Source: Vreelandella lionensis (GTDB taxonomy: Bacteria; Pseudomonadota; Gammaproteobacteria; Pseudomonadales; Halomonadaceae). Taken from it: DNA of 64,000 nt. The translations under genes were made by a program, and so were the position numbers. Under the pieces are notes generated by a model that searched no databases, was not told the DNA's origin, and was given only the letters and a program-made list of their open reading frames with translations. This document shows positions 1 to 64,000 of the stretch, one piece after another. The stretch spans positions 1 to 64,000 of the forward strand of contig NZ_MWVI01000074.1 of NCBI RefSeq assembly GCF_002087295.1, given 5' to 3'. Each line of letters opens with the position of its first letter. Position 1 is the stretch's first letter.

Positions 1-32
1 CAAATCCACGTGAAGTGACGAAGAACCATTTT

Positions 33-479
33 TTATGTATTGGGTTTTGTCCCACACCCCCGCTCGCTGCAGGTGGGTTGGTGGTCGTAGAGGGTTTGAA
101 TAATCTGGCAGTCGGCGGTTTTACCGCCCCGGCACTGATGAACCACTTGGCGCAGCTCGTCGGCTAGCGCCTGAAGCTTGGCAATACGCTCTTCTAGGTG
201 CTCTAAATGGCGGCTGGCGATCTCATCGGCGGCGCTGCAGTCGGTATCTGGGTGGTCGGAAAGCTCGAGCAATTCCTGAATATTGTGTAGGTCTAGCCCT
301 AGGCTGCGGCCATGGCGAATAAACCCAATGCGTTCCAGCGCGGCCTGACTATACAGCCGGTAGCCTTGCTCCCCACGTTTGGGTGGTGGCAATAGGCCCA
401 GCTTTTCATAGTGGCGAATACTCTCTGGTGAGCAGCCTGTGCGGGCAGCAACATCTCCAATGCGGTAATACGTACTCAT
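33..479 (-). CDS. MerR-family metal-responsive regulator (CadR/PbrR/ZntR type)
   Basis: This 148-residue protein is a DNA-binding activator of the MerR family. The N-terminal winged helix-turn-helix (about residues 5-70, with YYRIGDVAARTG and SIRHYEKLGLL) is typical. A long dimerisation helix follows (about 82-112). Cysteines at about 81, 116 and 124 (the last two in QCRGGKTADC) sit where the CadR/PbrR/ZntR group binds divalent metal, so Cd, Pb or Zn sensing is likely. A further Cys pair lies at the C-terminus (CSERGC). The gene is divergent from a metal-efflux permease and the shared gap holds a MerR-type operator. The exact metal cannot be read from sequence. Confidence 0.85.
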   Translation of the reverse strand: MSTYYRIGDVAARTGCSPESIRHYEKLGLLPPPKRGEQGYRLYSQAALERIGFIRHGRSLGLDLHNIQELLELSDHPDTDCSAADEIASRHLEHLEERIAKLQALADELRQVVHQCRGGKTADCQIIQTLYDHQPTCSERGCGTKPNT

Positions 480-483
480 CGGC

Positions 484-514
484 TTGCCCCTGCAACGATT
501 ACAGGGTTTAAGCT
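484..514 (+). promoter_or_regulatory. MerR-type operator/promoter with 19-bp spacer
   Basis: TTGCCC (484-489) and TAAGCT (509-514) are separated by 19 bp, the over-long spacer typical of MerR-activated promoters. The spacer contains the perfect inverted repeat CCCTG (488-492) and CAGGG (502-506) with 9 bp between. It points toward the permease at 551 and lies in the gap shared with the divergent regulator. Promoter activity is inferred. Confidence 0.7.
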
Positions 515-550
515 AGTCCTCATTCCCACCGTGAACAAGTAGGTGATGAG

Positions 551-1574
551 ATGACGCTGATAACCGAGCTGCTACAAATTGCCTTAACGGCGGCCCCGTG
601 GCTGCTGTTTGGGGCTAGTGATTGCCGGGCTGATTAAGGCGTGGTTGCCAGAACGCTTACTGCAGCGTTGGATGGGTGGTCGCGGCCTGGGTAGCATTGT
701 GAGGGCGGCAGTGATTGGGATGCCGCTGCCACTGTGTTCCTGCGGGGCGATTCCTACCGCGATTGCGCTGCACCGGGGCGGTGCGGGGCGCGGGCCGACT
801 ACCTCGTTCTTAATTAGCACCCCAGGCGTGGGTGTGGACTCGATTCTGCTGACCAGCGTGCTGCTTGGCCCGCTGATGGCGGTGGTGCGCGTTGTGGGCG
901 CATTGGTGACGGCCATTGTGACGGGCTTACTGGTGGGCTTTACCCGCGAAGCAGAGGCGGTTGAGCCTGTTGCTAAGAGCGGCTGCTGTTCGCCGCATGG
1001 CTGCCATGACCCCCACGCCGAAACCGGCGAACCTAGCGGTTTGAAAGCGGGGCTGCGTTATGCGTTTAACGATCTGTTGGATGACATCAGCGCGTGGATG
1101 TTTGCCGGGTTACTACTGGCTGGGGTGCTGATCACACTGGTGCCGCCAGATACCTTGGCACAATATTCAGGCGGTCTTTGGGCGTTGCTGCTGATGGCGG
1201 TGGTAGGTATTCCGCTCTACATATGTGCGGCTGCCGCCACGCCTGTGGCCGCTGGGCTACTATTAGCCGGTATCTCACCAGGAATGGCGCTGGTGTTCTT
1301 GCTGGCGGGGCCGATTTCCAGCCTTGCCACCCTCGCCATTCTGCGCCGCGAGCTGGGTAACTCAGCATTGGCGGTTTACTTGGCTAGCGTGCTGGTAGTG
1401 ACCGTACTGGTAGGTTGGCTGTTTGATGTGGCCGTTGGCATGGCCGGCTGGAACCCGGTGGAGCAGGCCAGCCAAGTGCAAGAGCTGCTGCCCCACTGGT
1501 TAGAGTGGTTGGCTTTGGCGATGTTGGCTATGGTGGCTATCCGGCCGGTGCGTCGCCGTTTACTGGGCTTTTAA
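551..1574 (+). CDS. SO_0444-type Cu/Zn efflux permease (ArsP/DUF318 superfamily), frameshifted near start
   Basis: This is a multi-spanning inner-membrane permease of about 340 residues when repaired. The CSCG motif near the N-terminus and a Cys/His-rich cytoplasmic loop (SGCCSPHGCHDPH) in mid-protein point to heavy-metal efflux. The gene starts at ATG 551 behind AGGTGA and reads normally for 20 codons. One extra G in the run 611-614 then throws the frame; from 612 on the other frame gives a full-length match to the family. Either the extra G is a sequence error or the gene is inactive. The MerR-like gene and operator upstream fit metal-induced expression. Specificity for copper or zinc is inferred from family and context. 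Confidence 0.75.
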
Positions 1575-1599
1575 CCGATAATGAGCTTTTAACCGAGGC

Positions 1600-2976
1600 T
1601 TAGCGGGTGTCTTTGTAAATACGCCCGCCTTTCATAATCATGCGCAGGTTCTGCTCTGGGTCGTGCAGAAAATCCAGATTGCGGCTGGGGTCGCCGTCTA
1701 CCAGCAGTAGGTCTGCCCAGGCACCGGGTTCGATCTTGCCTAGCGTGCCGGGGTAGGGGTTGCGCGGGCCGGAGAGCGCTAGTAGTTCGCCGTTACGCCC
1801 GGTGGCCATAGCAAGCACGGTGAGCGGGTCGTAGAAGCGGGTGAGTTTGGCGAGCTGGCGCAGCTGGTTGGGCGTATTTTGTGGGTTAAACAGAATATCG
1901 GTGCCCCAGGCGGTTTTAATATCGAAGCGCTTAGCGAGTTCATAGGCGCGCACGGTGCCTTCTGCTACTTGCCGCTGAGATTCGCGACGGGCGGCATCGG
2001 GGTAAACGTTGGCGTCCTCATCCTGCAAAAATGGCTGCAGGCTCCACGAGGCGCCTTCGCCCGCCATCATGCGGGCGGCTTCTTCATCGGCCAGCTGGCC
2101 GTGTTCGATGGATTTCACACCCGCCCTCAGCGCCCGCTGTATGCCCCTTGGGGTGTACACATGCACCATCACATAGGTGCCCCAGTCGTCGGCAGCCTCT
2201 ACCGCCGCCCGTAGTTCGCGCTCGGTAAACTGGGTGCTGTCGAGTGGGTCGTACAGCGAGGCAACGCCGCCACCGGCCATTAGTTTGATTTGTGAAGCGC
2301 CTAACATGAGCTGCTGACGGGTGCGTCTCAGTACTTCATCCTCCCCATCGGCAATCGCGGCTACCCCTTGGCGCTCCTGCTCGCTGAGCGGGGTGTTCGT
2401 GCTCCGTGGAATCTCGTGGCGCATACGGAAATCGCCATGCCCTGAGGTTTGAGAAATCATCGCCCCGGCGGGAAAGATGCGCGGGCCATCCACAATGCCT
2501 TCGTTAATGGCGCGTTGCTGCGCGAACGAGGGCCCGCCCACATCCCGTACTGTCGTTACACCCCGCATCAGCGTGCGCTTAGCTTCTTGAGCCGCCACCA
2601 GGTGAATGTAGCCCACATCAGCTGTCATGGCGGTGGTTTGGGTAATGGCCGCCAGCGTGGTGTGCCAGTGGGCGTCGATAAGCCCTGGCATTAATACGCG
2701 GCCGCCGCAGTCGACCACCTCTGCCCCTTCGGCAGCGGCATCAGCGGGCAGTAAGGAGTGAATACGGCCCTCTTCGATACGTACCGAAACGCCGCTTTGC
2801 AGGGCACTGCCACTGCCATCAAACAGCTGTAGGTTGGTTAGCAGCAGCGGGCCGTTGGTTTGGCGGGGCTGCGCACTCACCACCGAGGGCACGCTGAGCC
2901 CGGCAAACATCGCCATCAACGCAGCGGTGCCGCCCAGCACTTGGCGGCGCGTGAGGTCGGCCATAAACCCGTTCAT
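1600..2976 (-). CDS. Exported amidohydrolase (imidazolonepropionase-like metal-dependent hydrolase)
   Basis: The N-terminus has a twin-arginine-like export signal (TRRQVLGG followed by a hydrophobic stretch ending at VSAQ), so the enzyme is probably periplasmic. The metal-binding HxH (DAHWHT), the later histidines (VMVHVYTP, SIEHG) and the Asp in AWGTDI outline the TIM-barrel amidohydrolase site. Related proteins act on cyclic amides or prolidase-type substrates, but the substrate here is unknown. The frame is open 43 codons further upstream. I place the start at M(2976) or M(2964) because the signal peptide begins there; neither has a strong ribosome site. It is followed by a G-rich gap. Confidence 0.7.
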   Translation of the reverse strand: MNGFMADLTRRQVLGGTAALMAMFAGLSVPSVVSAQPRQTNGPLLLTNLQLFDGSGSALQSGVSVRIEEGRIHSLLPADAAAEGAEVVDCGGRVLMPGLIDAHWHTTLAAITQTTAMTADVGYIHLVAAQEAKRTLMRGVTTVRDVGGPSFAQQRAINEGIVDGPRIFPAGAMISQTSGHGDFRMRHEIPRSTNTPLSEQERQGVAAIADGEDEVLRRTRQQLMLGASQIKLMAGGGVASLYDPLDSTQFTERELRAAVEAADDWGTYVMVHVYTPRGIQRALRAGVKSIEHGQLADEEAARMMAGEGASWSLQPFLQDEDANVYPDAARRESQRQVAEGTVRAYELAKRFDIKTAWGTDILFNPQNTPNQLRQLAKLTRFYDPLTVLAMATGRNGELLALSGPRNPYPGTLGKIEPGAWADLLLVDGDPSRNLDFLHDPEQNLRMIMKGGRIYKDTR

Positions 2977-3239
2977 GAAATTGCTGAAGCATAGGTGAAC
3001 CGCAGTAGCAGGCACCGTGCCCATGCGTATGGTGGGCGTGAAACAGCGGAGCGTGAAGCGCATTGGCAGCGGGCATAGGCGGTCTCTTATCAGCGAGGTG
3101 AGCATTAAGGCGCTAAGCGCCGCGTAGCGATAGCACTTAATAAACTATAGTGAGTGCCGCTAAGCAAGTGCGGGATGGGGAGGCAGTGTGGGGGTGGGCA
3201 GGTGAGGAGGGAGGGGGTGGCAGGCCACCCGCCGAGGGC

Positions 3240-4543
3240 TTATGGACTATCCGGCGTCACCCGCCAAATAACGTTAGATAGGTCGTCGGCAATGATCAGC
3301 GCGCCGTCGGGGTCGACGGTGACACCTACCGGGCGGCCACGGGCGCGACCATCATCGGTGAGAAAGCCTGAAACAAAATCGATGGGGTCGCCGCTGGGCT
3401 GGCCGTTTCGGAACGGCACAAACACGACTTTGTAGCCTACCGGGTCGGCGCGGTTCCAACTGCCGTGTTCGCCGATAAACACCCCTTCAGCGAACTCATC
3501 GCCCATTTCGGGGATAGAAAAGGCGAGGCCTAGCGGTGCCACATGGGAACCCAAGGCGTAATCCGGCGCGATGGCGCTCTCGACTTTCTCCGGGTGGCGG
3601 GGCTGAACGCGGTGGTCTACGTGTTGGCCCCAGTAGCTGTAAGGCCAGCCGTAAAAGCCGCCCTCCTGCACGGTGGTGAGGTAATCGGGAACGAGGTCAG
3701 GGCCTAGCTCGTCGCGCTCGTTGACGACCGTCCATAGCTGCTCGGTGCCGGGCTGAATCGCCATAGCGGTGGGGTTACGCAGGCCGGTGGCGTAGGGGCG
3801 GTGCATGCCGGTGTTAGGGTCGATCTGCCAAATTTCCGCCCGATTAACCTCTGCCTCCATACCACGCTCGGTGATGTTGCTGTTGGAGCCAATCCCCACA
3901 TAGAGAAACTGCCCATCGGCACTGGCGGCCATCGCTTTGGTCCAGTGGTGGTTGATCTCGGCGGGGAGGTGGGTAATTACCTCCGGTGGCTCGCTGGCTT
4001 GGGTTTGGCCCTCTTCGTAGTCAAAACGCACCAGGGCATCTTGGTTGGCCACGTAGAGGTTGTTATCCACCAGCGCGAGGCCGTAAGGGGCGTTGAGGTC
4101 GTCGGAAAGGTGGTTTGCTCTTCATAGCGACCGTCGCCGTCGGCATCGCGCAGCAGAGTCAGGCGATTACCGCTCTGCACCGAGGTGGTGCCCTGGGATT
4201 TAATCAGCCCGGCAATAAAGTCCTTCGGTTTGAGCTGCGGCGCGCTGCCGCCACTGCCTTCTGCCACCAAAATATCGCCGTTGGGCAGGACCAAAGTTTG
4301 GCGAGGGATCTGCAGGTCGGTGGCAATGGCGGTAATCGTGTAGCCCTCCGGCACGCTGGGTAGGGGGTCGCCCCACTCGGCGGGTTCGGGCACGCTCATA
4401 TCCGGCAGCAGGCCACGGGAAGGCTCGGGCAGCGTGGGGTTGGGGCCGGAGCGCGTTATTTCTTGGGCGCTGGCGCTGCCTGCCGCCAATAGCAGGCAGA
4501 GCGGCGCGGCGTAAAGGCGAGGGTGTTTGATGCCATCCTTCAT
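3240..4543 (-). CDS. Sorbosone dehydrogenase-family PQQ-type beta-propeller protein, one frameshift
   Basis: The protein has a signal peptide (LLLAAGSASAQ) and a six-bladed quinoprotein propeller of the L-sorbosone/soluble glucose dehydrogenase family, with blade landmarks LPNGDILVAEG, LRDADGDGRYEE, GLRNPTAMA, VGIGSNSN and FIGEHGSWNR. It is probably a periplasmic sugar-oxidising enzyme needing PQQ. The start at 4543 follows GGAGG and overlaps the stop of the DUF2231 gene by ATGA, so the two are translationally coupled. One base is missing at the A run 4106-4108 (TTTT to TTT in the coding strand). The N-terminal third and the rest are therefore in different frames; repaired length is about 434 residues. 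Confidence 0.75.
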
Positions 4544-4968
4544 GGTTTGCCTCCGTGGCCGAAGCGGGAAAAACCGACCCAAACGGCGGTGCCCGCAAAG
4601 ATGGTGACCACCAGGGAGAGCGCAAAACCAATCGGCATCATGCCCCAGGCATCCCGTGCGTGTATCAGGGCGTTCACAAAGCCGAGTACCCAGGTCAGTA
4701 GCAGTAGCGCTGGGTAGATCAGCAGCATAATGCTGCGCGGTTGGGCACGGAAGTAGCTAATCAGCGCGCTAATCAGCGCTAGCCGGGCAAACACTAGCCC
4801 GCCTGCGTTGAGCCAGGAGGCGAAGGTCGCCCACTGTATTTGGTAGCTGTTGGAGTAGGCGTAGTCGCTGAGCGTTGCGCCTAGAAACAGCGGTAGGCAC
4901 CCCACCAGAAAAACCGCATGGAAGAGGGGCAGTCCACGTTGATAGGTATGCGTGTGGGTGGCTGTCAC
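4540..4968 (-). CDS. DUF2231-type four-helix membrane protein
   Basis: This small membrane protein of about 142 residues has four hydrophobic helices. The GTG start at 4968 is preferred because AAGGAG lies six bases upstream; the longer frame to 5040 has no such site. Proteins of this kind are commonly encoded beside sorbosone-type PQQ dehydrogenases, and here the stop overlaps the dehydrogenase start by four bases. A role in passing electrons from the quinoprotein to the membrane is possible but not shown: there is no clear haem ligand set. Confidence 0.6.
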   Translation of the reverse strand: MTATHTHTYQRGLPLFHAVFLVGCLPLFLGATLSDYAYSNSYQIQWATFASWLNAGGLVFARLALISALISYFRAQPRSIMLLIYPALLLLTWVLGFVNALIHARDAWGMMPIGFALSLVVTIFAGTAVWVGFSRFGHGGKP

Positions 4969-5118
4969 GGCATGCTCCTTATGCTGATCTAGCGAATGGC
5001 CATGCTTGGCTAATGGGATGATGTGCGTTCCGCCAAGCAACGGCCTCCTGTGTTGCCTACCCAGTGGAGGTCAGTGGCCGAGTTTTACCCAAAGCGAAGC
5101 AAGCGGCGCTTAGCGTTC

Positions 5119-6025
5119 TCACGGGCCGTGGGCATACTGCGCGGGGAGCCGCTCGGCTAAAAAATCCATGAACAGCCGTGTACGCTGAGACAGGGTGGCT
5201 TGCCGGTAGTAAACCGCGTTAATCGGCTGCGTGACGAGCTCGGTGTGGTCGGGCAGTACCTCTACCAAGGTGCGGTTTTGCCGGGGCGCGCGGGTCATGA
5301 AGTCCGCCAAACACACGATTCCTTCACCCTTGAGTGCGAGCTCCAGCAGCGTGCTGCCGCTGGAGGCAGCGAGGGTGGGCGTGATATGTAAGCGCTTACC
5401 ATCGGCGCAGATCAGCGGCCAGTGGTTCAAGTGGTCGAGCTGGCTAAAACCGAGCAGGCTATGGCGGCAAAGCTCCTCTACCTGCTGCGGCGTGCCGTGG
5501 CGGGCTAAATAGGCGGGGCTAGCCAGCACCCGCAGTGCGCTATGGCCAAGGGGGCGGGCGTGAAGGGAGGAGTCCTCCAATGCGCCAATGCGAATGGCTA
5601 GATCTACCCGCTGCTCCAGCAAATCCACAAAGCGGTCATGGGTATCCAGCTCTAGGGTAATGCCAGGGTAGCGGGCGCGGAATTCGCCAATCACCGGCAC
5701 AATCACGAACTGCATAAAACTGGGAGCGGCGTTAACCCGCAGCCGACCCTGGGGCTGGTCGTGACGGTCGAGCAGGGCCTCTTCGGCCTCTTCCACGGCG
5801 GCGATGATGCAGCGGCAGTGGGCTAGAAAGGTGTCCCCCTCTTCGGTCAGTTCCAAACGGCGGGTCGGGCGGCGCAGCAGCGTCGTGCCGAGCTTCTGCT
5901 CCAGGCGGTTCAGCGCACGGCTGACGCCGGAAACGGTAATGCCCAACCGCTCGGCGGCGGCGGTGATCGAGCCGCAATCCACGACGGGAAATAAACGCTT
6001 GCTGCTCTTCCAAGGTGCTTTTCAT
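5119..6025 (-). CDS. LysR-family regulator, frameshift after codon 12
   Basis: This is a LysR transcription factor of about 301 residues, with an N-terminal winged HTH (DCGSITAAAERLGITVSGVS) and a periplasmic-binding-like effector domain (DLAIRIGAL). The natural start is ATG 6025 (MKSTLEEQQAF). An extra A in the run 5989-5991 then separates the first 12 codons from the rest. It is transcribed away from mdaB with a 170-bp gap, the usual arrangement of a LysR regulator and its target quinone or flavin oxidoreductase, so mdaB is the likely target. Confidence 0.8.
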
Positions 6026-6195
6026 AGGTGGCTTGGGGGTGCGCCATGACTAAACAATTATTGATATTAGCGCAAAAGTATCTTGCCGACTCCTTGGTTT
6101 TTCTCGGCTGCTTTGCACTGCACAATAGCCGCCACTTAATGCCCTGCCCACCCTTGATAAGCGGGGCGGTCACGATAGACGGTGCGGTTTAAGCA

Positions 6196-6774
6196 ATGAA
6201 GATACTGTTGATCAATGGTGGTAAGGCGTTTGCCCACTCTGGCGGTGAACTCAACAATACCCTGCATGCCGTGGCGGTGGATACGCTGAAAGAGCTAGGC
6301 CATGAAGTGCGCGAAACGGTTATCGAGCAGGGCTATGAGGTTGCCACCGAAGTGCAAAACTTCCTCTGGGCGGACAGCATTGTGTATCAAATGCCCGGCT
6401 GGTGGATGGGCACCCCCTGGACCGTAAAGCGCTACATTGATGAAGTCTTCACTGAAGGTCATGGCTCTCTGTACGCCAGCGATGGCCGCTCTCGCCAAGA
6501 CCCGACCAAGCAGTATGGCAGCGGTGGCTTACTGCAAGGCCGCCATTACATGCTGTCGCTGACCTGGAACGCGCCGATTGAAGCGTTCGACGAGCCGGAT
6601 AACTTCTTTGAAGGCCGTGGGGTGGATGGCGTTTACTTCCCGTTCCACAAGTCTCAGGAGTTTATTGGCCTTGCGGCTCAGCCGACCTTTATTGCCAATG
6701 ATGTGATGAAGGTGCCGAATGTAGAGCGTGATAAAGCCGCTTACCGTACACACCTGCGCCGTGTGTTTGGTTAA
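6196..6774 (+). CDS. mdaB: NAD(P)H-dependent quinone/flavodoxin-fold oxidoreductase MdaB
   Basis: This 192-residue cytoplasmic flavodoxin-fold enzyme of the MdaB/Kef-associated family performs two-electron reduction of quinones and protects against redox-cycling compounds. The FMN-loop start (MKILLINGGKAFAHSGGEL), the PGWWMGTPWTVKRYIDEV segment and GGLLQGRHYMLSLTWNAP are diagnostic. The length fits the family. It is divergent from a LysR regulator and is followed by a strong terminator. Confidence 0.9.
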   Translation: MKILLINGGKAFAHSGGELNNTLHAVAVDTLKELGHEVRETVIEQGYEVATEVQNFLWADSIVYQMPGWWMGTPWTVKRYIDEVFTEGHGSLYASDGRSRQDPTKQYGSGGLLQGRHYMLSLTWNAPIEAFDEPDNFFEGRGVDGVYFPFHKSQEFIGLAAQPTFIANDVMKVPNVERDKAAYRTHLRRVFG

Positions 6775-6795
6775 TTCGCCACGCTGCTAAAGCAT

Positions 6796-7131
6796 TCACA
6801 CACGCATCAACACAAGCGCCCACCGACGTCGGTGGGCGTTTTTTTGTGCCACGCTTAGCGCTCTCGGCTCAGGCTTTACACGGTGAATGAGCCGGTAGAC
6901 GCAGGCAGAAAGATACGCCCTGATTTTTTCAAGTGAGGCGGAAGCCATGGCATCCACTCGCCGAAACAGCGCTTTTACCCGGGCGGAAAGCTCTGCCACG
7001 CTGAATGGCTTCGTGAGATAGTTGTCTGCTTCCATTTCCAGCCTCAGCACTCTGTCCAGCTCGGCCACGTGCATACGAACCAGCTCGCCGATACCTGGGT
7101 TGTCCTCGATGATCAGTACGTTTCGCGTCAT
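6796..7131 (-). pseudogene. OmpR-type response regulator remnant with the receiver core deleted
   Basis: The first 25 residues ([18 protein letters not shown]) are the start of a receiver domain with its acidic pair. The sequence then jumps to the end of the same domain ([19 protein letters not shown], with the conserved Lys). About 60 residues are missing, including the phospho-accepting Asp. After the receiver end the frame runs into non-homologous sequence and the mdaB terminator, with no DNA-binding domain. It is therefore a relic that cannot signal. It lies 25 bases downstream of a Met-rich peptide gene on the same strand, a pairing that suggests an ancestral metal-response locus. Confidence 0.75.
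6817..6845 (+). terminator. Intrinsic terminator of mdaB
   Basis: An 11-bp perfect stem (CGCCCACCGAC / GTCGGTGGGCG) is followed directly by a run of seven T. It lies 42 bases after the mdaB stop and inside the 3' tail of the decayed regulator reading the other way. Confidence 0.9.
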
Positions 7132-7156
7132 AGCTTCCTGGCTCTCGAAAGGGGCG

Positions 7157-7348
7157 TTACTCTTTCATGCTGTCGGTGGAGTCCATGTGATCGCTCTCCA
7201 TGCTCATGTCGTCCATGGAGTGGCTCATGCCATCGGATTGCATATTGTCTTGCATCATGCCGCCATCGTTTTTCATCTCTTCTGCATGGCTGACCATTGC
7301 CATCAGGCTGAATAGGCATAATGCTGCCAGAGTAGTGAACTTGTTCAT
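7157..7348 (-). CDS. Small secreted Met/Asp/His-rich peptide (MXKDX-like)
   Basis: The 63-residue product has a clear signal peptide ([18 protein letters not shown], cut near SHA-EE). The mature part of about 40 residues is very rich in Met, Asp, Ser and His (for example [18 protein letters not shown]). Such Met/His/Asp clusters occur in periplasmic copper-binding peptides and in the pentapeptide MXKDX-repeat family; metal binding is inferred. The start at 7348 follows GGAGA by nine bases. No terminator separates it from the response-regulator remnant downstream. Confidence 0.65.
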
Positions 7349-7536
7349 GTGCTTAACTCTCCGAGAGAAGACCTGCCGGGTTGGTAGGCTCACTGTTAGT
7401 CTCGGAGTTCCTCGTCACGGGAACATCACAGGGTGTTAAAGAGTTTATCTCGCAAGTTTAACGAATGTATAACGCAGCGCTGCGAATACCGGTAGATACA
7501 ACGACTGTGCATAAAAACTGTGCATAAGGAACCTCT

Positions 7537-8511
7537 GTGACCACGAACCGCCGTGAACTCGTCTCGCTGATTGAGCAAGGGGCGATGGCCCCTGAGCAGG
7601 TAGCCAAGGCCGTGAGCGTGGCAGGCCTGCATCCTGCGCCTCACGCCTGGGCGGCACTGCTCGATAGGCTGCTGCTGTGGCTAGGCGGCTTAGCACTGGC
7701 CTTTGCGGTGCTGTTTTTCGTGGCGTACCACTGGGTGGCGATGGGCCACTGGCTGCGCTTTGGCTTGGTGCAAGCGGCGCTATTGGTGGCCATTGGGGCA
7801 GCGGTTTGGTGGCCAGCCAGCCGCCGGGTGGTTCAGGTCGCGCTGACCGCTGCCTTTGTGCTGCTGGGCGTTCTGCTGGCGCTAGTAGGGCAGGTATACC
7901 AAACCGGCGCAGACCCGTGGCAGCTCTTTTTCGCCTGGGCCCTCTTGGGGCTGCCGTGGGTATGGGCGGCGCGTTTTAGCCCGCTTTGGCTGGTATGGCT
8001 GGGCGTGGGGAATCTGGCGATTTGGCTGCATGCCAGCGTATGGGGCTGGGGAGTGAATGGCCGCTTTCTCGCCGGGGAGTCGGGCTTATGGGGGCTTTGG
8101 GCAGCCAACGTAGCGGCGCAAGCAGTGTGGGAGTGGGGCGCCCAGCGACGAGGCTGGCCAGGGCGCTGGGCAATACGCACGCTGGCGCTGGGCAGTGGCC
8201 TACCCATCACGCTGCTCATGATGAGTTGGGTGGCTGGGTTCACCTTTGGCGTCACGCCAAGCGCGTTGCTTTACCCCGTTTGGTTGGCTGCGCTTTATGG
8301 CGTTTACCGTTGGTGGCGGTTGGATCTGTTTATGCTGGCCGGTGGCTGCGTATCGGTTATCGCCGTGCTGACGCTTTGTATGGCTCGCATGGTGATGTGG
8401 GAGGGGCAAGGCGATCCAGGCGGACTGCTGATCGTTGCCGTGACGGTATTTGCGCTAGGAGCGGCAGCCGTAGCGTGGCTAAAACGCCTACAGCGTGAGG
8501 CTATCCAATGA
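7537..8511 (+). CDS. DUF2157 membrane protein
   Basis: This protein of about 324 residues has a short soluble N-terminus (ELVSLIEQGAMAPEQVAKAV) followed by about eight to ten hydrophobic helices, as in DUF2157 proteins of unknown function. It starts at GTG 7537 and its stop overlaps the ATG of the next gene (ATGA at 8508-8511). It is the first gene of a three-gene membrane operon with DUF4401 and GDYXXLXY proteins, a combination often conserved together in proteobacteria. No catalytic motif is visible. Confidence 0.8.
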   Translation: MTTNRRELVSLIEQGAMAPEQVAKAVSVAGLHPAPHAWAALLDRLLLWLGGLALAFAVLFFVAYHWVAMGHWLRFGLVQAALLVAIGAAVWWPASRRVVQVALTAAFVLLGVLLALVGQVYQTGADPWQLFFAWALLGLPWVWAARFSPLWLVWLGVGNLAIWLHASVWGWGVNGRFLAGESGLWGLWAANVAAQAVWEWGAQRRGWPGRWAIRTLALGSGLPITLLMMSWVAGFTFGVTPSALLYPVWLAALYGVYRWWRLDLFMLAGGCVSVIAVLTLCMARMVMWEGQGDPGGLLIVAVTVFALGAAAVAWLKRLQREAIQ

Positions 8512-9476
8512 GCCAACAATATTCACCGTTGAAGCAAGCACTCGCGCAAGCGGGAGTGGTTCTGAATGAGCGGGCCACTGCCACGCATTCTATGCCCTGG
8601 TTCGTGCGCGGCGTTCAAGCGCTATCGGGCTGGCTGGCCGCGCTGTTTTTGTTGGGGTTTATCGCCACCGGCGTAGTGTGGGTGCTGGAAAGCCCGCTCG
8701 CGGCACTCCTGGTCGGCGGATTGATGGTACTAGGCGCGTATGCGCTGCTGCGACGCTCACCCGGCAGCGATGTGATGGAGCATATGGCGCTTGCGTTTAG
8801 CTTGGTGGGGCAGCTGTTGATCGCGTGGCCGCTAGCGGATGCGCTTAGCTTTTCTGTGGGCTTGGGCTGGGCACTGGTGATCATGCAAATGGCCGTGGCA
8901 TGGGGGATGCCAAGTCGCCTTCACCGCTTTGTGGCCGTCGTGTTGGCGTGCCTTGCTTTGGAGTTTTCGCTTGCCGCCAGTGGGTTGACGCAGGTGGCGA
9001 GTGGCTTTGTGGTATTAGCGCTGGTGGGGCTGTGGTTGAACGAGTTGCGCTGGCCGGAGCGCCTGAGTGATATGCATGCCTGGGGCGTGGGCCTGTTAGT
9101 GGGCGTGCTTATGCTGCAAGGCGTTGCCCATGCGGGGCAGGCGCTATGGTTAGGCCACTTTGTGGAAATTGATGCGATTTCCCCGATGCTCAGCCGCAGC
9201 ATCAGCACGGCGTTGGCAGGCGTGGCGCTGTTATGGGTGGTACATACGGCGCTGAGCCGCCACTCGACCTCAAGCAGTATGAGGTGGGCGGCGTATGGTG
9301 CTGCCTTGCTGGTGGCGGTGCTCTCTTATTTTGCGCCTGGGCTGAGTAGCGGCATCGCGGTGCTGCTGCTGGGCGTTGCGATTAGCCATCGGGTGTTAAT
9401 GGCCAGCGGCATACTTCTTCTACTAGCGGCGGTCAGCGCCTATTTCTACTGGTTAGATATCTCGCTACTTCATTAG
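8508..9476 (+). CDS. DUF4401 membrane protein
   Basis: The 322-residue protein has about ten hydrophobic helices after a short polar start. It matches the DUF4401 type by length, helix pattern and position between DUF2157 and GDYXXLXY genes. Translation is coupled to the upstream gene by a four-base overlap. The function is unknown. Because it is fully membrane-embedded and co-translated with DUF2157, the two probably form a complex; this is inference. Confidence 0.8.
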   Translation: MSQQYSPLKQALAQAGVVLNERATATHSMPWFVRGVQALSGWLAALFLLGFIATGVVWVLESPLAALLVGGLMVLGAYALLRRSPGSDVMEHMALAFSLVGQLLIAWPLADALSFSVGLGWALVIMQMAVAWGMPSRLHRFVAVVLACLALEFSLAASGLTQVASGFVVLALVGLWLNELRWPERLSDMHAWGVGLLVGVLMLQGVAHAGQALWLGHFVEIDAISPMLSRSISTALAGVALLWVVHTALSRHSTSSSMRWAAYGAALLVAVLSYFAPGLSSGIAVLLLGVAISHRVLMASGILLLLAAVSAYFYWLDISLLH

Positions 9477-9570
9477 GCAGCGCTGCTGTGTGTGCTGGGC
9501 TTCGCGCTGTGAGCGCTGCATTGGGGGTTGCAACGCTGGCGCTTAGCGACAACAAAAGGCGGTGAACACC

Positions 9571-10110
9571 ATGGCCGCTAGCGTTAGGCGTTTTCGATGG
9601 GTGGTGAGGCTGGCCACGCTGGCGGTGTTGGTCGTGGTCAACAACGCCATTTGGCAGAAGGAGCGACATATCGAGGAAGGGGAGGAGGTTTACCTGGAAC
9701 TGGCCCCGGTCGACCCCCGCTCCCTAATGCAGGGCGACTATATGGCGCTAAACTTTGCCCTGGCGCACCGCCTGCAAAGCGAGCTCTATCAGCGCGCTGA
9801 AAATCTCCCAACCTCTATGAACGGTGACGTGGTCGTCCGTGTCGATAGCGCTCGAGTTGCTCACTTCCAGCGAATAGACGATGGCACACCGCTAGACGCG
9901 GATGAGCGGCGCTTAAAGTTTCGCCTGCGCCATGGGCAGGCGCGCTTTGCCACCAACGCCTTCTTCTTTCAGGAGGGCCACGCCAAGCGCTATGAAGCGG
10001 CCCATTACGGCGAGTTTCGAGTCAATAAAGGGGGCGAGTTGTTGCTCACCGCGCTGTATGACGACGCGTTTAACCGCTTAGGCAATTTGGAAAACGGAGT
10101 GAAAAACTAA
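9571..10110 (+). CDS. GDYXXLXY-motif protein
   Basis: The 179-residue protein has one N-terminal membrane helix (VVRLATLAVLVVVNNAIW), then a soluble domain beginning with the eponymous motif SLMQGDYMALNF. I chose ATG 9571, nine bases after AGGCGG, over GTG 9562. It follows the DUF4401 gene by about 95 bases and is the usual third member of this locus. The soluble domain probably faces the periplasm. The function is unknown. Confidence 0.8.
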   Translation: MAASVRRFRWVVRLATLAVLVVVNNAIWQKERHIEEGEEVYLELAPVDPRSLMQGDYMALNFALAHRLQSELYQRAENLPTSMNGDVVVRVDSARVAHFQRIDDGTPLDADERRLKFRLRHGQARFATNAFFFQEGHAKRYEAAHYGEFRVNKGGELLLTALYDDAFNRLGNLENGVKN

Positions 10111-10296
10111 GCTGTCATTTCTTGCCTCCTCCATACGCCAACAAGCGCTAGAGCCGCTATTGCTTGCCGGATAAGGTAACGTGGTCTGTACTTTGACCAA
10201 CCATCGACACGGATAGCCCTCTGATTTAAGTGGGCGGGCGGCACAAGCCGTTGGTTGATGGCGGGTATTGGCTCACTTTTACTGAATAAGGCAAGG

Positions 10297-12066
10297 ATGA
10301 AAAATTACAGCTCGTGGCCCGTTTGGGGTGTGCTGGTTGTCACGCTACTGTTCTCTAGCGTTGGCATGGCGCAAACGCAAGGCGATGAGAGCGAGGACCC
10401 GCGTTGGTTCACCATGGATGCGATCAACGCAGGGTTGGATGAGGTGCCTGAAGAGGCGAAACGTATGTCGCCCCGGGAGACCATCCGCAGCTTTTTGAAT
10501 TTCACCGACGATGAAAATTACGCCGATGCGGCGCATTTGTTGAATCTGGCAGATATCGACCCTAGCGAGCAGCCCGCGCGGGGTACGGAGCTAGCCAAGC
10601 AACTGGCAGAGGTATTACGACGAGGTGAGTGGCTGAACGCCTCTAACCTGCCGGGTCGCCAAGATGCCGCCATTGAAGATCCTTCTGGCCAAAATCCTTT
10701 GGCTGGTGAGCCACGGCGCAACATTGAGTTGGCCGCGTTGCAAATAGAAGGGCAGGCCTACGATGTGCGGCTAGGGCGCTATCGGGTAGGCGAAGAAGAC
10801 CCCATATGGCTCATTATGCCGGAGAGCGTCTCGTCGATTCCTGCGCTGTATGAAGAGTACGGACCCTCCATGCTAGAGAGCTACATTCCCGAGCAGCTCA
10901 AAGCGTCGTTTGGCGTGCTGAAGGTCTGGGAGTGGCTGGCGATCCCTATTTTTCTGATCACGATTGGCGTCACGGGTATCGCTACTTACTATTTGGTAGG
11001 CCTTATTGCGCGCATTCTGCCTCCCGGTATTTCCACCATTTTTGCTGATCAAATCGGCGTACCGGTAGCGATGATTGTGATGTCGTTGGTCACCCAGATG
11101 CTGCTGGATTACGTTGTGTCGTTTTCAGCGGTAGCGACCACGACGTTTAGGGTGCTACTGATTAGTATCATGGCGTGGGGCGCAGTCACCATTGCGTTAG
11201 GGGTGGTCGATACCATCATGCTGCGCATGACCCGCCGCTTGGTGGGGGAAATCGACGATACCAAACCCAAAGACAAACGCCGGCTGCTGACCTCACTCTA
11301 CGCCCTGCGCCGGGTGATTATTTTAATCACCGTGGTGGCGGTTTCGGTGTATGTGCTGGGGCAAATCCAGCTGTTTGAATCCCTGGGGCTTTCCATTCTG
11401 GCCTCGGCCAGTGTGCTGGCGGTGCTGGTGGGCATCGCGGGGCAGACGGTGCTGGGGAATATCCTGTCATCGTTTCAGCTCTCGCTGGCCAAACCCATCC
11501 GCATTGGCGATTTGGTGATCTTTGAAGGACAGTGGTGCTATGTGGAAGGGATTTTCTACACCTTCATCCGCCTACGCTCCTGGGATGAGCGGCGGGTAAT
11601 TGTGCCGGTCACCTACTTTACCTCCAAGCCGTTTGAAAACCTCTCGGTGAAGAGCACCAAAATGTATCGCTTTATGGAGTTAACCCTGCACCTAAGCGCG
11701 GCAATCTCCCAGGTGCGCGAGAAGTTTTTAGACTTCGCCAAGGAGGAGGAAAGCGTGATAGAGCATCATAAGCTGCTCTGCTACGTCACCGGTCAAACTG
11801 CCCACGCGCAAACGGTCACCTGCTACTTAATGACTTCCGACCCAATGGCAGGCTGGACCGCTGAGATGAACGTGCGTGAGAAGTTAATGGCCTATATCCG
11901 CGACGAACACCCGGAATGGTGGCCCCGCGACGTGGTGGTGATTAGCCACCATGATATTGCGCGTGGTGAGCATGCCAGACAATCAAGAGGCCAACAGAAA
12001 GGTGCGACTGGACAAACCGGTGAGTCAAACGACTCAAATGACGCACCGGACGGCAGCGCTGAGTAA
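10297..12066 (+). CDS. MscS-family mechanosensitive ion channel
   Basis: The 589-residue protein starts with a signal peptide (ending GMAQ), then a periplasmic domain of about 170 residues. Membrane helices and an MscS pore/beta domain follow (VLVGIAGQTVLGNILSSF and KPIRIGDLVIFEG at about residues 385-420). A polar C-terminal tail is rich in Gly, Gln, Asp and Ser. Such channels release solutes on hypo-osmotic shock, apt for a salt-adapted bacterium. ATG 10297 is chosen because AAGG lies just upstream and the signal peptide begins there. It ends in a hairpin shared with the convergent aas gene. Confidence 0.85.
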   Translation: MKNYSSWPVWGVLVVTLLFSSVGMAQTQGDESEDPRWFTMDAINAGLDEVPEEAKRMSPRETIRSFLNFTDDENYADAAHLLNLADIDPSEQPARGTELAKQLAEVLRRGEWLNASNLPGRQDAAIEDPSGQNPLAGEPRRNIELAALQIEGQAYDVRLGRYRVGEEDPIWLIMPESVSSIPALYEEYGPSMLESYIPEQLKASFGVLKVWEWLAIPIFLITIGVTGIATYYLVGLIARILPPGISTIFADQIGVPVAMIVMSLVTQMLLDYVVSFSAVATTTFRVLLISIMAWGAVTIALGVVDTIMLRMTRRLVGEIDDTKPKDKRRLLTSLYALRRVIILITVVAVSVYVLGQIQLFESLGLSILASASVLAVLVGIAGQTVLGNILSSFQLSLAKPIRIGDLVIFEGQWCYVEGIFYTFIRLRSWDERRVIVPVTYFTSKPFENLSVKSTKMYRFMELTLHLSAAISQVREKFLDFAKEEESVIEHHKLLCYVTGQTAHAQTVTCYLMTSDPMAGWTAEMNVREKLMAYIRDEHPEWWPRDVVVISHHDIARGEHARQSRGQQKGATGQTGESNDSNDAPDGSAE

Positions 12067-12078
12067 GTTCACCAGAAA

Positions 12079-12101
12079 GGGCAGCGGCTAGGCCGCTGCC
12101 C
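12079..12101. terminator. Hairpin between convergent mscS-like and aas genes
   Basis: A 10-bp perfect stem (GGGCAGCGGC / GCCGCTGCCC) with a 3-base loop lies between two convergent stops. The T tract is short, so termination strength is uncertain. Confidence 0.6.
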
Positions 12102-12107
12102 TGTTTA

Positions 12108-15100
12108 CTAAGGTGATAGACGGACGTCGGCCGCCAACTGCGCTTCGGCAAGCCGTTTCGCGCCAGCAAAGTCTGCTTTTCCTGACCCTAAACGAGGTAT
12201 CTCTTCCACGGTGAGCCAGTCGCTGGGAATCATTAACGCGGGCGTGCCGTGGCTGCGTAGGGCGGTTTTGAGCGTTTTGGCGTCTAGCGGTGCTTCGCGC
12301 AGTAGGACGATACGTTCACCTTTGTTTGCATCGGGCAGGCTGACGGCCATCAGCGGTATGTCGGGGTCGTCGACGACCGCTCTGACCGCGGCTTCGACGG
12401 CGCTGAGGCTGATCATTTCGCCGCCGATTTTGGCAAAACGGGCGTAGCGGTCGATCAGTGTTAAAAAGCCATCTTCATCAATAAACCCTTTATCGCCGGT
12501 AACGTACCAGCGCTGGCCGTCGAAGCTTTTGAGGGCCTGTTCGGTGCGCTGGGGGTCGTTGAGATAGCCCTGCATCACCTGCGGCCCGCTAATCACAATC
12601 ATGCCTGGCTCGTTGGTGGGTAGCTCCTCGAAGCGCTCAGGGTCGACGACCTTAATGCTGGTGCCGGGGAGCGGCATACCCACGGTGCCGGGCTTATTGC
12701 CTTTTTGAACCTGCTGGTAGTGAACGCCGACGGCGTCGGGTAGGCTAACGGCTGCCACTGGAGCGGTTTCTGTCGCGCCGTAGCCTTCATAAATTGCCTT
12801 ATTGAATTTGTGCGCAAACCCTTCACGTACGCTGTCATCCAGGTTCTCGGCACCAGCCACCACAACACGCAGGCTTTCCAGCATGGCGGGCCGTACCTTT
12901 GCGCTGCGGTTGAACAGCCGCAGCATGCGGGAGGTTCCGAACATAATGGTGGCTTTAGGCTTGGCGACCGCGTTGGCGACGCCTGGGGCATCGGTGGGGT
13001 CGGCGTGACTGACCAGCGGCAGCCCTTCGATCAATGGCAGTAGCTGGGTGACGGTAAAACCGAACGCATGAAAGAGCGGCAGCGAGGCCATGACCACATC
13101 GTCGTGCTGAGTATTGAGCACATCGGAGGTCTGTTTGATATTGGCCATCAGGTTGGGGGGGCTCAGCATCACACCCTTGGGCTGCCCTTCGCTGCCGCTG
13201 GAGAACAGAATGGCCGCCGGGGCGCCCGCATTCCGTCCATAGCAGAACAGCGCTTGTAACAACCAAGCGGGCAGCGGGCGCACGGCAAGAAACGTACTGA
13301 TGCGCTCAAACCGGGAGATCCCCGCCTGTAGATCTTCCAAATAGATCACCTGCTTGCCTTCCAGCAGCGCTTCCACCGCCAGCCCCCGCTGGCTCAGCTT
13401 TTCCATAAAGCGGCGTGAGGTGACGACGGTGCGAATATCGGCTTGCTGCAGCGCAGAGGCCAGGGCAGCTTGGCTGGCGGTGTAATTCAGGTTCACCAGC
13501 GTTTTACCCGCGAGCAGCGTGGCCACATTGGCCAATACCCCAGACGTGCTGGTAGGCAGCAGTAGGCCAAGCGTCGATTCGTTGAGGCTGCGGTGGCGAA
13601 AGCGCTTGGCGAGCAGCAGGCTAGCGGTGAGCGCTTGGCCTGCGTTGAGTGGGCGACTCAAGGTGTCGGCCAGCGTTGGGGCGCTTGGGCTGCGTTTGAC
13701 ACTGTTGATCCAGGCCTCAGGCAGCGAAGGCAGTTACTCCATGGCGTGTTGCCACGAGTGGGTCGCCTGCTCGAAAATACGCCGGTTGAGTACGTCGGCG
13801 GGGGTGTCTTTGGGCAGCGGTTTGCCAAAGGCAACTACCACCCCGCGGTGCAGCGGCGCATTGCGTAGCTCTTTGAGTTTGCTAGACGAGCGGGAGAATT
13901 GGCTGCCCCACAGGCCGCGCAGGTAAAACGGCACGATGCGTACTCTGGGTGGGCGTGTTTGCAGGCGCGCTCGTAGCCACGGCGCAGCTCACCCAGCTGG
14001 CCGTTGCGGCTAATCGCTCCTTCGGGAAACAGGCAAACCACTTCCCCTGCGTTGAGCTGCTCGGCCACGGCGGCCAGCGCGTTCTCGGCCCCTGCGCCGC
14101 GCTCAATGGGAATGCAGCCCAGCGCTTTAAAGAACCAGCGTAGGTACCAGCGCTGGTAGATGTTTTTCAGCATCACAAAGCGCACCGGGCGCGGGCTAGC
14201 AATTTGCACCATCGCCCAGTCTACCCAGCTAATGTGGTTGCCCAGCAGCAGCACGCCGCCTTGGGCCGGCAGGTTTTCCAGTCCGTGAACGTCTACGCGG
14301 TAACGGCGGGTAAGCAGGAAGCTGAGAATGAAGCGCACTAAGCTCTGGGGCAGTTTGAAAATGGTGTAGCCACCGCCCACCATCGCCACGCTGGCGACCA
14401 AAAGCAGCAGGTAGTGGCTATCTACCCCCGCCAGCGCGAACAGCGCAGTGAGCACCAAAAAGCCCAGCATCGACAGGTTTTGGATCCAGTTATTGGCGGC
14501 CAGCACGGTGCCAAGCTCGTGGTCCGCCGCATGAAACTGGATTAATGCGTTGAGCGGCACGATAAATAGCCCGCCCATCATGCCGATGCACACAAAGTTG
14601 AGCGCTTGGCTGGTGGGCGTGGTGAGGAGAGGAAGGCACCAAAGCCCGACGGCGACACCGACAGCGCCCAGCGGAATTAACCCGGATTCAATACGGTTGC
14701 GGGAGAGCTTGCTGGCTAACAGCGAGCCGAGAGCAATGCCGATACCGCTGGCGGCGAGAATGGCTTGCAGCACCAGCGTGTTCTCAAGGCTGAGCGCTTC
14801 TTTGGCATAGGCGGGAAAAGCGGCCAGCAGCACTTGCCCCACCGACCAGAACGTTGCCAACCCAATGATGGAGAGCCGCAGCACCGGCTGGCGGGCAAGA
14901 ATGCTCAAGTTGTCTTTTAACGCAGTGCCACTGCGGTAGCGTGCCCAAGTTAGCGGGGCAGCAGTAGGCTGTGCTTCTCCAGTTTGAGCTGATAAAGGGC
15001 GACGACCTGAAGGCCGCTGTTAAGCACCAGTAGCAGCCCAGCGGGGCGATATGGCGCAGTAGGTCGCTTGGGGTGCGGGCGCTGGGTGTGACCCAGTGTT

Positions 15101-15587
15101 CAAACAGGGCGGTAAACGCCACCGTCCCGGCCAAGATCGCGCCAATGGTAACCGCCTGCACTAGCCCGTTGGCTTCGGCTAGCCGGGGCTTACCAAATAG
15201 CCCTTTCACTAGGCCGTACTTGGCGGGTGAGTAGAACGCCGACTGAATGGCCAGCAGCAGCGTCATCGCAAAAGCAAGCCAGAACCAGCCTTGGTAATAG
15301 GCGGCCGTGATCCCCAGCGACACCGCCACCGCCGTCCAGGCGGAGAGCCTTAGCACACGTACTTTGGGAGTGCTGTCGGCAATATGGCCTGTCGGGCTGA
15401 AGAGGAGAATAAACGGAAGCAGAATCAGCCCATTCACCAGGGCGGTAAGCACGACCTGGGTTGCGCCATCGTAGCTTTTGAAAATCGTATTCTGAATGAC
15501 GATTTTGTGCCCGAGATCTACGAAGGCATTGAGAAAAATGGCCATCAAGTAGGGCCAAGCGCCCGCGATGCGCAGCAAAGGTTGCAT
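12108..15587 (-). CDS. aas: Fused lysophospholipid transporter / acyltransferase / acyl-ACP ligase (Aas type), four disruptions
   Basis: The repaired product of about 1160 residues has three parts: an LplT-like MFS transporter (about 1-400), a PlsC acyltransferase (NHISWVDW, FPEGAIS) and an AMP-forming ligase (SSGSEGQPKGV, YGATE, TGDKGF). Together they flip, reacylate and recycle lysophospholipids. The start at 15587 follows AAGGCGA. Bases are missing near 15037-15039 and 14978-14990 (transporter) and near 13945-13953 (after the PlsC domain). An in-frame TAA lies at 13734-13736 in the linker to the ligase. All three domains otherwise look well conserved, so errors or very recent decay are both possible. 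E. coli encodes LplT and Aas separately; the fusion is known in other proteobacteria. Confidence 0.8.
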
Positions 15588-15779
15588 GGTGTGTCGCCTT
15601 AGTCGCCGAAAGTTAACGCACTGTCGGCAAACGGGGTGAGTGTTGCAACGCTCACCGTTCAAGTTGAGTTATATGGGCTTTCCGGTATCGTTAATGTTTA
15701 GATGCCTGATGCCCTCGATGATGTGTCAGCATATTGCCCGTCTATTCACACCAGAAAAAGCCGTCACGAGAAACTTCCG

Positions 15780-16634
15780 ATGAATCGTACCCCTTTTCAG
15801 GCCCTGGCCTGCCCGTTAGACGGCGAACCGCTCCATTTGGAAGGCGGCACTTGGCGGTGTGCGTCAAACCACAGTTTCGATGTGGCGAAACAGGGCTATA
15901 TCAATCTGCTACCAGTGCAGCAGAAACGCTCCACCGACCCCGGCGACAGCAAAGCTATGGTGGCCGCACGCCAGCGCTTTTTGGCGGCGGGTGACTATGC
16001 GCCCATTGCAAAGGCGCTTAGCCAGGCGGTGATGCGCCACTGTGAGCAGGCAGAAACGTACAGTTGCCTGGATGCAGGCTGTGGCGAGGGTTACTACCTG
16101 CGCCAGGTGGCTCAGCGCTTGCCCGAGAACCAGCCGCTCTCACTGATGGGGCTGGATATCTCGAAGTGGGCGGTGCAGTCGGCGGCGAAGCAAGAGGATA
16201 AGCACGCACCGATCAGCCGTTGGGTAGTGGGCAGTAACGCCCAATTGCCGGTGCAGTCAGCAACGCTGGATAGCGTGCTGTGTATGTTTGGATTTCCGGT
16301 ACACGGTGAGTTTGCACGTGTACTTAAGCCGGGCGGGCAACTGCTTCAAGTAGAAGCGGGGCCGGAGCACCTGCGCGAGCTGCGGGAAATTATTTATCCC
16401 ACCTTAAAACCTGCACGTGAGAAAGCGCCTGATGTACCGGAAGGGCTTGCCCACCGAGCTTCCGAGCAGATTCGCTACGCTATTTCATTAGAAGGGGCCG
16501 ACGTTATCCGCGATTTGCTGACCATGACGCCGCATTTGTATCGTGCCAGTGCGGAGGGGCGCGAGCGAGCAGCTAACTTGGAGCAGCTAACGCTGACTAT
16601 TGATGCTCAACTGATCGTATGGGAGAGGATTTAA
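15780..16634 (+). CDS. rlmA: 23S rRNA (guanine745-N1)-methyltransferase RlmA
   Basis: The 284-residue enzyme methylates G745 of 23S rRNA using SAM. It has an N-terminal zinc ribbon, the family signature YINLLPVQQKR and RSTDPGDS-like segment, and a Rossmann methyltransferase domain (CLDAGCGEGYYL, VLCMFGFPVH). The start at 15780 aligns with the family N-terminus. The E. coli protein binds zinc through three Cys and one His. Here the second Cys position is Asp (CPLDG), while the others (C, C, H) remain. A strong terminator follows. Confidence 0.88.
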   Translation: MNRTPFQALACPLDGEPLHLEGGTWRCASNHSFDVAKQGYINLLPVQQKRSTDPGDSKAMVAARQRFLAAGDYAPIAKALSQAVMRHCEQAETYSCLDAGCGEGYYLRQVAQRLPENQPLSLMGLDISKWAVQSAAKQEDKHAPISRWVVGSNAQLPVQSATLDSVLCMFGFPVHGEFARVLKPGGQLLQVEAGPEHLRELREIIYPTLKPAREKAPDVPEGLAHRASEQIRYAISLEGADVIRDLLTMTPHLYRASAEGRERAANLEQLTLTIDAQLIVWERI

Positions 16635-16648
16635 TACCCAAACGCAAA

Positions 16649-16670
16649 AAGGCCCGCCGAGGCGGGCCTT
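16649..16670. terminator. Bidirectional terminator between rlmA and csp
   Basis: A 10-bp stem (AAGGCCCGCC / GGCGGGCCTT) is flanked by A on the left and T on the right, so it can stop both the rlmA transcript and the convergent cold-shock transcript. Confidence 0.85.
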
Positions 16671-16741
16671 TCTGTTCGAACCGTTCACCTAATGGGTGAG
16701 GGTTCTAGCAAACTTTTCAGTGCTATCTAAGAAGATAGGAC

Positions 16742-16948
16742 TTAGGAGATTTGCTTGATGTTAGAAGCCTGAAGGCCTTTTTTACCCTGGGTAACGTCGA
16801 AAGAGACGTTAGCGCCTTCCTGAAGGGTTTTGAAGCCGTCAGACTGAATTTCGGAGAAGTGTGCAAACAGATCGTCGCCACCGTCAGAAGGAGCGATGAA
16901 ACCGAAGCCTTTGGTGTCGTTAAACCATTTAACTGTGCCAGTTGCCAT
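16742..16948 (-). CDS. Cold-shock domain protein (CspA family)
   Basis: This 68-residue single OB-fold RNA chaperone has RNP1 (KGFGFI) and RNP2 (LFAHF) motifs. It melts RNA secondary structure during cold or stress. AAGGAT precedes the ATG. Upstream on the minus strand are more than 150 bases without a gene, consistent with the long 5' UTR typical of csp genes; the thermosensor fold itself was not verified. Confidence 0.92.
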
Positions 16949-17170
16949 TGTGTAAATCCTTTCGCGCTAATGCGCCGTAATAAAATTCCTGGTATTACCC
17001 AGATGAAGTAGCGGGTGAAACAAGGAATACAATATCAGGCTGCCGAAAAAGATCGTACACTTCTGAAACCATGCTGCTTGCTAACCAACTGACGCTACAG
17101 TGTCATGCTTCTTAGCCTAGGTCAAAGCCTTTTTGCATTTATTTTCTTAGGGCAGGGAGTGATAGGTTCG

Positions 17171-17386
17171 CTACTTCCAACCCATTTTCCAGGTGCTATC
17201 GTCTTTTAGCGCTTGCCACGCCATCGTTGTTTCCCGGTGGGAGTGAACCGCTTCCAGCACCACGTCCACTACGTTCTCCTCTTCATCACGTAGCAGTTGG
17301 GTCACGATAAAGTGTTTTTCTTTATTACGTGGCGTCACCGCGGTCCATTTGCTGTGGTGGAGTTTGTTAGGGTTGATCGTATTCAT
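17171..17386 (-). CDS. TIGR02450-family Trp-rich small protein
   Basis: The 71-residue protein has the family pattern: NPNKLHHSKWTAVTP at the start, HFIVTQ in the middle and the Trp-rich end TWKMGWK. The family is of unknown function and widespread in marine gammaproteobacteria and cyanobacteria. The start at 17386 follows AGGAG by seven bases. The frame is open further upstream to 17497 but no ribosome site supports that. Confidence 0.8.
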   Translation of the reverse strand: MNTINPNKLHHSKWTAVTPRNKEKHFIVTQLLRDEEENVVDVVLEAVHSHRETTMAWQALKDDSTWKMGWK

Positions 17387-17586
17387 AGTGGCTCCTGTTA
17401 GTGGCGTTGAGGAGAGGCAAGCAATCGGCCCTGTGTAAAGTCGCCATAGGTGCCATGCTAAGCTATTTAGTCGGCGTGATGGAGTGCAATTAAACACCGC
17501 GCTGGCTTGGCAACCCGTGATGATGCTCCATGACGTGGTTTTACCACTGATTTACATCAACCTGATTTCAACCAGCAGGGCATTCA

Positions 17587-18852
17587 ATGACATATTTATG
17601 GAAGCGCTACCTTCAAGCGTCACTCATTTTGCGCGTCACCATCGCGCTGGTGATGGGGGTTCTGGTGGGCATCGTTGGCGGTGACTGGGTGGCCGTTTGG
17701 CTGGCACCGCTGGGCGATTTACTGCTTCGTCTCCTGACCTTCCTCATCGTGCCGATTGTACTGTTTACACTCATGGTAGGGGTGAATCAGTCGCGGGAAG
17801 GCAGTGCAGGGCGCGTTGGCGGCAAAGTGTTTATTTACTATTTGGCCTCTTCAGCATTCGCCATCGTGGTAGGCCTAACCGTGGCAACGCTATTTAGCCC
17901 AGGCAGCGGCATGACGCTCAACGACAGCGCGAGTTTCTCGGTACCCGAGAATCCCGGCGTGGTCGATGCGCTGCTCAATATCGTGCCGGGTAATATCGTG
18001 GCCGCCTTTGCCGAACTCAATATGCTGGGCATCATCTTTACCGCGCTGGTGTTCGGGATTGCGCTGTTGAAAATGCGCCAATCTGAGCAGCAGCACGCGC
18101 TTGGCGAGCAGCTTTATCAAGTTATTGAAGGGTTAAACGAGGTCACCCTGAAAGTGATGTCGGGGGTGCTGCATTTTGTGCCCATTGGCGTCTTTGCCAT
18201 TGTTGCTGAAACGGTGAGCCAGCAGGGGATGGAAACGCTTCTCTCGTTGGGTGACATGGTGATGGTGCTGTACATCGCGCTCGGCGCACAGCTGTTGATC
18301 TACTGTGCGGTGATGCTGCTGTTTGGCGTGAAGTTACGCAGCTTTTTTGGTGAGGCGCGCACGCCGATGGCCACCGCGTTTGCAACCCAAAGCAGCTCCG
18401 GCACGCTGCCTGTCACGATTAACGCCGCGCAGCGTTTAGGCATCCCGAAAAGTATTTATGGCTTTAGCCTGCCGCTGGGAGCAACGCTCAATATGGACGG
18501 TGCCGCCATCCGTATTGCCATTTCAGCGGTGTTTGCCGCCAACGTGATTGGCGCGCCGCTGGATTTGATGAGCATGGTGCAGATTGTGCGGATCGGCACG
18601 CTGGTGACGGTAGGCACGGCTGGGGTGCCGGGGGCGGGCATTATCATGATTGCCACCGTGTTTGCTCAAGTAGGCCTGCCCATTGAAACCGTGGCGCTAT
18701 TAACCGCCATTGATGCCCTGGTAGGCATGGGTGCAACAGCGCTGAATGTCACGGGAGACTTGGTCGGCACGACCGTGATTGCCCGAAGTGAAGGGCATAC
18801 GCTGGCTGAAGCGCCTGATGAAGAGGGCGGCCACGCGGTGGAGAACGGTTAA
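17587..18852 (+). CDS. Dicarboxylate/amino acid:cation symporter (DAACS)
   Basis: The 421-residue inner-membrane transporter of the GltP/DctA fold uses Na+ or H+ to import glutamate, aspartate or C4-dicarboxylates. The Ser-rich re-entrant loop (ATQSSSGTLPVT), the NMDGAAI motif and the second hairpin (GTAGVPGAGI) are present. The exact substrate cannot be told. A deaminase gene follows after 29 bases and is probably co-transcribed. Confidence 0.88.
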   Translation: MTYLWKRYLQASLILRVTIALVMGVLVGIVGGDWVAVWLAPLGDLLLRLLTFLIVPIVLFTLMVGVNQSREGSAGRVGGKVFIYYLASSAFAIVVGLTVATLFSPGSGMTLNDSASFSVPENPGVVDALLNIVPGNIVAAFAELNMLGIIFTALVFGIALLKMRQSEQQHALGEQLYQVIEGLNEVTLKVMSGVLHFVPIGVFAIVAETVSQQGMETLLSLGDMVMVLYIALGAQLLIYCAVMLLFGVKLRSFFGEARTPMATAFATQSSSGTLPVTINAAQRLGIPKSIYGFSLPLGATLNMDGAAIRIAISAVFAANVIGAPLDLMSMVQIVRIGTLVTVGTAGVPGAGIIMIATVFAQVGLPIETVALLTAIDALVGMGATALNVTGDLVGTTVIARSEGHTLAEAPDEEGGHAVENG

Positions 18853-18881
18853 TCCGTATTCAGACGATAGGGGAGGTCAGC

Positions 18882-19358
18882 ATGGTTTACGATCATGAGT
18901 ATCGCTACTTAGAACGCGCCGTGGCGCTGGCAGAAGAGGCGCTCAACGCCGGTGATGAACCCTTTGGCAGCGTATTAGTCAGCGCCCAGGGCGAGATACT
19001 GGCGGAAGACCGCAACCGTATTGCTGGAGGCGACGCCACGCAGCACCCTGAGTTTGCGCTGGCCCGCTGGGCAGCCAATCACCTGTCACCAGAAGCGCGT
19101 GCGGCCGCCACGGTGTATACCTCGGGTGAGCACTGCCCCATGTGTGCGGCGGCCCATGGCTGGGTAGGGTTGGGGCGGATCATTTACGTCAGCTCAACCG
19201 AGCAGCTAGGGAAGTGGTTGGCCGAGTGGGGCGTGGCACCGCCGCCAGTGGCTACGCTACCAATCAACGAGGTAGTGCCTGGGCTTGCGGTAGATGGCCC
19301 GGTGCCAGGGTTGGACGAGCAAGTACACGCGTTGCATCGCCGCCTGCATGGCAAATAG
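18882..19358 (+). CDS. Nucleoside/guanine-type zinc deaminase
   Basis: The 158-residue cytidine-deaminase-fold enzyme has a zinc site formed by HPEFA (His plus catalytic Glu; HAE in many relatives) and GEHCPMCAAA (PCxxC type). It probably deaminates a free base or nucleoside such as guanine or cytosine. It lacks the features of tRNA-specific TadA and the gene is not in a TadA context. It starts at ATG 18882 behind GGGGAGG and is followed by a strong terminator. Confidence 0.78.
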   Translation: MVYDHEYRYLERAVALAEEALNAGDEPFGSVLVSAQGEILAEDRNRIAGGDATQHPEFALARWAANHLSPEARAAATVYTSGEHCPMCAAAHGWVGLGRIIYVSSTEQLGKWLAEWGVAPPPVATLPINEVVPGLAVDGPVPGLDEQVHALHRRLHGK

Positions 19359-19387
19359 CCGCGCTGTTTCAACCATGGCTAAACGAG

Positions 19388-19419
19388 AACGCCGCCTTGC
19401 GCAAAGCAAGGCGGCGTTT
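19388..19419 (+). terminator. Terminator after deaminase gene
   Basis: A 13-bp GC-rich stem (AACGCCGCCTTGC / GCAAGGCGGCGTT) with a 5-base loop is followed by TTTGTT. Confidence 0.85.
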
Positions 19420-19461
19420 GTTAAACTAATGACGCAATGAGAGATTACGCAATGAAAGAGG

Positions 19462-19635
19462 CTAGTGCTTCAATATGACGTAGAAGGCGTGAATGATGCC
19501 TGGAATGAAGCCAAAGAGCGTCAGCAGGATATTGAGCCAAAAGTGTCCTTTGAAACCGACCTCAAAAAACACCCCTAGCGGGGGGAAGATAACCGCAAAA
19601 ATCATCTTGATCGGGTCAGTCGCGGTAAACGCCAT
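19462..19635 (-). CDS. yqaE: YqaE/Pmp3-family small membrane protein
   Basis: This 57-residue protein has two hydrophobic helices (KMIFAVIFPPLGVFFEVG and HFWLNILLTLFGFIPGIIH). Its PPLGVF, FWLNILLT and PGIIHA elements define the Pmp3/YqaE stress-linked proteolipid family, which affects membrane potential and ion homeostasis. It starts at ATG 19635 behind a consensus GGAGG six bases upstream. It stands alone, convergent with the deaminase gene. Confidence 0.88.
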   Translation of the reverse strand: MAFTATDPIKMIFAVIFPPLGVFFEVGFKGHFWLNILLTLFGFIPGIIHAFYVILKH

Positions 19636-19821
19636 GTAGCCTCCTTTGCTTACACCGTTAGTATAATGTTGCCCAGCCGCCAGTGTAGAACTAATCCCTA
19701 CACTTGGCTAATTAGTCACTCCATCATACGACTACCATTTTACGTAGCCGTTCCCCGATGAACGTCATAACGTTGAACGTTCACTGATGATTCACTGGGA
19801 TTTTTCATTGGAAAGGATGCC

Positions 19822-21863
19822 ATGACTCGCTATCTCTCACCTTCATTATTGTTACTCAGCACCGCTTTTGCCGCCCCCGTATGGGCACAAACTGATGCAG
19901 AAGCCGTACTGCCCACCGTAGAAGTCAGCGCACCGCGTTTAGCGCGTGAGCTTTACGCCACGCCTGCTGCGGTCTCGACGATAGAGCAAGACGCCATTGC
20001 CCAAGGCCAGCAGCGGGTGCGTTTGGATGAGTCGCTCAACCGGGTGCCGGGTGTTTTCCTGCAGAACCGCGATAATTTTGCCCAGGGGCAGCGTATTTCG
20101 ATTCGCGGCTTTGGTGCCCGTGCGCCGTTTGGGGTGCGAGGCATTACGGTGATGGTGGACGGCATTCCCTACACGCTGCCGGATGGGCAGGCCCAGCTAG
20201 ATGCGATTGATTTGGATAGCGCTGAGCGCATTGAGGTCATTCGCGGGCCGTCCTCGGTGCTCTACGGCAACGCGGCGGGTGGCGTGATCGACATTACCAC
20301 CGCCGATGGAGCGACAACCCCGGCACTCGGCTGCGCATGGGCGCCGGTAGCGATGGCTACCAGAAAATGGCGCTGCAAAATGGCGGCGTGCAGGGGGATT
20401 GGTCGCACCATATCAGCCTCACTGCGCTGAACGTAGATGGCTACCGGGAGCAGAGTTCCACCGAGAAGTATCTTCTCAATGCCAAGCTGCGCCGTGAGCT
20501 GGGCAGCGATCGGGCACTCACCGCGATTATTAACCTGCTGGATAATCCCCGCTCGGAAGACCCCGGCGCGCTCAACGCCCGCGAGGTGGCCGAAGGGCGC
20601 GACCAAGCCGCACCGAACTCGCTGGCGCTGGATGCTGGTCAAACCGTCGATCAGCAGTTGATCGGCCTGCAATACGAGGATTTGTCCGCTGGGGAGGGCG
20701 AACTGTACCTGAAAGGCTTTATCGCTCAGAGGGATTTTGAGCAACAGCTACCGTTTGTGGGCAGCAGCCGCTTGGGCTATCAGCGCGATTACATGGGCGC
20801 TAGCGCCGAATATCACCACGAGGTAACGCTAGGCAACCTGCCGCTGAATTACATCGTTGGGGTGGATGCCGCACGCCAGAAAGATGACCGCTTCCGCAAC
20901 GATGTGAATCCCCAAGGGGAGGTGGGCGAGCCGCTCGCCGATGAAACCCAAACCGCGACCTCCACTGGCGTGTTTGCCCAGGGGGATTTAGCGCTGTCGG
21001 AGCCGCTGACGCTGTCGCTGGGCGCGCGGTTTGACCGGGTGGACCTTGATGTCGACGACGATTTTGCCGCCGACGGTGACCAGAGCGGCCAGCGCACCTT
21101 CAACGAATGGAGCGGCTCTGCCGGGCTGAGTTACCGCTACCGCCCGCAGCACCAAGCGTATATCAATACCGGTACCGCCTTTGAGACGCCGACGTTCTCT
21201 GAGTTTGCCAACCCCGCTGGCGGTGGTTTCAACCCCAGCGTAGAGCCGCAAAAAGCCTGGAACCGTGAAGTGGGGCTGCGCGGTTATATCGAGCCGCTGG
21301 CGCTGGATTACGATGTAGCGCTCTTCTCCGTCCGTGTGCGCGATGAGCTGGTGCCCTACGACGAAGGCGGCCGCACGTTCTACCAGAACGCCGGGGATAC
21401 CAACCGTGATGGTGTCGAACTGGCGTTGGGGTGGCAGCTGGCCGACCAGTGGCGCTTGGACAGTGCGCTGACCCTGGCGCGCTACGAGTTCGACGAGTTT
21501 GCCACTCCTTCTGAACGCTTCGATGGCAACCGCATTCCCGGCCTGCCGGAACAAACCTGGGTGAACCAGCTAACGTGGGAGAACCTCGACGAGCGCTTCG
21601 CCACGCTAGAGACTGAATACGTCGGTGACTTGGTGGCCGATAACGCCAACGAGACGTCGGTGGATAGCTACTGGCTGGTGAACCTGCGGGTAGGCGACGG
21701 CTGGCAGCTGAGCCAACAGACTCGGCTAAGCGCTTATGTGGGCCTGCGAAATCTGCTGGATGAAGAGCACTACTCCCATGTGCGCTTGAACGGCACCTTT
21801 GGACGCTTTTACGAACCCGCCCCAGGGCGTAGCGTCTATGGTGGTGTCGAGCTGAGTTTTTAA
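19822..21863 (+). CDS. pqqU: TonB-dependent outer-membrane receptor, PqqU (YncD)-like, one frameshift
   Basis: The repaired protein of about 680 residues has a signal peptide (ending VWAQ), a plug domain (VPGVFLQNR, ISIRGFG, VDGIPYTLPDGQ, IEVIRGPSSVLYGNAAGGV) and a 22-strand barrel ending in a terminal aromatic (ELSF). The plug and barrel end (GRFYEPAPGRS) resemble E. coli PqqU/YncD, the high-affinity PQQ importer. One base is missing near 20325-20330, splitting plug from barrel. The next gene, convergent, is a PQQ-dependent dehydrogenase, which supports cofactor import. An iron-siderophore role is the main alternative; no Fur box was seen upstream. Confidence 0.75.
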
Positions 21864-22010
21864 GACAGGCGATGTTTAAGGCTGCATCAGAGTTTGATGG
21901 CTGAGCAACCCGTAGCGGGGGCCTTTCGCCATGGATGGCGAAAGTAGCGTCCATGGATGGATTTACAGCGCCCCCGCCCAGGGTTGTTCAGACAGCCCCA
22001 TACACGAAAA

Positions 22011-22029
22011 GGGCGGCCATTGGCCGCCC
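22011..22029. terminator. Bidirectional terminator between PqqU-like receptor and PQQ dehydrogenase
   Basis: An 8-bp stem (GGGCGGCC / GGCCGCCC) is flanked by AAAA on the left and TTTT on the right, and serves both convergent genes. Confidence 0.85.
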
Positions 22030-22063
22030 GTTTTCTATCTAGCTGACTCCGTAGAGCTAGCAG

Positions 22064-24643
22064 TTACTCCGGTAACGCGTAGCCAATCACGTAGTCACCC
22101 ATCTTGGTGCCAAAGGTACCGTGACCACCGGCCGTCACCACCACGTACTGGCGGCCATCGGCGCCGGTATAGGTCATCGGCGTGGCCTGACCACCGGCGG
22201 GGAAACGCGCTTTTTACAGCTCTTCACCCCTGGTGATGTCGTAGCCGCGCAGATACTGGTCCAGCGTGCCGCTCAAGAAAGAGACGCCGCCAGCGGTGGT
22301 CAGCGGGCCGCCCAGCGCGGGCACGCCCACGTTCAACCCAATCGGCAGGCCAAAGGGCATGCTGTCGCGGGTAGTACCGTTGCGATGTTTCCACACGACT
22401 TCGGCATCCTGCAGGTCAATACCGGCCACATCGCCCCAGGAGGGCGCTTGGCAGGGTAAGCCCAGCACGGAAAGCAGCGGGCCTAGTTCTACCGCATAGG
22501 GCGCGCCTTCGTTGGGCTGTAGACCCTGCTCGCTGGCGGAGCCTTGGCCCTCTTGCACTGGGTCACGGGGCACCAGCGTAGACACGAATGCGAGGTACTT
22601 CGCGCCGGTAAACAGTGCCTGGCGCTCAGGATCCACCGCAACGCCACCCCAGTTCATTACCCCCACATTACCCGGGTAGACGATGCTGCCTTCCAAGGAG
22701 GGCGGCGTGTACTGGCCTTCGTAGCGCAGCGAGCGGAACTGGATACGACACATCATCTGATCGAACGGTGACGCGCCCCACATATCCCGCTCGGTGAGCG
22801 GCGGTGGCAGCAGGTTCAGTGCCGAGCGTGGCTGCGTTTCTGCGGTCCAGTCGCCTTCGATAGCCCCTTGCGGTGCGGGCACTTCTTCGATCGGCACGAT
22901 GGGCTCGCCGGTTTCCCGGTTGAGCACGTAGAGGCTGCCCTGCTTTGTGGGCTGAATGACGGCGGGCTGGGTGCCGTTTTCCGTTGCCAAGTCGATCAGA
23001 ACCGGCTGAGCCGGGGTGTCCATATCCCACAGGTCGTGGTGAACGAACTGGTAGACCCAGGCCACTTTGCCGTCGTCCAAATTCAGCGCTACGAGCCCTG
23101 CGCTGTAGGTTTCATCGTTTTCAGAGCGGTCAGCGCCGTACTGATCCGGCGTGGCGTTGCCCATGGGCAGATACACAAGCCCCAATTCTTCATCGACGCT
23201 GATGGGTGCCCACACGTTGGGAGAGCCGCGGGTATAGGTTTCACCCTCTTCGAGTGGGGCGGTGTCGTCTGGGTTGCCACTGTCCCAGTTCCACACCAGC
23301 TCGCCGGTATGCACGTCGAAGGCACGAATCACGCCGGACGGCTCGTCGATGGAGCTGTTGTCGGTGCCGTGGCCGCCCAAAATGACCAGGTCTTCCGTCA
23401 CCGTGGCTGGAGAGGTGGAGTAGTAGCCGCCGGGGGAGAACTCGCCGATGTTATTGGTAAGATCCACTTCGCCGTTGTTGCCAAAGCTTTCGCAGCGCGC
23501 GCCGGTATCGGCATTCAGCGCAATCAGGCGGGCATCGGCAGTGGGCAAGTAGAGCCTGCGCGGGCACATTACGTCCGTGGAGCTAATCATCTCAGAAGCG
23601 TCACCTTCATCGGATGCCAGCGCCGGGCTGTCGCCGAGGCCGCTGATGAAGAGCAGGAAGGCCAGGTCCAGGTCGAACTGGCTGCCGTCATCGAACAGCA
23701 CGCGAGGAGTGGCCGCGCCGTCTTCCGCAGACGCCGTGCCATCGTTAGTGCTGCTGTCTGTATTTTCAGCGTCGTCGTTCGAGGCTTCGTCGTTAGAAGA
23801 ATCGTAGTTAGACGCATCGTAGTAGGCGAGGCCGCGGCAGGTCATGTGGGCCCAACCGGAGAAATCGTCTGCGCCCATGGTGCTGATATTGGGATCAAAC
23901 TCCCAAAGGGTTTCGCCGGTTTCCGGTGACAGCGCCATGGCACGGCTATGCGAGGTGCAGATATATAGGCTGTCGTTGACTTTCAGCGGCGTGTTCTGGT
24001 TGGTAATTTCCGGCGGAGCGTTGGGGCCGGGTTCATCGCCGGTTTGAATGCGCCACACTTCTTCCAGTTCGCCAACGTTCTCGGGCGTGATTTGGTCGCG
24101 TGACGAGTAGTGGGTGCCAGCATTGGTACCGCCGTAGGCAGGCCAGTCGTCGCCCGCGACCTGGGCCGGATTAACGTCCTCGGTGTTATTGGCGGACTCG
24201 ATGGTGCCCTCCACCGTACCGGGGTAGCTAAACTGGCTGGCAATAGCGACGATGATAGCCGCGCCAATGCTGGCCGTAAGGGCGAGGCTGCCACCGCGCG
24301 AGTTGAGCGGTTTGCGCCACCACGGCAGCAGCATGATGATGCCGATGAGACAGGGAATGGCGACCCTGGGTACCAGTTGCCACCAGTCGAGGCCTACTTC
24401 CCAAAGTGCCCAAACCAGGGTGGCCAATAGAATGAGCGCGTACAGCCAAAGTGCCGCGCCTTTTCGCAGTGCTAGCAGCAGCCCAGCAACCACCACGGCG
24501 ACCCCAGCGATCAAGTAGTAAGCGCTACCGCCTAGCATAAGCAGTTGGCCGCCGCCCACGGCAAGTGCTACGCCAACTATCGCTAGCAGCAAACCCAGCA
24601 GCAAGGCTGGCCATTTGCCGCGAGCACGTGTGTGTTCATCCAT
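22064..24643 (-). CDS. Membrane-bound PQQ-dependent dehydrogenase (glucose/quinate/shikimate family), in-frame stop near C-terminus
   Basis: Five N-terminal membrane helices (about 1-150) precede an eight-bladed periplasmic quinoprotein domain (DWPAYGGTNAGTHYSS, NVWAPISVDEELGLVYLPMG, FVHHDLWDMDTPAQP, GVMNWGGVAVD). The enzyme oxidises a sugar or cyclic acid and passes electrons to ubiquinone. The Asp/Asn/Ser-rich insert near residues 275-300 is unusual. A TAA at 22214-22216 stops the frame at 809 residues. Reading on gives 49 more residues that are clearly conserved (AGGQATPMTYTG, GDYVIGYALPE), so the true length is about 859. No pqq biosynthesis genes occur in the window. Confidence 0.82.
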
Positions 24644-24830
24644 GAGGTAAACCCCTATTTACAACGAGTTGATGCTGATTTACCAAAGAGTAAAAGCAGC
24701 GGTTCCACAACGTGCCCTAACCCATCGGCAGCGCCGATGGGTTAAAACACACATTGATTATCTATAATTTTAATAATCAATTCGCTTTTGGTCTAATACT
24801 TTGCTGGCTAATTATTTCTATCGACAAAAA

Positions 24831-24857
24831 AGCCGCGCTATTCACCATAGCGCGGCT
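24831..24857 (-). terminator. Terminator of the NADP-dependent oxidoreductase gene
   Basis: A 10-bp stem (AGCCGCGCTA / TAGCGCGGCT) is followed, in minus orientation, by a run of T (A run at 24826-24831 on the plus strand). Confidence 0.85.
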
Positions 24858-24924
24858 CAGATAGATAAGCTGGGAAAGGTGTCAGATTTAACCTAGCGTA
24901 ACCTCGTTAACAGCAGCCTGGTGC

Positions 24925-25929
24925 TTAATCAGATAGCTTCACCAGCATTTTGCCGGTATTGCCGCCTTCAAACAGCGCTAAAAAGGCGTCTGGCGTGCTT
25001 TCAAGACCTTCTTTGATCGTCTCTTTATAGTCCAGCTTGCCATCAGCGACCTGAGGAGCGACTTCATTTAAGAAGTAGCCATAGCTGGCCCAGTGGTCGG
25101 CGACAATAAAGCCCTGCATTTTGGCTTTACGTGCCACCAACTGCGACAGGTTACTTGGCCCTGGGGCTGGGGTTTCCGCATTGTAGCCATCAATCATCCC
25201 GCAGACGGCAATGCGTGCGCCTTCGTTAAGTTGGCTGAGTGCCGCTTCCAGGCAGATACCGCCTACGTTCTTAAAATAGACGTCGATGCCGTTGGGGCTG
25301 GCGAGCTTAATGGCATCGCTCAGTTCTTGAGCGCTGCGGTCACGATAGCTGACCGGTTCAACGCCTAGCGACTCCCGCCAAGCAAGCTTATGCGCAGCAC
25401 CTGCGATACCCACGACATGGCAGCCTTTTGCTTTTGCCAGCTGCACCACCAGAGACCCCACCGCGCCGCTGGCGGCACTCACCAAAACGTTATCGCCCGG
25501 CTTGCACTCGGCAATCAGGTTAAGGCCTGTCCAGGCGGTCATGCCGGGCATGCCCAGAACGCCTAGGTAGGCTTGGTCGGGCACGTTGTGATCTGGAAGA
25601 ACGGTGACACTATCTCCCGGCAGCTGTGCGATATCGCGCCAGCCGCCCATGTGGCTCACTTTATCGCCCACTTTCAAGTGGGGGTGGTTAGAGGCGATGA
25701 CTTCGCCAATCGCGCCGCCCTCCATTGGCTTTCCAAGCTGAAAGGGCGCTACGTAGGTGTGCACGCCGCTCATCCGGCCACGCATGTAGGGGTCTACCGA
25801 GAGCCAGTGATTGCGAATGCGTACTTCGCCTTCATCTAGGTCGGGAAGCTCCTGGCTCTCTAAGGAAAATAGCTCGCGCTTAGGTAGGCCGGTGGGGTGG
25901 TCGGTGAGGGTATAAAAACGAGATAGCAT
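24925..25929 (-). CDS. NADP-dependent medium-chain oxidoreductase (leukotriene B4 12-hydroxydehydrogenase/curcumin reductase-like)
   Basis: This 334-residue zinc-independent MDR enzyme reduces activated double bonds (enones) with NADPH. VDPYMRGRM, PMEGGAIGEV, the nucleotide-binding SAASGAVGSLVVQLAK and YFKNVGG are typical of the family to which E. coli CurA belongs. Start 25929 follows AGGAGG. It stands alone with its own terminator. Confidence 0.87.
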   Translation of the reverse strand: MLSRFYTLTDHPTGLPKRELFSLESQELPDLDEGEVRIRNHWLSVDPYMRGRMSGVHTYVAPFQLGKPMEGGAIGEVIASNHPHLKVGDKVSHMGGWRDIAQLPGDSVTVLPDHNVPDQAYLGVLGMPGMTAWTGLNLIAECKPGDNVLVSAASGAVGSLVVQLAKAKGCHVVGIAGAAHKLAWRESLGVEPVSYRDRSAQELSDAIKLASPNGIDVYFKNVGGICLEAALSQLNEGARIAVCGMIDGYNAETPAPGPSNLSQLVARKAKMQGFIVADHWASYGYFLNEVAPQVADGKLDYKETIKEGLESTPDAFLALFEGGNTGKMLVKLSD

Positions 25930-26025
25930 CGCTGCCTCCTGCATCAAGATGGTAAGTCACGCTCCTAGCAGGGTAGAGACCATTAGCACGCATGCAAGTT
26001 CGCGGACTTAACACGAGCATATAAA

Positions 26026-26051
26026 AAAGCGGCCCTGGGTGGGGCCGCTTT
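26026..26051 (-). terminator. Terminator of the rlpA-like gene
   Basis: A 10-bp stem (AAAGCGGCCC / GGGCCGCTTT) with a T-rich 3' end on the minus strand lies about 65 bases beyond the stop. Confidence 0.8.
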
Positions 26052-26115
26052 ACTCAGCATTTGCTGCAACGCTGATCGCTTAAGGGGTATCACACGCTTG
26101 CGGATGTGTTATCCG

Positions 26116-26508
26116 TTAATCTACCAGGGTGATCATCACAGGTGCCGTGCCTCGGCGAATCATCCCTAGTGCACGCGCTGCCCGCTTAGAGAGATCAATA
26201 ACGCGTCCTTTAACAAAGGGGCCGCGGTCATTAATCAGTACTTCCACTTCTTGCCCGGTATCCGGGCGGGTGACCAACACCTTGGTGCCAAACGGTAGGC
26301 TTGGATGCGCCGCCGTGAGTGCCTGTTGATCGAAGGGCTCGCCGCTTGCGGTGGTTGCCCCTTGGAAGCGGTCACTGTAAAACGAAGCGACCCCTTCTTG
26401 TAACTCAGTGCTTGATCCTGTTTGGTTGGCAACTGCCTGATTTGCGGTGAAAAGCAGGAGTAATGCAACCAAACAGCTCGTTCGGATAGTGCGTTTATGG
26501 GCTCCCAT
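26116..26508 (-). CDS. rlpA: RlpA-like double-psi beta-barrel protein
   Basis: The 130-residue exported protein has a signal peptide (ending AVAN) and a compact RlpA/DPBB domain. It carries GVASFYSDRFQGATTASGE, LPFGTKVLVT and the catalytic-type DRGPF motif. RlpA enzymes cleave glycan strands lacking peptides at the septum. This version has no lipobox and no C-terminal SPOR domain, so it is probably periplasmic and its division role is uncertain. Confidence 0.82.
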   Translation of the reverse strand: MGAHKRTIRTSCLVALLLLFTANQAVANQTGSSTELQEGVASFYSDRFQGATTASGEPFDQQALTAAHPSLPFGTKVLVTRPDTGQEVEVLINDRGPFVKGRVIDLSKRAARALGMIRRGTAPVMITLVD

Positions 26509-26826
26509 AGGAGTACCTCAGTGGTTCGTAAAGCGGACTCCACATTCATCGATGAGATGCCTGATAGGCGTATGGATAGTAGCTGGCGTTGCTAGAGTCA
26601 GCAAGCTTTAAGAAGATCGACGCAATTGGCCCCATAATTACGCTTTTTATTATGTGACGTTATGCCCTTTTTGTTTCAGTAAGTTATGCTGCCTCAATGA
26701 AAATGGCTAATGATGATTTTTGTGCGATGCAATATTTTTCATTAAACGCTCACTTTAACTCGCTAGGCGCCATATAATTCATTGATGCAATCACCGCATT
26801 TGTTGCCAATGATCAAGGATGCCCCT
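26509..26826 (+). promoter_or_regulatory. Intergenic region with a consensus -10 box
   Basis: This A+T-richer gap of 318 bases between divergent genes holds no convincing reading frame. A perfect TATAAT lies at 26773-26778, 49 bases before the PPC-repeat gene start, but the expected -35 position (TCACTT, 26750-26755) is poor. No other structure was recognised. Confidence 0.4.
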
Positions 26827-28284
26827 ATGGCCAAGTCTTCTACTCTTACCCTGTTGGTAGTGGCGGTGGGCGGCGTTGCCGTCGGTTACGTTGCCGCGCA
26901 AACGCTTCCAAGCCAAGCGCCTGCTGCTGAAGAGCCCAGGGTGGAAACCACCACAGCTGATATGACTACTGAGCAGGACGCCACGCCTACCGCCCTGCAG
27001 GGCTTAAACTACCTTACGCTTGGTGAGCGTACGCGTGGAGAAATCACGTCTGCAAGCGAGCTAAACGGTAAAGATGGCAGTCGATTTGAGCGCTATGGGA
27101 TTCGGTTAGATGAAGAATTCTTGGTGGAAATATCCCTGAGTGGTGCGCTTCAGGGAGTTGTTGCCCTATATGATGATCAACTACAGCTTTTAGCTAACGC
27201 GGAGACGGTTCGTCACCGCATTGAAGAGGGTGGTGACTATATTGTGGTGGTGAGCGGTACGGATGCTCACAGCTATGGCCCGTTCAGCGTTAATAGCCGC
27301 ACCATTGAACTTAGCGATGCGGACACTATGAGCGTAGGGACCCCCATCGATAGCTGGTTAGACAGCGCGGATCGTGAAGTGACCCTGTCCATTGAAGAAG
27401 CGGGCATGTACCAAATCGAAATGCGAGCCGATGATTTCGATGCCTACCTGGAGCTGGAAGGCCCTAATGGTTATTACCGTGAAGATGATGACAGCGCCGG
27501 TAATTTAAACGCCCGTATTTCAGATTTTCTCGCACCCGGCGAATATACCCTTACCGCGCGCACGGCCTTTGGCGAGGGTGGTGGGCTATTTACCCTCACG
27601 GCCGAGCCACGCGAGCTGCCAAGTGATGGCGAGTTGCGTAACGATGGAACAGTGACACCTAACGAGACGCTAAGCGGTTGGTACAGCGGCCAGGACATCA
27701 GCTATCAGTTAGAAATTGATGAAGCAGGTATGTATCAAATCGATATGAGCTCCAGCGATGTGGATGCCTACTTGGTGCTGGAAGGCCCCAACGGCTACTA
27801 CCGCGAAGATGACGATAGCGCCGGTAATTTGGATGCGCGAATCGCTGACTTTCTAGCGCCCGGCAGCTATCAACTCACAGCCCGTACCGCGTATGGCACC
27901 GACAGCGGCTTGTTTACGCTCTCCATAGAGCCGCGTGATCTACCTAACGGCGTAGAGTTACGCAATGAAGGCGCGCTAACCCCAGATGAAACGTTCAATG
28001 GTTGGTACAGTGGTGAAGCGTTAACCTACCAGCTCACTCTAGAAGAAAGCTCTCTGGTGACGCTGAGCATGAGCTCCAGTGACTTCGATACCTACTTGGA
28101 GCTTTACGGTGAAGGAGTTTCCTACAGCGATGACGACAGCGGCGGTGGTACTAATGCCCGTTTAGAACAGGCGCTGCTACCCGGTACCTATACCGGTAGC
28201 GCGCGGGGCTTTAGTGCAAGTGGCAGCGGCATGTTTGAATTGCAGGTGAGTGCTGAACCCACCGAAATGCAGCCAGATACCTAA
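26827..28284 (+). CDS. Exported protein with PPC-like tandem repeats
   Basis: The 485-residue protein has an N-terminal hydrophobic anchor (TLLVVAVGGVAVGYVAA), a Thr/Glu-rich linker, an initial beta domain and then three repeats of about 105 residues. Each repeat runs GWYSG..YQL..EEAGMYQI..DAYLELEGPNG..EDDDSAG..L.PG.Y.LTART..G..GLF.L, a bacterial pre-peptidase C-terminal (PPC)-type fold with an acidic, possibly calcium-binding, DDDS turn. The first two repeats are nearly identical in protein and DNA, so duplication is recent. No catalytic domain is attached, so adhesion or envelope binding is possible. ATG 26827 follows AAGGAT. Confidence 0.7.
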   Translation: MAKSSTLTLLVVAVGGVAVGYVAAQTLPSQAPAAEEPRVETTTADMTTEQDATPTALQGLNYLTLGERTRGEITSASELNGKDGSRFERYGIRLDEEFLVEISLSGALQGVVALYDDQLQLLANAETVRHRIEEGGDYIVVVSGTDAHSYGPFSVNSRTIELSDADTMSVGTPIDSWLDSADREVTLSIEEAGMYQIEMRADDFDAYLELEGPNGYYREDDDSAGNLNARISDFLAPGEYTLTARTAFGEGGGLFTLTAEPRELPSDGELRNDGTVTPNETLSGWYSGQDISYQLEIDEAGMYQIDMSSSDVDAYLVLEGPNGYYREDDDSAGNLDARIADFLAPGSYQLTARTAYGTDSGLFTLSIEPRDLPNGVELRNEGALTPDETFNGWYSGEALTYQLTLEESSLVTLSMSSSDFDTYLELYGEGVSYSDDDSGGGTNARLEQALLPGTYTGSARGFSASGSGMFELQVSAEPTEMQPDT

Positions 28285-28317
28285 ACGTAAAGCTCATTCT
28301 TTCACGCTTCATACCAG

Positions 28318-28341
28318 CGCCCTTGCGTAACCGCAGGGGCG
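28318..28341 (+). terminator. Terminator of the PPC-repeat gene
   Basis: A 10-bp stem (CGCCCTTGCG / CGCAGGGGCG, one G-U pair) with a TAAC loop is followed within seven bases by TTTT. Confidence 0.65.
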
Positions 28342-28401
28342 TTGCCGTTTTACTATGATCAACTAGCCTAATAAGGGTGAGTGATCCACAAGGAGGTTAT
28401 T

Positions 28402-29199
28402 ATGCCGCGCTTTTTCAGAACGTTAGGAGTGGGTCTATCACTCGTAGGGATATTACTGTTGGGCGGCTGCTTAGCCGCTGATACATCATCCTCTAAGCCG
28501 CTCACACTGGCATCCCTGGCCGTTGAAAAGCAGTATGTTGCACCTGACTGCCAAGGTGAGCAGTGCACAACAGTGACGATCTCTGCACTAGAGTTTCCTC
28601 AATCACCGGCGTTAAGCGAAGCGCTACAAACCCGCTTGCTGACGCTGGGAATGTCGATCAGTGAAGAGGCCGCCCAGCCTGCTGAAAGCTGGGAAGGTTA
28701 TGCAGAGCGTTTTTTCGCGCTCGCTGAAGAGGATAACCGTACAGCGCCAGGCAACATGACCAGTGAAGCGCTGTTGGAAGCGACGATTCACGCGCGTCAC
28801 TACGACCTCTTAGTGGTCGAGCTGAATAGCTATGTCTACCACGCAGGCCAAGCCCATGGGCTACCTCTGACGGAATACATGGTCATTGACGAGCGGGAGC
28901 GGCGCGTAGTTGAAGCGGATGAGATGCTGCTAGACGGCCAGGAGGCGGCATTCGATGCACTGCTGGTACAGGCACATCAGCGCTGGATAGGTGAGATGGG
29001 CTTCGATGATCAGTTTACTGCCAACTGGCCGCTTAGCCAGAGCCACAATATTGCCCCGCTGGAAAATAGTTGGGAAGTTACCTACAACGTTTATGAGATA
29101 GCCCCTTATGCCGTTGGTCAGCCCACGCTCACCATTCCACTTGAAGCGTTAGAGGGCGTCGCCAAACCGCGCTACTTGGGACGGGGAGGTGATGAGTAG
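28402..29199 (+). CDS. DUF3298/RsiV-like lipoprotein
   Basis: This 265-residue lipoprotein has a signal peptide ending in the lipobox LLGGC. The DUF3298-type domain has the landmarks LVVELNSYVYHAGQAHG and the C-terminal IAPYAVGQPTLTIPLEAL. In Bacillus the domain is in RsiV, a lysozyme-binding anti-sigma factor. Gram-negative relatives such as this one lack the cytoplasmic sigma-binding part and are of unknown function. ATG 28402 follows AAGGAGG. A terminator lies 58 bases downstream. Confidence 0.8.
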   Translation: MPRFFRTLGVGLSLVGILLLGGCLAADTSSSKPLTLASLAVEKQYVAPDCQGEQCTTVTISALEFPQSPALSEALQTRLLTLGMSISEEAAQPAESWEGYAERFFALAEEDNRTAPGNMTSEALLEATIHARHYDLLVVELNSYVYHAGQAHGLPLTEYMVIDERERRVVEADEMLLDGQEAAFDALLVQAHQRWIGEMGFDDQFTANWPLSQSHNIAPLENSWEVTYNVYEIAPYAVGQPTLTIPLEALEGVAKPRYLGRGGDE

Positions 29200-29230
29200 A
29201 TAGGGGGCGCCGCGCGTAAGTGCCCTAAAC

Positions 29231-29260
29231 CAGCTATGTTTAAACTAGCTATGTTTAAAC
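29231..29260. repeat. 15-bp tandem repeat, two copies plus partial ends
   Basis: The unit CAGCTATGTTTAAAC is repeated once with one base change (TAGCTATGTTTAAAC) and flanked by partial units (TAAAC before, CAGCTC after). The last partial unit forms the left arm of the terminator beyond the DUF3298 gene. Confidence 0.8.
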
Positions 29261-29297
29261 CAGCTCACCGAAACGCCATCATGGGTGAGCTGGTTTT
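29257..29297 (+). terminator. Terminator after the DUF3298 lipoprotein gene
   Basis: A 13-bp perfect stem (AAACCAGCTCACC / GGTGAGCTGGTTT) with a 14-base loop ends in TTTT. It argues against an upstream start for the NUDIX gene. Confidence 0.75.
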
Positions 29298-29325
29298 ATC
29301 TATCACTAATAGGCATGGATCGCTT

Positions 29326-29814
29326 ATGACACCTAACAATGCAGTACGTCGGCTAGTAAGCCTGCTGGCGGTTGACCCTGAAGGCCGCCTGCTGTTGAAA
29401 CGTTACGACTCGCCTACTCACTCCGCCCAGTGGTTACCCTTAGGGGGCGAGTTGTTAAGCGATGAAGATTATCCCGCAGCGGCAATGCGCTTGTTACACG
29501 AAGAAGCCGAGCTAAGCTGTCCCCTTGGGCCGTTACTGAGGCAACGTGACCTCACTGAACAGTCAGACTACTCAGTAGAAGAGCGCTTTTTCCTAGTACG
29601 TTGCCCTAGCGTTCAAGACAGTGATCAAAAGGGCACTCAGGGGGAGCTTTTGCTAACGGCAGCCAGCGGCGCTGAGCCTCTTTATCAGTGGTGGCCGCTG
29701 GCCGAGATGCAGTGCACCGATTCAGAAGAGTTTTCCCCCTCTTGGCTACCTGAGCTACTGGCCAGTGTGCTATTTAGCGAAATGATGATGCCGACCTCAA
29801 CGGCTCGCCTTTAA
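29326..29814 (+). CDS. NUDIX-domain protein with degenerate Nudix box
   Basis: The 162-residue protein has a NUDIX fold (LLAVDPEGRLLLKRYD, WLPLGGELLSDED). The box keeps GX5E and the metal-binding EE pair (LLHEEAEL). The first Glu of REUXEE is Leu and the conserved Gly after EE is Glu, so hydrolase activity is uncertain. I start at 29326 because the upstream in-frame ATGs lie within a terminator. The 3' end overlaps the convergent transporter gene by 18 bases. Confidence 0.65.
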   Translation: MTPNNAVRRLVSLLAVDPEGRLLLKRYDSPTHSAQWLPLGGELLSDEDYPAAAMRLLHEEAELSCPLGPLLRQRDLTEQSDYSVEERFFLVRCPSVQDSDQKGTQGELLLTAASGAEPLYQWWPLAEMQCTDSEEFSPSWLPELLASVLFSEMMMPTSTARL

Positions 29815-30676
29815 ACAACCCACAGCCACCAGCAGGGCGGCTGTGGGTAGGCGCCAGTCAAAGACGCTTACCCCGGCAAGTACGAGCAGTAAGGCCGCCA
29901 GGATAGGCACACCATAGGCCAAGCTGCCCACTAAGCTTGCTTGGCCAAAGCGCAGCGCTTTATCCCAGGCCACCATAGCAATGCCATATGGGCCCAATCC
30001 CAACGCGATACCTGCTAGCAGCGGCTTCACCGCGGGGTAGAGGGGCACTGCTTTCCAATAGTAGGCTTGCCGCGCAGGTGATCGCACAGGCCACTAATAG
30101 TAAACGCGGCAGCAACGGTGTTAAAGAAACCGGTGCTGCCTGCCCAAGCCAGGAATAAAGCGCCCAGCAGAAGGCGGCGAGCAGTGCCAAACCATAGCCG
30201 GATACAGCGCCTCCAAAACTACCATTCAACGCTTGGGGCAGCAGCAGAAGCGCTGCGCCTGAAAAGGCAATTAGCGCGCCAGCCACACTAGCCCACCTCA
30301 GGCGACACCAGCGGCTCCATTGGCTCAATAGCACAAACAGCACCGGCCACGTGTAGGTAATCAACGCCGCTTCGGCGGCGGGGGCAAGGCGCATACCGAT
30401 GAAGTAGCTGCTAACGGCCCCAACGATCAGTAGCGGGATACCCAGCCACACGCTTAGCCGCCAGCCTAGCGAACAGGTTCGCGTAGCAGCACGACGACTC
30501 AACGGCAGAGTGGCAAGTGCACCTGCTAGCAAGGTACGTGCTGTTAGCTGAAGTGGGGCGGTGTCGGGGGCAAGCTCCGCCAGTAGCGGCGCAATGCTCC
30601 ACAACGTCACCGCCACCAAGGCGGAGCAGACGCTGAATTTCGGGGATATGACTACTGGGGAGTGAATGGGATGCAT
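29797..30676 (-). CDS. EamA-family DMT transporter (YddG-like), one frameshift
   Basis: The repaired product is about 292 residues with ten membrane helices in two EamA repeats (VTLWSIAPLLAEL at the start, LGLGPYGIAMVAWDKALRFG in the second). It probably exports an aromatic or other amino acid or metabolite. The start at 30676 follows AGGAGG. The two halves are in different frames, with one net extra base somewhere between 30015 and 30090; removing a C from the coding run at 30063-30064 restores a typical sequence. It is divergent from a LysR gene that may control it. Confidence 0.75.
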
Positions 30677-30816
30677 GACGCGCCTCCTGGAGCCTTCAGT
30701 GATCCAAACTTTGAAGAGGACCAAGTCTTGTAATGATCCTATGGCGCGCAGCATACTCATCACCCACTCATCAAGATAACGATTTTTATGATCAATATCA
30801 TCAACAGTGGTGATGT

Positions 30817-31689
30817 ATGCGCGCACCCACGTTTGACTTAACGCTGTTGCGAACGCTAGTGGCGATTGCGGATACCGGAAGCGTGACCGCAGCGGCGAAA
30901 CGGCTGGCCTATACGCAGTCCACGGTGAGTATGCAGCTACAGCGGTTAGAAGCGCAGTTAGCGGTCAGCCTGCACGAGCGAGATGGGCGGCGGCTGCGCT
31001 TTACCGCTGAAGGTGAGCGCTTACTGGCTCATTCGCGAAGGCTGCTGGCGCTAAACGACGAGGCCTGGAGCGATATGCAGGCCCGCCAGATTACCGGAGA
31101 TCTCACCCTCGGCATCCCTGAGGATTACGCCTCGCTGCTACCGTCGGTGTTTGCCTACTTTCACCAGCTCTATCCGGCGGTGGGATTAACCGTTAAGTGC
31201 GGCACCAGTGCTCATTTGGTCGAGCAAGTGAAAGCCTCGTAACTGGATCTTGCACTGGTAACGCGCCAGCGCAACTCCCCAGGGGGCGATGTAATTCGTC
31301 GTGAGCCGCTGGTCTGGGCGGTAGGAGTTCACCAGCAGCCATCATTGAGCGACCCTATTCCGCTAGCGCTATATTCCCCAGGGGCGGATGTGTTTCGTGA
31401 GGTGGGGGAGCAGGCCTTCCAGGCCGCCGGGCGGGATTGGCGAGTGGCTTACACTAGCCAGTCTATGGCGGGGCTTGCGCCGATTGTGACTGCAGGGGTG
31501 GCAGTGGGGGTTGGGGCGCGGAGTATGCTCACACCTACGCTGCGACCGGTAGATGAGAGTAGCGGGCTGCCTGCTTTGCCGATGATTGAGCTGGCGTTGC
31601 ACCGTGCGCCGCACCGGCCTTCAGAGCCAGCTCGACGGCTGGGTGAATTGATTCGCGAACAGCTAGCGGCTCCCAGCGAAGCATTATAA
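30817..31689 (+). CDS. LysR-family regulator with in-frame TAA
   Basis: The N-terminal HTH is typical (TGSVTAAAKRLAYTQSTVSMQLQRLE), followed by an effector domain (LTLGIPEDYASLLPSVF). A TAA at 31240-31242 follows EQVKAS. The same frame then continues with LDLALVTRQ, which is exactly where LysR proteins have (E/Q)LDLALV, to a normal end at 31689 (290 residues). A single substitution from CAA or GAA explains it. The gene is divergent from the EamA transporter, so local control of export is likely. Confidence 0.78.
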
Positions 31690-31777
31690 GGTATGTCATT
31701 ACCTAACAATCATTTTTCTATCGTGACGCCGCTGAACTAAGCTAACGGTGACGACGCTACTGGGCAGGGAGTTTTGA

Positions 31778-32335
31778 ATGCACGAGTTAGATCACTATAT
31801 CTACCCACATCGGGTGCTGCACTGGCTGGTAGCACTGGCGGTGCTGCTATCGCTAGCGAGTGGCCTAACCCTTGGGTTTTTGGGCTATGAACGTACTGTA
31901 GCGCTCGTCGGGAATACTCTGCCCACCCTACTTTATACTAGCCATAAGACCCTGGGCGTCACGATTTTGCTGCTGATGACGCTGAGCATTATTACCCGAA
32001 TTGCCTTTGTAGTACCGGATCACGATCCGCCCCTGAATGCCTTTGAGCGCATTGTGAGCACCAGCGTGCACCATTTGCTCTATGTGGGACTGGTCGTTAT
32101 GCCCCTCCTCGGCTGGGCAGCCACCGCCACAGGCGGTTTTCCGGTGGAGTTTTTTCACTCGCATTTGCCAGGGCTACTAGGTAAGAATGAGGCGCTCTCG
32201 GAAACTCTGTTTATGTGGCACGAGCGTGTAGGTTGGGCACTGGTGGTGCTGATTACGCTGCATGTGGCTGGCGCGCTGTTTCATTGGCGAATTAAGCGCC
32301 ATAACGTGATGAAGCGCATGAGCCTGTTTGATTAA
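31778..32335 (+). CDS. Cytochrome b561-type di-haem membrane protein
   Basis: The 185-residue inner-membrane protein has four helices. Conserved His occur in helix 1 (HRVLHWLVAL), helix 2 (TSHKTLGV), between (VHHLLYVGL) and helix 4 (HVAGALFHW), the usual ligands for two b haems. It likely moves electrons between ubiquinol and a periplasmic partner or scavenges superoxide as CybB does. It has no obvious operon partner. Confidence 0.82.
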   Translation: MHELDHYIYPHRVLHWLVALAVLLSLASGLTLGFLGYERTVALVGNTLPTLLYTSHKTLGVTILLLMTLSIITRIAFVVPDHDPPLNAFERIVSTSVHHLLYVGLVVMPLLGWAATATGGFPVEFFHSHLPGLLGKNEALSETLFMWHERVGWALVVLITLHVAGALFHWRIKRHNVMKRMSLFD

Positions 32336-32497
32336 ATCGCTGCCTACGCATCTTCTAAGTCACGCTGAACCATAGCCATTAAAAGCAGGTGGTTTGGCGT
32401 GCTTTTTCCGTACACATAAGCTGCCGTTGGAGAGTAATGGGGCTGCTCTGGTTCCTTGAGTGTAGACCTCTTTTTAGAGCCTTGAGTAAACATGATG

Positions 32498-33363
32498 TTA
32501 AAGCGTGAGATGGCTCAGCCTTTCCGTGAGCCGCTGAAACAGCTGCCCGCTGTGACGCCAAAAGTGCAAGTAGAGCGGTACGGTTAATCCGTGCCCCGGC
32601 GCGATACTCACAAGTTGGCTGCTTGCAACTGTTCGGCAGCTTGGCGCTGCGGAATCATGCCGTATCCAATGCCCGCCATGGCCAAACGCACGAAGCCCTC
32701 TGAAGAAGGGCACAAATGGTAGGGAAAGTGCCCCTGGTAGCCGCACTGGGCCAAAAACTTGTGCTGTAGCTGGTCGTGGGGGCCAAAGACGATAGCGGGG
32801 GCTTTTTGAAAGGCCTCTGCGCTCGGGCCTGCCGGAAAAAAGTGTGCGGCATAGCTGGGCGATGCCAGCGGTTGATAAGACATATCCCCCACGTGTAGGC
32901 AGCGGGCACCGGCAATAGGGTTGGGTGTGGCGCATAGGCAGGCGGCAACATCGCCATCCCGCAGGCGCTTCAACCCCACGTCCTGGTCTTCAATGACCAA
33001 ATCCAGCAGCACCTCTTCCGTTTGGCAGATATCCGCCACGGCGTCGGCCCACCAGGTCACCACGCTATCGGCATTCAGGGCAATGCGTAGCCTTGGCGCG
33101 GCTTTTTCTAGAGAGGGAAGAGCATCGTGTAAATCGCGCTCCAAGAGCTGCACCTGCTGGTAATGAGCCAATAATCGCTGGCCGGCAGGCGTGGGCGCGA
33201 GAGTGGGGTGGCGCACCAGCACCGGCTGGCCCAAGCGAATTTCCAGCGCTTTTACCCGTTGAGAGATGGCTGATTGCGAAAGGCCCATCACGTCGCCTGC
33301 TCGCTCGAAGCCGCCGCACTCCACCACGGTGGCCAGTGCATGCAGTAATTTGTAATCCACCAT
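32498..33363 (-). CDS. argP: LysR-family regulator ArgP (IciA), one frameshift
   Basis: The repaired product is about 288 residues. The HTH (GGFERAGDVMGLSQSAISQRVKALE), VRHPTLAPTPAGQRLL and the effector segment MAGIGYGMIPQRQA are characteristic of ArgP, which senses lysine and arginine and activates the exporter gene argO. One base is missing near 32613-32616; beyond it the other frame supplies the normal tail (SIAPG, VPLYLHFWRH). Start 33363 matches the family. argO lies 6.4 kb away in this window, not adjacent. Confidence 0.82.
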
Positions 33364-33519
33364 GGCGTTCTCTCTGTTGTTGGCTAGGGCAGTTAACCAA
33401 CCCCGCAACGGTGAGTAAAGGCATGCACATCACGTTGCGTAAATGAAAATCAGTCTCTTTGTTTGACTTGCCGGGGAAGTGCGTCACAATTCGCCGCTTA
33501 TGTGTAAAGGGGATGCAGC

Positions 33520-35176
33520 ATGGAATTATTGCGGGTGGTTTTTCGTCACTACCGCTGGCCGTTTCTAGGCGCACTAGCGCTGAGCCTGGTGAGTGCCGGG
33601 CTAGGGGTCGGTGTGATTGCGTTCATCAACCAGCGGCTGATCGAAGCGGGCAGCGCCCTCTCCGCATTGCCCCAGTTTTTAGGGCTATTGGCGCTGCTGC
33701 TGGCAGTCACGCTGGGTACGCAGCTAGCGCTTACCTTGCTGGGCCACTACTTCGTCTTCGACCTGCGCTCCCGGCTGGTGAAGCGGATTCTGGATACCGA
33801 TATCGAACGGTTAGAGCAGCTTGGCAACGCCACGCTGCTGGCAAGTCTTTCAAGCGATGTGCGTAATATCACCATCGGTTTTGTGCGCTTACCTGAGCTG
33901 GTGCAGGGCGTAGTGCTGACGCTGGCCTCAGTGGCGTACCTTGCGTGGCTCTCGCCGCAGATGGTGGTGATTACCGTGCTGTGGATGGCCTTCACTATGG
34001 GCGTTGGCTGGGTGCTGGTGTCGAAGGTGTATCGCCACTTTCATCAGGTGCGCGAAAGCGAGGATCGGCTGTATAAGGATTATCAATCGGCGATTGAGGG
34101 CCGCAAAGAGTTGGCGCTTAACCGTGACCGCGCGCGGCGCTTTTTTGATGAATACTACACGGATACCGCAAAAGCGTATCGACACCATATTATTCGCGCA
34201 GACACCTACCATCTCAGCGCCAATAACTGGTCCAATATCATGATGCTGGGCGCTATTGGCGTGGTGTTCTTCATGGCCAACGTGCTGGGCTGGGCAAGCC
34301 CTGCGGTGGCAGCCACCTTTGCTTTAACCCTGCTGTTTTTACGCACGCCCTTGATTCAAGCCGTAGGCGCATGGCCCACGTTAATCAGCGCCCAGGTGGC
34401 GTTCGATAAACTGGCCAGCCTGGAGCTAGCGGAGTACCAGCCGGGCTTCGATGTGGAGGATCGTTTCCACGACTGGCAGCGCTTAACGCTCACCAACGTG
34501 GTGTATCGCTACGCGCCGTCCTCCGGGGGAGAAGGTTTTCAGGTGGGGCCGTTGAACCTCACCCTAATCCGTGGCGAGCAGGTGTTTCTGATTGGCGGTA
34601 ACGGCAGCGGTAAATCGACGCTGGCGCGTCTGCTTTCAGGGTTGTACCGCCCGCAAAGTGGCGAAATTAGTGTGGATTGGCAAAGAGCTTAGCCCGCCAG
34701 AGTGGGCTGCGTTTCGGGCGCGTTTTGCTAGCGTCTTTACCGATTTCCACCAGTTCGACCAAGCCATGGGGCCGGGTGGCAAAGCGGCTGACCCGGTACT
34801 GGTCGCGACATGGCTCGAGCGGTTGCAGATGCAGCAAAAGCTTGAATGGCAAGATGACCGCGTGGTGAATACGCAGCTCTCGCAAGGGCAGCGCAAGCGT
34901 TTGGCACTGCTGCTGGCGATTGCCGAAGAGCGGGATATTTTGCTGCTGGATGAGTGGGCGGCGGACCAGGACCCGCAGTTCAGGCGGCTGTTTTACCGCG
35001 AACTGTTACCTCACTTGAAGGCGATGGGCAAAACCGTGTTTGCCATTAGCCACGACGACAGCTACTTCGTCCATGCGGACCGCTTATTGGAGATGTCCAA
35101 GGGGCAGTTGAGTGAGCTGACGGGAGAGCAGCGGGCACAGGCCAGTGAGGACGCGGTGGCGCAGATCAGCTCGTAA
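33520..35176 (+). CDS. Cyclic peptide/siderophore export ABC transporter (SyrD/PvdE type), one frameshift
   Basis: The repaired protein is about 551 residues, the normal length. Six membrane helices (about 1-300) precede one ATPase domain with Walker A ([10 protein letters not shown]), signature [11 protein letters not shown], Walker B (ILLLDEW) and H-loop AISHD. Relatives export pyoverdine precursors, syringomycin or other peptide siderophores as homodimers. An extra T at 34677-34678 breaks the frame just after Walker A; removing it gives VDGKELS. The gene abuts fhuF (convergent, 8 bases apart) and starts an iron-related block. No peptide synthetase is in the window. Confidence 0.8.
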
Positions 35177-35184
35177 TGAGCTGC

Positions 35185-35958
35185 TTACCCTTTGCGCCGC
35201 GCCTGGCGGTCGCACCCTTCCAGCGGGCAATTACCGCATACGTCAAACTCATCGAGCAGGTAGCGCAGGCAGCAGAGCTTGCGCACCCGCTTGACCTCTT
35301 CACTGCCGCTGGGCTGATAAGTGCGCACTGGCTCGAATAGCGGATTGCGCTGCCCGTTGAGGGTGCGCGATTCCAGCAGCGCGCGCGTGGCGGCCAGCGC
35401 CTCTTGGTTGACCAGCGGATGCGCTGCCAGGGCATTGACGTAATAGTCCACGTAGCCGCCTGCATTGCTCCAAAACACCCGTGGCGCGGCTCCAGAAATG
35501 GCCGAGAGGCGCTCGATGAGCGGTGCCCAGTGTTGCTCGATGAGCGTGGTAAAGCGCTCGGTGGTGTCCTGCGTTGTAAAGCGCTCGCCTTCATGGGGCA
35601 GCCAAAGCCCTTGAGCGCAGCCTTCTTCATTTTGGATCACATAGAGATCGTCCAGCCCGACGGGTAGGTCGCGGTTCAGCAGCAGATGAGCGGTCAGCGT
35701 GGGAACCGTGACGGTGCTGAAGTGCCACTTCGACCAGAGCGAGGCAATGGCTCGCTTATCTCCGCCGGGGTAGCGGCTGGCGTAGCACGCCATATCCTCT
35801 TCAAGCAACGCAGCGTTGCGCCAACGGGATGCCTTGATCGCCCCATGCGGCACCGCACCACCGATCAATGGCGGCGTAAAGTGCTCAAGCGGCCCCTGAT
35901 AGCAATCAGCGAGAGACAGTGGCAGGGCGGTGTCGGGCTGGCGCAAGGCGAGAGGCAT
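35185..35958 (-). CDS. fhuF: Siderophore-iron reductase FhuF
   Basis: The 257-residue protein carries the C-terminal iron-sulfur motif of FhuF (CCLRYLLDEFDVCGNCPLEG, a CC-x10-C-x2-C [2Fe-2S] site). It reduces ferric hydroxamate siderophores in the cytoplasm to release iron. I start at 35958, ten bases after GGAG; the frame is open to 36006. A good Fur box lies about 50 bases upstream (36010-36024). Confidence 0.85.
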   Translation of the reverse strand: MPLALRQPDTALPLSLADCYQGPLEHFTPPLIGGAVPHGAIKASRWRNAALLEEDMACYASRYPGGDKRAIASLWSKWHFSTVTVPTLTAHLLLNRDLPVGLDDLYVIQNEEGCAQGLWLPHEGERFTTQDTTERFTTLIEQHWAPLIERLSAISGAAPRVFWSNAGGYVDYYVNALAAHPLVNQEALAATRALLESRTLNGQRNPLFEPVRTYQPSGSEEVKRVRKLCCLRYLLDEFDVCGNCPLEGCDRQARRKG

Positions 35959-36009
35959 AACCGAACTCCAAGACGTGATAAACGCACGTGGGTAGAGCAC
36001 CAGCATAAG

Positions 36010-36024
36010 CGATAATGCTTATCA
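36010..36024 (-). promoter_or_regulatory. Fur box upstream of fhuF
   Basis: CGATAAT-G-CTTATCA matches the 7-1-7 Fur consensus (TGATAAT-N-ATTATCA) at 12 of 14 positions. It lies 52 bases before the fhuF start and implies iron repression. Confidence 0.7.
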
Positions 36025-36068
36025 GTTGAAGAGTTAATTGAGAACGACTCGTCTTCCAGCCGTGGCGA

Positions 36069-36836
36069 TTATTGCGCCACAGCTATGCGGTGCCCGCCGT
36101 TTGGATGCTGCATGACCTGCATGGGTAGCCCGTAAATGGCTTCCAACGTGTCGTTTTGCATCAGAGCATCGGGCTTGCCGTGGGCCAGCAGGCGGCCGCT
36201 GTGAAGCGCCATGAGTTCATCGCAGTAGCGCGACGCCATATTAATATCGTGAAGCACGATGATCACGCCCAGATTCAGCTCGTCGCAGAGCTTACGAATC
36301 AGCGCCAATACTTCCATTTGGTGGGCGATATCCAGCGCTGCGAGCGGCTCATCCAGCAGTAAAAAACGGCTGCCTTGGGCGATCAGCATAGCGAGCCACA
36401 CCCGTTGGCGTTCACCGCCTGAAAGCGTATCTACCAAGCGGTCGGCGAAGGCTTCCGTGTGGGTGAGGGTAATTGCCCGCTCAATCGCGTTTTTATCTGT
36501 TTGATTATGGCGACCTAGTAGACCGTGCCAGGGGTAACGCCCAAACGCCACCAGCTCGCGTCCGGTGAGATTTTCGGCGCTGGGTAGATGCTGGGGCAGG
36601 TAGGCAACTTGGCGTGCAAACTCGCGGTTGCCCCACTCTTGTAAAGGGCGTTGATCGAAGTGAATATCGCCTTCGCTGACGGGCTGCTGCTGGGCCAGCA
36701 ACTTAATCAACGTCGATTTGCCAGAACCGTTATGACCAATCAGGCCATACACCTTGCCTTCTTCAAAGGTGTGGTGGATAGGTTGAAGAAGGGGCTTGCC
36801 GTTGATGGCGAAGGTGGCACCCTGAACGTTAAACAT
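36069..36836 (-). CDS. fhuC: Ferric hydroxamate ABC importer ATPase FhuC
   Basis: This 255-residue ATPase of the FecE/FhuC class has Walker A ([10 protein letters not shown]), Q-loop (YLPQHLP), signature LSGGERQRVW, Walker B (FLLLDEPLAALD) and H-loop VLHDIN. FGRYPWHG is typical of siderophore importers. It pairs functionally with the double-length permease FhuB encoded 0.8 kb away on the other strand. AGGAG precedes the start and a Fur box lies 50 bases further up. Confidence 0.87.
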   Translation of the reverse strand: MFNVQGATFAINGKPLLQPIHHTFEEGKVYGLIGHNGSGKSTLIKLLAQQQPVSEGDIHFDQRPLQEWGNREFARQVAYLPQHLPSAENLTGRELVAFGRYPWHGLLGRHNQTDKNAIERAITLTHTEAFADRLVDTLSGGERQRVWLAMLIAQGSRFLLLDEPLAALDIAHQMEVLALIRKLCDELNLGVIIVLHDINMASRYCDELMALHSGRLLAHGKPDALMQNDTLEAIYGLPMQVMQHPNGGHRIAVAQ

Positions 36837-36886
36837 GCGTCACTCCTAGCCGAGCGGACATCGCGCTAATGAAAAGCGTATTGTAT

Positions 36887-36901
36887 CGTTAATAGTTATC
36901 A
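36887..36901 (-). promoter_or_regulatory. Fur box upstream of fhuC
   Basis: CGTTAAT-A-GTTATCA matches the 7-1-7 Fur consensus at about 11 of 14 positions, 50 bases upstream of the fhuC start. The bases beyond it (TTTAGAAATCT) recur almost unchanged next to the Fur box at 37526. Confidence 0.6.
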
Positions 36902-36902
36902 T

Positions 36903-37487
36903 TTAGAAATCTTTCCGTGACCGGGAGCCTGCTTTTGTCATCAACGGCAGGCGTTTGTGTGCGATGGCCATCACGATATGCCCGACGACCAGCAGAAGCA
37001 GTAACCAAGAAAGAGGGCTGTGCAGCAGGTCGGCAGGGAGCATGAGCACTGGTATCTCGTTTTCTGCACCAGGAATCACCTCAATACCATAAACCTTGAG
37101 TGGCCAGCCGCCGGCGTAGTTTCTGATTAATCCAAGACTGGAAATCAGCATCAACAGCACATAAAACAAGCCATGCACGGCGCTAGCCAGCCGGCCACGT
37201 AACGTGCGCAACTGCCGAGGCCGCTGACCACGCCGGTTAAGCCACCAGACTAATCGCACTAAGGTGATGACCAATAGCAGTAGGCCAATCGCTCCGTGTG
37301 GCGCTAACCGTGACAGCATTAACGTCACGCTCGTTTCGCCAAACACACGCCACATGACCACGACAAAGAACTGAGTAAGCACTAATAGCGCAGTGAGCCA
37401 GTGCAGTAGACAACTGACGACACCGTAATGATGGGGAGTGTCGCGCCATGCAGTGGGCAACAGTGTAGAGGAGAGAGCAGCTTTCAT
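36903..37487 (-). CDS. Cytochrome b561-type membrane protein in siderophore locus
   Basis: The 194-residue protein has four helices and His residues placed as in cytochrome b561 (CLLHWLTALL, APHGAIGLLL, AVHGLFYVLL, VVGHIVMAIAHKR), binding two b haems. It lies between fhuC and fhuB, and its promoter region holds a Fur box, so expression is probably iron-controlled. It could supply electrons for periplasmic ferric reduction; that role is inference. Confidence 0.78.
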   Translation of the reverse strand: MKAALSSTLLPTAWRDTPHHYGVVSCLLHWLTALLVLTQFFVVVMWRVFGETSVTLMLSRLAPHGAIGLLLLVITLVRLVWWLNRRGQRPRQLRTLRGRLASAVHGLFYVLLMLISSLGLIRNYAGGWPLKVYGIEVIPGAENEIPVLMLPADLLHSPLSWLLLLLVVGHIVMAIAHKRLPLMTKAGSRSRKDF

Positions 37488-37525
37488 AACAGACTTAGTG
37501 GTAATGGGCGGAGCCAAGATTGTAG

Positions 37526-37540
37526 TGTGAATACTTATCA
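37526..37540. promoter_or_regulatory. Fur box between cytochrome b561 gene and fhuB
   Basis: TGTGAAT-A-CTTATCA matches the Fur consensus at about 11 of 14 positions. It sits in the divergent gap, 39 bases from the cytochrome start and 108 from fhuB, and could control both. Confidence 0.6.
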
Positions 37541-37647
37541 TTTAGAATCTCGCCCTTTGATTTATTTTCTGTTTCCTCGATTGCCAAGGTCACGCCAATG
37601 ACAATGCCTGCCCGTGCCTCCGCTGTCCTCGTTGACGGGATATTGTC

Positions 37648-39627
37648 ATGCATCTGATGGGCCGCCGTTCTCCCGCTCATATCTGCTTACTGCTGAGTTT
37701 GCCGTTGATGGTGCTGCTGGGGCTGAGCCTTCAGCAGCAGGGCGGTATCGCGCAGAGTGTTCAGGCACTACTGTTTCCCGCGCTCGATAACGTCGATGAG
37801 CTGCTGCTGCACTTCGCTTGGTGGCCGCGTTTTACCATTGCGCTATTAGCCGGTGGTGGTCTAGCACTGGCTGGCGTGCTAATGCAGCAGGTGCTTCGCA
37901 ACCCGCTGGCATCGCCCACCACCTTGGGTGTTGCCTCGGGCGCTAACTTGGCACTGATGGCGGCCACACTGTTGGCCCCTGGCGTTCTTGCGATTGGCGG
38001 TGAGTGGATTGCGCTGCTGGGTGGTGCTGCCGCCGTGGGGTTGGTATTTGCGCTCTCTTGGCGGCGCGGATTAGCGCCCATTGCGGTGGTGCTGGCGGGG
38101 TTGGTGGTCAATCTTTATTTGGGCGCGCTCTCTACAGCCCTGCTGCTGTTCAACCATGAAACCCTGGCGGGGCTGCTGATTTGGGGTGCTGGCTCCCTGG
38201 CACAAAATGGTTGGGATGGCGTAGCGTCGCTGGCTCCCAGGCTGGCCATTTGCGGCTTGGCGGCGTGGCTGCTGCTGCGTCCTTTGGCCGTTTTAGAGTT
38301 AGACGACGCCAGCGCCAAAAGCCTGGGGATTTCGCTGAAGCATTTGCGCTTTGCCGGGTTAGGACTGGCGGTCTTTATCACCGGTAGCGTGGTGAGTGTG
38401 GTGGGTATTATCGGCTTCATTGGTTTAGCGGCTCCCAATATCGTGCGTATGGCGGGGGCACGCACGCTGCGTGCGCGCTTGCTCTGGTCGACGTTATTAG
38501 GCGCCGTGCTGCTGGCCACCACGGACCTCTTACTGCAGCGCTTTTCCGGCATGGTGGCGACGCTGATTCCCACCGGGGCCGTGACGGGCGCCTTAGGCGC
38601 ACCGCTGCTGATGTGGTTAATTCCGCGCCTTAAACTGCAGGGCGACCGTCCTCCCCAGTCCTCCGGCGTGGTGATCACGCGCCACGCCGCGCCCCATCGG
38701 TTAGCGATAGGGCTACTGCTAGCGCTGGTGGCAGCCATGGTGGTGGGGCATTTGGTGGGGCAAGGGGCCAACGGCTGGAGCATCATCGCCCCGACGAACT
38801 GGGGCGTGATCGAGTGGCGCTTTCCGCGCGTGATGGCGGCGGCGGCCAGCGGTTTGATGCTGGCCATAGCGGGCACTATTCTGCAGCGCCTTTCGGCTAA
38901 CCCCATGGCGAGCCCTGAAGTGCTGGGTATCAGCGGTGGCTGTGCCATTGCGCTGATTTTAGGGATCTACCTGCTCCCCGCCCCCAGCAATGCCTTGTTG
39001 GTGGCGATAGGAACGCTGGGGGCGTTGGCGACGCTGCTTGTGCTGGTAGCGCTCAACCGTAAGAGTGGCTTTGTGCCTGAGCGTTTACTGCTCAGCGGCG
39101 TAGCGATTAGCGCGCTGTTCGATGCGGTGCGCAGCGTGCTGCTGGCGGGCGGTGACCCGCGCGGCCAGCAGGTTATTGCGTGGCTGGCAGGCTCTACTTA
39201 TTACGTGGATGTAGGCAGCGCGCTGCTCGTGGGGGGAATCGCAGCGGTACTGGCGCTGATATCGCTGCCATTCACTCGCTGGCTAGATATCATGCCGCTG
39301 GGTGCCGCCACAGCGCGTTCGCTGGGCATTGGTCTGAACCGTGCGCGCCTAGCGCTACTGCTGCTGGTCGCTGTGCTCACCGCCTGCGCCACGCTAGTGG
39401 TGGGGCCGCTCTCCTTCATTGGCTTGTTGGCCCCGCATATGGCTCGGCTAATGGGCTTCTCCCGAGCCCGCCCGCACTTAGTAGGCGCTGCCTTGATTGG
39501 TATGCTGTTGATGGTGCTGGCCGACTGGGTAGGCCGTCAAATCATGTTCCCTTATGAGATTCCCGCAGGCTTAGTGGCCTCGCTGATCGGTGGGGCCTAC
39601 TTTATGTGGGGGCTGCGGCGGTTATAA
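37648..39627 (+). CDS. fhuB: Ferric hydroxamate importer permease FhuB (fused double permease)
   Basis: The 659-residue protein has two homologous FecCD-type permease halves, each with about ten helices. The half-repeats carry [19 protein letters not shown] / [19 protein letters not shown] and [13 protein letters not shown] / [13 protein letters not shown]. Length equals E. coli FhuB. It moves ferric hydroxamates across the inner membrane with FhuC. No FhuD binding protein and no cognate outer-membrane receptor are found in the window. Confidence 0.9.
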
Positions 39628-39744
39628 GCGCTCAGTGTCGATGTGCATAAGCCTTGCTAATGCACTATTAGCAGGATGATTTTTGGTTATGCGAGCCTTC
39701 CCTTACCCTGTCGCCATCTTCACTCCAGCATAAGGCAAACGGCA

Positions 39745-40355
39745 ATGTGGGAAAGCTACTTAACGGGTTTGGTAGTTTGCGGCGGCATTATCATGGCGAT
39801 TGGGGCGCAGAACGCCTATGTGCTGGGGCTGGCCGTTCGCCGCGAGTACCACTGTGGTCGGCGGGGCTGTGTATTAGCGCGGATATCATTCTGCTCACGG
39901 CGGGTATGTTTGGTGCCAGCGCGTTTTTGCTCACCATGCCCAATGCCATGGAAGCCATGCGCTGGGTGGGCGTGCTGTTTTTGAGCTGGCTGGCCGCACA
40001 AGCACTATGGCGCGCTGCCAGCGGCCGCGAAGGCTTGAAAGCCAACAGCGCCAAAGCGCGCAGCTTGCGCGGCGTGTTACTGGCGACGCTGGCGGTGACG
40101 GTGCTCAACCCGCAAGTCTACCTCGATACGCTGCTGTTAATTCCCGCCATTGGCGCCCAGCAGGAGAGCGCCGGTGTGTTCGTTGCCGGAGCGTCAACGG
40201 CTTCGATTCTCTGGTTTAGCTTGCTGGCCTGGGGCGGCGCGGCGCTGTCACCCTGGCTTTCTCGCCCCGGCGCTTGGCGCACCATCGATGGACTGATTGG
40301 CCTGATGATGGCCGCCATCGCGGTGCATCTCGCGCTCGGCTCGGCGCTTTTGTAA
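39745..40355 (+). CDS. argO: LysE/ArgO-family amino-acid exporter, one frameshift
   Basis: The repaired product of about 203 residues has six helices with GIIMAIGAQNAYVLG at the N-terminus and LAVTVLNPQVYLDTLLLI in the middle, the signature of ArgO/LysE exporters of arginine and lysine. One base is missing near 39854-39856, after about 36 codons. ATG 39745 is the natural start. It would be a target of ArgP (32498-33363), which is encoded elsewhere in this window. Confidence 0.83.
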
Positions 40356-40371
40356 GGGACGAATCGCCCGG

Positions 40372-41378
40372 TTAAGCCTGATCGAAGTAGCGCTTGATGA
40401 TATTTAATACCTGCTCAATATCGCTTTCGCTGATATCGCGATGCACTACCATGCGCGTCGCGTAGAGCAGCTCTATCAGCACGCCGTGCTCTTTAAGCCA
40501 AGCGGCCAGCGGCGCGATATGCGCGTTGTCGATCTGCACAAACACCATATTGGTGTCCTGTGGGGTCACCTCAATGGCGGGAAAGGCGGCCAAGCCTTCC
40601 GCCAAGCGGGCCGCACGGCGGTGATCGTTTGCCCAATCCCCTACGTGATGATCCAGCGCGTGCTGGCAGGCGGCGGCAATAATACCTGCCTGGCGCATTC
40701 CGCCTCCCACTACTTTACGCCAGCGCCGGGCGCGGTCGATCAATGCTTGAGAGCCCACCAGTGCCGAGCCCATCGGCGTGCCTAACCCTTTTGAAAAGCA
40801 CAGTGAAACGCTATCAAATGGCTGACAGAGCTGTTTTAGTGAGGTGTCCGTTGCGACAGCGGCATTGAAGAGCCGGGCGCCGTCCAAGTGAGTGGCCAGC
40901 CCGTGTGTGCGAGCAAGCGCGGTGGCCTGCTGAACGTATTCGGCCGTCAGTACCTTGCCGCCAATGGTGTTTTCCAGCGCCAAGAGCCGGGTTCGAGCAA
41001 AGTGAAAATCGTCGGCTTTTACGGCGGCGGCGATTTTTTCGAGTGGCAGGCTGCCGTCTGGGGCGTTTTCCACGGCTGCGGCTGAATGCTGCCCAGCACG
41101 GCGGCTCCGCCCCCTTCATAGCGATAGGTGTGGGCGCTCTGGCCCGCGATGTATTCATCGCCTCGTTCGCAGTGGGCCATTAATCCCACCAGGTTGCTCT
41201 GGGTGCCGCTGGGAAATAGCAGCGCCGCTTCCTTACCTGCTCGCTCGGCCAACATGGCTTGAAAGGCATTCACCGTCGGGTCGTCGCCCAACACGACGTC
41301 GCCCAGCGGTGCCGACATCATGGCGTCTCGCATGGCGGCGGTAGGGTGTGTCACCGTATCGCTACGTAAATCAATCAT
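40372..41378 (-). CDS. ltaE: Low-specificity L-threonine aldolase, one frameshift
   Basis: The repaired enzyme has about 335 residues. It is a PLP enzyme of fold type I that splits threonine or allo-threonine into glycine and acetaldehyde. [46 protein letters not shown] and the PLP-lysine motif [12 protein letters not shown] are all present. One base is missing near 41072-41076. The start at 41378 follows GGGAGAG. It diverges from an FAD oxidoreductase across a gap holding a tandem repeat. Confidence 0.86.
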
Positions 41379-41431
41379 ATGATTCTCTCCCGGCGGCCCT
41401 CCCGAACAGGGCACTATGGATATAAACAGCT

Positions 41432-41476
41432 ATGGTTATCGCAGACATGTCTATCGCAGACATGGCTATCGCAAAC
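41432..41476. repeat. Three 15-bp tandem repeats in the ltaE/oxidoreductase gap
   Basis: The units ATGGTTATCGCAGAC, ATGTCTATCGCAGAC and ATGGCTATCGCAAAC are followed by a partial ATGGATCATC. Read from 41432 they encode M-x-I-A-D/N repeats within a 31-codon frame ending at 41527, nine bases before the oxidoreductase start. No ribosome site precedes it. Confidence 0.75.
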
Positions 41477-41535
41477 ATGGATCATCGTTTGTATAACCAA
41501 CTCCTACCGCATGGCAACCTAGCATAGGCAATTAG

Positions 41536-42740
41536 ATGGATCTTAAAAGTGGTTACCCGTTTTGGACGGTGAAAAATGGTCTGTTAACGGCTTTCCCGCA
41601 GCTTACCCACGATCACCAAACGGAAACGGTGATTATCGGTGGCGGTATTACGGGAGCGTTAATTGCCGACGAGCTAAGTCGCCACGGTCATCAAGTCGTG
41701 GTACTCGAACGCAGGGACGGAGGGTGGGGCAGTTCTGCGGCCAGTACGGCGCTGCTGCAGTACGGGATTGATACCCACATGGTGCACTTGGCCGAGCAGT
41801 ACGGGGAGGCCAATGCGGTGATGGCTTATAGCAGCTGTGCCGAAGCGATTCATTCACTGGAGCGACTCGCCGCGGAACTTGGCAAAGTGGCTTTAGCCGT
41901 CAAGAGAGCCTCTATTTCGCCAGTCATGACGGCGATGTAGCGGCCCTGAAAGCGGAGCTTGCGATGCGCAAGCGCTTTGGCTTTGACGTTGCCTGGCTGG
42001 ACCAGCGTGCGATTGAATCTGACTACGGTTTTTCAGCCCCAGGGGCGATTCTTTCCTAGCTGGCCGCCAGCATCGACCCTTACCGTATGGCGTATCATCT
42101 GCTGGAGAATGTGGTGCGACGAGGCGGAGGTGTGTTTGATCGCACACAGGTCGCGCGGCTTGAGCCGAACGCCGAGGGCGTCGAGGTGATCTTGCGCAAC
42201 GGCGCGACGCTGCGCTGCCAACAGGTGATTATCGCTTCGGGTTACGAGAGCCAGTCGTGGTTGCCTGAACAGGTAGCCGAAAATCGCAGCAGCTACGCGT
42301 TTGTCACTGACCCGTTGCCACTTGATGTGCTGGGCAAGCTAAGCCATACCCTGGTGTGGGAGTCGGCGCGGCCATATCTCTACTTACGCTCTACCCAGGA
42401 TGGGCGGCTGCTCATCGGTGGCGAAGATGATGAGGAAGATATTCCGGAGCGCCGGGATGCGAGTGTGATGGAAAAAGCCCAGACGCTGGCCGCAAAGGTG
42501 GAAACGCTCTGGCCGGGTTTAAAGATCAAACCGAAGTTTTGTTGGGGCGGCACCTTTGCGGAAACGGACGATGGTTTACCCTATTTCGGGCCTCATGAGG
42601 CGCTAGGGCCACGGGTACATTTTGCCATGGCCTATGGTGGCAACGGCATTACCTACAGCATGATAGGCGCACAACTGCTGCGCGCGCTCATTGAAGGCCG
42701 TCAGCACCCGTTAAGCGCGCTATTCTCATTTCAGCGGTAG
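41536..42740 (+). CDS. DAO-family FAD-dependent oxidoreductase, frameshift plus in-frame TAG
   Basis: The repaired product of about 401 residues is a glycine/D-amino-acid-oxidase-type flavoprotein with the dinucleotide motif VIIGGGITGALIADEL, the GSSAAST flavin loop and the C-terminal FAMAYGGNGITYS. Such enzymes oxidise amines such as gamma-glutamylputrescine, sarcosine or D-amino acids; the substrate is not determined. A G is missing at 41889-41890, and a TAG at 42057-42059 sits within AILS-stop-LAASIDP. The next gene is speG, so a polyamine link is possible. Confidence 0.75.
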
Positions 42741-42865
42741 TGTCTGGCCAATCACCTATCGGTAAGTAAACCGCTACACTACGAATATGGATGAATGTGT
42801 GTTTTGTCAGCAGGTGCGTCTTGCCTGCTGGTGAGCATTATGTAATTGATAAGTGAGTGTCTTCC

Positions 42866-43417
42866 ATGAGCCCCACCCTGTTTTTACGTGCCCTAGAGCG
42901 TAACGACCTGCGCTTTGTGCATGAGCTCAACAATAATCAGAGCATTATGTCGTACTGGTTTGAAGAGCCTTATGAGTCGTTTGATGAGCTTGAGGAGCTG
43001 TATAACAAGCATATTCACGACAATGCGGAGCGGCGCTTTGTTGCCGAAGACAGCACGGGCCGAGCCATTGGCTTGGTGGAGCTCATTGAGATTGACTACA
43101 TCCACCGCAGCGCCGAGTTTCAAATTATCATTACCCCAGAGCATCAGGGGAAGGGGTTTGCCCGTTCACTGATTCGTCAGGCGTTGCACTACTCGTTTAC
43201 GATTTTAAACCTTCACAAGGTTTATTTAATTGTGGCGGTGGAGAACGTCAAAGCCATTCATCTTTACGAAGAGAGTGGATTTATTGAAGAGGGGCACTTG
43301 GTGCAGGAGTTCTTTATCAACGGGAAATACCGTGATGTAAAGCGCATGTATATCTTGCAAGACACCTATTTGACGCAGTTAGGTGAGCAGCCGGAGGAAG
43401 AGGGCGGTTGGGGCTAA
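42866..43417 (+). CDS. speG: Spermidine N1-acetyltransferase SpeG
   Basis: This 183-residue GNAT enzyme closely resembles E. coli Spe[43 protein letters not shown] and the acetyl-CoA loop [11 protein letters not shown]. It acetylates spermidine or spermine to limit polyamine toxicity. ATG 42866 lies nine bases after AAGTGAG and is preferred over the GTG at 42857. Confidence 0.9.
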
Positions 43418-43434
43418 CAAGGCGTCATTACTGC

Positions 43435-43469
43435 GCCCCGGCGGATGGCTGTTTCAAACCTGCCGGGGC
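43435..43469. terminator. GC-rich hairpin between speG and microprotein gene
   Basis: An 8-bp stem (GCCCCGGC / GCCGGGGC) with a 19-base loop lies between convergent genes. No T tract follows, so it may act as an mRNA 3' end stabiliser rather than a terminator. Confidence 0.45.
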
Positions 43470-43481
43470 ACTCGATGCTAC

Positions 43482-43604
43482 TTACTGCTGACGCATATAA
43501 GCCGCTAGGGCATCAAAGGCAGCGCGCTGCTGCTGCGCACGCTTTGCCCACACTTCCATGACATCGACTTCCATTGCCGGGTGTTGATTAGAGGCATTTT
43601 GCAT
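43482..43604 (-). CDS. 40-residue microprotein of unknown function, copy 1
   Basis: I do not recognise this family. The predicted product has 40 residues, with a polar N-terminus and a C-terminal amphipathic helix VWAKRAQQQRAAFDALAAYM. AGGAG lies eight bases before the ATG at 43604. It is related to the next small gene (43914-44027): both share W-x4/5-Q-x-QRAA-x-DALA. The conserved helix and good ribosome sites argue that both are real genes. The helix resembles short phasin-like segments, but that is only a resemblance. Confidence 0.6.
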   Translation of the reverse strand: MQNASNQHPAMEVDVMEVWAKRAQQQRAAFDALAAYMRQQ

Positions 43605-43913
43605 GGCGAACACTCCTGGTGCAGAGGTTGAAGAATCATTTTTGTTATACACAGTTTGCGTTGTGCAGTGCGGCAAGTTAGCTGTGATATGAAATATTAA
43701 GCGCTTTCTTTGACCGTGACTAGTTCAAAAGAAGTAAGTAATTTGCCATGGTGCGTAAGATTTGGCTTACAAAAATGGTCTTGAAGAGTGCCATGCTCTC
43801 TAGCTTGTTGAATGAAAAAGATTTTCATAATACAAAAAAGCCGACATCGATAGTCGGCTTGGGGTGTTATCTTTTCGTCTATATAGAATAAAAAATGCGA
43901 AAAAAGACGCTTT
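43605..43913. other. Gap between the two microprotein genes
   Basis: This A+T-richer stretch of 309 bases holds the terminator at 43838-43860 and probably the promoter of copy 1. I see no further gene or repeat. Confidence 0.5.
43838..43860 (-). terminator. Terminator of microprotein copy 2
   Basis: An 8-bp stem (AAGCCGAC / GTCGGCTT) with a 7-base loop is preceded by an A run on the plus strand, giving a T tract for the minus transcript. Confidence 0.8.
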
Positions 43914-44027
43914 CTAGCGGTAGAAATGAGCTAGCGCGTCATTGGCTGCGCGTTGCCACTGCGCCTGACATTGCCAAAACGCGAGCACTTCATCATTACG
44001 TGCTGGGATTGCCTTCATGATTGTCAT
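43914..44027 (-). CDS. 37-residue microprotein of unknown function, copy 2
   Basis: The predicted product has 37 residues and ends with the helix VLAFWQCQAQWQRAANDALA. It shares the Trp, QRAA and DALA positions with the microprotein at 43482-43604. A consensus AGGAGG lies eight bases before ATG 44027, and a terminator follows 54 bases beyond the stop. It is therefore probably a monocistronic unit. Function is unknown. Confidence 0.6.
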   Translation of the reverse strand: MTIMKAIPARNDEVLAFWQCQAQWQRAANDALAHFYR

Positions 44028-44188
44028 CACATGGTCCTCCTGTGGGACAACACTCAACAGTGTAGCTCCTTTCTTGCTGCGCCGCAGCATAATGCTTGGG
44101 ATATGAAGACTACCCAGCAAAATATCCCATCTGCAGCTAGGCTTGACAGGCTGATCTGTTCATTTTTCCCCTGCGAAAGGAGTCGCAC

Positions 44189-45902
44189 ATGAGCACTAAT
44201 GTCGCTGAAATCATCGTCGAAACGCTGCAAAGCGCTGGCGCAAAGCGTTGTTACGGCGTGGTGGGTGATACTTTGAATCACTTTACGGACGCTTTACGGC
44301 AAAGCGATATCCAGTGGATTGGCGTCCGTCATGAAGAAGTGGGTGGTTTTGCAGCCGGTGGCGAGGCGTATATGACCCAGGAGCTAGCGTTATGCGCAGG
44401 TTCCTGCGGCCCCGGTAGCCTGCATTTTGTGAACGGGTTGTTTGATGCCCACCGTAATGGCTCTCCCGTGGTGCTAATCGCCTCGCAAATTGGGCTCAGT
44501 GATACCGGTAGCCAATTTCCCCAGGAAGTCGATCAAAGCGCCCATTTTCAAACAGTACAGCGTGTTTTGTGAAACCGTTGTCTCTGCCGAGCAGGCGCGC
44601 CGTATGGCCGCTTTAGCCGCCCAGGCGGCGCTTGCCAAGCGCGGCGTTGCGGTGCTGATCGTACCGGGCGATGTGATGACGCAAACGCCGGATAATCAGT
44701 TGGGCTATCGCACGCATCGGTTTAGCTACTCGCTACGGCCAACGGCACAAGCGCTGGTGCCCGCCGTCGAGCAGCTCAATAAAGGCGGCAACATCACTAT
44801 TTTTGCCGGCGCTGGCTGCGAGGATGCGCGGGAGCAGGTGATCGCCCTAGCGGAAAAACTTCAGGCGCCGATTGCCTGGACCTCTCGGGCGAAGGATTTC
44901 ATAGAGCACGACAACCCTTATCACGTTGGCATGACGGGCGTGTATGGCCTGGAAGGCGGCTATCACGCGGTGGCCGAGTGCGACACCTTGCTGCTACTCG
45001 GCTGTACTTTTGCGTTTAGCCAGTTCTACCCAGAGCGTGCGACGATTATTCAGGTAGACCAAGACCCTACGCATATCGGCAAGCGTTACCCGGTAGACGT
45101 GGGCATCGTCGGCAGCACGCGGGATACCTGCGAGGCGCTCAGTCAAGTTGTTAAGGAGAATACGCGCAGCCACTGGCTAGAGAAGTGTCGAAAGCGCTAC
45201 GCCAAATCGTTGGAAAAATCGGCCCATCAAAGCCGCGATAGCCAAGTGATTCACCCACAAGAGCTGACGTTGGCCATTGACCGCCACGCGGCGGAGAATG
45301 CCTTTTTTACGGCTGATACCGGCAGCGTCAACGTATGGATGCTGCGCCATATTCGCGGCTCCCAGCAGCGGCGCTCCCTGGCGAGTTTGCAGCACGGCAC
45401 CATGGCCAATGCGTATCCCCAGGCGTTGGGGATTCAGTTGGCGTATCCCCACCGCCAAGTGATTGCCATGTGCGGAGATGGCGGTTTGACCATGCTGATG
45501 GGTGATTTATTGACCTTAGTGCAGCAGCAAATCCCGCTAAAAATCGTGGTGTATAACAACAGCTCTCTAAGCTTCGTGGAATTAGAGCAAAAAGTAGAAG
45601 GTTTGCTCGATGCTTACACGGAGCTTAAAAACCCCAACTTTGGCGAAGTCGCCAACGCCATGGGGTTATGGGGTCGCCGGGTCGAGCAGGAAGCCGAACT
45701 GGATGTCGCGATTAGCCAGTGGCTTGCCCAGCCGGGGCCTGCCTTATTAGATGTGGTGGTGAACCCCATGGAGCTGGTGATGCCTCCCAAGGTAGAGGCC
45801 GGGCAGGTCGCTTCAACAGCGCTCTACTCCGCTAAAGCCGTATTGAGCGGGCGCATGGACGAGGGGGGTCACTTAGTCAAAAGTAACTTCTTAAAACGCT
45901 AG
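44189..45902 (+). CDS. poxB: Pyruvate oxidase PoxB-like ThDP enzyme, one frameshift
   Basis: The repaired protein of about 570 residues matches PoxB length. It has the catalytic Glu region (RHEEVGGFAAGGEAY), the central FAD domain and the ThDP motif GDGGLTMLMGD followed by YNNSSL. The C-terminus (LSGRMDEGGHLVKSNFLKR) parallels that of E. coli PoxB, which binds membranes and reduces ubiquinone while making acetate from pyruvate. An extra A in the run 44535-44537 breaks the frame after about 115 codons. An acetolactate-synthase-like role is less likely given the C-terminus. Confidence 0.82.
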
Positions 45903-45965
45903 CGGCTTTTCGCATGCTATGTTGGCAGTGGCTCATGACAAACTGACAACATTAAGAGCAATGCT

Positions 45966-46769
45966 ATGACGCTAACGCCGGCTATTCATCACCATGACCG
46001 CTGGGTGAATACAACCAGTGGGCGAATATTTACGCGGACTTGGGAATCAGGCAGCACTCGTTCGGATGTCCCTATTGTGCTGTTTCACGACTCCCTTGGC
46101 TGTGTAGATCTATGGCGCAGCTTTCCCGCGGCGCTCTGCGCCGCAACGCGGCAACGGGTTATTGCTTACGACCGGCTTGGCTTTGGCCGCTCTGATGCGT
46201 ATCCAACGCCTCTGCCGCTCAGTTTTATCGACGATGAACCCACGGGAAGCTTTGCAGCACTACGCGAGGCCTACCAAATCAAACGCTTTATCGCCCTGGG
46301 CCATAGCGTTGGGGGCTGCATGGCGGTGCACTGTGCTGGGGGTTACCCGGATCATTGCCAGGGGATGGTAAACATTGCTGCCCAAGCGTTTAACGAAAAC
46401 CGCACGCGGCAGGGGATTGAGGAGGCAAACGCTGCCTTTAAGGCGCCGGAACAGTTCGCCAAGCTGGCCAGGTACCACGGCGACAAAGCCCGCTGGGTAC
46501 TCAACGCCTGGGTGGACACATGGCTAAGCCCCGCGTTTGCAGAGTGGTCACTCATCCCTGCGCTTGAACAAGTACAGTGCCCGACACTCGTGCTGCATGG
46601 CGAAAAAGACGAGTACGGGTCTCATCGTCAGCCTGAGCGTATTGCCCGCTATACCCAAGGCCCCGCTCACGGCGAAATGCTACCCGGCATCGGTCATATT
46701 CCTCACCGGGAAGCCGAAGCCGTGGTGGTCGAGTTTGCCCGCCAATTTATCGCTCGCCTTGCCTATTAA
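45966..46769 (+). CDS. Alpha/beta-hydrolase
   Basis: The 267-residue alpha/beta-hydrolase has a nucleophile elbow GHSVGG, an acid in GEKDEYGS and a catalytic His in GIGHIPHREA. The segment VLFHDSLGCVDLWRSFP forms the oxyanion region. The substrate is unknown. It lies 63 bases after poxB and 43 before a metallophosphoesterase gene, all on one strand, so an operon is possible. Confidence 0.78.
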   Translation: MTLTPAIHHHDRWVNTTSGRIFTRTWESGSTRSDVPIVLFHDSLGCVDLWRSFPAALCAATRQRVIAYDRLGFGRSDAYPTPLPLSFIDDEPTGSFAALREAYQIKRFIALGHSVGGCMAVHCAGGYPDHCQGMVNIAAQAFNENRTRQGIEEANAAFKAPEQFAKLARYHGDKARWVLNAWVDTWLSPAFAEWSLIPALEQVQCPTLVLHGEKDEYGSHRQPERIARYTQGPAHGEMLPGIGHIPHREAEAVVVEFARQFIARLAY

Positions 46770-46812
46770 CGGCTTAATCTCAGGCCCATGTAAGCATCAT
46801 GAGAGACGTTCT

Positions 46813-47580
46813 ATGCGCTTAAGAGTTTTATCCGATCTTCATTTAGAACATTTTGACGGACACCGCGAACTGCCGCCTGCCGAGGCGGATGTGGTAGTGT
46901 TGGCAGGGAATATTCATCGCAGAACCGAAGGGCTGGCATGGGCGCGGCAGCAGTTTCCCGACCCGCCGATTCTCTACGTGCCGGGCAACCATGAGTTCTA
47001 CGGCACTTGCATGCCGCTGCTGCGCCAAGAGTTAGCGCTAGAAGCTGCTAGGTATGATATCGAACTGCTAGATAATCGTAGCGTGACCATTGGTGGAGTA
47101 CGCTTTTACGGCACAACGCTCTGGACAGATTTTGCGCTCTATGCCGACGACCCTACCCGCAACCCCTTAGATACCGAAGCGAAAGCGCTGCGCTATATGC
47201 CCGATTTTCGCATCATTACCACGGCTCCCGGCCAAGTGTTCACGCCCCAAGCCAGCCAAGACATGCACTGTGAGGCGCTGGAGTGGTTGGGTCGCGAGCT
47301 TCAACAGCCTTTCGATGGCCCCCGCGTCGTGGTGAGCAATCAGGCCCCGCTGCACGGTTGCATTCCCGAGCAGTACATAGGCGACGCGCTCTCACCCGCC
47401 TTTGCCTCCCACCTCCCGCAACTGATGGGCAAGATGGATCTTTGGATTCACGGCCACGTTCACGAGCCGGTGGATACACGGCACAGCGGCACGCGCGTCA
47501 TCGCCAATCCGGGTGGTTACCCGGAGGAGTTTTCGCCGTCGCTGTTTCGGCCTGATTGGGTGGTCACTGTGGGCGAATAA
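46813..47580 (+). CDS. Metallophosphoesterase-like protein with substituted metal ligands
   Basis: The 255-residue calcineurin-fold protein keeps LSDLHLEHF, PGNHEFYG and HGHVHEPVD. The second block reads LAGNIH instead of LAGDIH, and the fourth reads VVSNQAPLH where relatives have a His (THHAP). Two of the usual dimetal ligands are therefore altered and activity is doubtful unless these are sequence errors. ATG 46813 is the natural start. The substrate is unknown. Confidence 0.72.
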   Translation: MRLRVLSDLHLEHFDGHRELPPAEADVVVLAGNIHRRTEGLAWARQQFPDPPILYVPGNHEFYGTCMPLLRQELALEAARYDIELLDNRSVTIGGVRFYGTTLWTDFALYADDPTRNPLDTEAKALRYMPDFRIITTAPGQVFTPQASQDMHCEALEWLGRELQQPFDGPRVVVSNQAPLHGCIPEQYIGDALSPAFASHLPQLMGKMDLWIHGHVHEPVDTRHSGTRVIANPGGYPEEFSPSLFRPDWVVTVGE

Positions 47581-47670
47581 GGGCTGAAATAACGCGCTGC
47601 TCTATAACCTAGCTACACTCCTACCTGTGACGATAACAGTTGCTCATACAACCACAGGGAGTGATAGGCG

Positions 47671-49167
47671 ATGGAAATATTAGAAACAGTGCTAGGGCCA
47701 CTTCGTGATGGTTTATATGCGGTCATGATGCCCGTCAGCAACTTTATCTGGAGCTACATTCTTGTTTACCTGCTGCTGGGTGCAGGCCTGCTATTCACGG
47801 TCATGACGCGTGGTATGCAGTTTCGTCTGTTTCGGCACATGGCCCACGTGACCTTTACCGCACGCGGCGCGGGTGACGGCATCAGTGGCTTTCAGGCATT
47901 CGCGACTTCCATGGCGGCACGGGTCGGTACCGGTAATTTGGCGGGGGTCGCTTTGGCGCTGTGGATTGGTGGCCCTGGGGCGATCTTTTGGATGTGGGTG
48001 ACCGCGCTATTAGGGTTTGCAACGTCGTTTATCAAATCGACGTTGGCGCAGGTGTATAAGCACCGCCATGAAGATGGCGTCTTTCGCGGTGGTCCTGCGT
48101 TCTATATCGAACGTTGCCTGGGCTTGCGCTGGCTTGGTTCGCTGTTTGCGGTGTTCTTGATCATTGCCTACGGGCTGGCATTTAACGCGGCGCAATCCAA
48201 TACCATTGCCCAGGGCATGAACGGTGCGTTTGGTGTTCCTAACTGGCTGACCGGCGTGGTCATTGCCGTGTTGGCAGGCTTTGTCATCTATGGCGGCCTG
48301 AAATCGGTAGCACGTACGGCCGAGAAGATTGTGCCGGTGATGGCGATTGCCTATCTGCTGGTGGCGCTATGGATTCTGTTTGCCAACCTCTCCGCCGTGC
48401 CCGATATGCTTTCGCTGATCGTGATGAGCGCCTTTGGCTTAGGCCCGGCGGTAGGTGGCGCGGCGGGTTACGCCATCAAAGCCGCCATGGAAAACGGCAT
48501 CAAGCGGGGATTGTTTTCCAATGAGGCGGGTATGGGCTCGACCCCGAACGCAGCCGCCCAGGCCACCGTGAAGCACCCAGCGGCCCAAGGGCTGGTGCAA
48601 TCCTTTGGGGTCTTTGTCGATACCATCGTGATTTGTAGCTGCACAGCGGTGGTGATTCTACTCTCTGGTGTATACGAGCGGCTGCTGTCCGAGTCGCCGG
48701 GGGAGAGTATCGAAGGGATCCAGTTGACCCAAGATGCCATGGTGGACCATCTGGGGGGCTTTGGTGAGATCTTTATCGCCATCGCGATTCTGTTCTTTGC
48801 CTTTACCTCCATTCTGGCGAACTTCTCGTTCTCGTCAGTGAACATTGAATACCTGTTCCGCCGCCACGCCAAAAAAGCGGTCGGTGTGTTTAAGATCATT
48901 ATCCTCGCCATGGTATTGCTAGGCTCCGTTGCAGAACTCAGCGTGGTCTGGGACTTTGCCGACCTGGCGATGGGGCTAATGGCCACCACCAACCTGTTTG
49001 CCATTCTCTTGATGGCACCTATTGCGGTCTCGGTGTTGAAGGATTACGAGCGCCAGCGTCGCCACGGCATTGAGGAACCGCTGTTCGACCCCGCCATACT
49101 TAAAAATCCAGAGTTGGTGGATGAGGATGTGTGGCCGGTAAAAGAAGAGAAACCGGTAGACCGGTAA
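47671..49167 (+). CDS. Alanine/glycine:cation symporter (AGCS family)
   Basis: The 498-residue Na+-coupled transporter for alanine or glycine has about ten to eleven helices. The family signatures RVGTGNLAGVALAL and NEAGMGSTPNAAAQA are intact. GGGAGTGATAGGCG precedes the ATG. I looked for a glycine riboswitch in the 90-base upstream gap and saw none. A strong hairpin follows. Confidence 0.9.
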   Translation: MEILETVLGPLRDGLYAVMMPVSNFIWSYILVYLLLGAGLLFTVMTRGMQFRLFRHMAHVTFTARGAGDGISGFQAFATSMAARVGTGNLAGVALALWIGGPGAIFWMWVTALLGFATSFIKSTLAQVYKHRHEDGVFRGGPAFYIERCLGLRWLGSLFAVFLIIAYGLAFNAAQSNTIAQGMNGAFGVPNWLTGVVIAVLAGFVIYGGLKSVARTAEKIVPVMAIAYLLVALWILFANLSAVPDMLSLIVMSAFGLGPAVGGAAGYAIKAAMENGIKRGLFSNEAGMGSTPNAAAQATVKHPAAQGLVQSFGVFVDTIVICSCTAVVILLSGVYERLLSESPGESIEGIQLTQDAMVDHLGGFGEIFIAIAILFFAFTSILANFSFSSVNIEYLFRRHAKKAVGVFKIIILAMVLLGSVAELSVVWDFADLAMGLMATTNLFAILLMAPIAVSVLKDYERQRRHGIEEPLFDPAILKNPELVDEDVWPVKEEKPVDR

Positions 49168-49171
49168 GCGA

Positions 49172-49201
49172 GTAAAGAGCGGCCTTCGAGCCGCTCTTTA
49201 C
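49172..49201. terminator. Terminator between symporter and CDF-like gene
   Basis: A 12-bp perfect stem (GTAAAGAGCGGC / GCCGCTCTTTAC) with a 6-base loop lies between convergent genes. Confidence 0.8.
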
Positions 49202-49211
49202 GTGTCAGGGG

Positions 49212-50150
49212 TTAGCTAGCGGATTTCTCCACCAGCAGCCCACAAGAGGGCGCTGCCCAGCGGTTGTCAGCGGTGAAAACCACGTCGCACACCACGGGCG
49301 AGTAGTAGCGGCGCACTTCTTCATCGATGCGCTGACGCAGCGCGTCCTGGTTCGCCAGGGTCGCTTCGGGCAGCTCTTTGGGGAGTACCACGTGGACGAT
49401 GACGTAGAGCAGGCGGCCGGGGCGCACCATACGCACGCGCACTTCCAAAGTATCGATATCGGCAAGGCCACGGGCGACGGCTTGGCGCACCGGTTCAGCG
49501 ACGGCTTCTTCTGGGGTTTTGTTGAGCAGCTCTCTTAACGCTTGCGACGCCATACGTACGGGCACCCCCAGGCAGAGCACCACCACTGCAATCACCAACA
49601 CGGAATCCACATAGGGCAACACCGCTCGCCAGCCGAGGCGTTCAAAGAGCATCACGAAGCAAAAAGCCGCCAGGACGGCCCCTGAAATCACGCTGTTGAC
49701 CAGCCAGTTTAGTTTGTCGGCGGCGACCAAGGGGCTACTGACATGGCGCTGGCTGCGGTGCATGACCCAGGCGGTAAGCGAGCAGGCGGCGGTCGCAAAC
49801 AGCGCATAAATCACCGCAAGCCCCGCTGAAATTTCTCGCCCGCCAGTCAGCAGCGCCGCTACGGCATCCACCAGCGCGAAGATCGATACCCCCAAAATCA
49901 GCAAACCTTTGCATAAATTAACCAGCGACTCGAAGTAGCTGTAGCCAAAGGGGTATGACTCGCTATCTGGGCGGCTGGCAAGCTTGCTGACCTTGATGGT
50001 CACCAGCGCTACGCTAAAGTAGATAGGATTGAACAAGCCATCCAATAGGATGGCCTGGGAGTTCGAGGCCAGGGTGGCCACGATACCGGCACAGCCAATG
50101 AGCAGCGCCATGAAGGCGGAAAAGGCTAACGTACTGGATTCTGTCTTCAC
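49212..50150 (-). CDS. Cation diffusion facilitator-like transporter with altered metal site
   Basis: The 312-residue protein has six helices and a C-terminal cytoplasmic domain as in CDF exporters. In YiiP the transport site is D45, D49 (helix 2) and H153, D157 (helix 5). Here helix 2 reads LDGLFN (Asp kept, second Asp is Asn) and helix 5 reads DKLNWLVN (His and Asp both Asn). The nearby FGH motif is FGY. The zinc site is therefore largely lost, so another substrate or a non-transport role is likely. Similar divergent CDF proteins exist and are poorly understood. Confidence 0.75.
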   Translation of the reverse strand: MKTESSTLAFSAFMALLIGCAGIVATLASNSQAILLDGLFNPIYFSVALVTIKVSKLASRPDSESYPFGYSYFESLVNLCKGLLILGVSIFALVDAVAALLTGGREISAGLAVIYALFATAACSLTAWVMHRSQRHVSSPLVAADKLNWLVNSVISGAVLAAFCFVMLFERLGWRAVLPYVDSVLVIAVVVLCLGVPVRMASQALRELLNKTPEEAVAEPVRQAVARGLADIDTLEVRVRMVRPGRLLYVIVHVVLPKELPEATLANQDALRQRIDEEVRRYYSPVVCDVVFTADNRWAAPSCGLLVEKSAS

Positions 50151-50278
50151 GAACGTATGGCTCCCATGCCTACCGAATCAAGAGGCTGGCAAGCATAGCA
50201 ACTTTGCCCTGATGATACCGCTGAATGAACGCCTCGCAGAGCTATTTGGCAACCGGGAAAGCGTTGTACTAGCCTTGA

Positions 50279-51153
<875 letters not shown>

Positions 51154-51168
51154 GTAGCATTCACTCTC

Positions 51169-51206
51169 AAACAGCCGCGCCGCCTGGATAGGCGGCGCGG
51201 CTGTTT
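51169..51206. terminator. Bidirectional terminator between hydrolase and nirD
   Basis: A 16-bp perfect stem (AAACAGCCGCGCCGCC / GGCGGCGCGGCTGTTT) with a 6-base loop lies between convergent genes. It ends the nirBD transcript and the hydrolase transcript. Confidence 0.88.
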
Positions 51207-51241
51207 GCATTGCAGGTGGCGTTGTAGAAGCAAGCGTTCGG

Positions 51242-51616
51242 CTAGCCTTCCACCCATACTTCATCGCCTTTGAAGGCGACGCGCCAATTGCGTAGCTGTA
51301 CCTCATCCTCCTCCAGGCATTGGCCATCTTCCAGGCGGAAGTGCTGCTTGTAGAGCGGAGAGGCCACCACGGGGCTGCCTTTGATATCGCCGACGATGCC
51401 GCGGGCAATCACATAGGCCTTCGAGAAAGGATCGAAGTGGTCCAGGGCATAGAGCTCTTGCGCGTGGCCGGGCAAATAGAACAGCGCCACTTGGGCGGGG
51501 CCTTCCGGTGTGTTCAGCCAAGCGGCAACGCCGGAAAAGGGCACGAGGTCTGCTCTGGTGCAGAGCGGCTGCCAAGTGTCGTTGCGGTTCGTTAGTTTGA
51601 GTACGGTAGCGGTCAT
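51242..51616 (-). CDS. nirD: Assimilatory nitrite reductase small subunit NirD
   Basis: The 124-residue Rieske-fold subunit of NAD(P)H nitrite reductase has WQPLCTRADLVPFSG, VALFYLPG, ALDHFDPFSKA and IVGDIKGSPVVASPLYKQHF. As usual for NirD, the Rieske Cys/His ligands are absent. It partners NirB, encoded 28 bases upstream, in ammonium formation. GAGGACGACC precedes the start. Confidence 0.9.
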   Translation of the reverse strand: MTATVLKLTNRNDTWQPLCTRADLVPFSGVAAWLNTPEGPAQVALFYLPGHAQELYALDHFDPFSKAYVIARGIVGDIKGSPVVASPLYKQHFRLEDGQCLEEDEVQLRNWRVAFKGDEVWVEG

Positions 51617-51644
51617 GGTCGTCCTCGATTCTTTGGTCACTGGG

Positions 51645-54186
51645 TTAAGCAGGGCGCAGCTGGCCGCGCTCGGAAGTCATGATGATGGAAGGGTCGGGCC
51701 GCGCATCATTCACAAAGCTTCTAAAGCGCTTGAGCTTTTCGGGGTCGCTGATGGCGTTGGCCCACTCGCACTGGTAGCTATCCACCACGTGCTGCATTTG
51801 GCGCTCCAGCTCATCGCTGATACCCAGGCTTTCTTCCCAGAATCCCCTCTTTCGGGTAGTCTAGCCCCCCCTCCAGGTTTTCCCGCCATACCGAGGTTCG
51901 CTGCAAACGGTCAGCGGTGCGTACGTAGAACATCAAAAAGCGGTCGATGGGGCGGTAGAGCTGCTCGTCATCTAAATCGGTGGCGAAGAGTTCCGCATGG
52001 CGGGGGCGCATGTCGCCGTTGCCGCACACGTAGAGGTTCCAGCCGTTTTCGGTGGCGATAATGCCAATGTCTTTGCTCTGCGCTTCGGCGCACTCCCGGG
52101 TACAGCCGGAAACCCCGAACTTGATCTTGTGCGGTGCGCGCAGGCCCTTGTAACGGTTCTCAAGCTGAATTGCCACGCCCACGCTGTCCTGTACGCCGTA
52201 GCGACACCAAGTGCTGCCTACACAGGATTTCACCGTGCGCAGCGACTTGCCGTAGGCGTGGCCGGTCTCAAAGCCTGCGTCGATCAGTTCGCCCCAAATG
52301 GCGGGCAGGTCTTCCAGCCGTGCGCCGAACAGGTCAATGCGCTGGCCACCGGCAATCTTTGTGTAGAGCTGGTACTTCTGGGCCACTTGCCCTAGCACCA
52401 CCAGCTTATCGGGAGTGATTTCACCGCCCGCAATGCGCTGCCCTACCGAGTAGGTGGCGTTTTTCTGCATATTGGCCATGAAGGTGTGGTTGGTGTCCTG
52501 CAGCGGCACGTGGGCGGCATCGGTAATCGGTTCGTTGAAGCAGGAGGCGAGAATCGAGGCCACCGCCGGTTTGCAGATATCACAGCCGAGGCGATGCGTC
52601 TCGGCATTGCCGTGCTTCTCCATTAGCTCGCTGAATGTCTTGATGCCTTCGACACGTACGATGTCGTAAAGCCCTTGGCGGGTATGGGCGAAGTGCTCGC
52701 AGATCGATTTATCCACTTCGACGCCGCGGGCCTCCAATTCGTGATCCACTACGCTTTTGAGCAGCGCCGCGCAGCCCCCGCAGCCGGTGCTGGCTTTGGT
52801 GGCGCCTTTAACGCTGCCAAGGTCAGCCGCGCCCGCGTCGATGGCACTGCAGATGCTGCCTTTCGTCACGTTGTGGCAGGAGCAGATCATCGCCGTTTCC
52901 GGCAAGGCATCCGGCCCCAGCGCCGGGGCAGCACCGCTTTGTTGCGGCAGAATAAGCGATGCGGGTTCCTTAGGCAGCTCGATGCCGTTGGCGTAGTACT
53001 GCAACAGCGTGTCATACACACTGTTATCGCCCACCAGCATGGCCCCCAGCAGCTTCTTACCGTCGCTGGTGACGACCAGTTTGCGGTAGACCTGGGTGAG
53101 CGGGTCGAGGTATCGGAACATGCGGGCGCCAGGGTTTTGGTTGCCGTGGGCATCGCCAATGGAGCCGACATCCACACCCAGCAGTTTTAGTTTGGTGCTC
53201 ATATCGGCGCCGCTAAAACAAATATCGCCCCCCGTCAGCGTGGCGACGGCCGTTTTGGCCATTTGGTAGCCAGGCGCCACGAGGCCAAAGATGCTCTGAT
53301 TCCACAGCGCTACTTCGCCGATGGCGAGGATATTCGGGACGTTGGTGCGGCACTGGTCATCGATCACCACGCCGCCGCGCTCGCCAATGGTCAAGCCGCA
53401 CTCCCGGGCGAGCGTATCCTGGGGGCGAATACCGGCGGAGAAGACGATCAGGTCGGTTTCCAGCACTTTGTCGTCTTGGAAGACCATCCGCAGGCGGCTG
53501 TTGTCGCCGGGTTCGATACGCTGGGTGGCCCTTTCGGTGAGTACCTGAACGCCAAGAGCTTCGATTTTCTCTTTCAGCAGCTCGCCGCCTTCGCTATCTA
53601 CCTGCATGGGCATCAGGCGCGGGGCGAACTCCACCACGGCGGTATCCAGGTTCAGCCCGCGCAGCGCGTTGGCGGCTTCCAAACCGAGCAGACCACCACC
53701 GACCACCACGCCGTTGGTGGCGTTTTTGGCCGCTGCCTGAATGGCATCCAAGTCATCCAGGGTGCGGTAAACCAAGCAGCCTTTGCTGTCGTTGCCGGGA
53801 ATGGGCGGCACAAAGGGAAAAGAGCCGGTGGCCAGCACGAGCTGGTCATAGGCGTAGTGGCCTTGTTCGGTCACCACCAGCTGCTGTTCGCGGTCAATCG
53901 CGGTGACCGCTTCGCCGCTGCGTAGTTGAATGCCGTGGGTGTGGTAGTAATCGCCATCGCACAGCGCCAGTGACTCCGCATCGCGGCCGCTAAAGTACTC
54001 GGATAAGTGCACGCGATCGTAGGCGCGGTGGCGCTCTTCGCCAAAAATCGTCACCTCAAACCCTGCCAGCGCGCCGCTTTCCACGAGCTGCTCGGCAAAA
54101 TGGTGGCCGACCATGCCGTTGCCTACAATGATCAACTTTTGCGTGTTGGAAGACGTGGTTGGAGTAGACATTGTGTGATTCACCAT
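51645..54186 (-). CDS. nirB: NAD(P)H nitrite reductase large subunit NirB, one frameshift
   Basis: The repaired protein has about 846 residues, as in NirB. FAD and NAD domains (IIVGNGMVGHHFAEQL, VVVGGGLLGLEAANAL) are followed by a BFD-type [2Fe-2S] domain (ICSCHNVTKG, GCGGCAALL) and the sirohaem/[4Fe-4S] reductase domain (GSTWCRYG, SGCTRECAEAQSKD). It reduces nitrite to ammonium by six electrons. An extra base in the C run 51844-51847 misreads the last 65 residues; the correct frame (ESLGISDELERQ) ends at 51645. ATG 54186 lies two bases after the upstream stop, so translation is coupled. Confidence 0.9.
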
Positions 54187-54188
54187 AG

Positions 54189-55508
54189 CTAAGCCGCCTC
54201 ACGGGTGAGAGATAAAGGGGATGACAGGGTGTCGAGAGGGTTGTCGAGATGGTTATCGAGCGCTGTTTGGGCATCGGTTGCGCCAAACAGCAACAGGTGG
54301 CGGCACGCGGTTAGGTCGGTCGCGGCCAGCGCCTGCTCGAAATACCAGGGGCCGTGACGGGTATCGCCATACAGCACCGCGCCAATTAAGCGGCCTTGAT
54401 GGAGCAGCAGGCGGCAGTAGTCGCCGGTTTCCGGGTCTTGGTAACGAAGCTCTTCGTGCTTGGCGGCGGGCTCGGTGGGGCCAAAGGCAAACAGGCTGAC
54501 ACCGCTGACCTTGAGTTTGGTGGCCGTGGGGGCTTCTTGATACGCCGCTGGCGTTTCACCACACAGCACGGCAGCAAGCACCTCCACCTGCCGCCAAATG
54601 GGTTCCACCAGCCCGTAAGTGTGCTGCTCGAACTGGCAGCATTCGCCCAGCGCATAAATGTGGTCGTCTGAGGTGGTGAGGTGCCCACCCACCACAATGG
54701 CGCGGTCGAATATAAGCCCGCTTTGCTGGCCTAGCTCCGCATGGGGGGTAATACCCGCCGCGACAATCACGCTGTCGGCAGCTAGCTTCCGGCCATCGCT
54801 CAGTGTGACCGACTGCACCTGCCCGTGGCCGTTATCCTCCAAGGCAGCAAGCGATGCGCCGGTTTCAATGATGATGCCGCGCTCGCGCAGCGTGGCTTCC
54901 AGCAATTGGGCGGCGGTGGTGTCTAGCTGGCGGTTCATCAACCGCACGCTGCGCTGTAAAACGCTGACGGTGAGCGCGCTACCGCCCCGTTTGCGCAGCC
55001 CTTCAGCGGCTTCCAATCCAAGTAAGCCGCCGCCAATCACCACGGCGTTGCCGCATTGCTGAGCAATAGCTTCTAAGGCGTCGGCATCGCGTAGGTCACG
55101 AAACGTATGAACACCGTCAAGCGTGATGCCAGGCACCGCTGGCAGCGTGGGGCGCGAGCCAGTGGCCATCACTAATCGGTCATAGCTTAAGATGTCGCCG
55201 CGATGCGTGAGGAGCAGGCGGCGTTCGCGGTCGATGGAGGTCACGCGGTCGCCAAGCGTCAGTGTGATGTTGTTATCGGCGTACCAGGAGGCGTCTTGCA
55301 GAGTGAGCGCCTCAGGCGCCAGTTCGCCCGCCAGTAAAGGAGAGAGCAAAATGCGGTTATAGGCAGGTACCGGCTCCTCACCCACCACTGTGATACGGCG
55401 GGGACGCTGCGGATGTTTCACCAGCGCTTCAAGTAGTCGGTGGCAAGCCATGCCGTTACCGATAATGACGAGGTGTTCGTTCTGTGAGCACCGGGAAGCG
55501 GTTTCCAT
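54189..55508 (-). CDS. NAD(P)/FAD oxidoreductase of assimilatory nitrate reductase (NasB-like)
   Basis: The 439-residue flavoprotein resembles the first half of NirB: IIGNGMACHRLLEAL (FAD) and VVIGGGLLGLEAAEGL (NAD), with VMATGSRP and ALGECCQFE. It probably passes electrons from NAD(P)H to NasA, as NasB/NasC subunits do. It has no BFD cluster of its own; NasA carries one at its C-terminus. ATG 55508 follows AGGAGC. It is the first gene of the nasB-nirB-nirD operon, immediately behind a leader terminator. Confidence 0.82.
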   Translation of the reverse strand: METASRCSQNEHLVIIGNGMACHRLLEALVKHPQRPRRITVVGEEPVPAYNRILLSPLLAGELAPEALTLQDASWYADNNITLTLGDRVTSIDRERRLLLTHRGDILSYDRLVMATGSRPTLPAVPGITLDGVHTFRDLRDADALEAIAQQCGNAVVIGGGLLGLEAAEGLRKRGGSALTVSVLQRSVRLMNRQLDTTAAQLLEATLRERGIIIETGASLAALEDNGHGQVQSVTLSDGRKLAADSVIVAAGITPHAELGQQSGLIFDRAIVVGGHLTTSDDHIYALGECCQFEQHTYGLVEPIWRQVEVLAAVLCGETPAAYQEAPTATKLKVSGVSLFAFGPTEPAAKHEELRYQDPETGDYCRLLLHQGRLIGAVLYGDTRHGPWYFEQALAATDLTACRHLLLFGATDAQTALDNHLDNPLDTLSSPLSLTREAA

Positions 55509-55541
55509 AGGTAGCTCCTGTGGTTGAAGCAAAATGTTCAG

Positions 55542-55593
55542 AAAAAAAAACCGCCCCTGACACAGCCCTTTCAAGAAGGGAGTATCAGGGGCG
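55542..55593 (-). terminator. Leader terminator (attenuator) of the leftward nas operon
   Basis: On the minus strand the arms CGCCCCTGA and TCAGGGGCG, with an inner AAGGG/CCCTT stem, are followed by nine T. It lies between the likely promoter and the first gene (start 55508), so full expression needs antitermination. Confidence 0.85.
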
Positions 55594-55645
55594 TCGTTGC
55601 CCGTTGGCGTCGTTGATAACGAACAGCAACCGCCGTTGGCTGCCG
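55589..55645 (-). promoter_or_regulatory. Twin hexaloop hairpins, ANTAR-type antitermination target
   Basis: On the minus strand hairpin 1 (55624-55645) has 8-bp arms CGGCAGCC and GGTTGCTG around loop AACGGC. Hairpin 2 (55589-55602) has arms GGGC and GCCC around loop AACGAC. Both loops have A at position 1 and G at position 4, the rule for ANTAR targets. Hairpin 2 shares its 3' arm with the terminator's 5' arm, so the two folds exclude each other. The linker is 21 bases. This is how NasR or NasT would free the operon in nitrate. Confidence 0.75.
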
Positions 55646-56063
55646 AACTGTCTTATCTTATGGTGAGCAAAAAGCCCGCCAGCTTTTGCCGTCGGTGGAT
55701 TTAATTCAGCCTAATCAGCGTATTAAGCGTTTTTGAGGAGGCGGCAGGTCGCTCATGGTTAGCTAGGCTTGCCCCACTTTGGCGCTTACAGCGGCGGTTA
55801 ATGCACTCTCTTCAACCGCTTATTCGACAAAGAACATTCCTTTGGCGAGTAGTAGAAATGCAGAGTGTGTTTTTAAGTGATTGTTTATTAAATGCTTTAG
55901 TGATTTTAGCGCAGCGTGGGCGCAGGGTTTGCAGTTATTCTGGTAACAAGCAACAACGGCTCAGTGCAGGGTCTTTGCCCATAACGATCACAACGACTAA
56001 TTGCGTCGAATAATACCAACTGCAGCAAATCACTGATGAGTACGGCACCCGGTAAGCGGTGCC
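55646..56063. other. Divergent nas promoter region
   Basis: This 418-base region between the two nas leaders should hold both promoters. I see no convincing gene in it. A hairpin (GGCACC / GGTGCC, 56044-56063) directly precedes the nasA leader hairpin. It occupies the place of an ANTAR first hairpin, but its loop has eight bases and does not fit the A1/G4 rule. A minus 24/minus 12 promoter could not be established. Confidence 0.4.
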
Positions 56064-56125
56064 CCTGAGACAACGGCGTCCAGGCAGGCTTCTTTCGAGG
56101 CTGGCTTTGGCGCTTTTTGCTTTTT
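56064..56125 (+). promoter_or_regulatory. Hexaloop hairpin and terminator in the nasA leader (ANTAR-type attenuator)
   Basis: Hairpin 56064-56084 pairs CCTG-(A)-GAC with GTC-CAGG around the loop AACGGC, identical to the first loop in the nasB leader. Its loop end and 3' arm form the 5' arm of a longer stem (56076-56092 with 56097-56113; 15 of 17 positions pair) followed at once by TTTTTGCTTTTT. The two folds exclude each other. nasA starts 20 bases downstream, so the structure would stop transcription unless an antiterminator holds the hexaloop. Confidence 0.75.
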
Positions 56126-56144
56126 AACGCCGGAGGAAACTGCC

Positions 56145-58904
56145 ATGCCACAGGCCAATCGGCTCGCCCGAACCACCTGCCCCTACCGCGGCGTCGGCTG
56201 CGGCGTTACCGCCACGCTGGAGAACGAGCAGCTCATCGCCGTCGAAGGAGACCGCGAGCACCCAGCCAATTACGGCCGCCTGTGCGTGAAAGGCACCGCG
56301 CTGCACGAAACGCTGGGAGAGCAGGGGCGCTTGCTCAAGCCGCGCGTGGATGGAAAAGAGGTTTCTTGGGAGCAGGCGCTCCCCACCACCGCCGAACGCT
56401 TGCAGGCGCAGCGTAGTGCCCATGGCCCGCAGTCGGTGGCGGCATATTTATCTGGCCAGTTATTAACCGAAGATTATTACGTTGCCAACAAGCTGTTTAA
56501 AGGCTTTTTGGGCACCCCTCACCTGGATACCAACTCGCGGCTCTGCATGGCGTCTTCCGTGGCGGGCTACAAGCGCGCCTTTGGTGCCGATGCGGTGCCT
56601 TGCAGCTATGAAGACTTAGAAGAGGCGGAACTGGTGGTGCTGGTAGGGTCTAACCTTGCCTGGAATCATCCGGTGCTCTATCAGCGCTTGAAGGTAGCCA
56701 AAGAGCGCAACCCGCTGATGCGAGTCGTGGTGATCGACCCTCGAGTGACCGACACCTGCGAAATTGCCGATCTTTATCTGGGCATTCGTCCGGGCAGCGA
56801 TGCTTACCTGTTTAATGGGCTGCTGGCGTGGATGGCTGACCACCAGCGCCTAGATAGCGTTTACCTGGAGCGACACACCGAAGGGCTGGAAGATGCGCTG
56901 AGTGCCGCTCGGCAGAATTCAGGACAGAGTGTAGGAGAGAGTGCAGGAGAGAGTGCAGGCAGCGTGGAAGCCGTCGCCCGCGAGTGCGATGTGGACCCTG
57001 AACGCCTGGAAACTTTCTACTACTGGTTTGCCAGCCAGCTGCATGTGGTCACGCTCTACTCCCAGGGGGTGAATCAATCCTCCAGCGGTACCGATAAGTG
57101 CAACGCGATTATCAACTGCCACTTAGCGGGCGGGAAAATCGGCCTGCCGGGGGCGGGGCCGTTTTCGATCACCGGCCAGCCCAACGCCATGGGCGGTCGA
57201 GAAGTGGGCGGGCTAGCCAATCAACTGGCGGCGCATATGGATTACCACACGCCGGGCGCTCGTGAATTAGTCAGCCGCTTCTGGGCCACCAAGCATTTAA
57301 CCCCGGCACTGCCTGACGCCCCGGGTTACAAGGCGGTAGAACTCTTTGACGCCATCGAGCGTGGCGAGATTACCGCTCTGTGGGTGATGGCGACCAATCC
57401 GGCGGTGAGCATGCCGGATGGGGAGAAAGTGCGCCGCGCGCTGGCAAAATGCCCGCTGGTGATCGTTTCGGAGTGCGTCGCCAATACTGACCTGCTGCCC
57501 TTTGCGGATATCGTGCTGCCCGCGTCGGGTTGGTCGGAGAAGGATGGCACGGTGACCAACTCAGAGCGGCGAATTTCCCGCCAGCGGGGGATGCTGCCTC
57601 CTCCCGGAGAAGCGAAGCACGACTGGTGGATACTCTGCGAAGTGGCTAAGCGCTTAGGTTTTAGTGAGGCGTTCAGCTATACCCACCCGTGGGAGATTTG
57701 CGATGTGCACGCACGCCTCTCTGGCTATGAGAATAGCGGCGAGACTCAGCGGCTGTTCGATATCTCAGGGCTGGTAGGCCTGGGCCAAGCGGCTTATGAT
57801 GCGCTCGCACCGATCCAGTGGCCCGTGACTCAGCAGGCTCCTCGCGGCACGGCAAGGCTGTTCGAAGATGGCCGGTTTGCTACCGCGAATGGCCGAGCCA
57901 AACTGCTGCCGATTACTCCGCGACCACCGGAGCAGCCGCTGAGCGACGACTACCCGCTGCGCTTGAATACCGGTCGCGTGCGGGATCAGTGGCATACCAT
58001 GACGCGTACCGCCCGTGCGCCGCGCTTGATGAACCACCGCGCCGAACCGTTCATTGAGCTGCACCCAGACGATGCGGCTCAGGCAGGCTTAACGGATCAG
58101 GGCTTGGCGACGTTGACCGCTGCCGCCGGGGAGTACCGTGGGCGGGTGCGGGTTTCCAACGCCCAGCGCCGAGGCGAAGTCTTCGTGCCGATGCACTGGA
58201 CCGACTGCTTTACCAAGCAGGGTCGCAGCGGTGCACTGATTAAAGGCTATACCGACCCGCTCTCCGGGCAGCCGGAAGCCAAGCAGGGGGCGGTGGCGGT
58301 GAGTAAACTCCCCATTGCTTGGCAGGCGACGCTGCTGCTAGCCAACGAGTTGGATACGCAACCATCGCCCTGGTGTCGCAGCGACTACTGGGCGCGCATT
58401 CCGATGGCAAGCTGCACCCGTTGGCAGCTAGCGGATAGCCAGCCAGTTAAGGATTGGCTGGCGCAGGTGGAAGCGTGGCGCGGCATGCCTGTCTCTTTGT
58501 GGTGTGACGACCCGGCAACGGGTAGGCTGCGCGCAGCGGGAGTAGTGAACGGGCGGCTGCGCTGGTGGTTGATGGTGGGGCCACCCGACGAACTGCCCGG
58601 GCTTGCCTGGCTTGAAGCGCGCTTCAATGACGCTACCCTGGAGACACAGCACCGTAGACGCCTGCTGGCCGGGTGCGATGATGGTGCTGTTGATACCGGC
58701 CCGGTGGTGTGCAGCTGCCACCAGGTTCGCCAAGCCAGCATTGTGAAAGCGATTCATGCGGGCGATACCAGCGTAGAAGCGTTAGGCGCACGACTGGCCT
58801 GCGGCACCCAGTGCGGCAGCTGCCTACCCGAACTAAAAGCGATACTTGAAGAGGAGCGGCCCCATGCGCGCGCTAAGCAAACAGCTAACACAGAAGTGGC
58901 CTGA
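56145..58904 (+). CDS. nasA: Assimilatory nitrate reductase catalytic subunit NasA
   Basis: The 919-residue cytoplasmic molybdoenzyme reduces nitrate to nitrite. It has an N-terminal [4Fe-4S] domain, Mo-bis-MGD domains (TNSRLCMASSVAGYKRAFG with the likely Mo-Cys, GVNQSSSGTDKCN, MATNPAVSMPD) and a C-terminal BFD [2Fe-2S] domain (VVCSCHQVRQ, CGTQCGSCLPEL). The first cluster motif reads CPYRGVGCG: Arg 15 replaces a Cys ligand (codon CGC for TGC, 56187-56189). A Ser/Gly/Glu-rich insert near 262-272 comes from short DNA repeats. GGAGG precedes the ATG. Expression is probably controlled by the leader attenuator. Confidence 0.9.
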   Translation: MPQANRLARTTCPYRGVGCGVTATLENEQLIAVEGDREHPANYGRLCVKGTALHETLGEQGRLLKPRVDGKEVSWEQALPTTAERLQAQRSAHGPQSVAAYLSGQLLTEDYYVANKLFKGFLGTPHLDTNSRLCMASSVAGYKRAFGADAVPCSYEDLEEAELVVLVGSNLAWNHPVLYQRLKVAKERNPLMRVVVIDPRVTDTCEIADLYLGIRPGSDAYLFNGLLAWMADHQRLDSVYLERHTEGLEDALSAARQNSGQSVGESAGESAGSVEAVARECDVDPERLETFYYWFASQLHVVTLYSQGVNQSSSGTDKCNAIINCHLAGGKIGLPGAGPFSITGQPNAMGGREVGGLANQLAAHMDYHTPGARELVSRFWATKHLTPALPDAPGYKAVELFDAIERGEITALWVMATNPAVSMPDGEKVRRALAKCPLVIVSECVANTDLLPFADIVLPASGWSEKDGTVTNSERRISRQRGMLPPPGEAKHDWWILCEVAKRLGFSEAFSYTHPWEICDVHARLSGYENSGETQRLFDISGLVGLGQAAYDALAPIQWPVTQQAPRGTARLFEDGRFATANGRAKLLPITPRPPEQPLSDDYPLRLNTGRVRDQWHTMTRTARAPRLMNHRAEPFIELHPDDAAQAGLTDQGLATLTAAAGEYRGRVRVSNAQRRGEVFVPMHWTDCFTKQGRSGALIKGYTDPLSGQPEAKQGAVAVSKLPIAWQATLLLANELDTQPSPWCRSDYWARIPMASCTRWQLADSQPVKDWLAQVEAWRGMPVSLWCDDPATGRLRAAGVVNGRLRWWLMVGPPDELPGLAWLEARFNDATLETQHRRRLLAGCDDGAVDTGPVVCSCHQVRQASIVKAIHAGDTSVEALGARLACGTQCGSCLPELKAILEEERPHARAKQTANTEVA

Positions 58905-59737
58905 AGCGCTGTGGCGCTTGGGTCAGAGGGCGTGGGCACCTTTTAGTCGCGACACCGCCGCTCGTTTACACCTGCCGTTAAGCGGTGAGTGCCAGCCGGG
59001 AACCGTCTATTTAGTCGGCGCAGGCAGCGGCGATGTCGAGCTGCTGACGTTAAAAGCCGCGCGGTTGCTAATGCAGGCAGACGCAGTAGTGTATGACCGC
59101 CTTGTCGGGGACGAGGTGTTAGGGCTCATTCCTCCGGGCACCGCGCGCTACTACGTCGGCAAAGCCAGCGGCCATCGCAGCATGCCGCAGGCAGAAATTG
59201 GTGCGCTGATCGTCTCCCTGGCCCAGGCAGGCAAATCGGTAGTGCGCTTGAAGGGTGGCGACCCCGGCGTGTTTGGGCGCATGGGCGAAGAGTTAGCGGC
59301 TCTGGCAGAGGCCGAGCTGCCCGCAGAGATTGTGCCGGGTATTACCGCCGCCTCCGCCGCAGCGGCGGGGATGGGGATCCCGCTTACTGATCGCGGCCAC
59401 GCCCAGCAGGTGGGTTTTATTACGGCTCAGTTATGCCGGGAAGGCGGTATGCCGGACTGGGCGTCGCTGGCGCGTCAAGACGAGACCCTTGGTGGCCGCC
59501 ATTTGCCATGGCCTGCGCCAAGCGGGCCTGCCCGATACGTGGCCTATCATGCTGGTGGCCAACGCCAGCCAGCCCGAGCAGCAGTCCCTGGTGGGCACGC
59601 TAGCCGATATGCCCGAACGCCTCGCCGCTCAGCCGCTGCCATCGCCCTGCCTCATTATGGTGGGGAGTGTGGTCAGTATGGTGACCCATAGCCCAGCTGC
59701 TACGGGCGCACAGGAGCAGCATTGTCAGCAGGCCTGA
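58864..59737 (+). CDS. cobA: Uroporphyrinogen-III C-methyltransferase (SUMT), one frameshift
   Basis: The repaired product is about 290 residues. After a 45-residue extension it has the SUMT core: VYLVGAGSGDVELLTLKA, VVYDRLVG, VVRLKGGDPGVFGRMGEE and PGITAASAAAAGMGIPLTDR. It makes precorrin-2, the first step to sirohaem, the NirB cofactor, which explains its place behind nasA. It overlaps nasA by 41 bases and has GAGGAG before ATG 58864. An extra G at 59491-59492 breaks the last third. There is no CysG dehydrogenase/ferrochelatase domain, so another enzyme must finish sirohaem. Confidence 0.85.
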
Positions 59738-59849
59738 TGGCGGGGTGGTTGTTTTTTTACGAAAGAATGTTAAAAGCCAGGGTTGAAGTCCTGGAGTGCT
59801 CTCCCCATATTCGTTAACACGCTATCAAATGAAGCAAAGGAGAGAAGGG

Positions 59850-60674
59850 ATGCACAATGACGCTCCGAACCCGGTTTTTGGCACTTTTCGCCTGGAAGGC
59901 GATACGTTAACGAAGAGCATTCACGCGGCCCTGGAGGCCGGTTACCGCCATATCGATACCGCTCAGTTTTACGATAACGAAGCGGGCGTTGGCAAAGCGA
60001 TTGCCTCTAGCAGCGTTCCCCGTGAAGAGATTTTTCTGACCACGAAAGTGTGGTTCGACAAGCTCGAACCCGCCGCGCTGAAAGCCAGTGTCGATGAAAG
60101 CCTGGAAAAGCTGGGCACCGACTATGTGGATCTGCTGCTTATCCACGGGCCGTCGCCGGATGATACGGTGCCCATGGCAGACTACTTAACCGCCTTAAAA
60201 GAAGTGAAGCAGGCGGGCAAAGCGCACCATATCGGCGTGTCGAACTTTACCATTGCACAGCTCGATGAAGCGGTGGATATCTTAGGCGCGGGCGAGATCT
60301 TTACAAACCAGATTGAGGTTCACCCGTTCCTGCAAAATCGCCGCTTAGTGCAGCACTGCGAGAAGCTGGGCATCAAAGTGACGGCCTTTATGCCGCTTGC
60401 CGTAGGTAAAGTGCTCGAAGAGCCTGTGCTACAACGTATCGCGGATGCACACGAGGTCAATCCGGCGCAAGTAACCTTGGCGTGGATCCATCAACTGGGC
60501 TACCTGACCATTCCGTCGTCCACCAAGGCGCGCAACATTCAAAGCAACATCGACGCTTTCAAACTGACCCTGAGTGAGTCAGAAATGGCACAGATTGCTG
60601 AGCTGGATAGCCATGAGCGTATTGCAAACCCAGATTTTGCTCCACAGTGGGACGACCAGCCGTTAGGTAGCTAG
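59850..60674 (+). CDS. dkgB: Aldo/keto reductase (DkgB-like)
   Basis: The 274-residue NADPH-dependent AKR has the catalytic tetrad in DTAQFYDNE (Asp, Tyr), TTKVW (Lys) and LLIHGPS (His). GVSNFTIAQL and IPSSTKARNI (cofactor phosphate site) are also present. It resembles E. coli DkgB, which reduces 2,5-diketo-D-gluconate and methylglyoxal. ATG 59850 directly follows GGAGAGAAGGG and is preferred over upstream in-frame starts. Confidence 0.83.
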   Translation: MHNDAPNPVFGTFRLEGDTLTKSIHAALEAGYRHIDTAQFYDNEAGVGKAIASSSVPREEIFLTTKVWFDKLEPAALKASVDESLEKLGTDYVDLLLIHGPSPDDTVPMADYLTALKEVKQAGKAHHIGVSNFTIAQLDEAVDILGAGEIFTNQIEVHPFLQNRRLVQHCEKLGIKVTAFMPLAVGKVLEEPVLQRIADAHEVNPAQVTLAWIHQLGYLTIPSSTKARNIQSNIDAFKLTLSESEMAQIAELDSHERIANPDFAPQWDDQPLGS

Positions 60675-60797
60675 GCAGTCCACTCTATCGTAAAACCTGC
60701 GCGCTAAGGGGAACTGTTGGCGCAGAGGTTGTTCTTAAGGGCGGTGTCTGTTACTCGCCGCCCTGTTAAGCTTCTCTTAATAAACCAGGAGTACAGT

Positions 60798-60980
60798 GTG
60801 AAACAACATAAGGTTCGCGATAACGCGCTAAAGGCACAGTTACGTACGCCCATGTTCAAAATGCAGCAGCAAACGCCTAAGAAAGGCAAAGGCAGCTACT
60901 CTCGCAAAGGGCGTCATGTACAGAAGGGGCAACCTTCTATTTGCTATGGCGTCCTGAGAGGGCATCGCCAAGCCGCTTAA
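60798..60980 (+). CDS. arfA: Alternative ribosome-rescue factor ArfA
   Basis: The 60-residue product has the ArfA core: VRDNALKAQLRTPMF and the basic KKGKGSYSRKGRH that occupies the empty mRNA channel. ArfA recruits RF2 to release stalled ribosomes when tmRNA fails. The start is GTG 60798, six bases after AGGAG. The last codons and the stop lie inside a strong stem-loop (60961-61000), as expected for RNase III-dependent control. A rho-independent terminator follows. Confidence 0.88.
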   Translation: MKQHKVRDNALKAQLRTPMFKMQQQTPKKGKGSYSRKGRHVQKGQPSICYGVLRGHRQAA

Positions 60981-61000
60981 ATCAGCGTTTTGGCGATGCC
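60961..61000 (+). promoter_or_regulatory. Stem-loop spanning the arfA stop codon
   Basis: An 11-bp perfect stem (GGCATCGCCAA / TTGGCGATGCC) encloses the last codons and TAA, with a further inner CGCT/AGCG pairing. In E. coli a comparable arfA hairpin is cut by RNase III, giving a nonstop mRNA whose product is degraded through tmRNA unless trans-translation fails. No T tract follows directly. Confidence 0.75.
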
Positions 61001-61056
61001 TTCCCCAGGCATCACTGCAGTCAATTTGCCAGTCTGCAGACTCTCATCAGCTTTTG

Positions 61057-61080
61057 GCCGACCGCAAGGTCGGCTTTTTT
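61057..61080 (+). terminator. Terminator of arfA
   Basis: A 7-bp stem (GCCGACC / GGTCGGC) with GCAA loop is followed by six T. Confidence 0.9.
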
Positions 61081-61083
61081 ATG

Positions 61084-61797
61084 TCAATTGGCCGCTTGCT
61101 CTACGGTAGAGATACTGCACACTTCCATGCGGTAACCCGATTGATACACGCTACGTAGGCGCAAGCCGTGCCTGCCATCCAGCTCTAATTTGCGGCGCAA
61201 TCGGCTTACATGGGTATCAACTGTGCGCGTTGATACATCGCCTTTTATTCCCCATACCAGTTCCAGCAAATGCGCGCGGCTTAACAACTCACCCACTTTG
61301 GAAAAGAACAGGGTTGCCAATCGATACTCCCGCTCGGTTAGCTCAACAGCGTGGTCATCGACCTTAATAGTGTGCTCGTCGGTATTAATCGAAAACGCTC
61401 TGGGGCAGGTCGCTGAAGGGCGGGGAGTGTCGTAACCGGCACGCCGACCCAGCGTGCTGACACGCGCCAGAAACTCCTTAGGGCGTAGCGGCTTCGCTAG
61501 AAAATCGTCGGCACCTTGTTCCAGTGCCTTTACCACGTCATCTTCCCCCTGACTTGCCGTAATAAACAGAATGGGCCCACGCCAACCGTCGTTTTGACGT
61601 AAGTGGCTCACCACATCCATGCCGCAGCCATCCGGCAGGCGCCAGTCAATAATAAAAAAATCGAAGCGCTGATCTTGTGTCGCGCGCCTTAGCTCACTTG
61701 CCCTACCAAAGAGCGAGACTTGATGCCCCGCAGAAAGCAGGCACTGCTCGATAAACGCTTGTTGGTCGAGATCATCTTCCAGCACGCCGTTATGCAT
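61084..61797 (-). CDS. OmpR/PhoB-type response regulator
   Basis: The 237-residue regulator has a receiver domain (acidic pair LEDD, phospho-Asp in IIDWRLPDG, Thr/Ser in FITAS, Lys in LAKPL). A winged-helix DNA-binding domain follows (LTEREYRLATLFF, TVDTHVSRLRRKLE). It is divergent from a small periplasmic protein gene and a hybrid histidine kinase gene, its likely partners. The target genes are unknown. Confidence 0.88.
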   Translation of the reverse strand: MHNGVLEDDLDQQAFIEQCLLSAGHQVSLFGRASELRRATQDQRFDFFIIDWRLPDGCGMDVVSHLRQNDGWRGPILFITASQGEDDVVKALEQGADDFLAKPLRPKEFLARVSTLGRRAGYDTPRPSATCPRAFSINTDEHTIKVDDHAVELTEREYRLATLFFSKVGELLSRAHLLELVWGIKGDVSTRTVDTHVSRLRRKLELDGRHGLRLRSVYQSGYRMEVCSISTVEQAAN

Positions 61798-61955
61798 AGT
61801 GAATTACCTATTTTTTATCGTGTGATACATCTCACACCACCGGGAGGGACTACTCATGCGTTAATTCTAGTTTAGGTAAGGGGAACGACACAAAGGTTTA
61901 CAGTTAACGCTTAAACCTCAGCGCTATACTGCGCTTACAATCGGGAGGGGTAAAA

Positions 61956-62462
61956 ATGAGTAAGATTTTGATTAATAAGATTATTTTTTTAATTGTTGGA
62001 GCGCTTTCTGCTAACGCAGCCTATGCGCTTGAAGCGCCCGTAGGGAGCGCTGTACTCGAAGTGGTAGGCAATATTACAAACACCAATGTAGGTGATGAGG
62101 CTCACTTCGATAAAGCGATGCTAGAAGCGCTCACGCAGCGCACCACGAAGACCAGCACGCCTTGGCATGATGGAGTCGTCAGTTTTGAAGGCCCGCTGGG
62201 GAGGGCGATATTAGAAGCTGCAGGTGCTAAAGGAGATCAATTGAGTGTCGTGGCGCTGAATGACTACTCCTCCACAGTGCCGGTCAGTGATTTTTATGAT
62301 CATGACGTCATCTTGGCCATGCGGGCAGATGGTCAGCAGCTGAGAATTCGTGATCACGGGCCGCTATTTATTATTTATCCCTTCGATGAAAACCCCTCGC
62401 TCTTGAACGAAGAGATTCTTACCCGCTCCGTGTGGCAGGTTAAGCGGATTGAGGTCGAGTAG
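61956..62462 (+). CDS. Periplasmic protein with oxidoreductase molybdopterin-binding-like fold, lacking Cys
   Basis: The 168-residue protein has a signal peptide (ending AAYA) and a domain resembling the sulfite-oxidase-type molybdopterin fold (LSVVALNDYSSTVPVSDF, ILAMRADGQQLRIRDHGPLFIIYPF). It contains no cysteine at all, so it lacks the Mo-coordinating Cys and is unlikely to be a classical molybdoenzyme. It stands directly in front of a hybrid kinase (28 bases) and opposite a response regulator. A sensory or ligand-binding accessory role is therefore more plausible. Confidence 0.65.
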   Translation: MSKILINKIIFLIVGALSANAAYALEAPVGSAVLEVVGNITNTNVGDEAHFDKAMLEALTQRTTKTSTPWHDGVVSFEGPLGRAILEAAGAKGDQLSVVALNDYSSTVPVSDFYDHDVILAMRADGQQLRIRDHGPLFIIYPFDENPSLLNEEILTRSVWQVKRIEVE

Positions 62463-62489
62463 CGGGCGCGCGCTTGCTAGGTAAAAGCT

Positions 62490-64000
62490 ATGTTGCCCAT
62501 TTTGAGACACTACTTTTCGCGTCGTGTGAGGGTCGCCACTTTTTCAGCGATCCTCTTTTTTCTATCTGCCATTATTACGGGCGGAGTGATTTTCCAGCGG
62601 CAGCACGCCATCGAAAATAGGCTGTTGGAAAACCTCGTATGGGCAGGGATCAATTCGATAGGGAGGTACGAGAGTTTCATCTGATGCTGGTGGATAGCCA
62701 GCTGGGTCACATGAGCAGCGAGGATTTGCTGCTGCGTTTTGAAATACTGTTTAGCCGGAAGACACTGTTTCAGCAGGGGGAAATCAACCTGGCAGTGTCT
62801 AAAATTGAGGGCGTGAATGCTCTGGTAGAACAAGCCGCCGCCGTAATCCATGACATCGACCACCTAATCGAGCCGCTTTGGGACGATGCCAGCGCCCTAA
62901 ACAACGAGCTAATTCGTCAGGCAATGGACCACACGGTTCAACTGCAGCAAATTACCGGCACCATCTTGATAGAGACCAACGCGAGCGTGGCGCGACTTCT
63001 CACACTAGAGCGTGAAAAGATGACGCAGCTCTACGGGCTGGCATTAATCATACTGCTCTCGTTGATGTTATCGGGCGGTCTATTGGTTCGCGCCCTACTT
63101 ATCGAAGGGAAGGTCAGCATTCGTAAGGCCCATGCGGTAGAGGTAAAGAGCCGAGAGTTAAAAGAGACGGCTAAACGCGCTTAAATCGCTAGCCAAGCTA
63201 AATCCCAGTTTATGGCGGTGATGAGCCATGAAATTCGCACGCCGCCCAACGGGGTGGGGGTATGGCCGACCTACTGAGTGAAGAAGTACATACTCCTAAA
63301 GCCCACGCTTACCTATCGGCACTCAAACCCAGCGCTGAGAACCTGCGCGCCGTGATCAACGATATTCTGGATTACACCAAAATAGAGAGCGGACGGCTTG
63401 ATTTAGATGCTCGTACTTTTGATCTGCGTGAATGCATAGAAGCGCTCTGTACAGGCTATGTGCTGCAGGAGAAGAGCAAATCGGTCGTGTTTAACTACTC
63501 CATTGATCCTTCGTTGCCTCGGTTTGTGGTGGGCGACATCGCTCGCCTTCGCCAAGTCATGATGAATCTGATCAATAACGCGCTGAAATTCACTGAAGAG
63601 GGTTTTGTGAAGTTTCACGCCTCGCCAGGTGATGACCATCGACTGCTGTTCGAAGTGTACGACACGGGGTGCGGTATTGAAGCGGCAGATCAAGAGCGCC
63701 TTTTTTCAGCCTTTTCGCAGGTAGATACTTCGATGGCGCGTCGCCACGAAGGTACAGGGCTGGGGCTCGCCATTTGTAAGCGACTCGTGCATGCCATGGG
63801 CGGTGAGATTGGCGTGACCAGCCAAGTAGGGCTGGGGAGCCGTTTCTTGTTTTCGGGCGCCCTGCCGGAAGCAGAGGGTGTGGAGGTTTATCACCACACG
63901 GAACAGCAAGCGACACTGGTGAGTAACCATCACATCTTAATTGTGGAAGACAATCCGATTAACCAAACTGTGGCCAAAGTGATGTTGGAGCAATTAGGGC
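62490..64000 (+). CDS. Hybrid sensor histidine kinase (three disruptions; cut by window end)
   Basis: The protein has an N-terminal membrane helix (VATFSAILFFLSAIITGGVIF), a periplasmic sensor region of about 160 residues and a second helix (LYGLALIILLSLMLSGGLLV). Then come a dimerisation/His box (SQFMAVMSHEIRTP), ATPase boxes (MMNLINNALKFT, DTGCGI, GTGLGLAICKRL) and the start of a receiver (HILIVEDNPINQ) at the edge. A base is missing near 62644-62648, a TAA stands at 63182-63184 where relatives have Glu (KRA-E-IASQAKSQF), and a G is missing near 63256-63260. It probably signals to the divergent regulator at 61084. Confidence 0.78.

Follow-up and report, generated by a model that had tools for sequence, protein, structure and literature searches.

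The divergent nitrate-assimilation genes of Vreelandella lionensis raise the question of whether both of their transcripts are controlled by ANTAR antitermination with a NasR-type protein. The locus lies in the 64,000-nucleotide stretch analyzed here (the window), which is part of contig C75 of a 3.65 Mb assembly in 100 contigs that is 80% complete; the encoded NasA is 96% identical to that of Vreelandella (Halomonas) aquamarina, the nearest named genome by this protein. The left operon, on the minus strand, begins with a gene for a nasB-like FAD/NAD(P) oxidoreductase (54189..55508), which resembles the N-terminal half of NirB and scores below the NirB cut-off, and also comprises nirB (nitrite reductase large subunit, 51811..54186), the C-terminal end of which is broken relative to kin, and nirD (nitrite reductase small subunit, 51242..51640). 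The right arm, on the plus strand, starts with nasA (56145..58904), the assimilatory nitrate reductase catalytic subunit with a C-terminal BFD-like [2Fe-2S] domain, named by domains and gene context since its product reaches no NCBIfam cut-off (the best nitrate reductase model being NasC, with 422.7 of 1100 bits). At positions 56187-56189, the NasA motif reads CPYRGVGC, against CPYCGVGC in kin L012, so that a likely iron-sulphur cysteine is replaced by an arginine, through either sequence error or decay. A tetrapyrrole methylase gene with a probable role in siroheme synthesis lies 3' of nasA (58846..59737, plus strand), and its frame, broken in the assembly, is intact in L012 (304 aa). The two arms diverge from an intergenic gap of 636 bases. 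This arrangement is common among relatives: in the 45 loci with a placeable gene start, a divergent nasB-like gene lies at most 807 bases from nasA in 41 and about 2.3 kb away in three (L015, L017 and L018), and was not found near nasA in one (L102).

NasR is described as binding two hairpins, P1 and P2, with C:G-closed loops that prefer A at the first and G at the fourth position (A1/G4) (PMC7496416), and in ANTAR leaders P2 and the terminator are reported to be mutually exclusive (PMC7496416, PMC3369931). The leader of the left transcript conforms closely to this description. Its P1 (55624..55645, minus strand) reads CGGCAGCC-AACGGC-GGTTGCTG and its P2 (55589..55602, minus strand) reads GGGC-AACGAC-GCCC, both with six-nucleotide A1/G4 loops and C:G closing pairs. 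The intrinsic terminator (55542..55593, minus strand) consists of a hairpin at 55593-55552 (GCCCCTGATAC...GTGTCAGGGGC) and nine T at 55550-55542, and P2 overlaps it in the correct orientation: the terminator 5' arm opens with the four bases (GCCC) that end P2, so that the two structures are mutually exclusive. The initial annotation, which had reported hexaloops AACGGC and AACGAC followed by an overlapping terminator with nine T, is thus borne out for this arm. Folding of the left leader beats 200 of 200 shuffles. Over the 64 kb, the two strands carry 26 and 24 C:G-closed A1/G4 hexaloop hairpins of at least four stem pairs, and the left P2, with P1 upstream, is the only one on either strand to overlap a terminator 5' arm under a stem rule that the right P2, with its bulge and 3-bp upper stem, falls below.

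The leader of the nasA transcript presents the same overlap in a less regular form. Its P2 (56064..56084, plus strand), CCTG-a-GAC-AACGGC-GTC-CAGG, has one bulged base and an A1/G4 hexaloop, and its 3' arm lies within the 5' arm of the intrinsic terminator (56076..56125, plus strand), formed by a hairpin at 56076-56113 followed by TTTTTGCTTTTT. A hairpin with loop AACGGC inside an overlapping terminator had been annotated at this place, and A1/G4 identity had been assigned to the three hexaloops named; left P1, left P2 and right P2 all conform. The right P1 (56044..56063, plus strand) retains the conserved stem GGCACC/GGTGCC around an eight-nucleotide, non-canonical loop lacking A1/G4, and the right arm therefore carries one canonical hexaloop, not two. 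On these sequence features, the right leader would work like an ANTAR two-hairpin antiterminator of which the P2 half alone is canonical. Its folding beats 190 of 200 shuffles (z = -1.64), and the terminator has one stem mismatch that is absent in close kin such as L012. A candidate for a second right-arm hexaloop near the nasA start site, GGCTC-AGTGCA-GGGTC (55958-55973), has A1/G4, but was rejected after no hairpin was called there in most kin. Just after the nasA promoter, positions 55945-55975 contain an AACAAG-n-AACAA..GCTCATTGCAG-like stretch that is similar in many kin and was not called as a hairpin. An Rfam scan of the window returned no match above thresholds, and the sub-threshold matches to CRISPR-DR65, SR6 and sR35 were put down to chance.

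A two-hairpin covariance search had been proposed in the initial annotation, together with an alignment of leaders from kin and a genome search for the regulator, and all three agree with its reading. The left covariance model, built from 23 relatives after exclusion of the window and its five closest kin, matched positions 55586-55647 on the minus strand with 67.5 bits and E 4.8e-15 (next-best match, E 0.05 in the window and E 1.0 in the genome), and the right model, from which the window and its closest kin had likewise been excluded, matched 56035-56086 on the plus strand with 58.4 bits and E 1.6e-15 (next match, 0.4), all E-values being rough owing to the short model calibrations. The right site was the only match in the genome at E ≤ 0.1, and neither model found a rival to its leader there.

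Both leaders are conserved among relatives. Across 80 loci, window included, the left P2 of the searched form is present in 73 and its overlapping terminator in 71, while the corresponding figures for the right leader are 78 and 72. The left P2 was not found in L015, L017, L018, L102, L105, L106 and L155, nor the right P2 in L015 and L158; among these 80 loci, the left terminator was not called in L021 and L024, and the right terminator was not called in L017-L021 and L024, some of which show hairpins by eye with short T runs. Left P1 hairpins (C:G-closed, stem of at least four pairs) were called in 53 of the 63 genus loci having a left P2 and uncalled in 10.

Alignments of the two leaders revealed compensatory changes in their stems. 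For the left leader, 48 of 74 loci (the 80 minus the window and five close kin) could be parsed, and in the 23 non-redundant sequences kept 99.6% of cells are paired, a value inflated by the selection of rows for forming hairpins. Three pairs changed on both sides, a number reached by 30 of 500 shuffles, and seven cells did so, against 1.9 in shuffles and with none of 500 shuffles reaching seven. For the right leader, rows were picked only by P2 loop letters and terminator call: 71 of 74 loci were parsed, six without a terminator call and near-duplicates were dropped, and of the 20 kept, 19 (18 distinct rows) were used, omitting L023. In these, 98.5% of cells are paired, against at most 42.4% in slid versions of the alignment, with four pairs changed on both sides (1.1 in shuffles) and 11 such cells (3.8 in shuffles); the outermost P2 pair is G-C in nine and C-G in eight of the 18 rows.

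The loops of the nasA leader bear on the possibility that the left leader is the sole NasR target, with the nasA leader answering to something else or acting as a plain attenuator. This proposal draws on the right P1, which has a loop without A1/G4 both in the window and among most kin: P1 hairpins were called in 66 genus loci, 45 of them with a six-nucleotide loop, and these include six A1/G4 loops and 33 with G4 and no A1. In this P1 the stem has thus been preserved, but the loop has departed from the consensus at its first base. Nevertheless, the P2 loop of the nasA leader is AACGAC in 34, AACGGC in 31 and AACGCA in one of 67 genus loci (one without a call), a uniformity partly preset by a search pattern that required A2, G4 and a first letter from a short list. 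The compensating stem changes, the retention of a canonical P1 loop (AATGGC) in L105 and the tracking of ANTAR genes by this leader, detailed below, also argue against a separate control of nasA, which we regard as unlikely.

To the extent that the leaders are ANTAR targets, they should be accompanied by ANTAR genes, and such genes were identified in 67 of 80 genus relatives. At E ≤ 1e-4, the left model matched 62 of the 67 ANTAR-positive genomes and none of the 13 ANTAR-negative ones; at E ≤ 1e-8, the right model, run on 80 of 81 genomes (G004 left out), matched 65 of 67 ANTAR-positive genomes (own included) and none of 13 negatives, whose best E was 4e-4. Strong matches were absent from five ANTAR-positive relatives for the left model (G024, G035, G036, G066 and G080) and from two for the right model (G035 and G042). 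Assimilatory-type NasA, called by a best piece above 600 bits (four genomes having the gene in pieces or broken, and G035 one that is 54% identical), was detected in 66 relatives, all ANTAR-positive, and in none of the 13 ANTAR-negative genomes, several of which are incomplete; it was missing from a single ANTAR-positive genome, G042, which is 66% complete. Fisher P values for leader and ANTAR gene co-occurrence are 3e-11 (left) and 3e-13 (right), disregarding kinship, and the counts are not independent, given that the genomes are related and some were used to train the models. Were the hairpins plain terminators or chance structures, with no ANTAR protein involved, the terminators by themselves would be conserved too, but this would leave the conservation of P1, which lies outside the terminator, and of the loop letters without explanation, as well as the strict co-occurrence of leaders and ANTAR genes at the cut-offs used, and we consider such an account extremely improbable.

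The initial annotation had ascribed both leaders to an ANTAR regulator, of either NasR or NasT type, acting in trans. No ANTAR gene was indeed found in the 64-kb window, and a PF03861 search of the genome identified a single one (C75:84174-84332, minus strand), which lies on the window's own contig, some 20 kb beyond the end of the window, so that the regulator would act in trans. The open frame of this gene contains NIT and ANTAR domains, identifying it as nasR, and the gene adjoins a preceding gene for a NarK-type nitrate transporter (TIGR00886, 306.8 bits against a cut-off of 311.7). In the related locus L173 the nasR copy is intact, and its product covers residues 12-415 of the 424 residues of Klebsiella oxytoca NasR (PDB 4akk; E 2.3e-51). 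While the ANTAR-type assignment stands, the choice between the two types thus falls on NasR.

A NasT/NasS pair in place of NasR would have precedent, in that NasST is reported in other Halomonas (PMC8014003) and NasT likewise acts on leader hairpins (PMC6759348, PMC5424462), and an assembly that is 80% complete leaves room for such a pair. It is, however, very improbable as the regulator: the single ANTAR match of the genome combines NIT and ANTAR, no ANTAR protein of NasT size was found in the 80%-complete assembly, and for 63 relatives out of 67 the best ANTAR match lies in a NasR-size frame of at least 400 codons, the remaining four frames being short or located at contig ends. A second ANTAR match in a shorter frame (111-277 codons) was observed in 12 of the 80 relatives (G010, G012, G021, G028, G033, G037, G043, G045, G046, G052, G058 and G064). 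In a further relative (locus L155, genome G035), a distant NasA (54% identity) is encoded right next to an ANTAR gene, with an AACGCA hairpin over a terminator, as if this module had been acquired separately.

The reading frame of nasR itself (C75, ~84050-85420; L001:1468-2731, minus strand) is broken in this assembly, with the ATG at L001:2731 out of frame with a 403-codon open frame. Along with the arginine in the CPYC..C motif of NasA and the stem mismatch in the nasA terminator, this frameshift could indicate that the switch is decaying in this lineage. Against this, of the 42 genes compared with those of kin G029 over positions 8508-63999 of the window, 16 are broken, and 14 of these 16 lie outside the nas/nir genes, which makes assembly indel error the likelier cause of the broken nasR and methylase frames; with the nasR copy of L173 intact as well, decay appears quite unlikely.

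Upstream of both leaders we identified putative promoter elements, assigned by consensus strings that we take to represent sigma54 and NtrC sites. On the left, a sigma54-like GG-N10-GC match, TGGCGGGCTTTTTGCT (55666..55681, minus strand), precedes P1. Most of 18 loci have GG-N10-GC elements before their leaders, and in most of them a TGGC..TTGC-like element starts about 35-45 nt before the start of left P1, as scored without a shuffle control. On the right, a putative GG-N10-GC element, GGGCGCAGGGTTTGCA (55918..55933, plus strand), precedes the nasA leader, and a counterpart was called, by a caller without threshold or control, in 67 of 80 loci, the 13 uncalled cases being due mostly to the short stretch scanned. 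Between both promoters lies an NtrC-like site, TGCCCCACTTTGGCGCT (55770..55786, no strand assigned), with 10 of 13 fixed positions. A palindrome of this kind with at least nine of 13 positions is found between the arms in all 18 loci scanned, with a mean best score of 10.6 of 13, against 8.2 in simple shuffles.

Together, these results lead us to propose, at a probability of roughly 0.88, that ANTAR antitermination with a NasR-type protein controls the two divergent nitrate-assimilation transcripts. Under nitrogen limitation, NtrC bound between the arms would fire the two sigma54 promoters, and by default each transcript would soon meet its intrinsic terminator and stop. With nitrate or nitrite present, the NasR-type protein (NIT sensor plus ANTAR), encoded beside narK, would bind the leader hairpins and stabilize P2. 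The 3' arm of P2 being the beginning of the terminator 5' arm, the terminator would be blocked while P2 is held, and polymerase would then read into the nasB-like gene and nirBD on one side and into nasA on the other, such that one ANTAR protein could release both arms together. The combination of sigma54/NtrC control with NasR would give an AND gate of nitrogen limitation and nitrate, as has been described for Klebsiella (PMC5424462), here probably on both arms.

Outside the window, the genome also carries a leader upstream of narK (C75:86897-86978, minus strand; L189:2910-2991), preceded by a sigma54-like element. A conserved RNA occurs at this position in relatives, as seen in the 30 best genus narK loci and in all 40 further model matches fetched (38 from other genera), these 40 being taken from the lower part of a list of 81 matches. 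It follows the pattern G-R-CG-TRGACCAG-(hairpin of variable letters)-ACGAGTG-CGYC-...-CCTTC-AAYGNN-GAAGG, in which an invariant TRGACCAG...ACGAGTG element encloses a covarying hairpin and precedes the only A1/G4 hexaloop hairpin. A pattern requiring A1 fits 68 of the 70 leaders, 67 of which also have G4, the exceptions being L191 (loop G1) and L293 (five-nucleotide loop). Two-sided changes affect 37 cells in the 63 distinct cores; 32 of these cells belong to the first hairpin and none to the closing GRCG/CGYC stem, and none of 500 shuffles gave more than 20 such cells. The genus-only alignment (18 of 21 non-redundant sequences from the 30, omitting L195, L209 and L216) displays no covariation because it contains almost no variation, and a model-derived alignment, being gappy, was kept out of the counts. 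Matches to this leader were found in 81 of 161 family genomes, spanning 13 of 24 genera; at the level of the order, 12 of 390 genomes gave matches, each of them from Halomonadaceae. Outside the genus, in the 80 of 131 family genomes covered, the leader is present in 31 of 51 ANTAR-positive and none of 29 ANTAR-negative genomes. It has no match in Rfam at E ≤ 1.

No T run was seen after the narK-leader hairpins, and this RNA therefore appears to be something other than a terminator leader. Constrained folding gave no support to a translational switch, freeing the ribosome site no more than in shuffles (mean change 0.045 versus 0.069, 45 leaders). Forcing the 5' closing stem and the hexaloop hairpin raised the value by more than 0.1 in 19 leaders and lowered it in nine, at a mean cost of 10 kcal/mol; the closing stem is within the predicted minimum fold in six of the 45 leaders, and complementarity of the 3' leader to the conserved segment is patchy. 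It is possible, though we hold it only tentatively, that Halomonadaceae ANTAR proteins run a three-transcript nitrate regulon with two RNA outputs, in which terminator leaders control nasB/nirBD and nasA while the terminator-less narK RNA acts at another step. Since no intrinsic terminator is seen in it, the output of the narK leader would on this proposal be exerted at a step such as translation or RNA stability.

A different RNA bearing the name narK RNA is already catalogued in Rfam as RF03032. Its consensus starts with a sigma54-like GGCaCAgcucUUGC, continues with a P1 of GGcagCC-AACGGC-GGcugCC and can form CGAC-AAAGAC-GUCG, a second A1/G4 hairpin whose letters are in the consensus and whose pairs are absent from the Rfam structure shown. 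At E ≤ 1e-3, our search with this model returned 16 loci (L303-L318), two of them over the Rfam threshold, distributed over 15 of the 369 class-level genomes. Although selection by the model favours P1 and the letters of P2, 11 of the 16 loci, including both above-threshold ones, have, in this order, two C:G-closed A1/G4 hairpins with stems of at least four pairs and, by eye, a T run downstream, which suggests that RF03032 is probably an ANTAR site and, together with its promoter element, probably comprises a sigma54 promoter plus such a site. The remaining loci have the first hairpin only (L309 and L312) or the second only (L310, L313 and L317). The left leader of the window shares with RF03032 the sigma54-like element, the AACGGC-type P1, the second A1/G4 hairpin and the T run of the loci examined, whereas its P2 sequence differs and its score, 20.0 bits, falls below the gathering threshold of 43.2. 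It was the best of nine weak matches in the genome at E ≤ 10, none over the cut-off, and weak matches also occurred in 13 of 14 control genomes. From this shared layout, the left leader is probably a divergent ANTAR site of RF03032 type without being a member of the family. No paper on RF03032 or on the narK leader was found in a partial coverage of the literature.

The proposed switch is closest to the K. oxytoca nasF leader and NasR, which share an NIT plus ANTAR regulator, a two-hairpin A1/G4 target, a P2 overlapping the terminator and Ntr control (PMC7496416, PMC5424462). Compared by description rather than by leader sequence, the Klebsiella system governs one operon, whereas here there are two divergent operons, a narK leader and a degenerate nasA P1 loop. 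The NasT/NasS systems (Paracoccus nasA leader; Bradyrhizobium nosR and other leaders) likewise combine an ANTAR protein, leader hairpins, nitrate genes and several targets per genome, and NasT-type hairpins have been predicted before narK and bjgb (PMC6759348), but their sensor is a separate protein, NasS, whereas here sensor and RNA-binding domain are joined in one. The EutV two-hairpin antiterminators have the same general ANTAR anatomy with a different regulator and pathway (PMC3369931). The two-hairpin antiterminator, its A1/G4 loops and multi-operon nitrogen regulons are thus already published (PMC3369931, PMC7496416), as is nasR in Halomonas, in an article whose passages on NasR do not name the leaders (PMC8014003). 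No report of the present nas leaders was found in the literature covered, which was partial, and these leaders are distinguished by their double placement, which is uncommon, and by the degenerate P1 on one arm.

The arrangement described here has one nitrate-sensing antiterminator placed to gate both halves of the reduction of nitrate to ammonium, each behind a sigma54-like promoter. For the Rfam narK RNA, the probable ANTAR site within RF03032 provides a candidate function. Because some first loops have A1 and others lack it, the leaders constitute a natural series on what ANTAR proteins read, and, should the tentative three-transcript regulon prove true, the G..G.. loop of the nasA P1 would show that A1 is dispensable in the first loop.
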